This document shows, one piece after another, positions 1 to 64,000 of a stretch of DNA of 64,000 bases. This DNA is from Bacteroidales bacterium (GTDB lineage: Bacteria > Bacteroidota > Bacteroidia > Bacteroidales > Rikenellaceae). The DNA lies in NCBI GenBank assembly GCA_910574205.1, contig CAJSYJ010000004.1, positions 248,001-312,000 on the forward strand, given 5' to 3'. The notes below the pieces were generated by a model that did not search any database, had not been told where the DNA came from, and worked only from the letters and a program-made list of their open reading frames with translations. A program made the translations under genes and the position numbers. Each line of letters begins with the position of its first letter. Positions within the stretch are counted from its first letter, which is position 1.

Positions 1-629
<629 letters not shown>

Positions 630-630
<1 letters not shown>

Positions 631-1514
631 TGCAGCTGACCGAGAACGATATACTGAGTCGCGTACGCAAGATCGAGATCAAGACGCGAGGATTGTCGGA
701 CGAGATATTCGCCGGCAAGTACCACACGGCCTTCCGCGGCCGCGGCATGTCGTTCGCCGAGGTCAGGGAGTATCGTGCCGGCGACGACGTGCGCGATATC
801 GACTGGAATGTCACGGCGCGCGCACGCAAACCCCATATCAAGGTATACGAGGAGGAGCGCGAGCTGACGATGATGCTCGCCGTCGACGTGTCGGCTTCGC
901 GCACGTTCGGCTCGACCGAGTACTCCAAGCAGAACGTCATGACCGAGATCGCCGCGACGCTGGCCTTCTCGGCATCGAAGAACAACGACAAGGTCGGCTG
1001 CATATTCTTCTCGGACCGCATCGAGAAGTTCATCCCGCCCAAGAAGGGCAAGAGTCATATCCTGACCATAATACGCGAGCTCGTGGGCTTCCGCCCCGAG
1101 TCCCGCGGCACCGCTCTCTCGCAGGCCCTGAGCTTTCTGGCGGGCGTGCAGAAGAAGCGCTGCACGACCTTCCTGCTGTCGGACTTCCTCGACTCGGAGG
1201 CCGACATTCCGCTTCTGGACGATGCGTTGAAGATAGCCTCGGCGCGCCACGACATAGTGGGCATACGGGTTACGGACGAGCGCGAAGCCTCGCTGCCCGA
1301 CGTGGGCATAATCGAGATGCGCGATTCGGAGACCGGCCGCCGCGTATGGCTCGACACTTCGTCGCGCCGCGTGAGGGAGCATTGGGCCGAGAGCTGGCGC
1401 AGAGGCAGCGAGAGGACGATGCAGATGCTGCGCCACCACCGTGTGGATGCGGCCGAGATAACCACGGGCGGCGACTATGTGGCCGAACTGATTAAACTTT
1501 TCAAACAGCGATGA
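630..1514 (+). CDS. DUF58 domain protein of the bat cluster
   Basis: A 294-residue DUF58 protein. The family signature is clear: the FRGRGMSFAEVREYRAGDD block near residues 37-55, then IDWNVTARARKPHIKVYEEE, followed by a VWA-like fold starting LAVDVSASRTFGS. An earlier in-frame start exists at 519, but it lies wholly inside moxR. The ATG at 630, which overlaps the moxR stop codon, is the sensible start. DUF58 proteins sit beside MoxR and VWA genes in many bacteria and are thought to be part of the same membrane-associated chaperone system; the biochemical role is not settled. The stop overlaps the next gene by 4 bp (ATGA). Confidence 0.92.
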
Positions 1515-2584
1515 AGACTATCCGTATAGCTGCCGGCGCTCTGTCCGCACTGCTCTGCTCGGTTGCGGCCGCATGGGGCGAACCGCCCAGAATCGAGGCG
1601 CGCTTCGAGCCGGATTCGATCGAGGTGGGCGACATGTTCGACTATGTGATCGACATAGACAAGGATCTGGTGCAGTCGCTCGGGCTGCCCGACTTCGGGT
1701 CGCAGCAGGGCGAGGAGTCGGCATTCGAGCTGGTCGAGGAGTTTGCGGCCGACACGCTGCTGGTCGACGGCCGCCACCTGCGTCTGAGAAAGCGATACCG
1801 TCTGGCGGCGTTCGATACGGGCGAGGTCGATCTGCTGCCGGCGATAACCTACTACGACAAGAACATCGACGGCGACACGATATACGCGCCCGACACCATA
1901 ACGCTGCACATAGCCTCCTACGAGGATCTCGACACGCTGCTGTTCCTGCGGGCCGACACGGCGACGATGAGCGTCAAGGTCGACTCGACGCTGGTAATGG
2001 ACAAGCTGCGCCGCACGGGCGTCGAGCGGCAGAAGCAGATGCCGTTCCGTTTCCGCGAGATACAGGACTATGTGATCTACGGCGCCATAGCGCTGGTGCT
2101 GCTGGCGCTGGCCGTGTGGCTTGGCATCGTGCTCTGGCGCCGCTACGGCCGTAAGATAGGCCGCGTGTTGAAGCCCTTGCCGCCGCTGCCGCCGCACGTG
2201 GTGGCCAACAAGGCGCTCGAAGAGCTGCACAACCGCAAGCTCTGGCAGAACGGCAAATATAAGCTATACTATACCTCCCTTACCACGATCCTGAGGCAGT
2301 ATATCGTCTCGCGTTTCGGCGTTGGAGCGTTGGAGATGACCTCCGACGAGATACTCGCGGCGCTCGCGGGTGCGGAGGATATTCCGGCCAAGAGCATGAT
2401 GGAGCTGAGCGTCGTGCTGCGGCAGGCCGATATGGTAAAGTTCGCCAAGGCCGAGCCCGATGCCGAGCAGAACGAGCAGAATTATCTGCGTGCCTACTAC
2501 TTCGTCGAGGAGACCAAGCGTGTCGAGCAGACGTCGGTCGAGGGCAAGCAGGATATTACCATTGAGACTAAAATCGACGATTAG
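1511..2584 (+). CDS. BatD-like membrane protein of the bat cluster
   Basis: A 357-residue protein. It has an N-terminal signal peptide (residues 1-22), then a periplasmic beta-rich domain opening IEARFEPDSIEVGDMFDY, which recalls the oxygen-tolerance/BatD repeats. One transmembrane helix lies near residues 190-210 (IYGAIALVLLALAVWLGIVL), followed by a cytoplasmic helical tail of about 145 residues rich in charged residues. A protein of this layout usually lies between the DUF58 gene and batA in Bacteroidales. The exact function is unknown. It could be grouped with DUF4381-type proteins; the assignment rests on topology and place in the operon. The ATG overlaps the previous stop codon. Confidence 0.75.
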   Translation: MKTIRIAAGALSALLCSVAAAWGEPPRIEARFEPDSIEVGDMFDYVIDIDKDLVQSLGLPDFGSQQGEESAFELVEEFAADTLLVDGRHLRLRKRYRLAAFDTGEVDLLPAITYYDKNIDGDTIYAPDTITLHIASYEDLDTLLFLRADTATMSVKVDSTLVMDKLRRTGVERQKQMPFRFREIQDYVIYGAIALVLLALAVWLGIVLWRRYGRKIGRVLKPLPPLPPHVVANKALEELHNRKLWQNGKYKLYYTSLTTILRQYIVSRFGVGALEMTSDEILAALAGAEDIPAKSMMELSVVLRQADMVKFAKAEPDAEQNEQNYLRAYYFVEETKRVEQTSVEGKQDITIETKIDD

Positions 2585-2587
2585 AGG

Positions 2588-3535
2588 ATGAAACGCTTAA
2601 TATATGTTTGTGTCGCGCTGCTGGTCATATCGGGCGTCGGCAACGACCTCGGGGCTCAGTATCTGCCCGAGCGGCGTGCGGTGCGCAAAGGCAACCGACA
2701 GTTCGAGCGGCACAACTACAAGAACAGCATAGACCGTTACGTCGAGGCGCTCGATGCCGATTCGACATGTTACGAGGCCCTCTATAATCTGGGCAACGCC
2801 TATTATCAGGCCAATCTGCACCGCGACAAGAACCCCAACAACTCGTTCCACTGGCGCGATGCCGACTCGATATTCGAGCGCATAGGATACGATACGCTGC
2901 TGGGGCGCGAGCGTCGCGCCGAGGCGTTGCGCAATCTGGGCGAGAGCCGTTTGACGCAGCAGCGATTCGAGGAGGCGTTGAAGGCGTTGAAGGAGTCGTT
3001 GAAACTCAACCCCTCCGACGCCGAGACCAAGTACGACTATATGCTCGCCAAGCGTATCGTCGACCAGCAGCGGCAGCAGCAACAGAATCAACAGGATCAG
3101 AATCAGAACCAAGATCGGAACGGCGGCGGTGGCGGCAACGGCGGCGGACAGAACGACCGCAACAACGACAACAACGACTCTGGCGATAATAAAAATGACG
3201 ACGATAAGGGCGGCGGCGACAAGCCCGATGATAACAAGCCCGACGAAAATAAGTCCGATGACAAAAATGACGGCAACGGAGAGGGCGACAAGCCCGATGA
3301 CCGTAGCAACGACGACCGTAACGGGGATGACGATAAGGACGACCGTAACGGCAACGGCGGGGACGACAGCGAGCGTGATCGCGGCGGCGAGAGCCCCGAG
3401 AGGCAGAAGAGCGGCATGAGCCGCGAGGAGCAGCAGCGCATGCTCGATGCCGTGCAGGCCGAGGAGGACAAGACGCAGGACAAGCTCAAAGAGAAGGGCA
3501 AGGGCGTGGTCGTAAGAGGTAAAAAGAATTGGTAA
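2588..3535 (+). CDS. TPR protein with long Asp/Asn/Gly-rich linker (BatC-like)
   Basis: A 315-residue exported protein (signal peptide ~1-24). Tetratricopeptide-like repeats occupy residues ~30-160: ALYNLGNAYYQANL and the canonical RFEEALKALKESLKLNPSD. A low-complexity stretch follows at ~165-275, first Gln/Asn-rich and then Asp/Asn/Gly/Lys-rich, and the tail is basic. BatC proteins of Bacteroides have the same TPR-plus-glutamine-rich design. The gene sits before batA, whereas batC is usually described after batB, so the name is given only as 'like'. The acidic linker may be disordered. The stop overlaps the batA start (TAATG). Confidence 0.8.
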   Translation: MKRLIYVCVALLVISGVGNDLGAQYLPERRAVRKGNRQFERHNYKNSIDRYVEALDADSTCYEALYNLGNAYYQANLHRDKNPNNSFHWRDADSIFERIGYDTLLGRERRAEALRNLGESRLTQQRFEEALKALKESLKLNPSDAETKYDYMLAKRIVDQQRQQQQNQQDQNQNQDRNGGGGGNGGGQNDRNNDNNDSGDNKNDDDKGGGDKPDDNKPDENKSDDKNDGNGEGDKPDDRSNDDRNGDDDKDDRNGNGGDDSERDRGGESPERQKSGMSREEQQRMLDAVQAEEDKTQDKLKEKGKGVVVRGKKNW

Positions 3536-4521
3536 TGAATTTCGCGAATCCCAACATACTGTGGCTGCTGGCGGTCATACCGCTGCTGGCGGCATATTAT
3601 ATATGGCAGTCGCGCAAGGGCGGTGCGGCGATCGTCATATCGACTCTCGCGGGTGCCGCGGGCGCTCCGCGCACGCTGCGCTACTGGCTGCGGCACGTGC
3701 CTGTCGCGTTGCGTCTGGCGGCGCTGGCGGCGCTCATCGTGGCATTGGCGCGCCCAAGAGACGTGAGCCACAATGTCGAAAGCTCGACAGAGGGTATCGA
3801 TATCGTGCTGGCGATAGATATCTCGGGCTCGATGCTCGCGCGCGACTTCAAGCCCGACCGCATCACGGCCGCCAAGCAGATAGCCGGAGAGTTCGTAGCC
3901 GACCGCTTCGGTGACCGGATAGGCGTGGTGGCGTTCGCCGGCGAGGCCTTCACGCAGTGCCCTCTTACGAGCGACCAGAACACCGTGCAGACGCTCCTTT
4001 CGCGCCTGCGCAGCGGCGTGATAGACGACGGTACGGCCATAGGCAACGGCCTTGCGACATCCATAAACCGACTCAGGGAGAGCGGCTCGAAATCCAAAGT
4101 CGTCATCCTGCTTACCGACGGCGTGAACAATGCCGGCCAGATATCGCCGGCCATGGCCTCGAAGATAGCCTACGATCAGGGGATAAAGGTCTATACGGTC
4201 GGCGTGGGCAAGCGCGGCAAGGCGCCCTATCCCATGATCGACATGTTCGGCAACCAGTCTTTCGCCATGGCCGACGTGGAGATCGACGAGGAGCTGCTGC
4301 GCTCGATCGCCGCCGAGACGGGCGGCGAGTATTTCCGTGCCGAGAACAACGATGCGCTCAAAAGCATATACGATCATATCGATACTTTGGAAAAGAGCAA
4401 GGTCGAGGTGGTGCACAGCACCCTATATACCGAGCTTTTCGGCCGCTGGATTGTGCTCGCCCTGCTGCTTCTGGCGGTGGAGTTGTTTTTGAGTAACTTT
4501 ATTTTGAGGAGGATACCGTAA
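3535..4521 (+). CDS. batA: BatA, membrane VWA-domain protein
   Basis: A 328-residue protein with two N-terminal membrane helices (residues ~8-24 and ~56-72), a von Willebrand A domain, and a C-terminal helix (GRWIVLALLLLAVELFL). The metal-ion-dependent adhesion site is intact: DISGS at 95-99, the downstream threonine in DDGTAIGNG, and an aspartate in LLTDGVNNAG. A TTG two codons upstream is also in frame, but the ATG at 3535 is coupled to the preceding stop codon and matches family N-termini. Bat proteins are linked to aerotolerance in Bacteroides fragilis. Together with BatB and MoxR they probably form a membrane complex. Confidence 0.93.
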   Translation: MNFANPNILWLLAVIPLLAAYYIWQSRKGGAAIVISTLAGAAGAPRTLRYWLRHVPVALRLAALAALIVALARPRDVSHNVESSTEGIDIVLAIDISGSMLARDFKPDRITAAKQIAGEFVADRFGDRIGVVAFAGEAFTQCPLTSDQNTVQTLLSRLRSGVIDDGTAIGNGLATSINRLRESGSKSKVVILLTDGVNNAGQISPAMASKIAYDQGIKVYTVGVGKRGKAPYPMIDMFGNQSFAMADVEIDEELLRSIAAETGGEYFRAENNDALKSIYDHIDTLEKSKVEVVHSTLYTELFGRWIVLALLLLAVELFLSNFILRRIP

Positions 4522-5564
4522 TGTTTCGATTCGCCGAACCCCAGTGGCTGTACGCTCTTACGGCCATACCTTTGATACTGCTCGTATTCTGGCTGTCGCA
4601 GAGGGCCAAGACGCGCCGTCTGGCGCGCTTCGGCAACTGCTCGACGCTCGCTGCGCTGATGCCCGACCGCTCGCCCCTGCGCGAATGGATCAAGACGGGT
4701 GTGCTGTGCGCCGCTCTGGGGCTTGTCATCGTTGCCGCCGCACGGCCGCAGGTAGGCTCGCGCCTTCGCGAAGTGGAGGTCGAGGGGCGCGAGATGATGT
4801 TTGTCGTCGACGTCTCCAACTCGATGTCGGCCGACGACGTCAAACCCTCGCGCATAGAGAGGACCAAGCATGCCATAGGGCAGCTCTTGGAGCGGCTCGC
4901 CGACGACCGCATAGGCGTGATCGTATTCGCCGGCGAAGCTCAGGTGCAGCTGCCGATAACCTCCGACTACAAAATGGCGCAATCTTTCGTCAGGCGCATA
5001 TCGCCCTCTATGATCGCCGATCAGGGCACCGACATAGGTGCGGCATTGGAGTTGGCGCAGCTGTCGTTTTCGAGCGATACGCACCGCAGCGACTCGCGCG
5101 TGATAATACTTATAACCGACGGCGAGACCCACGATGAGCGGAGCCTCGAAGCCGCACGCGCCGCGGCCGGGCAGGGCATACGCATATGCACGATCGGTAT
5201 AGGTACGCCCGAGGGCGTGCTGCTCTCGATCGACGGCGAGTATGTCAAGGACGACGAGGGGCAGATGGTGGTTACGAAGCTCAACGAGGAGCTTCTGTCC
5301 GATATAGCCGCCGAGACGGACGGCATATACGCACGCTCGACCAACCGTTCGTTCGGTCTGGACGAGATCATGGCGCAGCTGGATGCCATGCAGGGCAGCG
5401 AGCTTACTCTACGGTCGTTCGCCGAGTTCGACGAACAGTATCAATATTTTCTTGCGGCCGGTATTTTGCTGCTGGTCATAGAGATGCTCGTTCTCGGCCG
5501 CCGCAATCCGCTGCTGCGCGGAATATCGCTTTTCGGCCGTCGCGACGAACCCGACTCCGAGTGA
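4521..5564 (+). CDS. batB: BatB, membrane VWA-domain protein
   Basis: A 347-residue paralogue of the preceding protein with the same topology: two N-terminal helices (~9-25, ~58-74), a VWA domain and a C-terminal helix (FLAAGILLLVIEMLVL). The MIDAS reads DVSNS at 97-101, the Asn variant usual for BatB. TDIGAAL and IITDGETHD complete it. The ATG overlaps the batA stop (TAATG). This is the last gene of the cluster. No batD or batE homologue follows; the next gene is on the other strand, 25 bp away. No clear intrinsic terminator lies in the short convergent gap. Confidence 0.93.
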   Translation: MFRFAEPQWLYALTAIPLILLVFWLSQRAKTRRLARFGNCSTLAALMPDRSPLREWIKTGVLCAALGLVIVAAARPQVGSRLREVEVEGREMMFVVDVSNSMSADDVKPSRIERTKHAIGQLLERLADDRIGVIVFAGEAQVQLPITSDYKMAQSFVRRISPSMIADQGTDIGAALELAQLSFSSDTHRSDSRVIILITDGETHDERSLEAARAAAGQGIRICTIGIGTPEGVLLSIDGEYVKDDEGQMVVTKLNEELLSDIAAETDGIYARSTNRSFGLDEIMAQLDAMQGSELTLRSFAEFDEQYQYFLAAGILLLVIEMLVLGRRNPLLRGISLFGRRDEPDSE

Positions 5565-5589
5565 TGTCGGCGCCGCACAGCCGCAGGCC

Positions 5590-7044
5590 CTACCGCTCTA
5601 CCGTGACGGAGAATATGTCGTGACGGTCGAGCGCGAGCCAGTATCCTATCGCCAGATCGCGTACATACTGCCAGTATTCGGGCGTGTCGGCGCCGTAGAG
5701 CTCCACGCCGCGGCGGCAGTCGCGACGTATGCGGTCGGCATACTCCTCTTTGAGCGATATGCGTATGGTGTCGTCCTTGAAGCGGAATGTAGCCTCGGGG
5801 CGCGGCGTGTCGGTGTCGGCGATAGTTATCAGCCCGTGGCCGAGAGTCGAGCCGGTGGCGGTCTGCAATCCGTCGTTCAGGCAGCTTACGGGCGGCTGCG
5901 ATCCCGCCATGCTCACTACCTCGAAGTCGTCGACGCCGATATCGAACCACTCGCGGGCGCGTATTCCCATTTTCACTCCTATGGTGGCATAGATGCCCAG
6001 ATGACCGTGCAGCTCGTTGGTCAGCACGGCGGCTCGCCATTCGTTGCTGCCGTGGCGCCGCAGCGCCTCGTCGATGATAGGCTTCACGTCGTCGGCATAG
6101 AGCGCCTCCTCGGTCGGAAAGCCGTAGAGCACGCGGCTCTCGGCATCGGGACGGCCGCGCAGTATTTCCAGCAGAGCCTCTTCGACCGTGCTGCGGTCGA
6201 CATCGTCTGCGAGCGTGTAAAGCGTGACGCTGCCTGCGGCGGGGTGTGCGGCGAGCAGCTCGGGGCGGAACAGCAGAAGCAGCGTCTGCTCGTCCCAGTG
6301 GCATAGGTGGTGCCTGTCGATCAGTTCGGACAGAGGCTCGCACAGGTGCGATGCGCATATGCGCCCGGCATAGCGCGAGGGTATGTCTGCGACAGACTCG
6401 ATGAAGGTGCGGCGCACCGGCAGCTCGCGTCCGCCGGCCGAGACGATGTCGATGCGGATGCCGCAGCCGAGCAGATGCCGCGCCGCCTCGGGGTCGGCCT
6501 CGTAGTTGGCGCCCCGTCCTGTCGTCTTATCGTCGTACCATACCACGCGTTCGATGCGCGGCATCAGCTCCGGATAGCGTGTGGCGAGGTCGCAGAGGTT
6601 GGTAAGCGCGCCCAGAGCGAGGATCGTGACGGGCTCCGACTCCCGCTCTATGGTGCGGCGCATAAGCTCGACGGCGGGCGTGAAGGTGCGGCTTTCGCAC
6701 TGTTGTCCCCAGTCGACGCGCTCGGAGCGGCTGCGCCAGCGCGGTGCCGGCTTGCAGACAGCCCGCCCTTCGCCCACGGGGATGCCTTCGTGATAAAACT
6801 CTTCGAGCATGGCCGCGACGCATTGCGCCGTGCGCCGCGGACTCTGAGCGCCGTCGGAGCTGACTACGGCCATGACCTCGGCGCGGTTGTCCGAGAGCAG
6901 CATGCACAGCGTGCGCAGATCGTCGGCCGCACCGTCGGTGTCGACTATTACGTGGAATAACGCCTTGCCCGAGTGCGCCGATGCTCCGACCGCGAGCAAT
7001 ACTGTTGCAGCTGCGGCCGCAAGTCTTTGAAGTGATGTTTTCAT
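5590..7044 (-). CDS. Secreted nucleoside hydrolase fused to FmdE-like domain
   Basis: A 484-residue protein with a signal peptide (residues 1-24). Residues ~28-300 form an inosine-uridine nucleoside hydrolase fold. The calcium-binding motif is DTDGAADD at 35-42, a variant of DTDPGxDD, and LALGALTNL at ~142-150 is the second hallmark. The late HWDEQTLL at 249-256 fills the usual C-terminal Asp position. Residues ~330-450 match the FmdE (formylmethanofuran dehydrogenase subunit E-like) family: HGHLGIYATIGVKMG at 346-360, PPVSCLNDGLQ at 385-394 and TGSTLGHG at 397-404. Nucleoside hydrolases cleave the N-glycosidic bond of ribonucleosides; export suggests salvage in the periplasm. What the second domain does here is unknown. 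Confidence 0.85.
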   Translation of the reverse strand: MKTSLQRLAAAAATVLLAVGASAHSGKALFHVIVDTDGAADDLRTLCMLLSDNRAEVMAVVSSDGAQSPRRTAQCVAAMLEEFYHEGIPVGEGRAVCKPAPRWRSRSERVDWGQQCESRTFTPAVELMRRTIERESEPVTILALGALTNLCDLATRYPELMPRIERVVWYDDKTTGRGANYEADPEAARHLLGCGIRIDIVSAGGRELPVRRTFIESVADIPSRYAGRICASHLCEPLSELIDRHHLCHWDEQTLLLLFRPELLAAHPAAGSVTLYTLADDVDRSTVEEALLEILRGRPDAESRVLYGFPTEEALYADDVKPIIDEALRRHGSNEWRAAVLTNELHGHLGIYATIGVKMGIRAREWFDIGVDDFEVVSMAGSQPPVSCLNDGLQTATGSTLGHGLITIADTDTPRPEATFRFKDDTIRISLKEEYADRIRRDCRRGVELYGADTPEYWQYVRDLAIGYWLALDRHDIFSVTVER

Positions 7045-7501
7045 GATATGTCGTCTTTTTTTTCTGCGCTGTGTCCTGCTGCAATTACAGTGCCTATACC
7101 TAATGTATTACGAGCGGTGCGACCGGTTCGGGGCATGCGGGATGCGACGGCCTTGCATCTCTGCCGGCCGCAGCTACGGCTTGTGCCGTTTTACAAATTG
7201 TACTCCACCCCGAACCCCTCCCTCGGGAGGGGCTTTTGTCGCTCGCTCCACTCGCTCCGGGTGCGTGAATTTTGTATTTTATGTCCGACTTGCCTTGGCT
7301 CGGCAAAATACAAGTAAACTTGCTTTTGCCCTCGCTTATACGTATCTTTGACTTCGTCGAAGATACTTCGCCTCAACAAAATTGCAAACAAGTTTGCTTT
7401 TGTTTTCGGCTTATACGTACTCTGGCTTCGCCGAAGATACTGCCGCTCGGCAAAATACAAGTAAACTTGCTTTTGCCCTCGCTTATACGTATCTTTGCCC
7501 T
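7045..7501. repeat. Intergenic region with ~74-bp promoter-bearing tandem repeats
   Basis: No gene is seen in these 457 bases. A perfect 52-base direct repeat occupies 7299-7350 and 7446-7497, with a diverged middle copy at about 7372-7428, giving a period of ~74 bp. Each intact unit ends in TATCTTTG, a Bacteroidota -7 box (7343-7350 and 7490-7497). In the first unit the box is half of an imperfect palindrome, GTATCTTTGAC ttc GTCGAAGATAC, so a similar box (TATCTTCG) also reads leftward. The last copy drives the LytS-type kinase. The stretch 7045-7290 holds nothing recognisable except a small GC-rich inverted repeat near 7218-7232. Confidence 0.85.
7490..7497 (+). promoter_or_regulatory. -7 promoter box for the LytS-type kinase
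   Basis: TATCTTTG ends four bases before the ATG at 7502. In this phylum transcription starts a few bases after the box, so the message would have almost no leader. Confidence 0.7.
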
Positions 7502-8548
7502 ATGAAGATATCGAAGAAGACAAGCATAGGCGAAAACCTGTTCTACACGTTCGTGTGGGCGGCGATATTTCTCGTGCCGATACTCAACTCGCAGCTGATG
7601 TCGGAGCTGCACATCAACTTCAACAACGTCGTTATATCGTGGGGAAAGATAGCTCCCTATTTCGTGGTCTTCCTGCTGAACAACTGGCTGCTGGCACCGC
7701 AGCTGCTGCTGCGCAACAAGCGCGTGTGGTATATCGCTGCCATACTGGTCATGCTGGCGGCGATATTCGGCGGAATACAGGCGTGGAACTACCGTTACTG
7801 GCAGACGATAGAGGTGTTGCAGTACAAGGCGTCGTTCTCCGATTTGGAGTGGTATTGGAACGTGGTTCTGGGTGTGTTGATGGTCGGCACCAACTCCATG
7901 ATAAAGCTCTATTATAGGGCGCTGGAAACCGAGCAGCGCATGCTCGTCATGCACCGCCATAACATGCAGGCGCAGATGGATTATCTGAAATACCAGATCA
8001 ATCCCCACTTCTTCATGAACACGCTTAACAACATACACGCCATGATCGACTTCGACTCGCAGACTGCCAAAAGGTGCGTCATCGAGCTATCGAAGATGAT
8101 GCGTTACGTGCTCTACGACACCGACAGCGACCGCACCACGCTTGACAAGGAGATACAATTCGTGGGCAACTACATAGAGCTGATGCGGATACGTTATGTC
8201 GACGATGTAGACATACGTTTCGAACACCCCTCTGCGACGGTGGCTCGCGGGGTGGTCGTGCCGCCGCTGCTGCTTATCGTCTTCGTCGAGAATGCCTTCA
8301 AGCACGGCGTGAGCTACGATGCTCCGTCATTCATACATATCGATATAAGTCTGGCGGGGGGAGAGCTGCGCTACCGTGTGGTCAACAGCCGCCACAAGAG
8401 GCAGGAGAAGCGCGGCGGCGTGGGGCTGGAAAACGTGCGCAAGCGTCTTTCGCTGCTCTTCGGCAAGCGTCATACGCTTGCGATAGATACCTCGCGCGAG
8501 GATGTATATGAAATCAACCTTTCAATACCGGTAAAGAATCATGGTTAG
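7502..8548 (+). CDS. LytS/YehU-type sensor histidine kinase
   Basis: A 348-residue membrane kinase. Four hydrophobic segments occupy residues ~12-140 (for example FVWAAIFLVPILNSQL and YIAAILVMLAAIFGGI). The His_kinase domain follows, with the phospho-acceptor signature QINPHFFMNTLNNIHAM, then a GHKL ATPase domain with the N box VENAFKHGVS and the G box GGVGLENVRKRL. The start at 7502 is preferred over an in-frame codon at 7382: the -7 box at 7490-7497 would leave the upstream codons untranscribed, and those codons are repeat DNA. The 3' end overlaps the LytTR regulator by 8 bp, a typical cognate pair. Confidence 0.92.
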   Translation: MKISKKTSIGENLFYTFVWAAIFLVPILNSQLMSELHINFNNVVISWGKIAPYFVVFLLNNWLLAPQLLLRNKRVWYIAAILVMLAAIFGGIQAWNYRYWQTIEVLQYKASFSDLEWYWNVVLGVLMVGTNSMIKLYYRALETEQRMLVMHRHNMQAQMDYLKYQINPHFFMNTLNNIHAMIDFDSQTAKRCVIELSKMMRYVLYDTDSDRTTLDKEIQFVGNYIELMRIRYVDDVDIRFEHPSATVARGVVVPPLLLIVFVENAFKHGVSYDAPSFIHIDISLAGGELRYRVVNSRHKRQEKRGGVGLENVRKRLSLLFGKRHTLAIDTSREDVYEINLSIPVKNHG

Positions 8549-9269
8549 GTGCGTTGCAGTAGACGACGAGCCTCTGGCTCTGCGTCAGATAAAGGAGTAT
8601 ATAGCACGGACCCCGTCGCTCGAACTGGTGGCTGCATGCCGCAGCGCTTCGCAGGCGCGCGACGTGCTCGACCGGGAGGATGCGGATCTGCTGTTCGTCG
8701 ATATCGACATGCCCGATCAGAACGGTCTCGACTTCGTAGGTTCGCTCGACGGGTTCCGCTTCGTGATATTCACGACCGCCTACTCGGAATTTGCCATAGA
8801 CGGCTTCAAGCTCAATGCGATAGACTACCTGCTCAAACCGTTCGGCTATGACGAGTTTCTTAAAGCCGTCGATAAGGCCGTGTCGCTCAAAGAGCTTATC
8901 GAGCGCAGCCGCAGCGCCGATGAGGCTCGGCAGGAGGAGGCTGCGGTGGAGGATCGCGAGTTTCTCTCGGTCAGGGCAGACTATCGCACCATGCTGGTGC
9001 GCATAAGTGACATAGTGTATTTGGAGAGCGTAGGCGAATACGTGCGTCTGCATATCGCCGGCTCGTCGCCCATAGTGACGCTGTTTCGTCTGAAAAACAT
9101 GGAGACGACGCTGCCCGCCGACAGCTTCATGCGGGTACACCGCTCCTACATAGTCAACCTTAGACGCATCACGGGTTATGCCAAGGGGCGTATCTACTTC
9201 GACGGCGACGAGTATGTCCCTCTGGGCGAGAAGTACAGGGAGCAGTTTCTGAAATACATAGACAAGTAG
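8541..9269 (+). CDS. LytTR-family response regulator
   Basis: A 242-residue protein. The receiver domain (1-~120) has the acidic pair DDE near the start, the phosphorylated Asp in FVDIDMPDQNG and the conserved Lys in LLKPFGYDEF. A LytTR DNA-binding domain occupies ~150-240 (FLSVRADYRTMLVRISDIVYLESVGEYV, then FMRVHRSYIVNLRRI). LytTR regulators bind short direct repeats; the target genes are not evident from the window. It begins inside the kinase gene, so the two are translated together. A strong hairpin downstream ends the unit. Confidence 0.94.
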   Translation: MVRCVAVDDEPLALRQIKEYIARTPSLELVAACRSASQARDVLDREDADLLFVDIDMPDQNGLDFVGSLDGFRFVIFTTAYSEFAIDGFKLNAIDYLLKPFGYDEFLKAVDKAVSLKELIERSRSADEARQEEAAVEDREFLSVRADYRTMLVRISDIVYLESVGEYVRLHIAGSSPIVTLFRLKNMETTLPADSFMRVHRSYIVNLRRITGYAKGRIYFDGDEYVPLGEKYREQFLKYIDK

Positions 9270-9344
9270 GAGTCGCCGTCTTCCTGCCGCTGCATTAGGG
9301 CGCCGCATATAGCGCCGCGTGCGCGACTGTACGGGCGTAGCGTA

Positions 9345-9382
9345 AACGACCCCCGCCGGAGCAGAGTCCGGCGGGGGTCGTT
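9345..9382. terminator. Bidirectional hairpin terminator
   Basis: A perfect 16-bp stem (9345-9360 with 9367-9382) and a 6-base loop separate the convergent LytTR and nfnB genes. The T-rich ends on both sides are short. Confidence 0.75.
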
Positions 9383-9422
9383 CTTTCGGGTCGCCTTTCG
9401 GCCGGTCTTTCGTCGTGCGAGG

Positions 9423-10811
9423 CTACAATCCCTTTATGTATTCGTCTATGGCTCTGGCAGCGCGTCGTCCGGCGCCCATGGCGAGGATGACCGTTGCGGC
9501 ACCAGTGACCGTATCGCCTCCGGCGAAGACGCCCTTGCGCGTGGTGGCTCCCGACTCGTCGGCCTCGATGCAGCCGCGGCGGTTGACGGCCAGACCCTCG
9601 GTCGTGGAGGCTATCAGCGGGTTGGGCGAGGTGCCCAGCGCCATTATCACTACGTCGCACTCGATCTCGAAGTCCGACCCCTCGACCGTCACGGGCGAGC
9701 GGCGGCCGCTCGCATCCGGCTCGCCCAGAGTCATCTCGACGCACGAGATGCCCTTGACCCAGCCTCTCTCGTCGGCGATGATGCGTGTAGGGTTGGTCAG
9801 CATGCGGAACTCGATGCCCTCCTCGCGTGCATGGTGCACCTCCTCGCGACGTGCGGGCAGCTCGGCCTCGCTGCGCCGGTAGACGATGACCGCCTCGGCA
9901 CCCAGACGCTTGGCCGTGCGCACGGCGTCCATGGCGACGTTGCCGCCGCCAACCACAACGGCACGCCTGCCCACGAAGACGGGCGTGTCCGAACTCTCCG
10001 AATCGTATGCCCCCATGAGGTTCACGCGCGTGAGGAACTCGTTGGCTGAGAATACGCCGTTGAGGTTCTCTCCCTCGATGCCCATGAAGCGCGGCAGACC
10101 TGCGCCCGAGCCGACGAAAACAGCGTCGTAGCCCTCCTTGTCGAGCAGGTCGTCGATCGTCAGCGTGCGGCCTATGATTACGTCGGTCTCGAACTCGACG
10201 CCCAGACGGCGCAGCGAGTCTATCTCGCGCTCGACGATCTTATCTTTCGGCAGACGGAACTCCGGTATGCCGTATACCAGTACGCCGCCCAACTTGTGCA
10301 GCGCCTCGAAGACCTTCACTTCGTAGCCCATTGCCGCAAGGTCGCTCGCGCAGGCCAGAGCCGACGGGCCGCTGCCTACGACGGCCACGCGGCGGCCGTT
10401 AGATTCTGGCCGTTCGACGGCGGCTGGTGCGTTGGCGATTTTCCAGTCGCCGACATATCGTTCGAGCTTGCCGATAGCGACCGGCTCGAACTTGACGCCT
10501 AACACGCACGAGCCCTCGCACTGCGTCTCCTGCGGACATACGCGGCCGCAGATGCTCGGCAGCAGCGAGTCCTTGGATATGATCTCGGAGGCCGCCTGCT
10601 CGTCGCCGCGGGCGACGGCCGCGATGAAGTCGGGTATGGCGATGCCTACCGGACATGCCGCCACGCATCGCGGATTCTTGCAGTTGAGACAGCGGCTCGC
10701 TTCGAGCATAGCCTCGTCGCGGTCGTAGCCGTAACATACCTCTTCGAAGTTGGTCGCCCGCACTGCGGGTGCCTGTTCGCGCACCTCGACGCGCGGTATT
10801 CTATTCGCCAT
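9423..10811 (-). CDS. nfnB: NfnB / GltD-like FAD-NADPH oxidoreductase (large Nfn subunit)
   Basis: A 462-residue protein of the glutamate synthase small-subunit family. The N-terminal iron-sulfur region has CLNCKNPRCVAACPVGI and CGRVCPQETQCEGSC. A Rossmann FAD site (VAVVGSGPSALACASDLA) and an NADPH site (AVVVGGGNVAMDAVRTA) follow. The start is the ATG at 10811, which overlaps the upstream gene's stop; a longer frame to 10928 runs inside that gene. With the FAD/2Fe-2S partner immediately upstream it most likely forms the NfnAB complex (NADH-dependent ferredoxin:NADP+ oxidoreductase, electron bifurcating). No large glutamate synthase subunit lies nearby, which supports Nfn over true GltD. Confidence 0.85.
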   Translation of the reverse strand: MANRIPRVEVREQAPAVRATNFEEVCYGYDRDEAMLEASRCLNCKNPRCVAACPVGIAIPDFIAAVARGDEQAASEIISKDSLLPSICGRVCPQETQCEGSCVLGVKFEPVAIGKLERYVGDWKIANAPAAVERPESNGRRVAVVGSGPSALACASDLAAMGYEVKVFEALHKLGGVLVYGIPEFRLPKDKIVEREIDSLRRLGVEFETDVIIGRTLTIDDLLDKEGYDAVFVGSGAGLPRFMGIEGENLNGVFSANEFLTRVNLMGAYDSESSDTPVFVGRRAVVVGGGNVAMDAVRTAKRLGAEAVIVYRRSEAELPARREEVHHAREEGIEFRMLTNPTRIIADERGWVKGISCVEMTLGEPDASGRRSPVTVEGSDFEIECDVVIMALGTSPNPLIASTTEGLAVNRRGCIEADESGATTRKGVFAGGDTVTGAATVILAMGAGRRAARAIDEYIKGL

Positions 10812-11661
10812 AACAGTTGCATTTATGTTTCTCCAATGCGTTGCGCTCGTGGGTGCGATACATCGCCTGACGGCGCATGGCCTCGTCGAAGTCCACCTCG
10901 TAACCGTCGAACTCGGGTCCGTCGACACACGTGAAGAGCATGCGTCCGCCCACGCTCACGCGGCATGCGCCGCACATGCCCGTGCCGTCGACCATAAGCG
11001 CGTTGAGCGAGACGGTCGTCGGCAGCGAATAGCTGCGTGCGGTCATCGTGACGAACTTCATCATTATCATCGGGCCTATGGCCACGCACTCGTCGTAGTG
11101 CTCGCCGCGGGTCTCGATAAGCTCCTTCATCAGCGCCGTGACCATGCCGTGAAAGCCTTCGGAGCCGTCGTCGGTGGCTATATGCAGGCACTCGGCCGCC
11201 TGACGCATCAGGTCGGTATAGATCAGCATATCGCGCGTCTTGGCGCCGATTATCACGTCGCACCTTACACCGTGCTCCGACAGCCACTTGACCTGCGGGT
11301 AGACCGGTGCGGCGCCGACACCGCCGGCCACGAACAGCCAGCGCCTGCTGCGCAGCTCGTCGAGCGGCATCGTGACGAAGTCCGACGGCCGTCCGAGCGG
11401 ACCGGCGAAGTCGGCCAGCGACTCGCCCACGCCCAGAGCGCAGATCTTACGAGTAGACAGACCTATGGTCTGGATGACGATCGTGACACTGCCTTCGGCT
11501 GCGTCGTAGTCGGCGATCGTCAGGGGGATTCGTTCGCCCCCTTGGTCGGCGCGCACTATGACGAACTGGCCGGGCAGGGCTGCCCGCGCCACTCGCGGCG
11601 CCGAAATACGCATCAGCCATATACTCTCGGCCAGCATGCGTTTCTCTAAAATTTCGAACAT
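10801..11661 (-). CDS. nfnA: NfnA / sulfide dehydrogenase beta-like FAD/NAD-binding protein
   Basis: A 286-residue protein related to PyrK and ferredoxin-NADP reductases. It has an FAD-binding beta barrel (residues 1-~95), an NAD-binding domain starting RRWLFVAGGVGAAPVYPQVKWL, and a C-terminal [2Fe-2S] site with CGACRVSVGG and a final cysteine in LFTCVDGPEFDG. This is the small Nfn subunit. Its stop overlaps the start of nfnB, so the pair is coupled. It begins 31 bp after the DUF1573 gene and may be co-transcribed with it. No dihydroorotate dehydrogenase is near, so a PyrK role is unlikely. Confidence 0.87.
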   Translation of the reverse strand: MFEILEKRMLAESIWLMRISAPRVARAALPGQFVIVRADQGGERIPLTIADYDAAEGSVTIVIQTIGLSTRKICALGVGESLADFAGPLGRPSDFVTMPLDELRSRRWLFVAGGVGAAPVYPQVKWLSEHGVRCDVIIGAKTRDMLIYTDLMRQAAECLHIATDDGSEGFHGMVTALMKELIETRGEHYDECVAIGPMIMMKFVTMTARSYSLPTTVSLNALMVDGTGMCGACRVSVGGRMLFTCVDGPEFDGYEVDFDEAMRRQAMYRTHERNALEKHKCNCYGE

Positions 11662-11692
11662 CTTTTACTGTTTCTTCAAATTTATCTCTCCG

Positions 11693-12784
11693 CTAATCTA
11701 TTATAGCGTTTACTCTTATCGTGTGCATCGGGTGCGCGGGATCGTTCGTAATGACGAATACGCGCGAGACGAACGCCCCCTCGCGTGCCGCCTGCGACGG
11801 CGAGAAGGTTACCGTGATGCTGCCGCTGCCGCCGGCGGGGATCATAAGTCCGCCTTCGGGGCGGCACCTCACGGCGGCGATGTTGCTCTCTGCCTTGCGG
11901 ACGATCAGAGGCGCCTGCCCCGTGTTGCGTATCTCGACGCGCTGCGAGATGATGCCGGAGTCTGCGGCGACATGTCCGAACCTGACTATCGTCGAAGGCA
12001 GCTGGGCCTTGGGCGATGCCGTGTCGACCGCCTCGTCGAAGTTGTCGACGGCGATGGCCTGCGTGGTCAGAAGCGTTTCCGAGGGTATGCCGTCGACCAC
12101 CATTGTCAGGGCATCGCGCATCGTGCCGTAGCGCGAGCTGTTCTCCGCCAGACGGTAACGCAATACGATGTCGCCCGTCTGTCCTGCGGCCAGCAGCTCG
12201 TCGTACTCGATTTGCAGGGCGCCGGAGGTCTCCACGGGCGCGAGCCTTACGAGCACCGGATGATCCGAGCGGTTGACGCAGCCTATGCGGGTCTCGACGC
12301 TCTTGCCGTGCTCGACGTATGCGAACGCATGGAAATTGCTCTCCAACCTTACGCCGCCGCCCATGTCGAACGGATATATCTCTTCGAGGCTCTTCTGCCG
12401 CGGCAGTACGCGGCCGACGATCTTCAAGCGTATATCCTCGTCCGAATCCGAAACCCTGACCGCAATGCTGCGGTCGATGCGTCCCGGCCGGTTCATCGGG
12501 TCGTAGCGTATCTCCAACTCGAAGCGTCCGTCAGGCTGTATCGGCCGTCGGTCGTAGCGCGGCGTCGTGCATCCGCACGAAGTCATGACCTCGACTACCG
12601 CCAGCGGTTTGTCGGATGTGTTGACCGCCTCGAAGCGGCATGTGACCGCTCCGCCGTCCTCGCGCACCTCGCCGTAGTCGAAGGTGGCGGCAGAGAACCG
12701 TAATGCACTCTGCGCCTGAACGCCCGCGAAGGCGAGCAGCGCGAGAGGCAAGAGGCAGATATATGGTATGCTTCGTATCTTCAT
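11693..12784 (-). CDS. Secreted DUF1573 protein
   Basis: A 363-residue exported protein (signal peptide residues 1-~24, ending GVQAQ). It contains two or three immunoglobulin-like DUF1573 repeats. The first is FSAATFDYGEVREDGGAVTCRFEAVN with SCGCTTPRYDRRPIQPDG, the family's CGCT hallmark. A later unit has FGHVAADSGIISQRVEIRNTGQAPLIV. DUF1573 proteins are common periplasmic or surface proteins of Bacteroidota with no fixed function. The start MKIRS at 12784 is preferred because the -7 box on this strand (12798-12791) lies just 6 bases upstream. Confidence 0.85.
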   Translation of the reverse strand: MKIRSIPYICLLPLALLAFAGVQAQSALRFSAATFDYGEVREDGGAVTCRFEAVNTSDKPLAVVEVMTSCGCTTPRYDRRPIQPDGRFELEIRYDPMNRPGRIDRSIAVRVSDSDEDIRLKIVGRVLPRQKSLEEIYPFDMGGGVRLESNFHAFAYVEHGKSVETRIGCVNRSDHPVLVRLAPVETSGALQIEYDELLAAGQTGDIVLRYRLAENSSRYGTMRDALTMVVDGIPSETLLTTQAIAVDNFDEAVDTASPKAQLPSTIVRFGHVAADSGIISQRVEIRNTGQAPLIVRKAESNIAAVRCRPEGGLMIPAGGSGSITVTFSPSQAAREGAFVSRVFVITNDPAHPMHTIRVNAIID

Positions 12785-12790
12785 CGAGTA

Positions 12791-12798
12791 CAAAGTTA
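12791..12798 (-). promoter_or_regulatory. -7 promoter box for the DUF1573 gene
   Basis: On the minus strand this reads TAACTTTG, six bases before the ATG at 12784, again leaving almost no leader. Confidence 0.6.
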
Positions 12799-12859
12799 CA
12801 CTAATTTATATTTTTTGCGATTTTTTTGTCTAAAATTTTGCAGAATTAAAAATATGGCG

Positions 12860-12867
12860 TATATTTG
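12860..12867 (+). promoter_or_regulatory. -7 promoter box for tRNA-Asn
   Basis: TATATTTG, with a TTTTG about 20 bases upstream as a -33 element, lies 31 bases before the tRNA. Confidence 0.65.
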
Positions 12868-12898
12868 CAGTCCAGAAACGGAAAGGTTCTTTCACAAT

Positions 12899-12972
12899 GC
12901 CTGAATAGCTCAGTTGGTTAGAGCACATGACTGTTAATCATGGGGTCCTAGGTTCAAGTCCTTGTTCAGGCG
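12899..12972 (+). tRNA. tRNA-Asn (GTT)
   Basis: A 74-base cloverleaf: acceptor GCCTGAA pairs with TTCAGGC, the D-arm is GCTC...GAGC, and the anticodon loop CTGTTAA gives anticodon GTT. The T-arm contains TTCAAGT. CCA is not encoded. Confidence 0.95.
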
Positions 12973-13055
12973 CATTTGCGCGAGGGTTGCAAGATAGAGT
13001 CCGATATCCGAAAGGAGTCGTCGGCTGAGGCCTTGCAGTCCCGAGCCATTTTTAC

Positions 13056-13130
13056 GGGAGCTTAGCTCAGCTGGTTCAGAGCGTCTGCCTTACAAGCAGA
13101 GGGTCGGGGGTTCGAATCCCTCAGCTCCCA
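13056..13130 (+). tRNA. tRNA-Val (TAC), copy 1
   Basis: A 75-base cloverleaf with acceptor GGGAGCT/AGCTCCC and anticodon loop CTTACAA (anticodon TAC). It is identical to the copy at 13623. A short hairpin with a T-run at about 13141-13172 follows and probably ends the transcript. Confidence 0.95.
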
Positions 13131-13182
13131 CTCTTATATCAACCGCTTACGGTAACGCAGGCGGTTTTTTTGTGAGATACAA

Positions 13183-13257
13183 GGGAGCATAGCTCAGTTG
13201 GTTTAGAGCGCCTGCTCGACAAGCAGGAGGTCTGCGGTTCAAATCCGCATGTTCCCA
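13183..13257 (+). tRNA. tRNA-Val (GAC) with C at position 33
   Basis: A 75-base cloverleaf with acceptor GGGAGCA/TGTTCCC, anticodon stem CCTGC/GCAGG (13211-13215, 13223-13227) and loop TCGACAA (13216-13222), which gives anticodon GAC. The base before the anticodon is C, where U33 is almost universal. All other arms pair normally, including the T-arm TGCGG/CCGCA. Confidence 0.9.
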
Positions 13258-13500
13258 CACCGGACAAACGACAGCGACAGATAAAATCTGTCGCTTTTTT
13301 TTGTGCTTCGCGGGGCGTGAAAATCAATTATCGTCCCGCTTCGCACCAATTCGCTTCACTTCGTTCGCATGTCGTTTGTCGGCATGTAACGGTGGATTAT
13401 TATATTTGCGGTTGCAGGGTGGGATTGATATTCGATTTCAGCGGTCGCCCTGCGAGTGCTTCGCACTTCAAATCCGCAAGATTTTGCGATACGCCGATCG
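13258..13500 (+). repeat. tRNA-linked repeat module, copy 0 (after tRNA-Val GAC)
   Basis: This is a non-coding module. Its parts in order: an outer inverted repeat ACAAACGAC (13264-13272) with GTCGTTTGT (13371-13379) that encloses a terminator hairpin (13274-13294, then T8) and a GTGC...GCAC hairpin; a -7-like box TATATTTG at 13401-13408; a variable-arm hairpin GCAGGGTG/CGCCCTGC (13414-13421, 13446-13453) whose loop contains CGATTTCAGCGG; a second hairpin AGTGC-TTC-GCACT; and TTCAAATCCGCA at 13467-13478, an exact 12-base copy of the T-arm of the tRNA just upstream (13238-13249). It is a diverged relative of the 227-bp copies that follow the next tRNA. Confidence 0.8.
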
Positions 13501-13595
13501 GTAGCGGTAGATATGATTTGTCGTTATCCGCAGCAATCTTGTGTGAAAAATAAGGAAAAAACGGTCATAGTCTTGCGGGAACGATTTATTTATTC

Positions 13596-13603
13596 TATAT
13601 TTG
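13596..13603 (+). promoter_or_regulatory. -7 promoter box for tRNA-Val copy 2
   Basis: TATATTTG lies 19 bases before the tRNA, with a TTGC about 20 bases further upstream. Confidence 0.6.
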
Positions 13604-13622
13604 CATCCGCAATAAGCGATAA

Positions 13623-13697
13623 GGGAGCTTAGCTCAGCTGGTTCAGAGCGTCTGCCTTACAAGCAGAGGGTCGGGGGTTCGAATCCCTCAGCTCCCA
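13623..13697 (+). tRNA. tRNA-Val (TAC), copy 2
   Basis: A 75-base tRNA identical to the copy at 13056-13130. Its last ~19 bases are duplicated twice downstream (13906-13924 and 14133-14151) as part of a tandem repeat. Confidence 0.95.
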
Positions 13698-14272
13698 CAA
13701 GCAAACGACGGCGACAGATAAAATCTGTCGCTTTTTTTTGTGCTTCGCGCAAGGTATGAAAATCAATTTTCGTCCCGCTTAGCACAAATGCGCTTCACTT
13801 CGTTCGCATGTCGTTTGTGTGTCGTGGTGCTGGTAATTCTGTTGTTTGGGGTTGCGAGAATAGTGTATATCGATTTCAGCGGTATTCTCGCTCCGGCTTC
13901 GCCGGTCGAATCCCTCAGCTCCCACAAGCAAACGACGGCGACAGATTTTATCTGTCGCTTTTTTTTGTGCTTCGCGCGAGGTATGGAAATCAATTTTCGT
14001 CCCGCTTAGCACAAATGCGCTTCACTTCGTTCGCATGTCGTTTGTGTGTCGTGGTGCTGGTAATTCTGTTGTTTGGGGTTGCGAGAATAGTGTATATCGA
14101 TTTCAGCGGTATTCTCGCTCCGGCTTCGCCGGTCGAATCCCTCAGCTCCCACAAGCAAACGACGGCGACAGATTTTATCTGTCGCTTTTTTTGTGCTTCG
14201 CGCGAGGTATGGAAATCAATTTTCGTCCCGCTTAGCACAAATGCGCTTCACTGCGTTCGCATGTCGTTTGTG
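13681..14272 (+). repeat. 227-bp tandem repeat carrying tRNA-Val 3' ends
   Basis: Units begin at 13681, 13908 and 14135 (period 227); the third is truncated near 14272. Each unit opens with the last part of tRNA-Val, followed by a terminator hairpin (13711-13731, 13938-13958, 14165-14185, each with a T-run) and, in full units, two hairpins. The first hairpin is GCGAGAATA/TATTCTCGC (13854-13862, 13883-13891) around a loop holding CGATTTCAGCGG. The second is CCGGC-TTC-GCCGG. Terminator loops are AAA in the first unit and TTT in the others. No coding capacity is evident; the short ORFs that cross the units are side effects of the repeat. Confidence 0.9.
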
Positions 14273-14330
14273 CTTTGCGCCGTTTGGCCGTGATTTGTCT
14301 GTATCGATTATTGCGGCATTGTGTCCGGTG

Positions 14331-14954
14331 TCAAACTTTCAAGGCGGTAATTTCGCGTTGCAGGGCGTCGAGGAAGCGGGCGGCGTGGGCGCCGTCCATC
14401 TGGGTGTGGTGGAACTGGAAAGAGATACGGAGCGTTGTCCTGAAAAGTCGGCGGCGGTATCTGCCCCATATCAGAAATGGGTTGTTGAAGATGCCGCTGT
14501 ACATGCCGACTGCGCCGTCGATCTCGCATTGAGTCAAGGCGGAGGTGCCGATGACCATGCTTTCGGCAAGATCATGATTGGCGCACGTCTCGGCGACCTG
14601 CCGTGTAAGGCGCAGATAGTCGTCGTTGAAGCGTCGCAGATCGTTCGAGAAGGGGATGTCGCACGAGCTGACCTCGCCCTGTCGGTTGGCGACGATAGTG
14701 TTTACGGCGATCGTGTCGTAAAGCATAAGTCTGCCGTCGACGGGCAGCATGTGGAACTCCGCGATGTCGTTTGCGGCGCGGCCGATGCACCAGCACATAA
14801 GCATATTGAACTTGATCTTTTTTCTGCGGCTCAGGCGCACGAGGTGCGATACGTCGAGCGTCTTGAAGAGCGTTACCATAGGCATCGGCGCCTGCATCCA
14901 CATCTCGAATGCGTAAGCGCGTGATGTCTGTGTGGGGTCGACTGCATGTTTCAT
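14331..14954 (-). CDS. Chloramphenicol acetyltransferase-like (CatA family) protein
   Basis: A 207-residue single-domain acyltransferase of the CAT fold. The catalytic motif is near the C-terminus: FQFHHTQMDGAHAARFL, with the HHxxxDG active-site histidine. An N-terminal half typical of the family includes FKTLDVSHLVRLSRRKKIKFNMLM. CatA enzymes transfer acetyl groups from acetyl-CoA to chloramphenicol; many chromosomal relatives in Bacteroidales have other, unknown acceptors, so resistance should not be assumed. A -7 box TATCTTTG on this strand (14987-14980) lies 25 bases upstream of the start. The gene stands alone. Confidence 0.82.
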   Translation of the reverse strand: MKHAVDPTQTSRAYAFEMWMQAPMPMVTLFKTLDVSHLVRLSRRKKIKFNMLMCWCIGRAANDIAEFHMLPVDGRLMLYDTIAVNTIVANRQGEVSSCDIPFSNDLRRFNDDYLRLTRQVAETCANHDLAESMVIGTSALTQCEIDGAVGMYSGIFNNPFLIWGRYRRRLFRTTLRISFQFHHTQMDGAHAARFLDALQREITALKV

Positions 14955-14979
14955 AGCTTGTCATTTATTTGTTTGCCCG

Positions 14980-14987
14980 CAAAGATA
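14980..14987 (-). promoter_or_regulatory. -7 promoter box for the CAT-like gene
   Basis: TATCTTTG on the minus strand, 25 bases before the ATG at 14954. Confidence 0.65.
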
Positions 14988-15046
14988 GCTCAATCGCTCC
15001 ACACGGTATAGAATATTTTCGACAAGCCGGGATGCAAAATACGGCA

Positions 15047-15880
15047 TCATGCGCGGTCGTCGAACAGACTCGAATTGCGGTATGCGACCCTCGACAGTGC
15101 GGCGGGGGTATAGCCGCTCAGCCGGCGGCACTCGCGTGTGAAGTGCGACTGGTCGGAATATCCGCTCGCATGCGCCGCAGCGGCAAGCGAGGGCATATGG
15201 CTGCGGTCGCTCATTAGTGCGAGAGCCCTCTGGAAGCGTACTATGCCGGCATACTGCTTGGGATTCATCCCCACCAGGGCGTTGAATATGCGCTCGAACT
15301 GCTTCATGCAGAGACATGCGTCTCGGGCGAGCTGCCCGACCGTCGTCTGCGGCGCAGCGAACAGTGTTCGTACAGCCTTGTCTATTCTATCGAGGTTGAG
15401 TGCCGTAATGTCGTGCCGACTGCTGTCGGAGAGCGTGGCGGCAGCCTGTCGGAGGAGCCACTTCTCGACGGCGGCGATGCCGTGGCCGTCGTCGGATTCG
15501 ATCGTCCGCACGGCCAGCTCGTCGAGGCTTCTGTTGTCTAAGTCGCGGCCGTCGATCTCGCGATCGTATAGTTCCGAAGAGGGGATGCCGAGAAACAGAC
15601 TCGATGTATGCGGGCGGAACACTACCGCAATCATCTCGGTATTGCCGTCGGAGCGGAGATGCGCCGCGAAGTCGGTCTGGCCGCTTACGGTCAAAGGGTG
15701 CTGCGAGGCGTTCAGCTCGGGGACGTAGAGAGGCGTGCGTCTATGGAATAACAGCTGCATGCAGCCCACGGGAAATGTAAGTGCGTTTGCAGGCCGGTCG
15801 CAACGCATTGTATAGTAGTATCTTATGTATGGGCGCAGCGCATGGCAGGGTGCGTGCAGCGTGAAGCGGACGTCGTTCAT
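15047..15880 (-). CDS. AraC-family transcriptional regulator
   Basis: A 277-residue regulator. The N-terminal ~140 residues form a cupin-like sensing domain (HALRPYIRYYYTMRC, FPVGCMQLLFHRR) of the type found in many Bacteroidota AraC proteins. The C-terminal ~100 residues carry two helix-turn-helix motifs: QLARDACLCMKQFERIFNALVGMNPKQY, then SLAAAAHASGYSDQSHFTRECRRLSGYTP. It lies 100 bp downstream of the hydrolase/reductase pair on the same strand but has its own -7-like box (TATCTTCG at 15892-15885, four bases before the ATG). It may control that pair; this is inference from position. Confidence 0.9.
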   Translation of the reverse strand: MNDVRFTLHAPCHALRPYIRYYYTMRCDRPANALTFPVGCMQLLFHRRTPLYVPELNASQHPLTVSGQTDFAAHLRSDGNTEMIAVVFRPHTSSLFLGIPSSELYDREIDGRDLDNRSLDELAVRTIESDDGHGIAAVEKWLLRQAAATLSDSSRHDITALNLDRIDKAVRTLFAAPQTTVGQLARDACLCMKQFERIFNALVGMNPKQYAGIVRFQRALALMSDRSHMPSLAAAAHASGYSDQSHFTRECRRLSGYTPAALSRVAYRNSSLFDDRA

Positions 15881-15884
15881 GCTG

Positions 15885-15892
15885 CGAAGATA
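15885..15892 (-). promoter_or_regulatory. -7-like box for the AraC gene
   Basis: TATCTTCG on the minus strand, four bases before the ATG at 15880. It is one base off the consensus. Confidence 0.45.
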
Positions 15893-15980
15893 CGATATTT
15901 ATCGAGATGATTTACCGCTATGCGAAAAGAGGGCGCAGACCGAAGTCGCAGCCCTCTTGCATATCGCCGAAATCATGGGT

Positions 15981-17048
15981 CTAACGCATGTTCTCGTTGA
16001 AGAAGCGCTCCATTTCGTCGAACGGAATAGCACCCGTATTGTCGTACAGGTCGACATGGCTGGCGCCCGGGATGATGCTCAGATGCTTGTTGTCGCCTCT
16101 CAGTCTCTTGAATGCGTCTTCGCTGAAATAGCGTGAATGAGCTTTTTCGCCGTGGATCAGGAGCACTGCGCTGCGTATCTCGTCGCTGTAAGCGAGGATC
16201 GGGGCGTTGAGGAACGAGAGTGCCGAGGTCTTGTTCCAACCGCTGTTGGAGTTGAGCGAGCGCTCGTGGTAGCCGCGCGGCGTCTTGTAGTATGCGTAGT
16301 AGTCCCTGACGAACTGCGGCGCGTCGTCGGGCAGCGGGTCGACGACGCCTCCGGCGAGCTCGCAGGCACCGTTGCGATAGTCCTCTGTGCGCTGCGCGCT
16401 CAGCGCACGGCGCATGCGGTAGCGCTCGTCGGAGGTCATCGTGTCGAAGTATCCGTTGGCCGTGCAGCGGCTTATGTCGTACATCGTCGCGGCGACCGTG
16501 GCCCTGATGCGTGTGTCGACGGCGGCGGCATTGAGGGCGAATCCTCCCCAGCCGCATATGCCGATGATGCCGATGCGCCCGGGATCGACTTCGGGCATTG
16601 TCGAGAGCAGGTCTACCGCTGCGCTGAAATCCTCGGTACTGATGTCGGGAGAGGCCACGTAGCGCGGCTCGCCGCCGCTCTCGCCCGTGAACGAGGGGTC
16701 GAATGCCAGTGTCACGAAGCCGCGCCGTGCCATAGTCTGGGCATACAGCCCCGACGCCTGCTCCTTGACCGCTCCGAATGGTCCGCTGACGGCTATGGCG
16801 GGCAGTCGGCCGGCGGTGTTCCTGGGCATGTAGAGATCGGCCGCGAGCGTTATGCCGTAACGGTTGCGGAACGTTACCTTGCGGTGGTCGACCTCGTCGC
16901 TTTGAGGGAATGTCTTGTCCCAATGCTGCGTAAGTGCAGGATGCGTAGTATTCATATCGTCTTTCGCGTTGTCGCCTGTCGCGCCCGTGCAGGCCGTAAT
17001 GGCGGCGATGCAGGCGGAGAGTGCGTATTTAATGATTTCGGTTTTCAT
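15981..17048 (-). CDS. Alpha/beta hydrolase, probable lipoprotein
   Basis: A 355-residue protein. The N-terminus MKTEIIKYALSACIAAITAC is a lipoprotein-type signal with cysteine at ~20, so the enzyme is probably anchored outside the cytoplasmic membrane. The hydrolase core has the nucleophile elbow GICGWGGFALNAAA (Gly-x-Cys-x-Gly, a dienelactone-hydrolase-like variant of GxSxG) and a late histidine in IPGASHVDLYD. An aspartate candidate is in LLIHGEKAHSRYF. It looks like the DLH/acetyl-xylan esterase group acting on small esters; the substrate is unknown. A longer frame to 17126 is ignored because it overlaps the upstream gene. It begins 10 bp after the reductase gene. Confidence 0.8.
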   Translation of the reverse strand: MKTEIIKYALSACIAAITACTGATGDNAKDDMNTTHPALTQHWDKTFPQSDEVDHRKVTFRNRYGITLAADLYMPRNTAGRLPAIAVSGPFGAVKEQASGLYAQTMARRGFVTLAFDPSFTGESGGEPRYVASPDISTEDFSAAVDLLSTMPEVDPGRIGIIGICGWGGFALNAAAVDTRIRATVAATMYDISRCTANGYFDTMTSDERYRMRRALSAQRTEDYRNGACELAGGVVDPLPDDAPQFVRDYYAYYKTPRGYHERSLNSNSGWNKTSALSFLNAPILAYSDEIRSAVLLIHGEKAHSRYFSEDAFKRLRGDNKHLSIIPGASHVDLYDNTGAIPFDEMERFFNENMR

Positions 17049-17058
17049 ATTCGTCGTA

Positions 17059-17598
17059 TTATCTAATGGAGTTGCCGGCCTTGTATGCGAGCCCGAGTGC
17101 GTTGTGCCCCTCGATATCGCCCGCATCGTCGACGCCTCCGGCGAAGACGGTGCCCGCGAGACGAGCCTTGGCGAAGCAGTCGATCCAGCCTGTAAGACCT
17201 GCTACGGCGCGCTCGGGCGTCGACGGGGAGTTTTCGGCGGCCGACGTGAGCATGTATATGTCGCGGAACCGGTAGTCGGACGAGTAGAGCGGATTGGCGC
17301 GGTCGAGAAGCGTTTTGAGCTGCCCGCTCATCCCGTAGTAGTAGATCGGCGTAGAGAAGGCTATCGCATCCGCTTCGCGCATGCGTTCCGCTATGGCGGG
17401 TGCATCGTCGGCTATCGCGCAGCGTTGCGTGCGCAGACAGGCAAGGCACCCCTTGCAGAAGCGGATATCCTTCTCTTTGAGCGTGACCTTTTCGACTCTG
17501 TTGCCCGCATCGGCCGCGCCTCGTGCGAATGCGTCGGCCAGTGCCTCCGAGTTGCTGTTTGCCCGGAGGCTCGATGATATTACCAAAACTGTTTTCAT
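17059..17598 (-). CDS. Flavodoxin-fold NAD(P)H-dependent oxidoreductase
   Basis: A 179-residue FMN-binding protein. The phosphate-binding loop is ISSSLRANSNSEALADAF, and the flavin-contact segment is AFSTPIYYYGMSGQLKTLLDR. A cysteine cluster, FCKGCLACLRTQRC at ~47-60, matches the iron-sulfur flavoprotein-like subgroup of NADPH-dependent FMN reductases. These reduce quinones, flavins or other small acceptors. It is first in a two-gene unit with the alpha/beta hydrolase. A TACCTTTG promoter box lies ~105 bases upstream. Confidence 0.87.
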   Translation of the reverse strand: MKTVLVISSSLRANSNSEALADAFARGAADAGNRVEKVTLKEKDIRFCKGCLACLRTQRCAIADDAPAIAERMREADAIAFSTPIYYYGMSGQLKTLLDRANPLYSSDYRFRDIYMLTSAAENSPSTPERAVAGLTGWIDCFAKARLAGTVFAGGVDDAGDIEGHNALGLAYKAGNSIR

Positions 17599-18130
17599 AC
17601 CTCGTTTGTTTGTTTCAGTGCGACATCCGCCTGCCGCAGCATAGCCCGGGACGGCGATGCCCGCGTCCGGTTTGATGGCAGTGACGGACTTCGTTTACGG
17701 ATGCAAAGGTAAGCACGATTTCTTTTGCCGACTTTGCTGTGAGGCTCAAATATCTTTTCCTGAAAGATCGACATCATTTTTTTTCGAACCGCATGTCGCC
17801 GGTATTATGATTAGTCGACGAAAAGTATAATTTTGTTCTTTTGGTAATATGGGGGCAGTGCCAGTTCCCGCAGTAGATGATGGGTGTTTGAGTTATTGTT
17901 AAAAACGTTGATAATTAAGTTTATATATAATTATCGATAAGCTATGATTATTTTATTGGGAATATTATAAGCAAAAAATATCGATAATGTGCCGGAAAGC
18001 CCTCGGCGCATGCAAAAAAGATGCACATATATATTGTGTTTGAAAAAAAATGCGTATCTTTGCAGGCAATTTTCAGGTAATGGAAATTGAAGCAGTTAAC
18101 AAAAATTAAAGGACAAAAACGTTTTAAGAA
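17599..18130. other. AT-rich divergent intergenic region before the ribosomal operon
   Basis: No gene is seen in 532 bases. It holds the leftward -7 box TACCTTTG of the reductase (17711-17704), a rightward TAATTTTG at 17828-17835 that could be a second promoter or an orphan, and the main rpsL promoter. The part from about 17760 to 18060 is markedly AT-rich. The rpsL leader contains a short stem-loop, CAATTTTC/GGAAATTG, at about 18067-18089. Confidence 0.7.
18055..18062 (+). promoter_or_regulatory. Main promoter of the str-S10-spc-alpha operon
   Basis: TATCTTTG, with TTG at 18034-18036 as the -33 element 18 bases upstream. The leader to rpsL is about 65 bases. Confidence 0.8.
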
Positions 18131-18526
18131 ATGCCGACTATTCAACAGTTAGTTAGAAACGGTCGAGTAAGCGCGGTTGACAAGAGCAAGTCGCCCGCAC
18201 TCGCAGCGTGTCCTCAGCGCCGCGGAGTCTGCACTCGTGTGTACACGACGACTCCCAAGAAGCCGAACTCGGCTATGCGTAAGGTAGCACGTGTAAGATT
18301 GACCAATGGCAAGGAGGTCAACGCCTATATCCCCGGAGAGGGCCACAACTTGCAGGAGCACTCGATCGTGCTCGTCCGCGGAGGTCGTGTAAAGGACCTG
18401 CCGGGTGTTCGTTATCATCTGGTGCGCGGTGCGCTCGACTCGGCCGGTGTGGACGGTCGTCGCCAGCGTCGTTCGAAGTACGGTGCCAAGCGCCCGAAGG
18501 CGGGAAAGACTCCGGCAAAGAAGTAA
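18131..18526 (+). CDS. rpsL: 30S ribosomal protein S12
   Basis: A 131-residue decoding-centre protein and the first gene of the long ribosomal operon. The signature [19 protein letters not shown] and the loop [21 protein letters not shown] are intact. The lysines that mutate in streptomycin-resistant strains are wild type here. The C-terminus is short and basic ([14 protein letters not shown]), as usual. It is preceded by a strong promoter and a ~65-base leader with a small hairpin that may serve regulation. Confidence 0.98.
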
Positions 18527-18556
18527 TCACAACGAAATTTAATTTAGCAAACGACA

Positions 18557-19033
18557 ATGAGAAAAGCTAAGCCAAGAAAGCGAATTCTACTTCCAGATCC
18601 CAAGTTCAACGACGTGGAGGTTACACGTTTCGTTAACAACCTTATGCTGGATGGAAAGAAGAGTATTGCTTACACCATTTTCTACGATGCACTGGATCTG
18701 GTGGGCAAGAAGATGAAGGATGCTGATAAATCTCCTTTGGAGGTCTGGAAACAGGCTCTCGAGAATATCACGCCCCAAGTCGAGGTAAAATCGAAGCGTA
18801 TCGGTGGCGCGACGTTCCAGGTTCCGACGGAGGTTCGTCCCGAGCGCAAAGTTTCGATTTCTATGAAAAACCTTGTCCTTTATTCACGCAAGCGTTCGGG
18901 CAAGTCTATGGCCGAGAAACTCTCAGCAGAGATAGTGGATGCCTTCAACCAGCAGGGTGCCGCCTTCAAGCGTAAGGAGGAGATGCACCGCATGGCAGAG
19001 GCCAACAAGGCGTTCGCACATTTCAGATTCTAA
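18557..19033 (+). CDS. rpsG: 30S ribosomal protein S7
   Basis: A 158-residue primary 16S rRNA-binding protein that organises the 30S head. Family blocks are visible: [30 protein letters not shown], then [16 protein letters not shown] and the C-terminal [13 protein letters not shown]. It lies 30 bp after rpsL and 15 bp before fusA, the standard str-operon order. In other bacteria S7 represses its own operon through the rpsL-rpsG gap. Here that gap is only 30 bp, so such control is not evident. Confidence 0.98.
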
Positions 19034-19048
19034 AACAGATAAGGTTAG

Positions 19049-21163
19049 ATGGCTACAAGAGATTTGCATTTTACGCGTAATATCGGTATCATGGCTCACA
19101 TCGATGCCGGTAAGACTACCACCTCGGAGCGTATACTTTTCTACACGGGTAAGACCCATAAGATCGGTGAGGTTCACGAAGGCGGTGCAACTATGGACTG
19201 GATGGTTCAGGAGCAGGAGCGCGGTATTACCATTACTTCGGCTGCTACCACTGCATTCTGGCAGTACAAGGGCCAGACCTATCAGATCAACCTTATCGAC
19301 ACCCCGGGACACGTCGACTTTACCGTGGAGGTGGAGCGTTCGCTGCGCGTTCTGGACGGTGCCGTCGCGACGTTCTGCGCCGTGGGCGGTGTCGAGCCTC
19401 AGTCGGAGACCGTATGGCGTCAGGCCGACAAGTACAACGTCCCCCGTATCGGCTACGTCAACAAGATGGACCGCACGGGTGCCGACTTTTTGGCCGTATG
19501 TTCGCAGATCAAGGAGCACTTCGGTGCTACGGCTCTGCCCGTCGTACTGCCTATCGGTGCCGAGGACAAGTTCGAGGGTCTGGTAGACCTTATATATAAT
19601 AACGCGATCTACTACTTCGACGACAAAACCGTACGCGACAACTTCGAGTTGCGCGAGATCCCCGCGAGCATGAAAGCCGAGGCTGCCGAGTGGCGTGCAA
19701 AGCTCATCGAGGAGGTCGCTGCCACTGACGATGCGCTTATGGAGAAGTTCTTCGAGGATCCCGATTCGATCACACCCGAGGAGCTTATCGCCGCTATCCG
19801 CACTGCTACGATCGGCATGAAGCTCGTGCCGATGATGTGCGGTTCGTCGTTCCACAACAAGGGCGTACAGAAGCTGCTCGACTATATCATTGCATTCCTG
19901 CCCTCGCCCATGGACGTAGCTGCCGTAGAGGGTGTTAATCCCAAGACCGAGCAGACCGAGATCCGTCATTCGGACGAGAACGAGCCTTTCTGCGGTCTGG
20001 CGTTCAAGATCGCCACCGACCCGTTCGTGGGTCGTCTGGCATTCGTGCGCGTATACTCGGGCAAGCTCGATGCAGGTTCGTATGTGCTGAACGCACGCAG
20101 CGGCAAGCGCGAGCGCATCAGCCGTATATACCAGATGCACGCCAACAAGCAGAATCCTATGGAGACCGTAGGTGCGGGCGATATCTGCGCCGCAGTAGGT
20201 TTCAAGGAGATTCATACCGGCGATACGCTCTGCGCCGAGAATGCGCCGATCGTATTGGAGCAGATGACATTCCCCGAGCCGGTTATCGGTCTGGCCGTCG
20301 AGCCCAAGACCCAGAAGGATCTCGACAAGCTGGGTATCGCGCTGGCCAAGCTGGCTGAGGAGGACCCGACCTTCACGGTACGCACCGACGAGGAGAGCGG
20401 TCAGACGATCATCAGCGGTATGGGCGAGTTGCACCTCGATATCATCGTCGACCGTCTGCGTCGCGAGTTCGGCGTCGAGATCAATCAGGGCGCTCCGCAG
20501 GTCAACTACAAGGAGGCTCTTACCCAGACGGTTCAGCATCGTGAGGTATTCAAGAAGCAGACCGGCGGTCGCGGTAAGTTCGCCGACATCATATTCGAGA
20601 TCGGTCCCGCCGACGAGGGCGTTACCGGCTTGCAGTTCATCGATGAGGTCAAGGGCGGTAACATCCCCAAGGAGTATATCCCCGCAGTACAGAAGGGCTT
20701 CGACTCGGCTATGGCCAACGGTGCCCTTGCAGGTTACTCGATCGACTCGATGAAGATTACGTTGAAGGACGGTTCGTTCCACCCCGTCGACTCGGATCAG
20801 CTCTCGTTCGAGATCTGCGCCCGCAACGGTTTCCGTGTCGCAGCTCCCAAGGCCGGTTCGGTCATCATGGAGCCGGTAATGAACGTCGAGGTCGTTACGC
20901 CCGAGGAGAACATGGGCGATATCATCGGCGACTTGAACAAGCGTCGCGGCCAGATCCAGGGCATGGAGTCTAAGGGTACGGCGCGTGTGGTCAAGGCCAA
21001 GGTTCCCCTGTCGGAGATGTTCGGCTACGTGACCGTGTTGCGTACCATCTCTTCGGGTCGTGCAACGTCGTCGATGGAGTTCTCGCACTTCGAGGAGGTC
21101 CCCGCCAACCTGGCTAAGGAGATCATCGAGAAGTCGAACGGCAAACGTAAGGATATGGAGTAA
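19049..21163 (+). CDS. fusA: Elongation factor G
   Basis: A 704-residue translocation GTPase. G1 is [19 protein letters not shown], switch I has [15 protein letters not shown]3 is [16 protein letters not shown] and G4 is [10 protein letters not shown]. Domain IV loops and the C-terminal [18 protein letters not shown] are full length. The sequence is that of the canonical factor encoded in the str operon rather than an EF-G2 paralogue. tuf does not follow, as is common in Bacteroidota; rpsJ does, 14 bp downstream, joining str to S10. Confidence 0.98.
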
Positions 21164-21177
21164 AATAAAAAGACAAT

Positions 21178-21483
21178 ATGAATCAGAAAATCAGAATCAG
21201 ATTAAAGTCTTTCGATCATAACCTCGTCGACAAATCGGCAGAGAAGATCGTCAAGACGGTAAAGGCTACCGATGCCATGGTCAGCGGTCCGGTGCCTCTG
21301 CCTACACGCAAGCAGATTTTTACGGTTAACCGCTCGACGTTCGTCAACAAGAAGGCTCGCGAGCAGTTCCAGCTCTGCACTTTCAAGCGTATAATCGATA
21401 TCTACTCTTCGACGCCGAAGACCATCGACGCACTGATGAAGTTGGAGCTTCCGTCGGGTGTGGAGGTAGAGATCAAGGTTTGA
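21178..21483 (+). CDS. rpsJ: 30S ribosomal protein S10
   Basis: A 101-residue 30S head protein (NusE in antitermination). It contains [20 protein letters not shown] and the loop [28 protein letters not shown]. Length and motifs are standard. It begins 14 bp after fusA. The 116-base gap after it is the first wide spacer of the operon and carries a hairpin and a TATAAT-containing motif. Confidence 0.98.
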
Positions 21484-21504
21484 TAAAACAATCGGTTCGG
21501 GTAT

Positions 21505-21556
21505 GGGCGACCTTCCGGGTCGCCCCGCTGCCGGACAACACCTATAATATATAGGT
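21505..21556 (+). promoter_or_regulatory. rpsJ-rplC spacer: hairpin plus TATAATATATAGGT motif
   Basis: An 8-bp GC stem (21505-21512 with 21518-21525) is followed by TATAATATATAGGT at 21543-21556. The same 14-mer, again just after a GC hairpin, is found before secY (31294-31307). There is no U-run, so it is not an ordinary terminator. The function is unknown. Confidence 0.5.
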
Positions 21557-21599
21557 ATATATAAAATTCACTAAACAACAAACGTAATTAGACAGTACA

Positions 21600-22214
21600 A
21601 TGTCAGGACTAATTGGAAAAAAAATCGGAATGACTTCCGTTTACAGTGCCGAGGGTAAGAACATACCATGCACTGTTATCGAGGCTGGTCCGTGTGTGGT
21701 TACGCAAATCAAGACCGTCGAGAAAGATGCTTATGAGGCGGTTCAGGTTGCCTATGACGACAAGAGTGAAAAGCACACCAGCAACAGTTTGTTAGGACAC
21801 TTCAAGAAGGCGGGCACTACTCCCAAGCGCAAGCTGGCCGAGTTCAAGGAGATGCCGGAAGTGACCCTCGGTCAGACCCTCACGGTCGACATGTTCTCGG
21901 AGGAGGACTGGGTAGACGTAACAGGGATCTCTAAGGGTAAAGGTTTCCAGGGCGTCGTAAAGCGCCACGGCTTTGCCGGTGTCGGCGGCCAGACTCACGG
22001 TCAGCACAACCGTCAGCGTAAGCCCGGTTCGCTGGGTGCATCGTCGTATCCCTCGCGCGTATTCCCCGGAAAACGCCTGCCGGGACAGATGGGCGGCGAG
22101 ACCGTAAAGGTTCTCAACCTCAAAGTTTTGAAAGTTATCCCCGAGAACAACCTCATCCTCGTGAAGGGTTCGATTCCGGGAGCGAAAGGGTCTTATTTAA
22201 CAATAGAGAAGTAG
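21600..22214 (+). CDS. rplC: 50S ribosomal protein L3
   Basis: A 204-residue 23S-binding protein near the peptidyl-transferase centre. Family features: [30 protein letters not shown], and the tip loop [35 protein letters not shown]. It has the usual length for the phylum. It is followed one base later by rplD, so translation is probably coupled. Confidence 0.98.
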
Positions 22215-22215
22215 T

Positions 22216-22842
22216 ATGGAATTAGCTGTATTGAACACACAAGGAAAAGAGACCGGTCGTAAGGTAGTCCTTTCTGACGCAGTCTTTGGCGTGGAGGCTA
22301 ATGACCACGCTATTTATCTCGACGTTAAGCAGTTCTTGGCAGATCAACGTCAGGGTACCCACAAGGCGAAGCAGCGTAACGAGGTCGCAGGTTCGACCCG
22401 CAAGCTCAAACGTCAGAAGGGTACGGGCGGTGCCCGTTGCGGCAGCATCAAGTCGCCGCTGTTCCCGGGCGGCGGTCGTATCTTCGGTCCGGTGCCCCGC
22501 GATTACAGCTTCAAGCTCAACAAGAAGCTCAAACAGCTGGCTCGCCGCAGCGCTCTGACCTACAAGGCTCAGGCAGGCGTTATCAGCGTCGTCGAGAGCA
22601 TGACGCTCGAAGCTCCGAAAACCAAGTCGGTGATAGCGATGGCAAAGGCGCTCGGCGTCGATGACAAGAAGGTGCTGGTCGTTCTGCCCGAGGGCAACGT
22701 CAATTTCCAGCTCTCTTGCCGCAATATTCCGTCGGTGAAACCCATTCTGGCTCAGAATCTCAACACCTACGAGGTGATGAATGCTTCGGCACTGGTTCTG
22801 GTCGAGGGTGCGGAACAAGTAATAAATGTAATGTTAGCTTAA
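22216..22842 (+). CDS. rplD: 50S ribosomal protein L4
   Basis: A 208-residue protein whose extended loop lines the exit tunnel. The loop contains the conserved [25 protein letters not shown] (cited in part), preceded by [16 protein letters not shown]. In E. coli L4 autoregulates the S10 operon; no homologous leader is visible here. The start lies one base past the rplC stop. Confidence 0.97.
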
Positions 22843-22855
22843 AATACTCAAAGAG

Positions 22856-23146
22856 ATGGAAGTAATCATTAAGCCTATTTTGACCGAGAAGATGACGATT
22901 CAGGGCGAGAAACTGAACCGCTACGGTTTTATCGTTGACATAAGAGCTAACAAGTTGCAGATCCGCAATGCGGTGGAGCAGATGTACAATGTCACCGTTA
23001 CGGACGTCAACACTATCAACTACATGGGTAAGCAGAAGAGCCGTTACACGAAGGCCGGTTTGCTTGTAGGCCGCACCAACAACTTCAAGAAGGCTATCGT
23101 CACCTTGAAATCGGGCGACCAGATCGATTTTTACAGTAACATCTAA
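22856..23146 (+). CDS. rplW: 50S ribosomal protein L23
   Basis: A 96-residue protein at the tunnel exit that docks trigger factor and SRP. The family core is IIKPILTEKMT at the N-terminus, VEQMYNVTVTDVNTINYMGK in the middle and KKAIVTLKSGDQIDFYSNI at the end. It has standard length and place between rplD and rplB. Confidence 0.97.
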   Translation: MEVIIKPILTEKMTIQGEKLNRYGFIVDIRANKLQIRNAVEQMYNVTVTDVNTINYMGKQKSRYTKAGLLVGRTNNFKKAIVTLKSGDQIDFYSNI

Positions 23147-23159
23147 ACTTTAAGAAGAG

Positions 23160-23984
23160 ATGGCAGTAAGAAAATTTAAACCGGTAACGCCCGGAACAAG
23201 ACATAAGATTATAGGTACGTTCGACGAGATCACCGCGTCGACGCCCGAGAAGTCGCTGCTTAGCCCGAAAAAGAGCACCGGCGGTCGTAACAACACCGGT
23301 AAGATGACTGTACGCTACATCGGCGGCGGTCACAAGCAGATGTATCGTAAAGTCGATTTCAAGCGTGCGAAGGACGGCATGGCCGCTACCGTGAAGACTA
23401 TCGAGTACGACCCGAACCGTACGGCTCGTATCGCACTGATAGTCTATGCAGACGGTCAGAAGAGCTATATCCTCGCCCCCAACGGCTTGCAGGTCGGCCA
23501 GACGGTCATCAGCGGCGCGGGCGTGGCTCCCGAGGTCGGCAACACGCTGTTCCTGTCGGAGATTCCGCTCGGTACCGTAATCCACAATATCGAACTCTAC
23601 CCCGGTCAGGGTGCCGCAATGGCTCGTTCGGCCGGTTCGTATGCTCAGCTTTTGGCACGCGAAGGTAAATTCGCGATAATCAAGTTGCCCTCAGGCGAGA
23701 CTCGTATGGTACTCGTAACTTGCCGTGCTACGGTGGGTGTGGTTTCGAATGTCGACCATAACCTCGAAAGCTCGGGTAAGGCAGGTCGCAAACGTTGGCT
23801 CGGTCGTCGTCCGAGAAACCGCGGTGTCGTTATGAACCCGGTGGATCACCCGATGGGTGGTGGCGAAGGACGTGCCTCGGGTGGTCACCCGCGTTCGCGC
23901 AAGGGATTGTTGGCTAAGGGTTATAAGACTCGTAACCCGAAGAAGACAACCTCTAAGTTTATTATTTCAAGAAAGAAAAAATAA
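23160..23984 (+). CDS. rplB: 50S ribosomal protein L2
   Basis: A 274-residue peptidyl-transferase-associated protein. It has [23 protein letters not shown] in the N-terminal part and the C-terminal catalytic-region block [20 protein letters not shown]. The key DH pair (VDH) is kept. The second histidine of the usual HPHGGGEG is methionine here, a substitution I recall as common in Bacteroidota. Full length, in the standard order. Confidence 0.98.
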
Positions 23985-24000
23985 TTAAATAGAGTACATA

Positions 24001-24270
24001 ATGAGCCGTTCATTAAAAAAAGGACCATTCATCGACCCCAAGCTCGAAGCCAAGGTCGTCGCTCAGGCCGAGAGTAACAAGAAGAATGTCATCAAGACAT
24101 GGTCGAGAGCAAGCATGATTTCGCCTGACTTCGTAGGTCAGACGATCGCTGTCCACAACGGAAATAAGTTTATTCCCGTTTACGTAACTGAGAACATGGT
24201 CGGTCACAAACTCGGCGAGTTCGCCCCGACGCGTAACTTCCGTGGTCATGCGGGTAACAAGAAAAAATAG
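24001..24270 (+). CDS. rpsS: 30S ribosomal protein S19
   Basis: An 89-residue 30S head protein that contacts S13 and the A-site finger. It opens [15 protein letters not shown] and contains [24 protein letters not shown] and [16 protein letters not shown]. Standard size. It lies 16 bp after rplB and 7 bp before rplV. Confidence 0.98.
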
Positions 24271-24277
24271 TTAGACA

Positions 24278-24688
24278 ATGGGAGCAAGAAAAGCAAAGAT
24301 GGCCGAGAAGTTCAAGGCCGAGAAGAAGCAGAAAGCTATCGCTATTATGCGTGATTGCCCTACCTCTCCGCGCAAGATGCGTCTGGTGGCCGACATCATT
24401 CGCGGCGTAGAGATCAATAAAGCATTGGGTATACTCCGTTACTCGAAGAAGGAGGCATCGATAAGAATGGAGCGTCTTCTGAAATCGGCTATCGCCAACT
24501 GGGAGGCCAAGAACGAGGGCGAGCGTCTGGAAGACGTACAGCTCTGCGTAAAGGAGGTCTTCGTCGACGGCGGCCGCATATTGAAGCGTATACAGCCCGC
24601 GCCTCAGGGTCGCGCACACCGTATCCGCAAGCGTTCGAACCACGTCACGCTCGTAGTAGATAAAATGGTAACCGCAGAAAACAAGTAA
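24278..24688 (+). CDS. rplV: 50S ribosomal protein L22
   Basis: A 136-residue protein whose beta hairpin reaches the exit tunnel. It contains [24 protein letters not shown] and the C-terminal hairpin [30 protein letters not shown]. The basic N-terminal extension of ~25 residues ([17 protein letters not shown]) is typical of the phylum. It ends 4 bp before rpsC. Confidence 0.97.
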
Positions 24689-24692
24689 TCAA

Positions 24693-25442
24693 ATGGGACA
24701 GAAAGTAAATCCAATAGCAAACCGTCTTGGCATCATCAAAGGTTGGGATTCCAACTGGTTCGGTGGTAAGGATTTCTCAGAGAAATTGGTTGAAGACGTA
24801 AAGATCCGCAAGTACTTGAACGTCCGTTTGGCTAAGGCAAGTATTTCTAAGATTATCATCGAGCGCACGTTGAAGCTCGTTACGGTAACCATCTCTACCG
24901 CACGTCCGGGTATCATCATCGGCAAGGGCGGCCAGGAGGTCGACAAGCTCAAAGAGGAGTTGAAGAAGCTTACCGGCAAGGAGGTGCAGATCAATATCTT
25001 CGAGGTCAAGCGTCCCGAGGTGGATGCCGTTATCGTGGCCAACAATATCGCCCGCCAGTTGGAGGGACGCGTGTCTTACCGCCGTGCTATCAAGACCTCT
25101 ATCGCATCGACGATGCGTATGGGTGCCGAGGGTATCAAGGTACAGATCTCGGGTCGTGTAGGCGGTGCCGAGATGGCGCGCAGCGAGACGATCAAGGAGG
25201 GCCGTATTCCGTTGCATACGTTCCGTGCCGACGTGGACTATTACCTGGCCGAGGCTTTGACCAAGGTGGGTATCCTCGGTATCAAGGTATGGATCTGCCA
25301 CGGCATCGTTTACGGCAAGCGCGATCTGTTCGAGATAGCCGCAGGCGCATCGGCGCATGCAGGCAACGCTCAGGCGCAGCAGGGACGCGGCGGACGTCGC
25401 GACGGCCAGCGCAAGAGACGCAACAACAATAACAACAAGTAG
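24693..25442 (+). CDS. rpsC: 30S ribosomal protein S3
   Basis: A 249-residue protein at the mRNA entry site. The KH domain has [21 protein letters not shown], and the C-terminal domain has [17 protein letters not shown] (cited approximately). A low-complexity basic/Asn tail ([20 protein letters not shown]) extends beyond the usual fold and is probably disordered. Standard place in the S10 cluster. Confidence 0.98.
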
Positions 25443-25465
25443 TGACCTTATAAAGCGAAAAAACT

Positions 25466-25894
25466 ATGTTACAGCCGAAAAAGACTAAATTCAGAAGAAT
25501 GCAGAAGGGTCGTATGAAGGGTTTCGCTCAAAGAGGAAACCAACTTGCATACGGTTCTTTCGGAATCAAAGCTCTTGAATCGACGTGGATTACCGGTCGT
25601 CAGATCGAGGCGGCACGTCAGGCCATCACGCGTTACATGAAGCGTGAGGGTCAGATCTGGATCCGCATCTTCCCCGATAAGCCTATCACCAAGAAGCCGG
25701 CCGAGGTACGTATGGGTAAGGGTAAAGGTAATCCGGAAGGATTCGTTGCCCCCGTTACCCCCGGTCGTATTCTCTTCGAGGCAGAGGGCGTACCTATGGA
25801 GATTGCACAGGAGGCACTCCGTCTGGGAGCTCAGAAGTTGCCTATCACAACTAAGTTTATTGTACGACGCGACTACGTCGAAACATCACTTTAA
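25466..25894 (+). CDS. rplP: 50S ribosomal protein L16
   Basis: A 142-residue protein that positions the A-site tRNA. It has [42 protein letters not shown] and [21 protein letters not shown]. Standard length. It is followed 14 bp later by rpmC. Confidence 0.98.
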
Positions 25895-25908
25895 GAGCTT
25901 AAAAGATT

Positions 25909-26103
25909 ATGAAAAGTGCTGAAATAAAGGATATGTCGGTGCAGGATCTGCAAGAGCGCATCGCAGCTGAGAAGGCCAATCTTACTCAGTTGAAGGTGCA
26001 GCATGCGGTCTCGCCCGTCGAGAATCCCTCGTTGATAAAGAAATCCCGCAGAGACATTGCGCGTATGCTGACAATCCTGCGTCAAAAGAACTCTAAATGT
26101 TAA
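25909..26103 (+). CDS. rpmC: 50S ribosomal protein L29
   Basis: A 64-residue two-helix protein near the tunnel exit. [29 protein letters not shown] and [22 protein letters not shown] are typical. The gene ends 8 bp before the preferred rpsQ start. Confidence 0.96.
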
Positions 26104-26111
26104 TTACCACT

Positions 26112-26366
26112 ATGGAAAGAAATCTTAGAAAAGAGCGTATCGGCTTGGTTGTCAGCAACAAGATGGAGAAGACCATTGTGGTTGCGGTAGCGCGTAAGGT
26201 TAAGCACCCCATCTACGGCAAGTTCGTCAACAAGACTACCAAGTTCGTGGCCGAGTGCACCGACCAGACCGTCAAGGAGGGCGATACCGTTCGCATTATG
26301 GAGACCCGTCCGCTGAGCAAAACGAAGCGTTGGAGATTAGTACAAATTATTGAAAGAGCTAAGTAA
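26112..26366 (+). CDS. rpsQ: 30S ribosomal protein S17
   Basis: An 84-residue OB-fold 16S-binding protein. [26 protein letters not shown] and [19 protein letters not shown] are diagnostic. An in-frame ATG exists at 26097 but overlaps rpmC. The ATG at 26112 gives the N-terminus normal for the family and is preferred. Confidence 0.95.
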
Positions 26367-26368
26367 TT

Positions 26369-26734
26369 ATGATACAGCAAGAAAGTAGACTCGTGGTGGC
26401 CGATAACAGCGGCGCGAAAGAGGTGCTCTGCATTCGCGTGCTTGGCGGTACGAAGCGTCGCTATGCATCTATCGGCGATAAGATCGTTGTAGCTGTCAAG
26501 AGCGCGTCTCCATCGGGCGATGTCAAGAAGGGTGCCGTTTCGAAGGCGGTAGTAGTCAGAACAAAGAAGGAGATCCGCCGTGCCAACGGTTCGTATATTC
26601 GTTTCGACGACAATGCCGTGGTACTCCTTAATAATCAGGGTGAGATCAGAGGTACCCGTATCTTCGGTCCGGTCGCTCGCGAGTTGCGCGACCAGTACAT
26701 GAAGATCATATCGCTGGCTCCCGAGGTATTGTAA
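26369..26734 (+). CDS. rplN: 50S ribosomal protein L14
   Basis: A 121-residue protein that binds 23S rRNA and bridges to 16S. It has [27 protein letters not shown] and [28 protein letters not shown]. Exact family length. It starts 2 bp after rpsQ. Confidence 0.98.
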
Positions 26735-26755
26735 TCAGTAAAACAGATTGTAAAT

Positions 26756-27079
26756 ATGTCAGTTAAGTTACATATTAAGAAAGGAGACATGGTTTACGTC
26801 AACGCCGGCGACAGCCGCGGCCAGCAGGGTAAGGTGCTGAGCGTCGATCCCGCCAAGCAGCGTGCTGTGGTCGAGGGCGTGAACATGTGCAAGAAGGCTA
26901 CCAAGCCCAGCAGCCAGAATCCTCAGGGCGGTCTGCAAGAGAAGGAGGCTCCCATACATATCTCTAATCTGCAACCGATCGATCCCAAGAGCGGCAAGCC
27001 CACTCGTATCGGTCGCAAGGCGGATGCAAAAGGTAAATTAGTTCGTTACGCTAAAAAGTCAGGAGAGGAGATCAAATAA
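26756..27079 (+). CDS. rplX: 50S ribosomal protein L24
   Basis: A 107-residue assembly-initiator protein. The KOW motif is [23 protein letters not shown], followed by [32 protein letters not shown] (cited in part). The stop overlaps the rplE start by one base (TAATG). Confidence 0.97.
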
Positions 27080-27639
27080 TGGCATACGTACCTACACTTA
27101 AAACGGAATACAGGGAGCGCATCGTCGCCGCCCTTATGAAGGAGTTCGGTTACAAGAGCGTAATGCAGTGTCCGAGACTCGAAAAGATCGTCGTGAACCA
27201 GGGTATGGGCCAGGCCGTTGCCGACAAGAAGCTCATCGACGTAGCGCAGGAGGAGTTGACCCGCATCACGGGTCAGAAGGCCGTGCAGACCAAGTCTCGC
27301 AAGGATATCTCTAACTTCAAGCTGCGTAAGGGTATGCCTATCGGCGTGCGCGTGACGCTGCGTCAGAACCGTATGTACGAGTTCTTGGAGCGTCTGATCG
27401 CCGTGGCTCTGCCGCGTATCCGCGACTTCAAGGGTATCAACGAGAAGTTCGACGGTCAGGGCAACTACACTCTGGGTATTACCGAGCAGATCATCTTCCC
27501 CGAGATCGATATCGACAAGATCACGAAGATCTTCGGTATGGAGATTACGTTCGTTACCACGGCTGCAACCGATCAGGAGGCATATGCCCTTCTGCGCGAG
27601 TTCGGTCTTCCTTTTAAGAACGCTAAAAAGAACCAGTAA
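27079..27639 (+). CDS. rplE: 50S ribosomal protein L5
   Basis: A 186-residue protein of the central protuberance that binds 5S rRNA. Motifs are [49 protein letters not shown] and [19 protein letters not shown]. It is coupled to rplX by TAATG. Confidence 0.98.
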
Positions 27640-27642
27640 CCT

Positions 27643-27939
27643 ATGGCAAAAGAGTCAATGAAAGCACGCGAGGTAAAGCGTGAGAAGCTTGCGAACCGAT
27701 ATGCTCACAAGCGCGAGGAGATTGCCGCCAAGGTGAAGGCGGGCGAGATGGATCACGAGGAGGCTTGGATCGCACTGTCGAAGCTGCCGCGCAACTCCAA
27801 TCCCATTCGCCAGCACAACCGCTGCAAGATTACCGGCCGTCCGAAGGGCTACATCCGCCAGTTCGGTATCAGCCGTATCCAGTTCCGTGAGATGGCCTCT
27901 AACGGCTTGATCCCGGGCGTGAAGAAGGCGAGCTGGTAG
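27643..27939 (+). CDS. rpsN: 30S ribosomal protein S14 (zinc-free long form)
   Basis: A 98-residue S14. The conserved C-terminus is [48 protein letters not shown] (cited in parts). Only one cysteine is present, so this is the longer zinc-independent type and not the 61-residue C4 zinc form. In most bacteria rpsH follows within tens of bases; here a 676-bp non-coding stretch intervenes. Confidence 0.97.
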
Positions 27940-28615
27940 TCGATTGCCGCGCCCGTGGTACGGCGTGCGGCTAAGGTATGGAGATTATCTGCCGAAGGGC
28001 TCGCAGCCTTTCGGCGGATAACGATACCGACCGATCCGCGTTTATGCCGTCTCCTGCATGGAGGGGGCGGATGTCGGTTGCGGCCGGACAAACCGAGGGA
28101 GACACTCCGAGAGTGCGTCGCATGGCGACAAGCTCGTCCGTGGCAGGAGAGGGATATGACCCGCCTGAAACGGGTAAGAGGTCGAACCTTATACGGGTGC
28201 GGGATCGCGGTATCTTGCTGCTCGAAACGGAGGAAAGTGCCGTCAACGGACGGTAACTTCTCTGTGGAGACGGAGAGAAACGATTCGGCATTTGGTAAAC
28301 ATCCCGAAGATGCGCCTGTGCGGCGATCGGCGGGGCTATGTGTCCGAATAGGGCGCATATGCCTTGCGATCAGCGTGTTGCATCGATTGCCGGGATAAAT
28401 CCATACGAATGAATGTTGGTTCTGCACGGAGCCGACATTTGTCGTTGGAGCGCAATCGAGGTAACTTGCTAAAAATTAGCCGCCGAGGGTTTGGCTGATT
28501 CGGAAATTTTACGTATATTTGCACGCTTTCGGCGCGTCTGCGCGCGTATGCGACAGAGGCACCGGGAGTTGCAAAGGATAAAACAAATTTATTAATTTTT
28601 AATTTTTAATTCATT
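27940..28615 (+). other. 676-bp non-coding insert inside the ribosomal operon (rpsN-rpsH)
   Basis: This stretch has no recognisable gene on either strand. TCGATTGCCG occurs directly after the rpsN stop (27940-27949) and again at 28383-28392, bracketing ~440 bp, as a target duplication might. Within it are a long imperfect hairpin (27985-28021), a distal pair TCTCCTGC/GCAGGAGA (28050-28057 with 28143-28150) and a smaller hairpin, CCCGcctgaaaCGGG. The open frames here are arginine- and cysteine-rich without family motifs and are judged spurious. The right end carries a -7 box that restarts transcription before rpsH. Confidence 0.7.
28514..28521 (+). promoter_or_regulatory. Internal promoter before rpsH
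   Basis: TATATTTG, about 95 bases upstream of rpsH. It probably drives the spc-alpha half of the cluster independently. Confidence 0.7.
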
Positions 28616-29014
28616 ATGACGGATCCAATAGCGGATTTTCTGACCAGAATTAGAAACGCGGTGAAAGCCAACCATAAGGTGGTTGAAGCTCCCGGCTCAA
28701 AAATTAAGCGTGAGATCACGAAGATTCTCTACGAGCAGGGCTACATTCTGGCCTACAAGTTCGATGTAGACGAGAAGGGTCATCCCTCGATCAAGATCGC
28801 ATTGAAGTTCGACGCTGCCACGAAGGTAAGCGCGATCAAAAACCTCAAACGCGTCAGCCGCCCCGGTCTGCGCCGCTACTCTTCGGTGGACGAAATGCCC
28901 CGAGTACAGAACGGTCTGGGTATCGCTATCCTCTCGACGTCGAAGGGCATCATGACCGATGCCGCCGCCCGCAGAGAGAATGTCGGAGGCGAGGTGCTGT
29001 GCTACATCTGGTAG
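28616..29014 (+). CDS. rpsH: 30S ribosomal protein S8
   Basis: A 132-residue central-domain 16S-binding protein. MTDPIADFLTRIRNAVKANHKVVEAPGSKIK and the C-terminal STSKGIMTDAAARRENVGGEVLCYIW are diagnostic. In E. coli S8 represses the spc operon by binding mRNA near rplE. Here the long insert just upstream would alter any such site. Confidence 0.98.
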   Translation: MTDPIADFLTRIRNAVKANHKVVEAPGSKIKREITKILYEQGYILAYKFDVDEKGHPSIKIALKFDAATKVSAIKNLKRVSRPGLRRYSSVDEMPRVQNGLGIAILSTSKGIMTDAAARRENVGGEVLCYIW

Positions 29015-29062
29015 TAGCAGGACGAGTGAAGAAATTTCAAAACCAAAAACAATTACAACAAC

Positions 29063-29650
29063 ATGTCAAGAATTGGTAAATTACCTGTAATCTTGCCCGC
29101 CGGCGTTACCGTCACGGTTTCGGCCGACAATACGGTAAGCGTGAAAGGGCCACTTGGGACACTGAGCCAGAAGGTTGACTCGGATATCAAAGTTGAAGTT
29201 GGAACGCATGTCGAGAAGGAGACCGAGAAGGAGGTTCCCGCAGTCATCGTTACCCGTCCTACGAACCAGCCCCGTCATCGTTCGCTGCACGGTCTGTATC
29301 GTGCGCTGATAAACAACATGGTCGTCGGCGTATCGAAGGGTTACGAGATCAAGCAGGAGCTGGTCGGCGTCGGCTACAAGGCCGAGGTCAAGGGCAACAT
29401 CCTCGAAATGAGTTTGGGTTATTCGCACGACACGGCGCTTATGCTGCCCGCAGAGGTTACGGCGACGGCCGTTACCGAAAAGAAGGGTAACCCCATCGTA
29501 ACGTTGAAGAGCATCGACAAGCAGCTCATCGGTCAGGTGGCTGCCAAGATCCGCTCATTGCGTAAGCCGGAGCCTTACAAGGGCAAGGGTATCAAGTTCG
29601 TCGGCGAGCAGATCCGTCGCAAGGCAGGCAAGTCGGCAGGTGCTAAATAG
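29063..29650 (+). CDS. rplF: 50S ribosomal protein L6
   Basis: A 195-residue protein near the sarcin-ricin loop. It has MSRIGKLPVILPAGVTVTVS, HGLYRALINNMVVGVSKGYE and the C-terminal KPEPYKGKGIKFVGEQIRRKAGKS. A short insert (EKETEKEVPAVIVTRPTNQP) enlarges the first domain relative to E. coli. Standard location. Confidence 0.98.
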   Translation: MSRIGKLPVILPAGVTVTVSADNTVSVKGPLGTLSQKVDSDIKVEVGTHVEKETEKEVPAVIVTRPTNQPRHRSLHGLYRALINNMVVGVSKGYEIKQELVGVGYKAEVKGNILEMSLGYSHDTALMLPAEVTATAVTEKKGNPIVTLKSIDKQLIGQVAAKIRSLRKPEPYKGKGIKFVGEQIRRKAGKSAGAK

Positions 29651-29665
29651 TAATAAGTCAAGATT

Positions 29666-30028
29666 ATGTCATTGAATAAGATAGAAAGAAGAGCGAGAAT
29701 CAAGATGCGTATCCGCAAGATCGTTAGCGGTACGCCGTCTCAGCCTCGAATGACTGTATTCCGTAGCAACAAGCAGATCTACGTACAGTTTATAGACGAC
29801 CTTGCAGGCACGACCTTGGCAACGGCATCTTCGCTGGACAAGGAGATCGTCGCCGAAACGGCCGGTAAGAACAAGTGCGAGGTGGCAGCGCTGGTAGGCA
29901 AGCTGGCGGCCGCACGCGCAACCGAGAAGGGTATTTCGACGGTGGCTTTCGACCGTAACGGTTACCTCTATCACGGACGAGTTAAAATGTTGGCTGACGC
30001 CGCACGCGAAGGCGGCCTTAAATTCTAA
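29666..30028 (+). CDS. rplR: 50S ribosomal protein L18
   Basis: A 120-residue 5S rRNA-binding protein. [35 protein letters not shown] and [26 protein letters not shown] are typical. It ends 6 bp before rpsE. Confidence 0.98.
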
Positions 30029-30034
30029 TCGATT

Positions 30035-30553
30035 ATGTCAAATACTAACATAAAAAGAGTACGCACGAGCGATCTGGAATTGAAGGATCGCCTTGTAGCC
30101 ATCAACCGTGTCACGAAGGTTACCAAGGGTGGTCGTACATTCAGCTTCTCGGCCATCGTCGTAGTAGGTAACGAGAACGGTGTCGTAGGTTACGGCCTGG
30201 GTAAAGCTTCGGAGGTTCAGTCGGCCATTTCGAAGGGTATCGAGGACGCGAAGAAGAATTTGGTTAAGATCCCCGTGCTGAACGGTACTATTCCTCACAA
30301 GCAGGAGATGCGCTTCGGCGGTTCTCTGGTCATGATCCGTCCGGCAGCTCCCGGTACCGGTATCATCGCCGGCGGTGCCATGCGTGCCGTCTTGGAGTCG
30401 GCCGGTGTGAAGAACGTGCTGGCTAAGAGCAAGGGCTCGTCGAACCCTCACAACCTCGTCAAGGCCACTATCGGCGCCCTGTGCGAGCTGCGTGACGCGC
30501 GTTCGGTCGCTCAGGCACGCGGCATTTCGCTCAATCAGGTGTTTAACGGTTAA
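30035..30553 (+). CDS. rpsE: 30S ribosomal protein S5
   Basis: A 172-residue fidelity-related protein. The N-terminal dsRNA-binding part has [27 protein letters not shown], and the loop [24 protein letters not shown] is followed by [23 protein letters not shown]. Standard length. Confidence 0.98.
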
Positions 30554-30567
30554 TACTCAAAGAATCT

Positions 30568-30750
30568 ATGGCAACATTGAAAATAACGCAGGTCAAGAGC
30601 CGCATAGGCGCTTCGGCGCAGCAGCGCAAGAACCTCGATGCTTTGGGTCTTCGCAAGATTAACCAGAGCGTGGAGCACAGCGATTCGGCTATCGTAAAGG
30701 GTATGTTGGAGCGCGTAAAGCACCTCGTAAGAGTCGAGGAGGTAAAATAA
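30568..30750 (+). CDS. rpmD: 50S ribosomal protein L30
   Basis: A 60-residue protein: MATLKITQVKSRIGASAQQRKNLDALGL and the closing GMLERVKHLVRVEEVK. L30 is absent from some phyla but kept here. It lies in the normal place between rpsE and rplO. Confidence 0.97.
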   Translation: MATLKITQVKSRIGASAQQRKNLDALGLRKINQSVEHSDSAIVKGMLERVKHLVRVEEVK

Positions 30751-30777
30751 GTCTAATCGGAAAAGTACAAATTGATA

Positions 30778-31224
30778 ATGGAACTTCATAATCTTAAACC
30801 CGCCAAAGGTGCAAACCACCACGACAAACGTGTGGGTCGCGGTGCAGGTTCGGGTCACGGCGGTTATTCGACACGAGGTCTGAAAGGTGCCAAGTCGCGT
30901 TCAGGTTACTCACGCAAGCTGGGCTTCGAGGGCGGTCAGATGCCGTTGCAGCGTCGTCTGCCGAAATTCGGCTTCACGAACTTGAAGCGTGTCGAGTACA
31001 AGCCTATCAACCTGTCGACGTTGGAGGAGCTCGCATCGAAGAACAACCTCTCGGAGGTTACGATGGAGACTCTGGTCGCTGCCGGCTTCGTATCGGGCAA
31101 CGACAAGGTGAAGATTCTGGGCAACGGTACGCTCACGCGTCAGTTGACTGTTAAGGCCAACGCCTTTTCCAAGAGCGCCGAGGCAGCCATTACGGCAGCC
31201 GGCGGCAGCGTGGAGAAGTTGTAG
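30778..31224 (+). CDS. rplO: 50S ribosomal protein L15
   Basis: A 148-residue protein of the large subunit. MELHNLKPAKGANHHDKRVGRGAGSGHGG opens the family's glycine/arginine-rich extension, followed by GFEGGQMPLQRRLPKFGFTN. The ATG at 30778 is chosen over an in-frame TTG two codons earlier. A 180-bp spacer separates it from secY. Confidence 0.97.
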   Translation: MELHNLKPAKGANHHDKRVGRGAGSGHGGYSTRGLKGAKSRSGYSRKLGFEGGQMPLQRRLPKFGFTNLKRVEYKPINLSTLEELASKNNLSEVTMETLVAAGFVSGNDKVKILGNGTLTRQLTVKANAFSKSAEAAITAAGGSVEKL

Positions 31225-31259
31225 CCGTCATTGCAGGTGCCGTCGGGTCCGTTGCGGTC

Positions 31260-31307
31260 TCTCGGCCGGAGGCCGGTGAGAGTGAGATGCGCTTATAATA
31301 TATAGGT
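31260..31307 (+). promoter_or_regulatory. rplO-secY spacer: hairpin plus TATAATATATAGGT motif
   Basis: An imperfect GC hairpin (CTCTC-GGCC...GGCC-GGT-GAGAG, ~31260-31282) is followed by the 14-mer TATAATATATAGGT at 31294-31307, the same sequence found before rplC. The remaining ~100 bases before secY show nothing clear. Confidence 0.5.
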
Positions 31308-31404
31308 GCGGCCTGTGTGGAGGAGGCTGACGACATAGAGGACGGTAACAGTACCCGCGACCATGCAACGAAACAGTTTTTAGAATCAGTAAAACCTATT
31401 TTTT

Positions 31405-32760
31405 ATGAACAAATATCTAATTGTTGGTATCATCGTAGTAGTAATCATCGCACTGCTCGCCACCAACAAGAAACTTGTAGAGACGCTCAAAAACATATAT
31501 AAGATCGAAGAGCTCCGCAAGCGTATCCTCTTCACGCTCGGCCTTCTGCTTATATATCGTTTGGGTAGTTTTGTGGTGCTGCCCGGTGTAAACCATGAAG
31601 CACTCAAAGCGTTCACGGAGTCGTTCGCTACCGGCGAGAATGCCAACAACCTCATGGGTCTGTTGAATATCTTCTCGGGCGGTGCGTTCTCGCAGGCTTC
31701 GATCTTCGCGCTGGGTGTCATGCCTTACATCACGGCCTCGATCATCATACAGTTGATGGGAATCATGGTTCCCTACTTCCGTAAGATGCAGAAGGAGGGC
31801 GAAAGCGGCCGCCGCAAGATGAATCAGTGGACTCGTTTCCTTACGATCGCCGTTCTGATCCTGCAAGCTCCGGCATATCTGAAAACTCAGATCCCGGGCA
31901 ATGCGATCATTCCCGAAGGCGGTTTCGTCCTGACCTCGACGATCATCCTCATCGCCGGCACTATGTTTATCATGTGGCTGGGCGAGAAGATTACCGACAA
32001 GGGTATAGGCAACGGTATCTCGCTGATTATCATGATCGGTATCGTGGCGCGTCTGCCGCATGCCTTCTTGCAGGAGATAATGGTCAAATTAGACGGCCAC
32101 GGCGGCAGCCTTATCATGCTCATCGTCGAGCTGGTATTCCTCGCTCTGGTCTTCATGATGACTATCGCTCTGGTGCAGGCCGTGCGCAAGATTCCGGTTC
32201 AGTATGCCAAGCGTATCGTAGGTAACAAGCAGTACGGCGGTGTACGTCAGTACATCCCCTTGAAGCTCAATGCCGCCAACGTGATGCCTATCATCTTCGC
32301 TCAGGCGTTGATGTTCATTCCGGCGCTCATCTCGAAGGACGGAGCATTTACCGACATTCAGGGCTTCTGGTACAACTTCACGCTTGCAGTCTTGGTCATC
32401 GCGTTTACCTATTTCTACACCGCGATCATCATGAATCCTCAAATGATGGCTGACGAAATGAAGCGCAACGGAGGCTTCATCCCCGGCGTTAAACCCGGCA
32501 AGAGCACCGTTACTTACATCGACAACATCATGACGAGAATTACCCTCCCCGGCTCTATCTTCCTCGCTGTCGTGACCATTCTTCCGGCTCTGGCGATGAA
32601 GATCGGCGTTCAGCCCTCGTTCGCATATTTCTATGGCGGTACGTCGTTGCTGATTATGGTAGGTGTCGTTCTCGACACTCTGAAGCAGATTGAGAGCTAC
32701 CTTCTGATGCGTCACTACGACGGTCTGATGAAGACCGGCCGCATACAGGGTCGCTATTAA
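31405..32760 (+). CDS. secY: Preprotein translocase subunit SecY with extra N-terminal helix
   Basis: A 451-residue core of the Sec channel. From residue ~22 the sequence is standard SecY: NKKLVETLKNIYKIEELRKRILFTLGLLLIYRLGSFVVLPGV (cited in parts), the plug-region FSGGAFSQASIFALGVMPYITASIIIQLM, the cytoplasmic loop VQYAKRIVGNKQYGGVRQYIPLK and NGGFIPGVKPGKSTVTYIDNIM. Before it lies an added hydrophobic segment, MNKYLIVGIIVVVIIALLAT, which would form an eleventh membrane helix. No ATG or GTG occurs between it and the conserved start region, so the extension appears to be real coding sequence. Confidence 0.96.
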   Translation: MNKYLIVGIIVVVIIALLATNKKLVETLKNIYKIEELRKRILFTLGLLLIYRLGSFVVLPGVNHEALKAFTESFATGENANNLMGLLNIFSGGAFSQASIFALGVMPYITASIIIQLMGIMVPYFRKMQKEGESGRRKMNQWTRFLTIAVLILQAPAYLKTQIPGNAIIPEGGFVLTSTIILIAGTMFIMWLGEKITDKGIGNGISLIIMIGIVARLPHAFLQEIMVKLDGHGGSLIMLIVELVFLALVFMMTIALVQAVRKIPVQYAKRIVGNKQYGGVRQYIPLKLNAANVMPIIFAQALMFIPALISKDGAFTDIQGFWYNFTLAVLVIAFTYFYTAIIMNPQMMADEMKRNGGFIPGVKPGKSTVTYIDNIMTRITLPGSIFLAVVTILPALAMKIGVQPSFAYFYGGTSLLIMVGVVLDTLKQIESYLLMRHYDGLMKTGRIQGRY

Positions 32761-32788
32761 TGTTTACTGTGAGAGTTTCGTTAAGAAG

Positions 32789-33562
32789 ATGATATACTTA
32801 AAGACCGAAGACGAGATAGAGTTGCTCCGCGAGAACAACATTCTGGTAAGCCGCACGCTTGCCGAGGTGGGGCGCCATTGCAAGCCCGGCGTTACGACGC
32901 GCGAGCTGAACGATCTGGCCGAAGCCTACATGCGTTCGCACGGAGCGACTCCCGCTTGTCTCGGTTACGAAGGCTATCCTGCCGCGACTTGTATTTCGGT
33001 CAACGAGCAGGTGGTACACGGAATACCTTCGGATTACGTCATAAAGGAGGGCGACATCGTGTCGGTCGATTTTTGTACGTTTATGAAGGGGTTTGTTGGT
33101 GATTCGGCATATACGTTTGCCGTGGGAGAGGTCGGCGATGATGTAAAACGACTTCTGGACGTTACCAAAGAGGCTCTTTATAGAGGTACGGCACAGGCCA
33201 AGGCGGGTAATCGCATAGGCGACATATCCGCGGCAGTGCAGGAGTACGCCGAAAGTTTCGGCTACGGAGTAGTGCGCGAATTGGAGGGACACGGTATCGG
33301 GCGCCGTATGCACGAGCAGCCCGGTGTACCCAATTACGGCGCACGCGGCAGAGGACCGTTGTTGAAAGAGGGAATGGTAATCTGCATCGAACCGATGATT
33401 ACGATGGGCAACCGCGCCGTGGTCTTCGAACGCGACGGCTGGACGGTCAGAACACGCGACCGCAAGCCTGCGGCTCACTTCGAGTTCGCGGTGGCCATAC
33501 GCAAGTCGGGACCCGACATACTGACGGATTTCAGTATCATCGAACAGGCACTTAACTCATAA
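32789..33562 (+). CDS. map: Type I methionine aminopeptidase
   Basis: A 257-residue enzyme that removes N-terminal Met from nascent chains. The dinuclear metal site is complete: Asp in VSVDFCTFMKGFVGDSAYTF (two Asp), His in EGHGIGRRMHEQP, Glu in VICIEPMITMG and Glu in HFEFAVAI. The N-terminal substrate histidine is in EQVVHGIPSDYV. It lies between secY and infA, the usual position in this phylum. Confidence 0.97.
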   Translation: MIYLKTEDEIELLRENNILVSRTLAEVGRHCKPGVTTRELNDLAEAYMRSHGATPACLGYEGYPAATCISVNEQVVHGIPSDYVIKEGDIVSVDFCTFMKGFVGDSAYTFAVGEVGDDVKRLLDVTKEALYRGTAQAKAGNRIGDISAAVQEYAESFGYGVVRELEGHGIGRRMHEQPGVPNYGARGRGPLLKEGMVICIEPMITMGNRAVVFERDGWTVRTRDRKPAAHFEFAVAIRKSGPDILTDFSIIEQALNS

Positions 33563-33571
33563 CAATACTCT

Positions 33572-33790
33572 ATGGCAAAACAAACTGCTATCGAAAGGGA
33601 CGGAACCATCATCGAGGCGTTGTCTAACGCGATGTTTCGTGTGGAACTGGATAACGGACACGTTATCACCGCCCATATCTCGGGTAAGATGCGCATGCAC
33701 TACATCAAGATCCTGCCCGGGGATAAAGTTAAGGTGGAGATGACTCCTTACGATCTTAGTAAGGGGCGCATATCTTTCAGGTACAAATAA
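33572..33790 (+). CDS. infA: Translation initiation factor IF-1
   Basis: A 72-residue OB-fold factor that binds the ribosomal A site during initiation. [37 protein letters not shown] (cited in part) and [13 protein letters not shown] match the family exactly in length and content. It lies 9 bp after map and 20 bp before rpmJ. Confidence 0.98.
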
Positions 33791-33810
33791 TTTAGATTGC
33801 TTGAAAAATT

Positions 33811-33927
33811 ATGAAAGTAAGAGCATCGATCAAAAAGAGAAGCGAAGATTGCAAGATAGTACGCCGTAAGGGCAAGTTGTACGTCATCTGCAAGAAGAAC
33901 CCTAAGTTCAAGATGCGTCAGGGATGA
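33811..33927 (+). CDS. rpmJ: 50S ribosomal protein L36 (degenerate zinc site)
   Basis: A 38-residue protein: [20 protein letters not shown], then [18 protein letters not shown]. It is found between infA and rpsM, its universal place. The zinc form needs three Cys and one His; here the first Cys is Ser and the His is Phe, leaving only two ligands, so zinc binding is unlikely. Such zinc-independent L36 forms are known. Confidence 0.95.
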
Positions 33928-33971
33928 TCTTTTAGTTCGAAATTATTGAAAATTAAAGAGAAACAAATTTT

Positions 33972-34352
33972 ATGGCACGTATAGTAGGTGTTGATTTACC
34001 AAAAAATAAGCGCGGCGAGATAGGCCTGACCTATATCTACGGTATAGGCCGCAGCACTGCGCGCAAGATTCTCGATGGCGTGGGCGTAAGCTACGACATC
34101 AAGGTTGAGAACTGGACCGACGAGCAGGTCGGTGCTATCCGTAACATGATCGCCGAGATGGGCATCAAGGTCGAGGGCGAGTGCCGCTCGATGGTTCAGC
34201 TCAACATCAAGCGTCTTATGGATATCGGTTGCTATCGCGGTATCCGCCACCGTTTGGGTCTTCCCGTTCGCGGTCAGAGCACGAAGAACAACGCTCGCAC
34301 GCGCAAGGGTAAGAAGAAGACAGTAGCAAACAAGAAAAAGGCAACTAAGTAA
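33972..34352 (+). CDS. rpsM: 30S ribosomal protein S13
   Basis: A 126-residue 30S head protein that contacts P-site tRNA and L5. [34 protein letters not shown] and the C-terminal [27 protein letters not shown] are diagnostic. It starts the alpha-type group rpsM-rpsK-rpsD-rpoA-rplQ. Confidence 0.98.
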
Positions 34353-34364
34353 TATCGGAGAGTT

Positions 34365-34754
34365 ATGGCAAAGAAAACTGGAACAGTTAAGAAAAAGGTT
34401 GTCAAGGTCGGTGCTCAGGGCATGGCTTTCGTACACTCGACTTTCAACAACGTTATCGTGACGATCACCAACGAGGTGGGCGAGGTCATCAGCTGGTCGT
34501 CGGCCGGTAAGATGGGCTTCCGCGGTTCTAAGAAGAACACTCCCTATGCTGCACAGACGGCTGCTGCCGACTGCGCCAAGGTTGCTTACGACATGGGTTT
34601 GCGTAAGGTTAAGGTTTATGTAAAGGGTCCGGGTCAGGGCAGAGAGTCTGCCGTGCGTACGATCCACGGCGCCGGCATCGAGGTAATGGAGATCATCGAT
34701 GTCACTCCGCTGCCGCACAACGGCTGCCGTGCTCCCAACCGTCGCCGCGTCTAA
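34365..34754 (+). CDS. rpsK: 30S ribosomal protein S11
   Basis: A 129-residue platform protein next to the anti-Shine-Dalgarno region. It contains [46 protein letters not shown] (cited in parts) and ends [18 protein letters not shown]. Standard length. Confidence 0.98.
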
Positions 34755-34818
34755 TCGCGTCGATCGTGGGACTAACATAACTCATTTGATTTTACGAAAG
34801 AATTAACATTAAAAAACT

Positions 34819-35427
34819 ATGGCAAGATATATAGGACCAAAATCGAAAATCGCCAGAAGATTCGGCGAGGCTATTTACGGTGCGGATAAAGTGCTCGAAA
34901 AGCGCAACTTCCCTCCCGGACAGCACGGTCTTGCTCGCAAGCGTAAGAAGAACTCGGAGTACGGAGAGCAGCTCGGCGAGAAGCAGAAGGCCAAGTACAC
35001 TTACGGTATCTTGGAGAAGCAGTTCGCCCGCACCTACGAGGCTGCTGCCCGCATGGGCGGTATCACGGGTGAGAACCTGCTGAAACTCTTGGAGTGCCGT
35101 CTGGACAACGTCGTATACCGTTTGGGTATCGCTCCGACGCGTGCTGCCGCACGTCAGCTCGTGTCGCACCGTCACATCTGCGTCAACGGCAACGTTGTGA
35201 ACGTTCCGTCGTATTCGCTGAGCGTGGGCGACGTGGTATCGGTTCGCGAGAAGTCTAAGTCTTTGGAGGTCATCGTATCTTCTCTTTCGGGTGCGTCGCG
35301 CAGCCGTTATGCGTGGTTGGAGTGGGACAACGCTTCGATGAGCGGTAAGTTCCTGCAAACTCCCGAGCGCGAGGAGATCCCCGAGAACATCAAGGAGCAG
35401 CTGATCGTCAACCTGTACTCTAAGTAG
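34819..35427 (+). CDS. rpsD: 30S ribosomal protein S4
   Basis: A 202-residue 16S assembly initiator. [21 protein letters not shown] opens the protein, [22 protein letters not shown] follows, and the S4 RNA-binding domain reads [32 protein letters not shown]4 often represses the alpha operon. The 64-bp gap before it has no clear regulatory fold. Confidence 0.98.
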
Positions 35428-35451
35428 TGGTTAAACAACAAATTCGATATT

Positions 35452-36444
35452 ATGGCAATATTAGCATTCCAAAAGCCTGAAAAGGTAATCATGCTCGAAT
35501 CGACCTCTTCGTTCGGAAAGTTCGAATTCCGTCCGTTGGAGCCCGGCTTCGGCATGACCGTCGGAAACGCTTTGCGCCGTGTGCTGCTCTCTTCGTTGGA
35601 GGGTTATGCTATCACGACCGTAAAGGTTGCCGGCGTGAACAATGAGTTTGCCGCTATCCCCGGTGTGATGGAGGGTATGATCGAGATCATACTCAACCTC
35701 AAACAGGTCCGTTTCATCCGCACGGTCGACAATCAGGAGGCCGAGAAGGTCTCGATCAACATTGCGGGCGTTACCGAACTTACGGCAGGTTATATCTCGA
35801 ACTACCTTTCATTCTTCAAGGTCTTGAACCCGGAGCTGGTAATTTGCCATCTTGCTCCCGGCACTAAGATGCAGATGACCATTACTATCGGTAAGGGTCG
35901 CGGTTATGTGCCGTCGGAGGAGAACGCTCCTGCGGAGAAAGATGTCGACACGCTTCCGATCGATTCGATCTTCACGCCTATCAAGAACGTGAAATACTCT
36001 ATCGAGGACTACCGTGTCGAGCAGAAGACCGACTATGAAAAATTGAATTTGGAGATCACTACCGACGGCTCTATCCATCCGAAAGAGGCGTTGAAAGAGG
36101 CCGCTAAGATTCTTATCCAGCACTTCATGCTCTTCTCGGACGAGAAGATCACTCTCGACATGGAGGAGACGGGCGGTGTCGAGGAGTTCGACGAGAACAT
36201 CCTCCACATGCGTCAGCTGCTGAAAACGAAGCTGGCCGATCAGGACCTCAGCGTGCGCGCTCTGAACTGCCTGAAAGCTGCCGATGTCGACACGGTGGGA
36301 GATCTGGTCAAGCTCAACCGCAACGAGCTGTTGAAGTTCCGCAACTTCGGCAAGAAATCGCTCACGGAGCTCGACGAGTTGCTCGCTTCGCTGAACCTCA
36401 AATTCGGTATGGACGTATCTATCTACAAACTTGATAAAGATTAA
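35452..36444 (+). CDS. rpoA: RNA polymerase alpha subunit
   Basis: A 330-residue subunit. The N-terminal assembly domain contains [34 protein letters not shown] (cited in parts). The C-terminal domain contains [42 protein letters not shown], with the family's helix-hairpin-helix. Full length. rplQ follows 2 bp later. Confidence 0.98.
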
Positions 36445-36446
36445 TT

Positions 36447-37034
36447 ATGAGACACAATAAAAATTTTAATCATCTTGGCAGACAGGCCGGCCACCGCAAG
36501 GCAATGCTTTCGAATATGGCCTCGTCGCTCATCCTGCACAAGCGCATCTCGACGACCGTCGCCAAGGCCAAGGCCGTTCAGCAGTTCATCGAGCCGCTGG
36601 CGACAAGATCGAAGGAGGACACCACTCATTCGCGCCGTGTAGTATTCTCGTACTTGAAGCAGAAGGAGGCCGTTACGGAGCTGTTCCGTACGATCGCCCC
36701 CAAGATCGGCGAGCGTCCGGGCGGTTATACCCGTATCCTGAAAACGGGCTTCCGTCTTGGTGACGGTGCCGACATGTGCATCATCGAGTTCGTCGATTTC
36801 AACGATACCTATACTTTCGGCAAGGCCGCTTCGGAGGATGCCGCAAAGAGCAAGACGCGTCGTTCGCGCCGCTCGTCGGCCAAGAAGACCGACGCCGTCG
36901 AGGATGCCGAGGTCGTAGGCGAAAAGAAGCCCGCAGCCAAGAAGACTGCCGCTCCCAAAGCGCCTAAGGCCGCTGCCGCCAAGGCTGCCGCACCCAAGGT
37001 TGCGAAGAAGACCAATGTAGGAAAGAAGATGTAA
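36447..37034 (+). CDS. rplQ: 50S ribosomal protein L17 with Lys/Ala-rich tail
   Basis: A 195-residue protein. The fold occupies ~1-120: [48 protein letters not shown] and [26 protein letters not shown]. The last ~70 residues are a basic Lys/Ala/Pro tail ([20 protein letters not shown]), an extension common in Bacteroidota and probably disordered. It is the last gene of the 33-gene cluster; a strong hairpin with a T-run follows. Confidence 0.97.
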
Positions 37035-37046
37035 ATTCTTTTTTTC

Positions 37047-37560
37047 GTGAAAAGCGGCATTCTGCTGCCGTGCACTCAATCTCCCGAACGGGACGTACAC
37101 CAGTACTACCCGTCGGGAGATTTTTGTTTGCGTGGTATAATACCGCTTTTGACGAAAATCTTTTCAGTGAAAAGTCATCATTTGCGTCCGCGCCTTGTCG
37201 CTTGTCAATGGGCAGTACGCCAAGTACAGCCCCTCGCCTCGCTCCTGCGTTGCGTTGCAACTAACACCTTTTGACAAAAAAACTTTTCCGTGAAATTGCC
37301 GCATCTGCTTCCTCTGCTCGTCGCTCGACAATGTGGAATACGCCAGTATGCCACATCGCCTCGCTCTGTCGCAGAGTTGCATATACAACAATTTGACGAA
37401 AGATCCGTGAAAAGTCATCATTTGCATCCGCGCTTCGCTCAAACCAGCCATTAGCGTCAGCTCAATTATCGGGACAAACGAGACGCCCGCCAAGTACTAC
37501 CTGTCTGCCCCGTTTCATGCCGGCACTGCTGCCGGCACCTTTCGATGAAATCGAGTCATT
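37047..37560. repeat. Four-unit ~120-bp palindrome repeat array
   Basis: Units start with GTGAAA at 37047, 37167, 37290 and 37407. Units two and four share an almost identical 27-base opening (GTGAAAAGTCATCATTTGC, then RTCCGCGC). Each unit has a central palindrome around a CCA(A) loop: GTAC-ACCA-GTAC (unit 1), GTAC-GCCAA-GTAC (unit 2, 37215-37227) and ATAC-GCCA-GTAT (unit 3, 37339-37350). The flanking arms are unrelated in sequence but paired: AATCTCCCGA, GGGC and ATGTGG with their complements. Unit 4 keeps GCCAAGTAC with a weaker stem. Units close with a TTTGACgAAA-like segment. There is no coding capacity. Confidence 0.8.
37078..37125 (+). terminator. Terminator of the ribosomal operon
   Basis: A long stem: AATCTCCCGA (37078-37087) pairs with TCGGGAGATT (37113-37122), CGGG with CCCG and GTAC with GTAC inside, and the loop is ACCA. 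A T-run follows. It is also the palindrome of the first unit of the repeat array. Confidence 0.85.
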
Positions 37561-38170
37561 GTTATAGCCGGTTTCCAAGAATAGCAGGATTCTTTCTCTG
37601 CCCCGTCCCATATATGCACACGCTACGATCGTCTACCGTTATTTTGCCGGGGATTTCCGCTTTTATTGCCGAGTGCAAATCGGATTTATTCTGGCTATAC
37701 CGGACTAATAAAAAGGCGCGTTAGCGGAATAATTGCTATCGACGAAATAATACTGCGACGCTTATGGCGTATAATACGACGTTCTGCTGCCATACCTCTG
37801 TCGTTCCGACCGGAAGGTGTCGGCGACGGACAATGCACGTATGTCGCGGGTTCCGGCCTTATCGCTGCCTGAGAGCTTTGAAAAGCTATTTCGGGTAAGA
37901 GCGGTTGTGTGTCTTTATCGTTACAAAAGCCGGTTTGACGATAGCAGGACAAGTAGCCGACTATATAGCCGGCTGCATTGAAGAATAAAAATATGTCGTA
38001 CCGAAGATCTCGGTACGACATATTGCATGGGCTTGCTCGTGGCTGGCGCCGTAGGTATTGTCCGTGACGTTGCGTGCGTCGCATGTATTTCTCGTGGCGT
38101 GGTATGCGTCGCATGTATTGTCCGTCGCGTGCGTCGCATGTATTGTCCGTCGCGTGCGTCGCAGGTTTCG
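37561..38170. other. Gene-free region with short repeats and a hairpin
   Basis: No gene is recognised. A ~25-base motif (AGCCGGTTT...ATAGCAGGA) occurs twice, near 37566-37589 and 37928-37950. A perfect 15-bp hairpin lies at 37990-38024. From about 38055 to 38165 there is a degenerate ~25-bp tandem repeat built on GCGTCGCATGTATTGTCCGT, with about four copies, the last one truncated. Confidence 0.65.
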
Positions 38171-38600
38171 CTATTCGCTGGCGGCAGGTCGCAGAATGAC
38201 TGTCGTATGCAGGGGCAGATCGCTGTCGGCGAGATCGCCGATGATGAACACGATCTTGATCTCCTCGGTAATCCTTTCGGCTGCGAGCTGTATGGGAATA
38301 TGCAATATACGACCTTTCATCGTTACACCGTCGCCATATAGCGGCAGCGTGAAGTGCTCTCCTTCGACAGCGGTGCTAAGTGACTTGCGACCGATACCAA
38401 GGGTATCGGGAGATAGATGTCATCTTCATTTAATAGATACATTCCAGATCGAACGACTCCGTTTGCGGTGTTATTTCGACGATCGTCTGCTCGTCGCAAA
38501 AAGCATAGCGCGCCCCCGCGGGCTGTTCGTTTTTATCCTTATCGCATCCGACAAATGTCGCGGCTGCTCGATAGAATGTAATTACGACGGAGGCGTAGGA
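38171..38600 (-). pseudogene. Decayed DUF4843-type lipoprotein gene
   Basis: Two out-of-frame pieces on the minus strand together resemble one small surface lipoprotein. The N-terminal piece (upstream of ~38430) reads RAAATFVGCDKDKNEQPAGA, like a lipobox and linker, and ends at a TAA. The C-terminal piece, in another frame, ends at 38171 and reads STAVEGEHFTLPLYGDG, then ILHIPIQLAAERITEEIKIV. AVEGEHF followed by a paired-strand segment is the hallmark of DUF4843 proteins of Bacteroidota glycan or surface systems. A stop precedes the second piece, so at least one frameshift has occurred. No SusC/D partner remains nearby. Confidence 0.6.
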
Positions 38601-38743
38601 CGTAATCCGGAAATCTGCATAGCGTTTTTTCGGAGCTGCCCGGTTCGCTGCCGTGTGCTTTGACGCGCTTAGGCAACGCCGGTCTTGGGTGCGATCCGTG
38701 GTTGCGGGAGACGGCCGAAAGCGATGATCGGATGCAAAAGAAA

Positions 38744-38776
38744 AACTCCCGTGCGGAGTGCGTCCGTGCGGGAGTT
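38744..38776 (-). terminator. Terminator of the DksA-like gene
   Basis: Inverted repeat AACTCCCG...CGGGAGTT followed on the minus strand by a T-run, 38 bases past the stop codon. Confidence 0.7.
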
Positions 38777-38814
38777 CGGGCATGCGGCAGCCGGCAGCTG
38801 CCGTTTGCGATAGG

Positions 38815-39189
38815 TTACTTGCGTGCCTCCTTCGCTTCGATACACTCCGTCGCGTGAGGTACGCGCATAAGACGTTCCTTCGGAATCAGCTTGCCTGTGG
38901 TCTTGCAGATGCCGTATGTCTTGTTCTGGATTCGTACGAGCGCCATTTCGAGGTTGCGGATGAACTTGACCTGACGTGCGGCCAGACGTCCGTACTCCTC
39001 TTTCGACAGCGTCGTGGCACCCTCTTCGAGTACTTTGAACGTAGGCGAAGAGTCCTCCGTATCATTGGCGTTGGTCGTTGCCGAACGCAACATCTCGTAG
39101 TCGGCGCGTGCCGAAGCCAACTTCTGCTCTATTAGCGCGCGGAACTCTTCGAGCTCGGCATCGCTGTATCTGTTTCTCTCTTCTGCCAT
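38815..39189 (-). CDS. DksA/TraR-family protein with reduced zinc finger
   Basis: A 124-residue protein. It has an N-terminal coiled-coil-like half (YSDAELEEFRALIEQKLASARADYEML) and a C-terminal DksA-type finger: YGICKTTGKLIPKERLMRVPHATECIEAKEARK (cited in parts). DksA proteins bind the RNA polymerase secondary channel. The C4 finger normally has CxxC...CxxC; here only two cysteines remain (GICKTTG and ATEC), so zinc binding is doubtful while the fold signature is kept. It lies downstream of ileS on the same strand, a conserved pairing in the phylum. No lspA follows. Confidence 0.85.
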   Translation of the reverse strand: MAEERNRYSDAELEEFRALIEQKLASARADYEMLRSATTNANDTEDSSPTFKVLEEGATTLSKEEYGRLAARQVKFIRNLEMALVRIQNKTYGICKTTGKLIPKERLMRVPHATECIEAKEARK

Positions 39190-39300
39190 AATTCAATAAA
39201 TTTGTCGGTATTCATATCCTCGTCTCCCTTTTCCGGAGCTCCGTCTCTCGGATCGGCGACGCTGCACCTGCACCGGCCGACGGGTCATCCTCTGTTTAAT

Positions 39301-39327
39301 CCCCCCCCCTTCCGCGAAGGAGGGGGA
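39301..39327 (-). terminator. Probable terminator after ileS
   Basis: C-run and G-run hairpin (CCCCCTTCCGCGAAGGAGGGGG) between ileS and the DksA-like gene. Confidence 0.5.
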
Positions 39328-39423
39328 ATTGTCTTTCAAAGGTCGAGTCGTATATAATTACCTTTTGTTAAAGTAAAGATAAACAATATTTATCAAATAT
39401 CCAAATCGTTCGGCGCGTCGTCG

Positions 39424-42400
39424 TTAAGAAAGACGCGTCACGGCGATCTTCACGGGCTCGTCGTCGACATCCGAGTCGACCACGAAGCTGCCGGCAGGCG
39501 TATCGGTACATTTCACGCCGACGGCGAGCGTCTGCGATGCGATGTAGTCGGCGAACTGTTCGACGGCGCCCTCGGTAAGCGCAGTGCGCTCGATCTCGAC
39601 GTCGATCTTGTCCGTGACTTCGAATCCCGACTCCTTGCGGATATTTTGAATGCGGTTTATCAATTCCCGCGCCACGCCCTCACGACGGAGCTCCTCGGTA
39701 ACGGTAATGTCGAGTGCGACGGTCAGGCGTCCTTCTGAGGTAACGAGCCAGCCGGGCATATCCTCCGACGTGATCTCGTAGTCGGCAGGTGTCGTTACCA
39801 CCTTCTCGCCGGCTATGTCGAGCACTGTCTCGGCGTCGCGTTCTACGGCCGCGATCTGCTCCTGCGTGAAGCCGGCCACCAGAGCCGCGATCTGCTTCAT
39901 GTACTTGCCGTACTTGGGACCGAGGGCCTTGAAGTTGGGCTTGATACGCTTTGTTATCACGCCCGTCGTGTCGCTTATAAGCTCGATCTGCTTGACGTTC
40001 ACTTCGTTCATTACGAGCGTCTTGACAGCTTCGATGCGCTCGGCTGTGGCGTGATCGAGTACCGGTATGAGAATCTTTGTAAGCGGCTGGCGTACCTTGA
40101 TATTGACCTTGCGGCGCAGTGCCAGCACCATAGACGATACTCTCTGCGCGAGCGACATCATCTCCTCCAACTCGGCGTCGATCAACGCCTTGTCCGCCTC
40201 GGGGAATGAAGCCAGATGCACCGACTCGTCGGTGTGGCGGCCGCTGACGGCGTTCAGATCGGTAAATATGCGGTCTGAGATGAACGGTGCGATAGGTGCT
40301 GCGAGCATGGCTACGGTTTCCAGACAGGTGTAGAGCGTCTGGTATGCCGCGAGCTTGTCGCGCGTGAGGCCTCCGCCCCAGAAACGCTTGCGGTTCAGGC
40401 GCACGTACCAGTTCGACAGGTTTTCCGAGACGAAGTCCTGTATCATGCGTGCCGCGGGCGTCGGGTCGTAATTCTCCAACGATGCGGTCACGTTGTCGAC
40501 CAGCGTGTTGAGCAGCGATATTATCCAGCGGTCTATCTCTGGGCGCTCGGCAACGGGTACCTGCTCCTCGCGTCCCGTGAAGCCGTCGACATTGGCATAG
40601 AGCGCGAAGAACGAGTATGTGTTGTAGAGCGTGCCGAAGAACTTGCGGCGGCACTCGTCGACGCCTGCGGGGTCGAATTTGAGGTTGTCCCACGGCTGCG
40701 AGTTGCTTATCATGTACCAGCGTGCCGCGTCGGCGCCGTAGGTGTCGAGTATCTCGAACGGATCGACGGCATTGCCCAGACGCTTCGACATCTTGTTGCC
40801 GTTCTTGTCGAGCACCAGACCGTTCGATATGATGTTCTTGAATGCCACCGAGTCGAATAGCATCGTGGCTATGGCGTGCAGCGTGAAGAACCAGCCGCGC
40901 GTCTGGTCGACGCCCTCGGCGATGAAGTCGGCCGGGTATACCTCGCTGAAACCGTCGGCATTCTCGAACGGATAGTGCAGCTGCGCATAGGGCATCGCGC
41001 CCGAGTCGAACCATACGTCGATAAGGTCGCTTTCGCGGTGCATCGGCTCGCCCTTCGACGAGATGAGCACTATGCGGTCGACATAGGGACGGTGCAGGTC
41101 TATGACATCGGTCGAGTAATTCTCCTTCGACATGTCGCCCACGCGGAATGCCTTGTAGGGGTTCTCCGTCATCAGACCGGCCTCGACCGAGCGGTCTATC
41201 TCCGATATCAGCTCCTCGATCGAGCCTATGCACTTCATCTCCGAGTGGTCCTCCGTCGCCCATATCGGCAGCGGCGTACCCCAGAAGCGCGAGCGCGACA
41301 GGTTCCAGTCCACCAGACCCTCCAACCACTTGCCGAAGCGTCCCGTGCCGGTCGACTCGGGGTGCCATGCTATCGTGCGGTTGAGCTCTATCATGCGCTC
41401 TTTGAGCGCCGTGGTGCGGATGAACCACGAGTCGAGAGGATAGTACAGCACCGGCTTGTCGGTGCGCCAGCAGTGCGGATACGAGTGTACGTGCTTCTCG
41501 ATCTTGAAGACCTTGTTCTCGGCTTTCAGCATGACCGATATGTCTATGTCGAGCGTCGAGTCGCTCTCGGCCAGCGTCTCGTCGTATGCGTTCTTGACGT
41601 AACGTCCGGCATACTCGGCGTAGCGCCCGGCGTCGACATTGGTCTGGACGAACTTCTCGTCGAGATCCTCGATCGGGTAGAAGCGGCCGCGGCGGTCGAC
41701 CATGGGCTGGTTCTTGCCGGCCTTGTCGACCACGAAGAGCGGAGCGATGCCCGCCTGACGTGCCACGCGGTCGTCGTCGGCACCGAATGTCGGCGCGATG
41801 TGGACTATACCCGTACCGTCGGCCACCGAAACGTAGTCGCCGCCGATGACGCGGAACGCATCGCCTGCGGGCTTGATCCAGTCGATCAGCTGCTCGTACT
41901 CCACACCCGCCAGCTCGCGGCCGCGCCATGTCCTGCCGTCGACGGTGTAGGTGCCCTCCATCTTCTTGGTAAAGAGTGTCGGCACGAGCGCCGAGGCCAT
42001 TATGACGGTCTGCTGCGCATCTGTATAGGGGTTGCGGCACTTGACGCGTACATACTCGATGTCGGGTCCCACGGCCAGCGCTGTATTCGACGGCAGCGTC
42101 CACGGGGTAGTGGTCCATGCGAGGAAGTAGAGCTCGCCCTCGGCGCCGTCGAACAGCTCCTCGCTGCGCTCGTTGCGCACGATGCGGAACTGCGCGGTGC
42201 AGGTCGTATCCTTGACGTCGCGGTAGCAGCCGGGCTGGTTCAGCTCGTGGGTCGACAGACCCGTGCCTGCGGCCGGCGAGTAGGGCTGTATGGTGTAGCC
42301 CTTGTAGAGCAGACCCTTGTCGAAGAGCTGCTTCAACAGATACCACAACGTCTCGATATACTTGTTGTCGTATGTGATGTACGGGTCGTCCATGTTGACC

Positions 42401-42822
42401 CAGTAGCCCATGCGGCGCGTTAGGTTCTCCCATACGTCGGTAAACTCCATTACGGCCTCGCGGCATGTGCGGTTGTACTCCTCGATCGAGATCTTGCGGC
42501 CTATGTCCTCCTTGGTTATGCCTAACTTCTTCTCCACGCCCAACTCGACCGGAAGGCCGTGGGTGTCCCAGCCGGCCTTGCGGTGTACCAGATAACCCTG
42601 CTGCGTCTTGAAGCGGCAGAATATATCCTTTATCGTGCGCGCCATGACATGGTGGATTCCCGGCAGGCCGTTGGCCGAGGGGGGACCCTCGTAGAACACG
42701 AATGCGGGATGTCCCTCGCGCGTGGTTATACTCTTGTGGAAGGTGTCGTTGCGTGTCCAGCGTTCGAGCACTTCGCTCGCTACTGCGGACAGGTCGAGAC
42801 CCTTGTATTCGTTGAACTTCAT
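39424..42822 (-). CDS. ileS: Isoleucyl-tRNA synthetase (type 2 / eukaryote-like)
   Basis: A 1132-residue class I synthetase. The HIGH motif appears as GPPSANGLPGIHHV, and KMSKR as NGNKMSKRLGNAVDPF. The editing domain lies between, with WTTTPWTLPSNTALAVGPD. The length and the GIHH variant fit the IleRS2 group, which is known to be less sensitive to mupirocin; that is inference from family knowledge. The N-terminus MKFNEYKGLDLSAVASEVLERW is normal for the family. A YebC-like gene lies 61 bp upstream on the same strand. Confidence 0.95.
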   Translation of the reverse strand: MKFNEYKGLDLSAVASEVLERWTRNDTFHKSITTREGHPAFVFYEGPPSANGLPGIHHVMARTIKDIFCRFKTQQGYLVHRKAGWDTHGLPVELGVEKKLGITKEDIGRKISIEEYNRTCREAVMEFTDVWENLTRRMGYWVNMDDPYITYDNKYIETLWYLLKQLFDKGLLYKGYTIQPYSPAAGTGLSTHELNQPGCYRDVKDTTCTAQFRIVRNERSEELFDGAEGELYFLAWTTTPWTLPSNTALAVGPDIEYVRVKCRNPYTDAQQTVIMASALVPTLFTKKMEGTYTVDGRTWRGRELAGVEYEQLIDWIKPAGDAFRVIGGDYVSVADGTGIVHIAPTFGADDDRVARQAGIAPLFVVDKAGKNQPMVDRRGRFYPIEDLDEKFVQTNVDAGRYAEYAGRYVKNAYDETLAESDSTLDIDISVMLKAENKVFKIEKHVHSYPHCWRTDKPVLYYPLDSWFIRTTALKERMIELNRTIAWHPESTGTGRFGKWLEGLVDWNLSRSRFWGTPLPIWATEDHSEMKCIGSIEELISEIDRSVEAGLMTENPYKAFRVGDMSKENYSTDVIDLHRPYVDRIVLISSKGEPMHRESDLIDVWFDSGAMPYAQLHYPFENADGFSEVYPADFIAEGVDQTRGWFFTLHAIATMLFDSVAFKNIISNGLVLDKNGNKMSKRLGNAVDPFEILDTYGADAARWYMISNSQPWDNLKFDPAGVDECRRKFFGTLYNTYSFFALYANVDGFTGREEQVPVAERPEIDRWIISLLNTLVDNVTASLENYDPTPAARMIQDFVSENLSNWYVRLNRKRFWGGGLTRDKLAAYQTLYTCLETVAMLAAPIAPFISDRIFTDLNAVSGRHTDESVHLASFPEADKALIDAELEEMMSLAQRVSSMVLALRRKVNIKVRQPLTKILIPVLDHATAERIEAVKTLVMNEVNVKQIELISDTTGVITKRIKPNFKALGPKYGKYMKQIAALVAGFTQEQIAAVERDAETVLDIAGEKVVTTPADYEITSEDMPGWLVTSEGRLTVALDITVTEELRREGVARELINRIQNIRKESGFEVTDKIDVEIERTALTEGAVEQFADYIASQTLAVGVKCTDTPAGSFVVDSDVDDEPVKIAVTRLS

Positions 42823-42883
42823 ACTCTTTCGTCTCTTTCTGCCTTGCGGCCGGTTGATAATGCGTTGCGTCGGGTTGCGGGGG

Positions 42884-43621
42884 TTACTCCTCCTCTTCGT
42901 CGCTCTCCTCCTCCTTCATGGTGGTGTAGACGTTGGTCACGTCGTCGTCCTCTTCGAGGTGCTCGATGAGCTTGTTTACCGACTCGCGCTCCTCAGCCGT
43001 CAGCTCCTTTGTATCGGTCGGTATTCTTACCGACTCGCCCGATACCAGCTCGTAGCCGTTGTCCTCGATCCATTTCTGTATCGCGCCGAACGACTCGTAG
43101 GGGGCATATACCGTTACTTCGCTCTGCTCGGGGTAGAACTCGTCGACGCCCAGATCGATCATCTCCAATTCGAGCTCCTCCAAGTCGACGCCTTCGGCGG
43201 GCTTGAACTTGAATACGCACTTGTGCTCGAACATGAAGCCCACCGAGCCCGACGTGCCGAGCGTTCCGCCGTACTTGTTGAAGTACATGCGCACGCTGGC
43301 CACCGTGCGGTTGGTGTTGTCGGTAGCCGTCTCGACCAGCACCGCAATGCCGTGAGGTCCGTATCCCTCGTAGATTACCTCCTTGTAGTCGGCGGCATCC
43401 TTGTCGGTGGCGCGCTTGATTGCACGCTCGACATTCTCCTTGGGCATGTTCTCGGCCTTGGCGTTCTGCATGAGCAGTCTCAGGCGCAGGTTGCTCGACG
43501 GATCGGGTCCCGATGCCTTGACCGCCATTTCGATCTCCTTGCCTATCTTGGTAAACGTGCGCGCCATGTGACCCCAGCGCTTCATCTTTCTCGCCTTGCG
43601 ATATTCAAATGCTCTTCCCAT
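42884..43621 (-). CDS. YebC/PmpR (TACO1) family protein
   Basis: A 245-residue protein. MGRAFEYRKARKMKRWGHMARTFTKIGKEIEMAVK and GYGPHGIAVLVETATDNTNRTVASVRMYFNKYGGTLG (cited in parts) are diagnostic. Family members have been described as transcriptional regulators and, more recently, as translation factors that relieve ribosome stalling. The acidic C-terminus (KEEESDEEEE) is usual. A -7 box TATTTTTG on this strand (43734-43727) lies ~105 bases upstream. It may be co-transcribed with ileS. Confidence 0.93.
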   Translation of the reverse strand: MGRAFEYRKARKMKRWGHMARTFTKIGKEIEMAVKASGPDPSSNLRLRLLMQNAKAENMPKENVERAIKRATDKDAADYKEVIYEGYGPHGIAVLVETATDNTNRTVASVRMYFNKYGGTLGTSGSVGFMFEHKCVFKFKPAEGVDLEELELEMIDLGVDEFYPEQSEVTVYAPYESFGAIQKWIEDNGYELVSGESVRIPTDTKELTAEERESVNKLIEHLEEDDDVTNVYTTMKEEESDEEEE

Positions 43622-43795
43622 ATTATTAGTTGTTATTCAGATATTTTATGCGTTTTGTAGGTTCTGCCCATGCCGCCCTCTTTCCGGCAGCCCGCGGCGC
43701 TCGCCGCGACAGGGCATGCCCGGCTGCAAAAATAATAAAAAATAGCGTAACGGACAGCCTTTTCCGGCGATAAAATGCAGCCCGCAGAATGCGGC

Positions 43796-43827
43796 AAGGC
43801 CGCCCGCGACAGTCGTCGGGCGGCCTT
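43796..43827 (-). terminator. Hairpin after the S46 peptidase gene
   Basis: An 11-bp perfect stem, AAGGCCGCCCG/CGGGCGGCCTT, 26 bases past the stop. There is no strong T-run. Confidence 0.55.
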
Positions 43828-43852
43828 GCATCGCTGTGCGGCGCAGTGCGCG

Positions 43853-45961
43853 TTACTTTATCGTCAGCTCGTCGAGCAGCCAGCGGGCTCCGGCGAACTT
43901 GTCGATCGTAAAGAGCACGTAGCGGATGTCGACGGCTATGGTGCGTTGCAGCTCCGGCTCGAAGGCCACGTCGCCCGACATGGCTTCCCAGTTGCCGTCG
44001 AATGCCAGACCGATCAGCTCTCCGCGGCTGTTCAGCACGGGCGAGCCCGAGTTGCCTCCCGTGATGTCGCAGTTGGCCAGGAAGGCCACCGGCAGACGGC
44101 CGTCGCGGTCGGCATAGCGGCCGTAGTCGCGTGCGGCGTGCAGCTCTTTCAGGCGCTCGGGTACGGTAAACTCGACGGGGTTAGACGGATCCTCCTTGGC
44201 TATTACGCCGTCGAGGGTCGTGTAGTACTTGTAGGTTATGCCGTCGGCAGGGTTGTAGGGCAATACCTGACCGTATGTAAGACGCAGCGTGAAGTTGGCA
44301 TCCGACGCCCACGCCTTGTCGGGCTGCATGCGCATCAGGCCGGCTATGTAGCGGCGGTGCCCCTCGTCGTATATCTTGCGCAGCGGCGCGAGCTGTGCGT
44401 AGAGGGCCGTATATACCTCGTCGATCGAGGCGGCGAGCACGACGGCCGGGTCGGCCGATATATCCTCCTTGCTTTCGATAGCGGCGCAGAAGCCCTCGAA
44501 CGAAGTGAACTTCGAGTTGTCGTAGAGATAGTCGACGTATGCGTCCGAGTCGCCGCCGAAGCGGGCGTCGATCATCTCGGCGTATACCGACGGCAGCTCC
44601 GATACGTTCTCGCGGAATATGCGCAGCATGCGTTTGGCCACGGCGCGGTCCACCTCGGCGTTGTAGTCCTTGTAGAAGTTGGACAATGCCTCGCGGTGTC
44701 TATCGGTAAACTCCTCTCCTTCGAGCGCCTGTGCCGTGGCTGCGGCGCGGATGAGCTCTATGGCGCCGTACATGGCCTCGCTTACATACTGCATTCTGGC
44801 CGACAGGTCGCGTGTCTGAGCGGTATAACGCTCGATCATGGGCAGAGCCTCCGTGAAACGCTCCTCGGGCAGGGTGTTGGCGGCAGCCCAGGCCGAGAAG
44901 GCCTCCTCCTGAGCGAGCTTCTTCGAGCGGACGTCGAGTTTCTCGATGCCGCGCGACATACCGATCGAGTTCTTCCAGTAGTTCGACGACTGGGCGTACT
45001 TGGCGGCGTACTGTATGCGTATCGCCTGATCCTTGTCCATGAACGAACGCAGTATCTTCTGACGCTCGCCGCGTATGTATATGCGCTGCGGGTTGGATAC
45101 TTCGAGCATGTCGTCGATCTCGTAAGAGGTCATGTAGCGCTGCGTCGAGCCGGGGAATCCCATTATCATGGCGAAGTCGCCCTCGTCGTATCCTTTCAGC
45201 GATATGTCGAGCCAGCGCTCGGCCTTGTAGGGCACGTTGTCCTTAGAGTATGCCGCCGGACGGTTGTCCTTGCCGGCATATACGCGGAATATCGAGAAGT
45301 CGCCCGTGTGGCGCGGCCACATCCAGTTGTCCGTGTCGCCGCCGAACTTGCCTATCGACGAGGGCGGGGTACCCACCAGACGCACGTCGGTATATACCTC
45401 GTAGACGAATGCGAAGAACTGGTTGTTGCCGAAGAAGCTCGGCACGATGATCTCCATGCCGGGATACTGCGCTTCGAGCTCTTTGGTCAGGGCGGCGATG
45501 TTCTGCTCCGCGATAGCCATATACTCATCCTCGCCGGCGATCGACGGGATGTTGCCGATGACATCGGGCGTAACGTCGATTATGTGACGCACGAATCTCA
45601 CTTTCAGACCCGGTGCGGGCAGCTCGCCCTCGCGGTTCTCGGCCCAGAATCCGTCGGCCAGATAGTCGTGGTCGACCGACGAGAGCTGCTGGATCGACGA
45701 ATAGCCGCAGTGGTGGTTGGTAAAGAGCAGGCCGTCGGGCGAAACGATCTCGCCGGTGCAGCCGCCGCCGAATACGACGATCGCATCCTTCAACGAGCTC
45801 TTGTCGGCCGAGTAGATGTCGTCGGCCGAGAGGCGGCAGCCCTTGGCGCGCATCTGTTTGATGTTCATCTTTTTGATGTAGGGCAGCAGCCACATGCCCT
45901 CGTCGGCTGCTGCCGAGAGCGTGATCCCGACGGCCGAGAGGATAAGAAACAGTTTTTTCAT
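43853..45961 (-). CDS. S46-family dipeptidyl-peptidase (DPP7-like)
   Basis: A 702-residue exported serine peptidase (signal peptide MKKLFLILSAVGITLSAAA). The catalytic His is in LLFTNHHCGYSSIQQLSS and the Ser in DITGGNSGSPVLNSRGELIGLAFDGNWE. In S46 enzymes the residue after the FD pair sets P1 preference: Gly in DPP7 (hydrophobic) and Arg in DPP11 (acidic). Here it is Gly (FDGNWE), so a DPP7-like preference is inferred. The enzyme would release N-terminal dipeptides in the periplasm for amino-acid nutrition. The start at 45961 is set by the signal peptide; a TATCTTTG box lies ~33 bases upstream. Confidence 0.94.
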   Translation of the reverse strand: MKKLFLILSAVGITLSAAADEGMWLLPYIKKMNIKQMRAKGCRLSADDIYSADKSSLKDAIVVFGGGCTGEIVSPDGLLFTNHHCGYSSIQQLSSVDHDYLADGFWAENREGELPAPGLKVRFVRHIIDVTPDVIGNIPSIAGEDEYMAIAEQNIAALTKELEAQYPGMEIIVPSFFGNNQFFAFVYEVYTDVRLVGTPPSSIGKFGGDTDNWMWPRHTGDFSIFRVYAGKDNRPAAYSKDNVPYKAERWLDISLKGYDEGDFAMIMGFPGSTQRYMTSYEIDDMLEVSNPQRIYIRGERQKILRSFMDKDQAIRIQYAAKYAQSSNYWKNSIGMSRGIEKLDVRSKKLAQEEAFSAWAAANTLPEERFTEALPMIERYTAQTRDLSARMQYVSEAMYGAIELIRAAATAQALEGEEFTDRHREALSNFYKDYNAEVDRAVAKRMLRIFRENVSELPSVYAEMIDARFGGDSDAYVDYLYDNSKFTSFEGFCAAIESKEDISADPAVVLAASIDEVYTALYAQLAPLRKIYDEGHRRYIAGLMRMQPDKAWASDANFTLRLTYGQVLPYNPADGITYKYYTTLDGVIAKEDPSNPVEFTVPERLKELHAARDYGRYADRDGRLPVAFLANCDITGGNSGSPVLNSRGELIGLAFDGNWEAMSGDVAFEPELQRTIAVDIRYVLFTIDKFAGARWLLDELTIK

Positions 45962-45993
45962 ATACGGGTTTTTTAAGAATTTGTCGCTTATGG

Positions 45994-46001
45994 CAAAGAT
46001 A
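45994..46001 (-). promoter_or_regulatory. -7 promoter box for the S46 peptidase
   Basis: TATCTTTG on the minus strand, ~32 bases before the ATG at 45961. The rest of the 301-base gap to frr holds only the frr terminator hairpin. Confidence 0.65.
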
Positions 46002-46178
46002 CGTTTTTTTCGACGATTATATTGCGCTTGTGGCCTATTAATTTCTCGACGTGACGCCGGCCGCGCTCTTCGCGACCGGCTCGCTTGACTGAATGCGGCT
46101 GCACGCGGACTGGGAGAACGGCTCCGCATGCGCAACCTGCATGCGCCGCGAGGACGGCCGCGGAGGGTAAGCGAAATC

Positions 46179-46220
46179 GGGGCAGACGGCCGGTACTCGT
46201 CGTACGTTCCGTTTGCCCCG
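46179..46220 (-). terminator. Hairpin terminator of the pyrH-tlpA-frr unit
   Basis: CGGGGCAGACGG pairs with CCGTTTGCCCCG (one G-U pair), 43 bases past the frr stop. Confidence 0.6.
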
Positions 46221-46262
46221 ATGATTCGATGCGTGCGGCCTAATGCCGCTTGCCGATAAGTA

Positions 46263-46826
46263 TCAGACGGTCATAACCTCTTTCTCCTTCTTCTCGACAG
46301 CCGTGTCGACCGTCTTCGAGAACTTCTCCAACAGCTTCTGGCTCTGTGCCTCGCCGTCCTTTGACTCGTCCTCCGACATGCCTTCCTTCTGCGCCTTCTT
46401 GAACGCCTCGACAGCATCGCGGCGTGCGTTGCGCAGGCTTATGCGTGCCGTCTCGGCCTCGGCGCGGACGCTCTTGACGATCTCGCGGCGGCGCTCCTCG
46501 GTAAGGGGCGGTATCGACAGACGTATCTGCTCGCCGTTGTTCGACGGCGTGAGGCCTATATTCGAGTCGATTATCGCCTTCTCGATCATGCGTATCATAT
46601 TCTTGTCCCACGGCTGTATGAGCACGGTCTTGGCGTCGGGTACGGTAACGCTCGCAACGCCCGATACGGGGGTCTGCGAACCGTAGTAGTCGACCATAAC
46701 GCCGTTGAGGACATTGACCGACGCCTTGCCGGCGCGGATGTTCAGCAGCTCCTCTTCGAGGTGGTCTATCGCACGCTGCATGCGATCGGTGGCTTCGCCT
46801 AAAATGGTTTTGGTATCCATAATCAC
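46263..46826 (-). CDS. frr: Ribosome recycling factor
   Basis: A 187-residue factor that splits post-termination ribosomes with EF-G. The three-helix domain has RMQRAIDHLEEELLNIRAGKAS, VTVPDAKTVLIQPWDKNMI and RIPLPPLTEE-like ... RLSIPPLTEERRREIVKSVR. Full length. It lies 28 bp after the TlpA-like gene; in most bacteria it directly follows pyrH. Confidence 0.97.
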   Translation of the reverse strand: MIMDTKTILGEATDRMQRAIDHLEEELLNIRAGKASVNVLNGVMVDYYGSQTPVSGVASVTVPDAKTVLIQPWDKNMIRMIEKAIIDSNIGLTPSNNGEQIRLSIPPLTEERRREIVKSVRAEAETARISLRNARRDAVEAFKKAQKEGMSEDESKDGEAQSQKLLEKFSKTVDTAVEKKEKEVMTV

Positions 46827-46854
46827 ATCTTTCCGTTTATGTTGTTTGCATTGT

Positions 46855-47457
46855 CTATTTGAGTGCTTCGTCGATCTTGCGTATCATCTCGCCGAAGTCG
46901 GCCTCGTCGTAACCTACCGATACGTATATCACGCGGCCGTCGGCGCCGATAAGGAAGTTGCGCGGTATGTAGTTGGTGGCATACTTGCGGAATATCGACT
47001 GGTCGGCATCCAGGCCGACGGGGAATGTATAGCCCGTCTTATCGATGAAGCGCTCGACCGTCTCGCGTCTCTCGCCGCGCGATACGGGCAGCATGACGAA
47101 ATCCTTGCCCGCGAAGCGGTCGAGGATCTCCGCCTGCACGTGCGACAGCTCCTCGCGGCAGGGCGGGCACCATGTAGCCCAGAAGTTAAGCAGCACGACC
47201 TTGCCGCGCAGCGACGAGAGGACTATGCGCTCGCCGTCGAGCATCTCGACGCGGAAATCGGGCGCCATGTCTCCCGCGCGCACCAGCGTCGACTCTATTA
47301 TCGCGCGGTCGGCCTGCTCGGTCGGGCGCTGCGCCGCGGCCGAAGCGCCTGCCGGCGTGGGCCAGAGGATTATCATTATCACGATTGCGATGAGCAATAC
47401 GAGCATCAGTAGCAGCTGTATCGTGCTGCCGCGTTTACGTCTTCTGCGAATAGCCAT
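46855..47457 (-). CDS. TlpA/ResA-like membrane-anchored thioredoxin
   Basis: A 200-residue protein. A basic N-terminus (MAIRRRRKRG) and one membrane helix (LLLMLVLLIAIVIMIIL, ~14-32) anchor a periplasmic thioredoxin domain. The active site is WATWCPPCREEL (CxxC), preceded by GKVVLLNFWATWC and followed by a cis-Pro region IPRNFLIGADGRVIY. Such proteins reduce disulfides in exported proteins or cytochromes, or serve redox defence. The start at 47457 is preferred over an extension to 47484 that runs into pyrH. It sits between pyrH and frr, an unusual place. Confidence 0.88.
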   Translation of the reverse strand: MAIRRRRKRGSTIQLLLMLVLLIAIVIMIILWPTPAGASAAAQRPTEQADRAIIESTLVRAGDMAPDFRVEMLDGERIVLSSLRGKVVLLNFWATWCPPCREELSHVQAEILDRFAGKDFVMLPVSRGERRETVERFIDKTGYTFPVGLDADQSIFRKYATNYIPRNFLIGADGRVIYVSVGYDEADFGEMIRKIDEALK

Positions 47458-47470
47458 TGTTCGATATTTT

Positions 47471-48178
47471 TTATTGTGTGACAAGCGTTCCTATGCGCTC
47501 GCCCGCCAGCACGCGTTCGAGATTGCCCTCCGTGTCCATGTCGAATACGATGATGTCCAGTCCGTTCTCGCGGCAGAGCGTGAATGCGGTCTGGTCCATG
47601 ACCTTCAATCGTCGGTCGATGACCTCGTCGAACGTGATGCGGTCGAAGCGCTCGGCCGCGGGATCTTTCTCGGGGTCGGCCGTGTATATGCCGTCCACGC
47701 GCGTCCCCTTGAACATTACCTCGGCCTCGATCTCGATACCACGCAAAGCCGATGCCGTATCGGTCGAGAAGTAGGGGTTCGACGTGCCGCCGCCTATGAT
47801 TACGACATATCCCTGTTGCAGCAGTTCCAAGGCACGCGCCTTAGAGTAGTATTCGCCGATAGGCTCCATGCGTATCGATGTCAGCACCTTGGCCTTTACG
47901 CCTGCGCTCTCCAACGCCGACTGCAACGCCAGAGAGTTGATTATTGTGGCGAGCATGCCCATCTGGTCGCCCTTGACGCGGTCGAAGCCGCGCCCTGCGC
48001 CCTGCAAGCCGCGGAATATGTTGCCGCCGCCGATCACTATTCCGATCTCGACGCCGGCCGACTGTACTCGTTTTATCTGTTCGGCATACGACGAGAGCAC
48101 CTCCGTCGAGAGTCCGAAGCCGCGGTCGCCCTGCAACGACTCGCCGCTGAGTTTGAGCAGGATTCTATGATATTGCAT
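47471..48178 (-). CDS. pyrH: UMP kinase
   Basis: A 235-residue amino-acid-kinase-fold enzyme that phosphorylates UMP to UDP. MQYHRILLKLSGESLQGDRGFGLS, GIVIGGGNIFRGLQGAGRGFDRVKGDQMGMLAT (cited in parts) and VIIGGGTSNPYFSTDTASALR are diagnostic. It is first in a unit with the TlpA-like gene and frr. A -7-like box TATCTTCG on this strand (48205-48198) lies 19 bases upstream. dxs is divergent. Confidence 0.96.
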   Translation of the reverse strand: MQYHRILLKLSGESLQGDRGFGLSTEVLSSYAEQIKRVQSAGVEIGIVIGGGNIFRGLQGAGRGFDRVKGDQMGMLATIINSLALQSALESAGVKAKVLTSIRMEPIGEYYSKARALELLQQGYVVIIGGGTSNPYFSTDTASALRGIEIEAEVMFKGTRVDGIYTADPEKDPAAERFDRITFDEVIDRRLKVMDQTAFTLCRENGLDIIVFDMDTEGNLERVLAGERIGTLVTQ

Positions 48179-48288
48179 ACGATTCGTATTATTTGTGCGA
48201 AGATACTAAAAAATCGCTAATTCGGATCGTTTGTATCGTATTTGTTAAATTATTCTGCGGCGGCCGATGCGCTGTTGCGATTATTTTA

Positions 48289-48296
48289 TATATTTG
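48289..48296 (+). promoter_or_regulatory. -7 promoter box for dxs
   Basis: TATATTTG, seven bases before the ATG at 48304. The longer upstream frame (from 48193) would be untranscribed, which sets the start. Confidence 0.65.
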
Positions 48297-48303
48297 TCGA
48301 ATC

Positions 48304-50175
48304 ATGTCTTGTGCAGAGTACAAATATCTATATGCGGTCGATACACCGGCCGATCTGAAAAGGCTGACCGTGGCGCAACTGGGCGACTATTGCGCCGAGC
48401 TGAGACGCTATATCGTCGAGTGCTGTTCGCGCAACCCGGGTCATCTGGCTTCGAGCCTCGGCGTCGTTGAGCTCACGGTGGCTCTCCACTACGTATACGA
48501 TACGCCCGACGACAAGATAGTGTGGGATGTCGGACATCAGGCATACGCCCACAAGATAATTACCGCACGTCGCGATGCGTTTCTGTCGAACCGCAAGCTG
48601 GGCGGCATCAGCGGCTTTCCGCGCATGGCCGAGAGCGAGTACGACGCCTTCGGCGCGGGACACTCGTCGGTCAGCATCTCGGCTGCGTTCGGCATGGCCA
48701 AGGCCGCCGATCTGAGGGGCGAGAAGCGCAGCGTGGTGGCCGTCATAGGCGACGGCGCTATGACAGGCGGACTGGCTTTCGAGGGGCTCAACAACGCCGG
48801 CGCATGTCCGCGCAGCGATATCCTGGTCATACTCAACGACAACAACATGGCCATCGACAAGGCCACCGGAGCGCTCGAACGTTATCTCGTGAGGGTCTCC
48901 ACCTCGTCGTCGTACAACCGCTTCAAGAACAGGCTTTGGCGCGTGCTGGGCAAGGTGCCGCCTCTGTTGCGCATGATGCAGAAGACGGGCAATGCCGTCA
49001 AGCAGGGGCTGTTGCAGAACAGCAATCTGTTCGAGAGCCTCGATTTCAGATATTTCGGACAGATCGACGGCCACGACATCGCCGAATTGGTGCGCACGCT
49101 GCGCAACTTGAAACGCATCAAGGGTCCCAAGCTGCTGCATATCAAGACGGTCAAGGGCAAGGGTTATACCCCTGCCGAGAGCGACCAGTCGACATGGCAT
49201 GCTCCGGGACGCTTCGACCCCAAAACCGGTGTGCGAATCGCCTCGGCGCACGGCGCGGCACGATATCAGGATGTCTTCGGACAGACGCTGCTCGATCTGG
49301 CGCGCATCGATGCGCGCGTGGTGGGCATCACTCCGGCCATGCCGTCGGGCTGTTCGATGAATATCATGATGCGCGAGATGCCCGAGCGCTGTTTCGACGT
49401 GGGCATAGCCGAGGGACATGCCGTGACGTTCTCGGCCGGACTGGCTGCGTCGGGCATGCGTCCGTTCTGCAATATATATTCGTCCTTCATGCAGCGTGCC
49501 TACGATAATGTCATCCACGACGTGGCGTTGCAGCGCTTGCCCGTTGTGATGTGCATCGACCGCGGAGGTCTGGTCGGCGAGGACGGCGCCACGCACCACG
49601 GTGCGTTCGATCTCGCCTACTTCGGCTGCGTGCCGGGTCTTACTATCGCCGCACCGCGCAACGAGTGGGAGCTCAGGCAGATGATGTACACGGCGCTGCA
49701 TACCGATACCCCGAGCGTGATCCGCTATCCGCGCGGCACGGGCGAGGGCGTCGAGTGGCGCGATACCCCATTCGAGATGTTGGAGCCGGGGCGCGGCGAG
49801 ATGCTGCGCGACGGCCGCGACGTGGCCGTTATAGCCGTCGGCACGATGTGCGGCAGGGCGCTGCGAGCAGCCGAAAAGTCGTCGCGCAGCGTTGCGGTGT
49901 ATTCGTTGAGGTACGTCAAGCCGCTCGACGAGGAGCTTATAGAGAGCATCGGCCGCCGTTTCGACCGTATCGTTACCGTCGAGGACGGCATCCTGCGCGG
50001 AGGCGTGGGCGAGGCCGTCATAGCGTCGCTGGCGCGCAAGGGGCTGCACCCCGAGGTGCGCATGCTCGGCATCGACGACAAATTCGTAGAGCACGGCACC
50101 CCTGCCGAGCTCTACGCCCTGTGCGGCTACGACGAGGAGGGCATATCCGCCGCGATAGAGAGTCTTTACAAGTAA
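48304..50175 (+). CDS. dxs: 1-deoxy-D-xylulose-5-phosphate synthase
   Basis: A 623-residue thiamine-diphosphate enzyme and the first step of the MEP isoprenoid pathway (pyruvate plus glyceraldehyde-3-phosphate). N-terminal motifs: NPGHLASSLGVVELTVALHYV, VGHQAYAHKI and the ThDP/Mg site VVAVIGDGAMTGGLAFEGLNNAG with ILNDNNMAI. The transketolase pyrimidine domain has VGIAEGHAVTFSAGLAASGMRPFCNIYSSFMQRAYD (cited in parts). The C-terminal domain is complete (VEDGILRGGVGEAV). A perfect hairpin with a T-run follows at 50203-50234. Confidence 0.97.
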   Translation: MSCAEYKYLYAVDTPADLKRLTVAQLGDYCAELRRYIVECCSRNPGHLASSLGVVELTVALHYVYDTPDDKIVWDVGHQAYAHKIITARRDAFLSNRKLGGISGFPRMAESEYDAFGAGHSSVSISAAFGMAKAADLRGEKRSVVAVIGDGAMTGGLAFEGLNNAGACPRSDILVILNDNNMAIDKATGALERYLVRVSTSSSYNRFKNRLWRVLGKVPPLLRMMQKTGNAVKQGLLQNSNLFESLDFRYFGQIDGHDIAELVRTLRNLKRIKGPKLLHIKTVKGKGYTPAESDQSTWHAPGRFDPKTGVRIASAHGAARYQDVFGQTLLDLARIDARVVGITPAMPSGCSMNIMMREMPERCFDVGIAEGHAVTFSAGLAASGMRPFCNIYSSFMQRAYDNVIHDVALQRLPVVMCIDRGGLVGEDGATHHGAFDLAYFGCVPGLTIAAPRNEWELRQMMYTALHTDTPSVIRYPRGTGEGVEWRDTPFEMLEPGRGEMLRDGRDVAVIAVGTMCGRALRAAEKSSRSVAVYSLRYVKPLDEELIESIGRRFDRIVTVEDGILRGGVGEAVIASLARKGLHPEVRMLGIDDKFVEHGTPAELYALCGYDEEGISAAIESLYK

Positions 50176-50202
50176 CGCCGTTGCCTTTATCCGTACAGAC
50201 CG

Positions 50203-50240
50203 CACCCCTGCCGAAATCCTTTTCGGCAGGGGTGTAGTTT
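50203..50240 (+). terminator. Intrinsic terminator of dxs
   Basis: A 13-bp perfect stem, CACCCCTGCCGAA/TTCGGCAGGGGTG, followed by a T-rich run. Confidence 0.85.
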
Positions 50241-50615
50241 TTGTCGTTGTTCGAAATGGTATTGTTTTCCGGGATTGTCCCGCTGCTCGGCACTCTGACG
50301 CAGCCGCAACACCGGTAATTATACGCCCGGGCATGTCGGCCGTTATAATCCGCTCGTCGCGCTGCTCCCCGAACGTTCCGGCCGTCGGTTTTGGCCGCTC
50401 AGTACTCGCCGCGCAGCGTCCCGGATGCCCGCCATTCACGCAGCGTTCCGAATGCCCCGGACGCTGTACCTGCCTCTTTGTATCCCGAAGCTACTCGCGG
50501 ATTCGCAGGCGCAAATGCAATCCGAGCGCAAACCGACCACAAGCCAAGCGCCGCTGCAAACCGGCCGCCGCAGCTACAATACATCCTTGCCTGCAACCTC
50601 AGCCCGTGCGGCCGG
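50241..50615. other. Gene-free region between dxs and a lipoprotein gene
   Basis: About 375 bases with no recognised gene, promoter or RNA. The short open frames have skewed composition and no motifs. Confidence 0.6.
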
Positions 50616-51389
50616 CTATTTCTCGTCGATCCAGATAAGCGGCGCACCCGTTGCGGCGATCTGGTCGTCGGTCAGCTCGATGCCTACGATGCCGACGCAG
50701 TAGGGCGCCACTTCGTACGGCTGGTATTCGAGCAGCAGTCCCGTGTCGGTAATCCTTACCGCCGAGGGCACGTATGCCGTTTCGGGCGTGGTCCCGAACA
50801 GCTCCTCGCCGTATTCGGCATTGAGGCGCTCCGAGATAAGCTGCCGCACGGCGGGCGCCCACTCGTCCTCGCCCAGATATCCGAACTCGTAGCGCTGTCC
50901 GGTGGTCAGATCGTAGCAGTCGTACTCGACCGATCCGAGCCCGTGCGCGCCGCCCGTATATATATAGTATGATGTCTGGTAGCAGAGTATTGTCCCGCCG
51001 CGCGTGGTCTCGCAATTCTGCAATGCCGAGAACTGGTATGTAAAGCTGTGCGACAGCTCCTCGTCGCAACATACGTATTCGCCCGCCAGCCGCTCGACCA
51101 TAGCGTCGAAGTCGGCTTGCAGATCGGCCGTGGCCTCGGCTCCGAAGATGCGTTCGCGGTTGGCGCGCTCGATAGCCGTCAATACGGTGCTGTCGTCGGC
51201 ATTCGTTATGCGGCAATATGCTGCCGTGACCGTATAGGGCGACGGCTCGGCCGCCTCGGCGCTGAACTCGACGGTCTCGATCGACGGTGCTACGGTCTTT
51301 TCGCCTCTGTCGCAGCCCGCGGCAAGCAATGCCGCCGCCACTGCGCTCATCATGACAATGCGTTTCATACTCTTCAATCTGATGTTCAT
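50616..51389 (-). CDS. DUF3298-type lipoprotein
   Basis: A 257-residue protein with a lipoprotein signal (lipobox LLAAGC). The C-terminal half matches the DUF3298/RsiV-like family: YYIYTGGAHGLGSVEYDCYDLTTGQRYEFGYL, then LLEYQPYEVAPYCVGIVGIEL (cited in parts). The N-terminal half is a DUF4163-like segment with YEFSALQNCETTRGGTI-type content. RsiV uses this fold to bind lysozyme, but in Bacteroidota its role is unknown. The start at 51389 is favoured by a purine-rich AGGAG eight bases upstream; 51368 (MKRIV) is the alternative. It stands alone. Confidence 0.8.
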   Translation of the reverse strand: MNIRLKSMKRIVMMSAVAAALLAAGCDRGEKTVAPSIETVEFSAEAAEPSPYTVTAAYCRITNADDSTVLTAIERANRERIFGAEATADLQADFDAMVERLAGEYVCCDEELSHSFTYQFSALQNCETTRGGTILCYQTSYYIYTGGAHGLGSVEYDCYDLTTGQRYEFGYLGEDEWAPAVRQLISERLNAEYGEELFGTTPETAYVPSAVRITDTGLLLEYQPYEVAPYCVGIVGIELTDDQIAATGAPLIWIDEK

Positions 51390-51537
51390 GTTAATACTCC
51401 TTTTTCCGGCTCCGATGCGCCTCCTGCGGGCTTCGGAGGCCGAAAAACTCATACCGTAAAGGTATATAAAAAAACGGTCTGTCGAGATCTTTTGCAATTT
51501 TTTTTGCAAATAATTTTGGAGATTAAAAAAAAAGTCT

Positions 51538-51545
51538 TACCTTTG
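51538..51545 (+). promoter_or_regulatory. -7 promoter box for tRNA-Glu
   Basis: TACCTTTG, 15 bases before the tRNA. Confidence 0.65.
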
Positions 51546-51560
51546 CATCACGATCATTGA

Positions 51561-51632
51561 GGTGGATTCATCTAAGGGCTAGGATACGTGCCTCTCACGC
51601 ACGACATAGGGGTTCGAATCCCCTATCCACTA
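51561..51632 (+). tRNA. tRNA-Glu (CTC)
   Basis: A 72-base cloverleaf: acceptor GGTGGAT/ATCCACT (first pair G-U), D-arm with TCTA...TAGGA, anticodon stem CGTGC/GCACG, loop CTCTCAC (anticodon CTC) and T-arm AGGGGTTCGAATCCCCT. CCA is not encoded. A hairpin AGCAGGAC/GTCCTGCT with a T-run follows at ~51642-51675. Confidence 0.93.
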
Positions 51633-51641
51633 CAAATCGAA

Positions 51642-51676
51642 GCAGGACCGAACAAGTCCTGCTTTTCTTTTTTTTG
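51642..51676 (+). terminator. Terminator of tRNA-Glu
   Basis: Stem AGCAGGAC/GTCCTGCT with a T-rich tail directly after the tRNA. Confidence 0.8.
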
Positions 51677-51813
51677 CGTATGGTCGGTTTCTCTTGCATG
51701 GCAGGTTTTTCTCGTATGACCGGTTTTTCGCGCACGACCGCCCGCCTACACGACTGTATGACTGCATGGCCGCATGACTCTTCGGTCGCACGGCCGGTCG
51801 CCTCTGCCGGCTC

Positions 51814-52461
51814 TCAATAGAGCATTATATCGAGTGCCTCTCCCCGGCACTCTATCTTCACGGTGTGGCCGTCCGTCAGCCGCAAGTGCACCGCCAGCTC
51901 TATGTCGCGGTATTCGCTCCAAAACCCGTACTCGGCATCGTACCGCCACGGCTCGTATATATGCCCCTGGCCATCGCGCCGCGTCAGCTCGACGACCTCC
52001 GCTATATCCTCCGACATGTTCATCCTGCCGCCGGCTGTCTCTATGCTCAGATTCATCTTGTCGAACGGCGCTTGCGCCAGACTTATGTCTATGCGCTCCG
52101 TTGAGGTCTCGCCCGTCTGCGTGTCGACCTTGTGGTAATATCGCAAGCGCGCCTCGGCAGGCCATTGCGGGTAACTCCCATGGTCGGGGTGCAGGAACAT
52201 CGACTCGGCGAACAGCGCGAACTCGTTTATATATTCCGCCTCGTTGCTCTGCGGATCATCGGTGCAGCTGCCCAAAATCATGCAGTACGCAAACCGTATC
52301 GCGGTGCTCGTCTCTCGGTCGATGCTTATGCGGCCGTCGGCCACTGGCCCCGTTTCGGAATATCCAGCTGGCTTCTTGGGGGTGGGGTCGTCTGTTTTGC
52401 CGCACGACCGCAACGCTGCGAGCGACAGCATACATAGTGTAATAAAGAACAATTTTTTCAT
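51814..52461 (-). CDS. Hypothetical lipoprotein
   Basis: A 215-residue protein with a lipoprotein signal (MKKLFFITLCMLSLAALRSC, Cys at 20). After a Pro-rich linker (GKTDDPTPKKPAG) the body is a mix of charged and aromatic residues with no family I recognise (for example YINEFALFAESMFLHPDHGSYPQWPAEARL). It probably sits at the cell surface or periplasmic face. A weak -7-like box TATATTCG on this strand (52579-52572) would give a ~100-base leader. The gene has no operon partner. Confidence 0.72.
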   Translation of the reverse strand: MKKLFFITLCMLSLAALRSCGKTDDPTPKKPAGYSETGPVADGRISIDRETSTAIRFAYCMILGSCTDDPQSNEAEYINEFALFAESMFLHPDHGSYPQWPAEARLRYYHKVDTQTGETSTERIDISLAQAPFDKMNLSIETAGGRMNMSEDIAEVVELTRRDGQGHIYEPWRYDAEYGFWSEYRDIELAVHLRLTDGHTVKIECRGEALDIMLY

Positions 52462-53531
52462 ATTTCGGTAGGTGTTATATCGGTTGTTGCCTCTTATTTA
52501 TATACAACTTTTGTCTGTGAAAGTTGCTATTATGCCCGGTATCATCCGTCGGCGCTTGCCGCTCGGTTATGCGAATATAGCAATAATTTATTTGATTTCC
52601 GCCTAACTCCTTGCCATAATGTCGGCGCCTTGCAAAAAAACGAGGTGCGCAAACGGAAATACTCGGTTGCCGCGACAGTTTTATCGTTGAATCGCGTCGG
52701 ATCAAAGTAAGGTTTCCGGTGCGCACCTCCGGTGGCTGCACGGCCTGCTGCGGGCTATCGTGCAGCTGCCGCTGCTTGCGTCAAAGCGTCCATATATCCC
52801 TCATTCGAATCGGGTCTTGATATGTCGGCGATCCACTTTACTTTACTTCACTCCTCTCCCTCTGCGCCGCGCCGCCGGTCTGCTGCTGCTGCGGCAGGGG
52901 CTACGCTCTGCGCTCGATTCGGCCGGCATTGCGGCGCCGGGAGTCTGTCCGCATCGAATATCCCGCCGCCCGTTCGGCGGCGGGGCGGACATTACCAGAT
53001 TTCCTTTGTAATAAAAGCTAATCGCCTGTTGTGCGATATCCGTCCCCGTACATGCCTATACGAGCTTCGTCGAAAATATATGCGAGGGGCGGAATGCGGG
53101 GTAAACAAGCGGGATATAGATGCGACCGGCGGAAATAAAAAAGGGGCGCGGTGTCAACTTCTCATTGCCGGTCTTGGGAACCTTGATTCAGAAGCTGTCC
53201 TGCGCCTTGTCGCCCTGCCCGCAAAAAACGAGCAGGACATAACAAGGACTGACAACCAATATACCTGAATCAAACAACCCCCTAAGAGGCTCCCAAGTTC
53301 GCAATGAGGTATAAAGAGTTGTTTACCCTTTATGATGTTATGTCCGTCGGCTATGCCGAGTCGATAATTCTATTTGTCATTTGCATCGTAATTGCGATAA
53401 TTTGTTCCCGAACGACTTATGTCGCTCCAATACAACCAATGTCGCATGATACATTTTCAAAATAATAAACAAATATAGGGATATTTATTCATTATACAAC
53501 TCTCGAACATGTGTTTTTGGAAAAATCTTCA
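52462..53531. other. Gene-poor kilobase before the HEPN gene
   Basis: No convincing gene is seen in about 1.07 kb; an 88-codon frame on the minus strand (52741-52475) has no motif. The first 800 bases are GC-rich. From about 53280 the composition turns AT-rich, continuing into the next gene. An inverted repeat TGTCCTGC...GCAGGACA lies near 53187-53241. The shift suggests the edge of acquired DNA. Confidence 0.6.
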
Positions 53532-53539
53532 TAATTTTG
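53532..53539 (+). promoter_or_regulatory. -7 promoter box for the MNT-HEPN gene
   Basis: TAATTTTG, five bases before the ATG at 53545. It supports that start over the in-frame one at 53509. Confidence 0.6.
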
Positions 53540-53544
53540 TGGAT

Positions 53545-54444
53545 ATGAAGAGCTCGATAGACTTTTTGCCCGAACATATCCAAAACGATCTTCGCCGACT
53601 GGTCGGACTGATCCGCGAGGAGATACAGGATGTAATGATGATTATCCTGTATGGAAGCTATGCCAAAAATACTTATGTAATACATGATATCCGACTCGCG
53701 CCAAACGGAGAAATTACCGAGTATCATAGCGATTACGATATAATGGTAATAACCAGAAAGCGACTGGGCGAAAGAGAGGGAACTGTCGAGGCACGTATTC
53801 GCAGCAGATTCGCCGACGGGAAGCACGAGAATGATATCACAAAAGTGCAGCTCGTAAGCGAGAGTATTTCCAAATTGAACAACGCACTGTCCGAGGGGCG
53901 TTATTTCTATGTCGATGCCGTTAACGAGGGTATTATACTCTATGACTCAGGCGAATGTAAACTTGCGACTCCCCGAGAACTGAATTTTTCGGAGATCAAA
54001 CGCATGGCTGAGGACTACTATAAAAGAACCCTGAAAAAGGCGGAGCGGTTTCTATATCATGCTCGGATAGATTATCGGGATAAAGAGTATGTAGAATGCG
54101 CTTTTTTTCTGCATCAAGCAACGGAATATCTATTAAAGGCCATTCCATTGGCGTATATTCTTTATAGGAATAAAGAGCACGATCTTGAATTTTTATTGGA
54201 TAAATGTAAGTCGCATACGAATGAATTGGCCGATATATTTCCTCGCAAAATCGTACGAGAAAAATATGTTTTCGACCAATTATGCAGGGCTTATGTAGAT
54301 GCCCGCTATAATGATGAGTTTGTTGTGGTTCAAGATGATGTCGATTATCTTATACCCAAAATCGAACATTTGAAAGAGGTCGTCGAAAAGGTATGTCGCG
54401 AACGCATCGCTTTCTACAACAGCCAAATCGAGAAACAATCTTGA
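53545..54444 (+). CDS. Nucleotidyltransferase-HEPN fusion protein
   Basis: A 299-residue two-domain protein. Residues ~10-130 are a minimal nucleotidyltransferase (Pol-beta-like): MMIILYGSYAKNTYV carries the GS motif, and YHSDYDIMVI carries the catalytic Asp pair. The pair is separated from GS by a longer loop than in the minimal family. Residues ~165-290 form a helical HEPN-type domain (YYKRTLKKAERFLYHARIDYRDKEYVECAFFLHQATEYLLKAI, cited in parts). Split MNT and HEPN proteins act as antitoxin and RNase toxin, with AMP added to the toxin; a one-chain form could be self-regulated. The gene is clearly AT-richer than its neighbours, a sign of transfer, and has its own promoter. Confidence 0.82.
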   Translation: MKSSIDFLPEHIQNDLRRLVGLIREEIQDVMMIILYGSYAKNTYVIHDIRLAPNGEITEYHSDYDIMVITRKRLGEREGTVEARIRSRFADGKHENDITKVQLVSESISKLNNALSEGRYFYVDAVNEGIILYDSGECKLATPRELNFSEIKRMAEDYYKRTLKKAERFLYHARIDYRDKEYVECAFFLHQATEYLLKAIPLAYILYRNKEHDLEFLLDKCKSHTNELADIFPRKIVREKYVFDQLCRAYVDARYNDEFVVVQDDVDYLIPKIEHLKEVVEKVCRERIAFYNSQIEKQS

Positions 54445-54687
54445 CCCGGAAGCAAGTCATGTAGCTTTTCGGGCGGCGCAATGTGCGCACCGTGCGGCAC
54501 GACCAGTCCCGGAAATGGTATTGTTCTATCGTTGATGTGGTGGCCGTTATGGCCGACAGCCACGATCCTCGCAAATATTGGAGCGTACTGAACACGCCTT
54601 AAAAAAAACGGCAGCGAGTTGGCTACAAATTGTAGTCGACTGAAAATGCTTGTCGCCGCCGGAAAGGCGCATCATGCTTCTCGACGG
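54445..54687. other. Gene-free spacer between the HEPN gene and the mdh terminator
   Basis: About 240 bases with no gene or RNA recognised. Base composition returns to GC-rich after ~54460. Confidence 0.5.
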
Positions 54688-54737
54688 AAAAAACCGTGGC
54701 AGACGGGGTGTACATAGAGTACTGCCCGTCTGCCACG
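54688..54737 (-). terminator. Intrinsic terminator of gcvH-mdh
   Basis: A perfect 13-bp stem, CGTGGCAGACGGG/CCCGTCTGCCACG (54695-54707, 54725-54737), with a T-run on the minus-strand side, 40 bases past the mdh stop. Confidence 0.85.
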
Positions 54738-54777
54738 ATGATAGGGTAGACGCCGTCGGCGTCTTATGCGTGAGGGA

Positions 54778-55707
54778 TTAGAGCGCGAGCAGGCCGTTGA
54801 CCTTGCGCACAGCCTCGGCCGAAGCCTCGAACTTGCTCTGCTCCTCCTTGGTAAGGTCGATCGGAACGATCTTCTCGATACCCTTGCGGCCGATTACGGC
54901 CGGTACGCCGATGCAGATGTCGCTCTGGCCGTACTCGCCGTCGAGCATGCAGCTGCACGGGATGATGCGCTTCTCGTCTTTGAGGATCGACTCCACGACC
55001 GAAGCTGCCGCCGCGCCGGGTGCATACCACGCCGAAGTGCCCAGAAGACCCGTGAGCGTAGCGCCGCCCACCATAGTGTCGGCAACGACCTGCGCCATCT
55101 TCTTCTTCGAGATGAACTTCTCGGCCGGAACGCCCTTGATCGAGGCCTTCGATGCGAGCGGGATCATCGTCGTGTCGCCGTGACCGCCGATAACCATACC
55201 CTCGATATCCTGGATATGGCAGCCCGAAGCCTTCGACAGGTAGCAGCGGAAACGCGACGAGTCGAGCGCGCCGCCCATGCCGATGATGCGGCTCTTGGGC
55301 AGGCCGGTGGCCTTATGCGTGAGGTAGGTCATGGTATCCATAGGGTTCGATACGATGATGAATATCGCGCGGGGCGAATATTTCAGAGCCTCGCCTACGA
55401 CGCTGCGGACGATATTGGCGTTGGTGCCGATAAGCTCCTCGCGCGTCATGCCCGGCTTGCGCGGTATACCCGACGTCACGACGACGACATCCGAGCCGGC
55501 CGTCTGCTTGTAGTCGTTGGTAACACCCGTGAGCTTGGTCTTGAAATCCATGGTGGCCGATGCCTGGAACATATCGAGCATCTTGCCCTCAGAGAGTCCC
55601 TGCTTGATATCGATCAGCACTACCTCGCTGGCTACCTCGCGGCATGCCAGAACGTTGGCACACGTCGCACCTACTGCGCCGGCGCCTATAACAGTAACTT
55701 TTGACAT
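54778..55707 (-). CDS. mdh: Malate dehydrogenase
   Basis: A 309-residue NAD-dependent enzyme of the LDH-like MDH group. The Rossmann loop is VTVIGAGAVGATCANVLA, with Asp in VVLIDIKQG selecting NAD. Active-site residues are Arg in GIPRKPGMTREEL, Asn in IIVSNPMDTMTYL, Arg in DSSRFRCYL and the catalytic His in VIGGHGDTTMIPL. It interconverts malate and oxaloacetate, part of the branched fumarate pathway in Bacteroidales. It lies 31 bp after gcvH on the same strand and shares its terminator. Confidence 0.97.
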   Translation of the reverse strand: MSKVTVIGAGAVGATCANVLACREVASEVVLIDIKQGLSEGKMLDMFQASATMDFKTKLTGVTNDYKQTAGSDVVVVTSGIPRKPGMTREELIGTNANIVRSVVGEALKYSPRAIFIIVSNPMDTMTYLTHKATGLPKSRIIGMGGALDSSRFRCYLSKASGCHIQDIEGMVIGGHGDTTMIPLASKASIKGVPAEKFISKKKMAQVVADTMVGGATLTGLLGTSAWYAPGAAAASVVESILKDEKRIIPCSCMLDGEYGQSDICIGVPAVIGRKGIEKIVPIDLTKEEQSKFEASAEAVRKVNGLLAL

Positions 55708-55738
55708 TGGTTTCTTTATTTATTGTTGAATCCTTTTC

Positions 55739-56119
55739 TTATCCTATCAGAGTCTCGTATGCCGCAGCGTCGAGCAGTGCGTCGGCCTCGGCCGGATCGC
55801 TCATCCTGACCTTTACGAGCCAGCCCTCGCCGTATGCGTCGCGGTTGACCAGCGACGGATCGGCCTCGACGGCCTCGTTGAACTCGATGACCTCGCCGCC
55901 CACGGGCAGGAAGGCGTCGCTGACGGTCTTGACGGCCTCGATCGAGCCGAATACTTCGTTTGCTGCAAGCGTCTCGCCCACGGTGGGAACGTCGACGAAC
56001 ACGATGTCGCCCAACTCGCTCTGTGCGAAATCGGTAATGCCGATAACGGCTACATCTCCCTCTACACGGCACCACTCGTGGTCGTTAGAGTACTTCAATC
56101 CAGCAGGTACATTTGCCAT
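55739..56119 (-). CDS. gcvH: Glycine cleavage system H protein
   Basis: A 126-residue lipoyl carrier of the glycine cleavage system. The lipoylated lysine is in [21 protein letters not shown] (residue ~62). [36 protein letters not shown] (cited in parts) is typical. P, T and L proteins are not in the window. The gene has a TATATTTG box on this strand (56212-56205) and an ~85-base leader with a stem-loop. Confidence 0.97.
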
Positions 56120-56166
56120 AGTTTCGATTGTTTATCCTGTTAAAAATTCATGTTTGCACAGACAAT

Positions 56167-56212
56167 GCGCAACCCTGTCGCCGACAGGCTGCGCTTACCG
56201 ATTACAAATATA
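56167..56212 (-). promoter_or_regulatory. gcvH promoter and leader stem-loop
   Basis: TATATTTG (56212-56205) is followed in the leader by an imperfect hairpin, GCGCAGCCTGTC...GACAGGGTTGCGC (56194-56167). It does not look like a glycine riboswitch: it is too short and has no tandem aptamer. The rest of the 356-base gap to the next gene shows nothing. Confidence 0.55.
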
Positions 56213-56475
56213 CGTGTTAATTTTATAACAATGCAATTTTTACCGAAATTTTTTACCGCATGCCCTTTCCGGCCGGTGCACGCTGCGTGCCGACTTGCGG
56301 CGGGCAGGGGCTGCGGCGGCGCTCGGTGCGGCGGCATGCGATACGGGACGGACACTGATGTGCCAGCCCCGCATGGCGAATTATATTCGGCTTATGGTTT
56401 TACTTTGTCGATATGGTCTCGTCACGGGCGGAGTCCGGACGGGTTCGGCGCTGCCTTCGGCGCGACGCATGCGCT

Positions 56476-57273
56476 TCAATCCTTGAATCCTATGACGACG
56501 ATCTCTTCGGCGCTGTTCTTCTTGACGACTGTCGTCTGGCCGGCGGTCGTCTTGCCGCCCGAAGTGCCGAACGAGGCCGAAGTCCTGAACGAGACGGGAA
56601 CCATATGCGTCGTGCGCACGGCCTTGCCGTCGTTTCGTCCCGGCTCCCAGCGCGGCGAGAGCTTCATAACGCGTATGACCTCGGATGAGAGGATCTCGTG
56701 GGGCGAACGCATTATTTCGAGCGTCGACGGCTCGATGCTGCCGTCGGTGCCGATGATGAACTTTATCAATACGGTGCCGCCGATGCCCGCCTCTATCGCT
56801 TCGGCCGGGTAGCGTATCTGCTGCATGAGCCACTGCCGGAATGTCTCGATATTGCCGCCGAGAAAGGTCGGCATCTGCTCGACATTGTCATACACTTCCG
56901 CCTGCCGGTTTTTGAGCTCGATGACGACCACGCCGTTGCTCGTGTCGCCCAGATGCTCGTACTCGCGCAGCGCGTCTGGGTCTTTCAATATCGTCATCGA
57001 CTCGATGCTGCCGGCGTCTATCGTCGACAGATCGTCGATCGCCTTGCCGTCGACTATGCAGAGGAACTTCTGCGATTGAGGCGCGGGAGTCTCGCCGCTG
57101 CAATTTTGTATTACAAGTGCGTCTGGTGCCATCCTCTGCGCCTCGGCCGCAGTCGCGTCAGCGCTGCCCCCCCCCTTGACAATGATGATTTTCGGTTCGG
57201 TCTGTTGTGCCGTGGCTGCCGTGAGCGTCATGGCTGCTGCTGCGACGGCGATCAAAATTCTCGGTGTTTTCAT
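56476..57273 (-). CDS. TonB C-terminal protein with plug-like domain and G9 tract
   Basis: A 265-residue exported protein (signal peptide MKTPRILIAVAAAAMTLTAATA). Residues ~65-120 resemble a TonB-receptor plug: KFLCIVDGKAIDDLSTIDAGSIESMTILKDPDALREY and NGVVVIELKNRQ (cited in parts). Residues ~135-230 are a TonB C-terminal domain: FRQWLMQQIRYPAEAIEAGIGGTVLIKFIIGTDGSIE. There is no membrane anchor besides the signal, so it is probably periplasmic or outer-membrane associated rather than a classical energy transducer. A run of nine G (57175-57167, coding strand) at codons 33-36 could vary. It is divergent from a two-component system that may regulate it. Confidence 0.8.
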   Translation of the reverse strand: MKTPRILIAVAAAAMTLTAATAQQTEPKIIIVKGGGSADATAAEAQRMAPDALVIQNCSGETPAPQSQKFLCIVDGKAIDDLSTIDAGSIESMTILKDPDALREYEHLGDTSNGVVVIELKNRQAEVYDNVEQMPTFLGGNIETFRQWLMQQIRYPAEAIEAGIGGTVLIKFIIGTDGSIEPSTLEIMRSPHEILSSEVIRVMKLSPRWEPGRNDGKAVRTTHMVPVSFRTSASFGTSGGKTTAGQTTVVKKNSAEEIVVIGFKD

Positions 57274-57303
57274 AATCGTGTCGATTTAGGTTTTTTGTTG
57301 TTG

Positions 57304-57311
57304 CAAAGCTA
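57304..57311 (-). promoter_or_regulatory. -7 promoter box for the TonB-C gene
   Basis: TAGCTTTG on the minus strand, ~30 bases before the start codon. Confidence 0.6.
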
Positions 57312-57429
57312 TGCAATATTCGTCTTACGGCGAAGCGATGCGGGTTAAAGAGTGTTAACCGAAATGTTAAATAATGTTAAAACCCTCGACGGCCCTGCCG
57401 CACGCCGGGCGCATGAGGCGGAAAATTAG

Positions 57430-57437
57430 TATCTTTG
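57430..57437 (+). promoter_or_regulatory. -7 promoter box for the HisKA kinase
   Basis: TATCTTTG, 16 bases before the ATG at 57454. Confidence 0.65.
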
Positions 57438-57453
57438 TCGTAAAAGATTCAGG

Positions 57454-58686
57454 ATGATGAAAAAGTCGCGTTTCCGAGCGGTATTCATATTGGCCGTCTT
57501 ATCGATGTCGGTGCTGACGGCCGTCGAGGCGTGGTGGGTCTGGCGCATGTACGACGACCAGCGCACCTCGCTCCTGCGCCGCGTGAGCGACATATTCGAC
57601 TCGATGATCTACCGTCACGGCATTCTCTCTCCCGCGCCCGACGGCAGCAGCCGTCTTACGCCCGGCATGCTCGACCGCCTCGCCGCAGCCGTTGACGACG
57701 AGTTTTCGTCTGCCGGTATCGATCTGGGCTTCGGTATCGAGGTGCTCGCGGCCGCCGGGGCCGAATCCGTGGCCGTCATGCGCAGCGCCGATGCGCCGGC
57801 GCTTACCGACCCTGTGCGGTTCGATCGTCAGGCCTGTCCGCTCGTGCTGCGTCTGTCGGTCGACAACCCGCGGCCGATGATCTTCGGCGGCATGCGGTGG
57901 ATACTGCTCGCCTCGGCCGGCATCGTCGTGCTGCTTGCGGCTACGTTCCTCTATATTCTGCACACTCTGTTCCGCGCCAAGAGCCTCGAAATGATGCGGC
58001 GCGATCTGACGCATAACATAACCCACGAGTTGAAGACGCCCATAGCCGTGGCATACGCCTCGTGCGACGCGCTGCGCAGCATGCCCGACATGGCGCGCGA
58101 CGACGCTGTGCGCGGGGAGTATCTCGACATGGTGCTGTCGCAGCTCTCGTCGCTCTCGCAAATGGTAGAGCAGATATTGCAGGCGTCGCTCGACGAGGGC
58201 GGACGGGCGCCGTTGCAGCTGACCGAATGCTACCTCGGACCGCTTGTCGACTCTCTGATGCGCGAGATGAATATGAAGTACGCCTCGAAGCGCATCGCGT
58301 GGCATGTCGACGTCGGGCAGGATGTTGCGGTGGCGGCCGATCGGTTTCTGCTTACGGGCATCCTGGCCAATCTTATCGACAACGCCGTCAAGTATTCGTC
58401 CCGAGAACCGAATATAGGCATCGAGGCGTCGGTCGGGAACGGCATCGTGACGATACGTATCCGGGACGACGGCTGCGGCATCCCGCAGCGCGACCGGCGC
58501 CGCATATTCGAGAAGTTCTACCGCATCCCGCGCGGCGACAGACACGATACCAGGGGCTACGGTCTGGGGCTCTACTTCGTCGCCACGGCCGTAGCGCGCC
58601 ACGGCGGCAGCGTCGAGGCCGGCGGCGCGCATGGGGGCGGATCGATATTCACAGTAAAACTACCGCGTTATGGACGAGACGAATAG
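57454..58686 (+). CDS. HisKA sensor histidine kinase
   Basis: A 410-residue membrane sensor. One helix lies near residues 8-28, a periplasmic domain of ~115 residues follows, and a second helix is at ~150-172 (ILLASAGIVVLLAATFLYIL). There is no obvious HAMP domain. The HisKA box is LTHNITHELKTPIAVAYASCD, the N box NLIDNAVKYSS, and the G boxes IRDDGCGIPQRDRRRIFEKFYR and GYGLGLYFVATAVARHGG. It overlaps its OmpR-type partner by 17 bp. The signal is unknown; the divergent TonB-C gene is a candidate target. Confidence 0.93.
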   Translation: MMKKSRFRAVFILAVLSMSVLTAVEAWWVWRMYDDQRTSLLRRVSDIFDSMIYRHGILSPAPDGSSRLTPGMLDRLAAAVDDEFSSAGIDLGFGIEVLAAAGAESVAVMRSADAPALTDPVRFDRQACPLVLRLSVDNPRPMIFGGMRWILLASAGIVVLLAATFLYILHTLFRAKSLEMMRRDLTHNITHELKTPIAVAYASCDALRSMPDMARDDAVRGEYLDMVLSQLSSLSQMVEQILQASLDEGGRAPLQLTECYLGPLVDSLMREMNMKYASKRIAWHVDVGQDVAVAADRFLLTGILANLIDNAVKYSSREPNIGIEASVGNGIVTIRIRDDGCGIPQRDRRRIFEKFYRIPRGDRHDTRGYGLGLYFVATAVARHGGSVEAGGAHGGGSIFTVKLPRYGRDE

Positions 58687-59368
58687 ACCTTTGATTCTGG
58701 TTGTCGAGGACGAGCCGATGCTCGCCCGCATAGTGTGCGACGCGCTGCGTCAGTCGGGATACGACGCCGCCTCGGCGCCCGACGGGGAGCGCGGGCTGGC
58801 CATGTTCTCAGAGCTGCGGCCGGCGCTGGTCGTGACCGACGTGATGATGCCGCGCAGCGACGGCTTCCGCCTGACGCGCCGCATACGCTCCGTCGACCGC
58901 GAGGTGCCTATACTCTTTCTGTCGGCGCGCTCGTCGTCGGACGATGTGGTCGAGGGTTTCGCCTCGGGCGGCGACGACTATCTGCGCAAGCCCTTCGCCA
59001 TGAACGAGCTGCTGGCGCGTATCGAGGCGCTTCTGAGGCGGCGCGAAGGCCGCCGGCCGGCCGGGAAGGTATATGCCGTGGGCGACTACACCTTCGATGC
59101 CGAGCGGTGGATGCTCAGCCGCGGGCAGGAGCGCACCAAGCTCTCGGCGCGCGAGGCGGCCATACTGGCCATGCTCGTCGAGGGCGGCGACGGCATCGTC
59201 GAAAATTCGCGTATCCTGGGCGAGATCTGGGGCGACGACAGCTACTATGCCCAGCGCAGCCTCAATGTCTACGTCACGCGTCTTAGACACCGTCTGGCTG
59301 CCGACCGCCGCATCGAGATCGTCTCGGTGCGCAATGTCGGTTACAGGCTCTCGGTGCGCCGCGCTTAG
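58670..59368 (+). CDS. OmpR-family response regulator
   Basis: A 232-residue regulator. The receiver has VVEDEPMLARIV, the phospho-Asp in LVVTDVMMPRSDGF, Thr/Ser in ILFLSARSSSDD and Lys in YLRKPFAMNEL. The winged-helix effector has LSAREAAILAMLVEGGDGIVENSRILGEIWGDDSYYAQRSLNVYVTRLRHRL (cited in parts). It is co-transcribed with the kinase and ends before leuS, which has its own promoter. Confidence 0.95.
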   Translation: MDETNRPLILVVEDEPMLARIVCDALRQSGYDAASAPDGERGLAMFSELRPALVVTDVMMPRSDGFRLTRRIRSVDREVPILFLSARSSSDDVVEGFASGGDDYLRKPFAMNELLARIEALLRRREGRRPAGKVYAVGDYTFDAERWMLSRGQERTKLSAREAAILAMLVEGGDGIVENSRILGEIWGDDSYYAQRSLNVYVTRLRHRLAADRRIEIVSVRNVGYRLSVRRA

Positions 59369-59429
59369 CCCTCCCGGACGACGGGGGCGGATAGTTGGCT
59401 ACGAAAGTTGCAATGTCGGCAAAAAATCG

Positions 59430-59437
59430 TAACTTTG
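59430..59437 (+). promoter_or_regulatory. -7 promoter box for leuS
   Basis: TAACTTTG, 45 bases before the leuS ATG. Confidence 0.6.
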
Positions 59438-59482
59438 TGAGTTATTTGTCGCATTTTACGCAAACAAAACATTCGATCATAT

Positions 59483-62239
<2,757 letters not shown>

Positions 62240-62263
62240 CCTTTATAGATTTTCCTTATAGCA

Positions 62264-62307
62264 ATTACGGGCTGCCTGCGATCGCGGACAGCCCGTAACT
62301 TTTTTTA
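62264..62307 (+). terminator. Intrinsic terminator of leuS
   Basis: TTACGGGCTG pairs with CAGCCCGTAA, followed by a T-run. Confidence 0.85.
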
Positions 62308-62983
62308 GCCGTATGACGGATGTCGGCATTTATACTATTTCGATTTGCGATAAATAAAACTTATGCAGACTCCCGCTCCGGCAGCCTGCCTGCCCGACAT
62401 GTCCGAAGTCGTTGAGGATATATTTATCGTTTATCGAAACTCATGCGATTATGGAATAGGCGGTATCTTCTGAAACCTTTGCACCGTGACTATATGCGTC
62501 CGTCCTGCATAATATTCCGGGAGCGTATGCACGTCTCCAAGCCCAATCCTGGCAAACACTGATTGCATTCGGTCCCACCCGGGCAGAAACGGTATTTGGA
62601 TTCGGACTCTACCCCGGACATACGGTATTTGCATTCTTACTCCACCGGAGCGCGCAATGCGTGCGACCGAAGTCCCCCTCCCAAGGAGGGGGATTAGGGG
62701 GTTGGTAAAAATTGTATAACGGCGCGAGCCGTCATAACAGCTGTAATAATTGCAATGCCCCCCCCCGGGTGGTGTAAAACGAGCCCGAGTAAACCGAGAT
62801 TCTCTCTTAGAGCGGCGCGAGCTGTTGTAACAGCCGTAATACATGCAAAGCACCCGGGCGGCGTATGCGCGATCCCGGGCAATCCGCGATACTCTCCTGC
62901 ATCGGCGCAGTCGCAACTACGGCCGGCTTGTTCGAGAACATCCGGCCGTAGGTGGTGTGCGTTTGCCTGTCGTCTGCTGCGTC
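62308..62983. repeat. Gene-free region with degenerate tandem repeats
   Basis: No gene is seen. Three diverged ~35-bp units (ACGGTATTTGNATTC... with ACCCCGG-like ends) run from ~62552 to 62650. A C/G-run hairpin lies at ~62671-62690. Two ~91-bp diverged copies follow, starting near 62721 and 62813, each opening GGCGCGAGC and containing GTAACAGC-like palindromes (GCTGTTGTAACAGC in the second). A run of nine C sits at 62758-62766 in the first copy. Confidence 0.6.
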
Positions 62984-64000
62984 TTAATAATTCTCAATTA
63001 CCGTCTCCAAATGCTTTTTCCAGATCAGGGCGGCGCCGCCGAGTATGGCTACGTTCTTGTCCTGTATGCCGCTCAGAAGCAGCTTTACCTTGCCTTTGAA
63101 TACGGTCATCATGTTCTCCTCCATGTAGCGGAAGGTCGGTTTGAGGATGAAGTCGCCCGAGTAGGCCAGACCGCCGAAGAGGATGAACGCCTCGGGCGAG
63201 GTTATGGCCATAAGGTCGGCCAGTGCCGCGCCGAGCGTGCGTCCCGTGCGCTCGAAAGCCTCCAAGGCTATGGGGTCGTTCTTGGCTGCCGCCTCCGACA
63301 GCATCTTGGCCTCGAACTTCTCGTAGGGTATGCCGCGCAGCTCGCTCTCGCATGTCATCGTTGACATCAGCTCGAATGCCGTGCGCTTGATGCCCGTGGC
63401 CGATACGTATGTTTCAAGACAGCCGCGGCGTCCGCAGCCGCACTGGCGGCCGGTCTGCCGGCTGTCGACGGCAACATGGCCGAACTCTCCGGCGAAGCCG
63501 TCGTGTCCGTATATCATCTCGCCGTTGCTGACGATGCCCGAGCCGAGTCCCGTGCCCAGCGTAATCATCACGAAGTCCTTCATGCCGCGTGCGTTGCCGA
63601 ATACCATTTCGCCTATGGCGGCGGCGTTCGCGTCGTTGGTAACCATTATCTTGACGCCGGGGAAGTGCTTCGACATGTCGGCGACAAATTCGAATGTGCG
63701 GATCTTGTCGGGGCGAGGGTCGTTGACATCCTCGAAGCGCCAGAGGTTGGCCGGCGTCTCGATCTTGCCCGTATGGATGTTGGCGTTGGGTGCGCCGACG
63801 CCGATGCCGATCAGCTCGCAGTCCTCCCGCGTGGCTATCAGCTCCTTCATGGCTGAGGCCAGAGCCTCGACGTAGGGTTTGTAGTCGTCGTAGAATTTGT
63901 ATTTGTCGGTAGATATTTTACTCTCGGCGATCACGTTGCCGTCCTCGTCGACCAGACCGAAAGCCGTATTGGTACCGCCTATGTCGATACCCATTGCGAG
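62984..64000 (-). CDS. ROK-family sugar kinase (glucokinase-like), 5' end outside window
   Basis: At least 338 residues; the frame stays open through base 64000 and family members usually have a few residues before the first motif, so the start is probably just outside. The phosphate loop is MGIDIGGTNTAFGLVDEDG. Sugar-binding and catalytic parts are VTNDANAAAIGEMVFGNARG, LGTGLGSGIV and EFGHVAVDSRQTG, with the ROK zinc motif CGCGRRGCLETYVS. It likely phosphorylates glucose or a related sugar. The last coding base is followed by a gene-free region. Confidence 0.93.
   Translation of the reverse strand, partial: LAMGIDIGGTNTAFGLVDEDGNVIAESKISTDKYKFYDDYKPYVEALASAMKELIATREDCELIGIGVGAPNANIHTGKIETPANLWRFEDVNDPRPDKIRTFEFVADMSKHFPGVKIMVTNDANAAAIGEMVFGNARGMKDFVMITLGTGLGSGIVSNGEMIYGHDGFAGEFGHVAVDSRQTGRQCGCGRRGCLETYVSATGIKRTAFELMSTMTCESELRGIPYEKFEAKMLSEAAAKNDPIALEAFERTGRTLGAALADLMAITSPEAFILFGGLAYSGDFILKPTFRYMEENMMTVFKGKVKLLLSGIQDKNVAILGGAALIWKKHLETVIENY

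Follow-up and report, generated by a model that had tools for sequence, protein, structure and literature searches.

Features of the locus

The window analyzed is a stretch of 64,000 nucleotides from a genome of the family Rikenellaceae (G000). In it, tRNA-Val(GAC) and copy 2 of tRNA-Val(TAC) are followed on the same strand by small units of the same kind, as the original prediction had claimed: one unit of 220 bp (V1) after the former, and two units (T1 and T2) with a spacing of 227 bp and 98% identity after the latter (Table 1). These are the three modules first described; a further, third copy behind tRNA-Val(TAC), T3, consists of a P part only. P denotes the 5' part of a unit (an outer stem, a terminator-like hairpin with a T-run, and more hairpins) and Q the 3' part (a T-stem copy, hairpin 1 and hairpin 2), followed by the tail, which copies the 3' end of the tRNA. 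Every full unit ends in such a copy of its own tRNA, as predicted. The 12-base copy of V1 is a shortened tail, longer copies being present at the same tRNA in relatives (L009, L082). The H0 arm of V1, GTGGATT, is antisense to positions 13471-13477 of the Val(GAC) tail, with one G-T pair. No integrase gene was found within the units of the window, which are too short for one, in line with the earlier view of their size. A search of positions 12500-15000 against Rfam returned tRNA alone at gathering score and no other family.

Table 1. Positions of the tRNA genes, units and unit parts in the window
Feature	Position	Strand	Description	Evidence
tRNA-Val(GAC)	13183..13258	+	Host gene, presumed entry site (T-loop) of V1	ARAGORN; Rfam RF00005
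Unit V1	13259..13478	+	P part, Q part and shortened tail	Repeat comparison; covariance-model match G000:C4:261409-261487
V1 P part	13265..13378	+		Sequence; P folds in relatives
V1 P outer stem	13265-13272 / 13371-13378	+	CAAACGAC / GTCGTTTG	
V1 terminator-like hairpin	13274-13294	+	T-run after it	
V1 H0 5' arm	13392..13398	+	GTGGATT	Fold; own-tRNA complementarity across units
V1 T-stem 5' copy	13408..13413	+	GCGGTT, as in its tRNA	T-stem copies across units
V1 hairpin 1	13414..13453 (arms 13414-13421/13446-13453)	+	GCAGGGTG / CGCCCTGC, CGATTTCAGCGG in loop	Covariation, fold
V1 hairpin 2	13455..13467	+	AGTGC TTC GCACT, = AGTGCTTCGCACT	Covariation
V1 tail	13467..13478	+	TTCAAATCCGCA, 12-base copy of tRNA-Val(GAC) T-loop/T-stem (= 13238-13249)	
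tRNA-Val(TAC) copy 2	13623..13698	+	Host gene, presumed entry site of T1 and T2	ARAGORN
Unit T1	13699..13925	+		Repeats, fold; covariance model 81.6 bits
T1 P part	13702-13817	+	Terminator-like hairpin 13711-13731	
T1 H0 arm	13824-13833	+		
T1 T-stem copy	13848-13853	+		
T1 hairpin 1	13854-13891	+	Arms GCGAGAATA/TATTCTCGC at 13854-13862/13883-13891	
T1 hairpin 2	13893-13905	+	CCGGCTTCGCCGG (CCGGC-TTC-GCCGG)	
T1 tail	13906-13925	+	TCGAATCCCTCAGCTCCCAC, = tRNA-Val(TAC) 13679-13698	
Unit T2	13926..14152	+	Anatomy as T1	Repeats, fold; covariance model 81.6 bits
T2 hairpin 1	14081-14118	+		
T2 hairpin 2	14120-14132	+		
T2 tail	14133-14152	+	TCGAATCCCTCAGCTCCCAC, = 13679-13698	
Truncated unit T3	14153..14270	+	P part only	Repeats
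T3 terminator-like hairpin	14165-14185	+		
T3 outer stem, closing arm	14263-14270	+		

Downstream of the arrays lies a reading frame of 207 aa (14331-14954, minus strand), which may encode a chloramphenicol-acetyltransferase-type protein; similar DNA occurs in another genome near a unit-free tRNA-Val(GAC) (L081, G007). Elsewhere in the same genome as the window, three more units follow a tRNA-Lys (L066, G000:C2:298848-299503) and one Q follows tRNA-Ser(TGA), with a stretch before it that resembles the type R units described below (L067, G000:C1:444567-444644).

Occurrence and association with tRNA genes

The genomes compared were those of Alistipes sp. and Rikenellaceae, many of them metagenome-assembled and many from ruminant guts. 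All results are inferences from the sequences of drafts, in which tandem repeats are poorly assembled and contig edges cut off several arrays. A DNA search of relatives gave matches in 12 of 61 genomes, chiefly to the Q part and with an upstream tRNA on the same strand at most loci. A covariance model of the Q part (R1) was built from 17 Q sequences and matched 100 of 151 Alistipes genomes, with 1-13 matches each; the match scores within the genus are not independent, since the model was built from members of that genus. About one third of the Alistipes genomes had no match, and the 197 other genomes of the order yielded two weak ones (E 1e-3 and 9e-3). The exact Q pattern was not found in viral contigs, the units of the window had no similarity to phage and plasmid records, and no description of such units was found in a literature search.

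Among 138 examined matches, 118 have a tRNA on the same strand within 800 nt upstream; 13 lie too close to a contig end for linkage to be judged, and seven entries, two of which are one place, are unlinked. Units are carried by about 20 tRNA types. The tail corresponds to the own tRNA from the T-loop onward, with runs of identity most often reaching exactly to its last base (20-22 nt). A second class of tails measures 9-10 nt and stops after the T-stem; it shows erosion of many arrays and counts against the cassette mechanism proposed below. A match to the end of the own tRNA at 10 or more of 12 bases was found for 71 of 106 scorable tails, compared with 1.9% for other tRNAs. The covariance search in relatives thus bore out the expectation that matches would sit at tRNA 3' ends and copy the matching T-arm. 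An insert flanked by a duplicated tRNA 3' end, a feature of tRNA-targeting tyrosine-integrase elements, is found at these loci.

P parts at the same tRNA in other species had a mean identity of 0.58 (baseline 0.53). For Q parts the values were 0.73 between different tRNAs within one genome and 0.68 at the same tRNA in other genomes (baseline 0.62). These comparisons suggest that P goes with the tRNA and Q with the genome, a moderate effect uncorrected for phylogeny.

Folding of the units as DNA or RNA

The claim that the two hairpins keep pairing while their sequence changes was upheld over 17 related sequences, in which 96.3% of pair cells were paired, compared with 44-52% with slid partners, and 12 of 16 pairs had changed on both sides. 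In hairpin 1, 95% of the pairs in 124 sequences were Watson-Crick and 2.2% were G-U; the G-U share was 8.5% in the T and acceptor stems of the tRNAs at the same loci (Fisher p = 6e-10, which overstates independence because the hairpin copies are related). The scarcity of G-U pairs and the strong covariation favor a folded DNA over an RNA, although a rigid RNA can also give such a G-U deficit. Ahead of the T-stem copy, mostly ending 13-20 nt before it, lies a segment antisense to about nt 62-70 of the own tRNA. Antisense runs of at least 7 nt were present in 35% of units for the own tRNA and in 5% for other tRNAs. Predicted folds often pair this segment with the tail (helix H0), so that H0 meets the two hairpins at a junction. 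The predicted folds of the P parts are branched and vary in sequence from tRNA to tRNA, and the P parts, also those of relatives, open with a terminator-like hairpin directly after the tRNA. The sequence ahead of Q showed no conserved promoter; a candidate TATATTTG box occurs in V1 alone (13401-13408).

One alternative is that Q is a tRNA-like structured RNA that acts on its own tRNA (in processing, in decay or as a sponge), with H0 mimicking the stack of acceptor and T-stem, the two hairpins standing in place of the T-loop, and mobility being secondary. The tRNA-like topology of H0 and its match to the own tRNA agree with this, as do the compensatory changes, the retention of a Q-type structure at the same tRNA (e.g. 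His) across many species, and the antisense arm, which still fits the tRNA in several units with eroded tails. However, a terminator-like hairpin stands between tRNA and Q, G-U pairs are few and a conserved promoter is absent; the structured RNA made by read-through of the tRNA that was originally put forward has thus become less likely. The Rfam result, the Alistipes genomes without a match and the variation in order and presence of units at one tRNA also speak against a tRNA-like RNA, and we regard it as unlikely.

Insertion and order of units

A check for empty sites, proposed with the original prediction, found Val loci that are free of units, including the whole Asn-Val-Val-Val cluster in L087. 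At orthologous tRNA-Pro(GGG) genes the order is tRNA-R in G117 and tRNA-Q-R-R in G089, which belong to different species; in the latter, an extra Q unit sits exactly at the tRNA end, measuring 233 bp and ending in a single tail of 21 nt. At tRNA-Ser(CGA), a Q followed by an R-type unit (G116) compares with the R-type unit directly behind the tRNA (G105). A further pair at tRNA-Pro(GGG) differs in order, with Q then R in G065 and R then a partial Q-type P in G083. Units added beside a fixed entry site, as looked for in integron-type arrays, are thus found in three comparisons between species, at tRNA-Pro(GGG) and tRNA-Ser(CGA). These comparisons of draft genomes suggest that a new unit is inserted precisely behind the tRNA and that arrays build up in this way. 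In G030, a Gln tail closes the Lys array and a Lys tail closes the Gln array, which is inverted and lies 4.4 kb from it; a crossover between the two arrays would give this arrangement, and so could homologous recombination.

The arrays might also have arisen with no site-specific enzyme, by slippage in replication, by template switches at palindromes and by homologous recombination among the repeats. Two units that are alike over 75 bp can recombine by ordinary homologous recombination; the near-identical tandem copies in the window, the truncated last units, the Lys/Gln tail exchange and the failure to find a common dedicated enzyme all fit such an origin. Slippage, however, does not place a unit of another type, with one full tRNA tail, exactly between the tRNA end and an older unit, nor does it explain a single conserved Q fold across about 20 tRNA types. 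An origin by these routes is considered quite unlikely.

Unit types, mixed arrays and cargo

Two further unit types end, like Q units, in tails of their own tRNA. Type R, which was located through similarity and pattern only, was present in 56 of 101 genomes behind Ser, His, Arg and Pro tRNAs among others, with the end GTAGCC/AATCC, and arrays that mix Q and R occur. Type S was seen at tRNA-Ala(GGC), with the end GCGG/GTTCGAATC; the S copies that were read hold the reverse complement of part of the variable loop and T-stem of their own tRNA. S units (L256, L258, L259, L260 and L261) contain a CCCTCCTTATCAAAGGAGGG-like palindrome, which is also seen after other arrays and probably represents an intergenic repeat that is common in Alistipes.

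Genes occur within or beside some arrays. In the tRNA-Arg(TCT) arrays L239:5523-5942 (G011) and L236:6774-7190 (G030), a stretch of about 0.9 kb with a rhodanese lipoprotein gene (PF00581) splits the tRNA-Arg tail into AATCCCGCC and CCGCCGGAATCAC, and this stretch is gene-bearing array cargo, perhaps with an end type of its own. In L221:6950-11598 (G071), a Cas9 gene neighbors an R site as well as a tail of tRNA-Arg. At L220:4560-6600 (G003), at tRNA-Arg(TCT), two R sites 2 kb apart surround a truncated integrase N-terminus, with a weak match to PF17293, and a Kinase-PolyVal gene.

Candidate enzymes

No recombinase gene linked to the units was found. The Y1 transposase of the REP/RAYT and IS200/IS605 systems was detected in none of 28 genomes, controls being positive, and was rejected as mobilizer. 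An IS110 transposase, likewise rejected, was found in none of 12 carriers, which also spoke against the antisense arm as a bridge RNA. A reverse transcriptase was rejected because it was absent from 10 of 16 carriers, and relatives of the integrase fragment of G003 were too rare for a mobilizer (13 of 101 genomes). Tyrosine recombinases (PF00589) are present in every genome. A Xer gene adjoins tRNA-Leu(CAG) arrays in several genomes; because the tyrosine recombinase read in G064 is a XerC-like gene in the order lspA-xerC-hpf, and the same nearness is seen in G091, a genome without a match to the covariance model of Q, this position is attributed to housekeeping synteny, and the gene was rejected as an array-linked enzyme. 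G129 and G064, which are 97-98% complete and have 10-11 Q matches, hold just two tyrosine recombinases each. This points to XerC/XerD, to a helper that has been lost, or to a serine recombinase or DDE transposase.

The two recombinases in each of these array-rich genomes also bear on the view that the units are worn attachment-site remnants of ordinary integrase-bearing islands in tRNA genes. Such a view would account for the integrase fragment and Kinase-PolyVal gene between the R sites of G003 and for the rhodanese gene within the Arg array, but it is hard to reconcile with this low number, with the rarity of the G003 integrase relatives and with a P-Q anatomy that is constant over many tRNAs; we rate it as very unlikely.

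Proposed mechanism and significance

The units are probably non-coding, integron-like array cassettes with the tRNA T-loop as entry site and a recombinase acting in trans. A unit would consist of P, which places a terminator-like hairpin behind the tRNA end, a folded site (Q, or R or S elsewhere), and a tail that represents the displaced tRNA 3' end from the T-loop to the last base. Strand exchange would take place in the T-loop, between the tRNA gene and a Q site that is single-stranded or extruded as a cruciform. Specificity of units for their own tRNA could come from the helix H0, formed by the tail and the antisense arm. Insertion would be harmless because the tRNA 3' end is restored, and a terminator supplied, with every unit that is inserted. 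Candidates for the recombinase are the host XerC/XerD or a helper, on a phage or island, that is now absent. The checks proposed with the original prediction support the tiny non-autonomous element at tRNA ends that was first envisaged; its mobilization in trans is what we infer, the search for a mobilizing enzyme having found none.

A broader reading, which we put forward tentatively as possible, is that of a new array system: folded-DNA cassettes (Q, R and S) addressed by tRNAs and self-matched to their own tRNA would enter T-loops genome-wide by way of XerC/XerD, with no dedicated integrase, and would occasionally carry genes such as that of the rhodanese lipoprotein. If cassettes of this kind exist, they would represent an integron-like array system that is not an integron, in which each genome offers many entry sites and the tRNA sequence serves as the address, as well as a natural case of folded-DNA recombination and of tRNA-specific landing sites. 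They would also make the evolution of tRNA ends directly testable, with regard to the nature and timing of insertions and the enzyme responsible.

Comparison with known systems

In integron arrays, attI recombines with a folded attC, a new unit is placed beside the entry site, the order changes and non-coding units are possible; CALIN arrays are integrase-less. The present arrays share with integrons and CALIN arrays the small tandem units behind a fixed entry site, the newest unit beside it, the changes in order and the hairpin site at the unit end. They differ in that the presumed entry is a tRNA T-loop, of which there are many per genome, in that no integrase is linked, and in that every unit brings along a tRNA 3' end as well as a terminator. 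By eye, attC boxes were not evident: R has GTTAAGC, which fits GTTRRRY, with no RYYYAAC partner, and none was seen in Q. For this reason the units are described as appearing to work like integron cassettes and are not classed as integrons.

Like MITEs and REP/RAYT elements, the units are small, non-coding, palindromic and multicopy; unlike these, they are bound to tRNA ends in fixed orientation with a tail of their own tRNA, and the 28 genomes hold no Y1/RAYT. In mycobacteriophage Ms6, strand exchange has been placed in the 7-bp T-loop (PMC1762012). The units resemble tRNA-targeting elements of this type in the T-loop as presumed exchange site, the duplicated tRNA 3' end and the intact tRNA (PMC1762012), and differ from them in their size of about 220 bp without an integrase, in the conserved folded Q, R or S site and in the mixed tandem arrays.

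The CTX phage integrates in a Xer-dependent manner via a folded single-stranded attP and is a precedent for the action of housekeeping XerC/XerD on a hairpin site. Its target is dif, whereas the targets here would be tRNA T-loops, with Xer as a candidate. Without an enzyme of their own, the units would combine the logic of integron cassettes, seen in the folded site, the mixed arrays, the differing order of units and their addition next to the tRNA, with that of tRNA-targeting integrases, seen in the tRNA tail and the T-loop.
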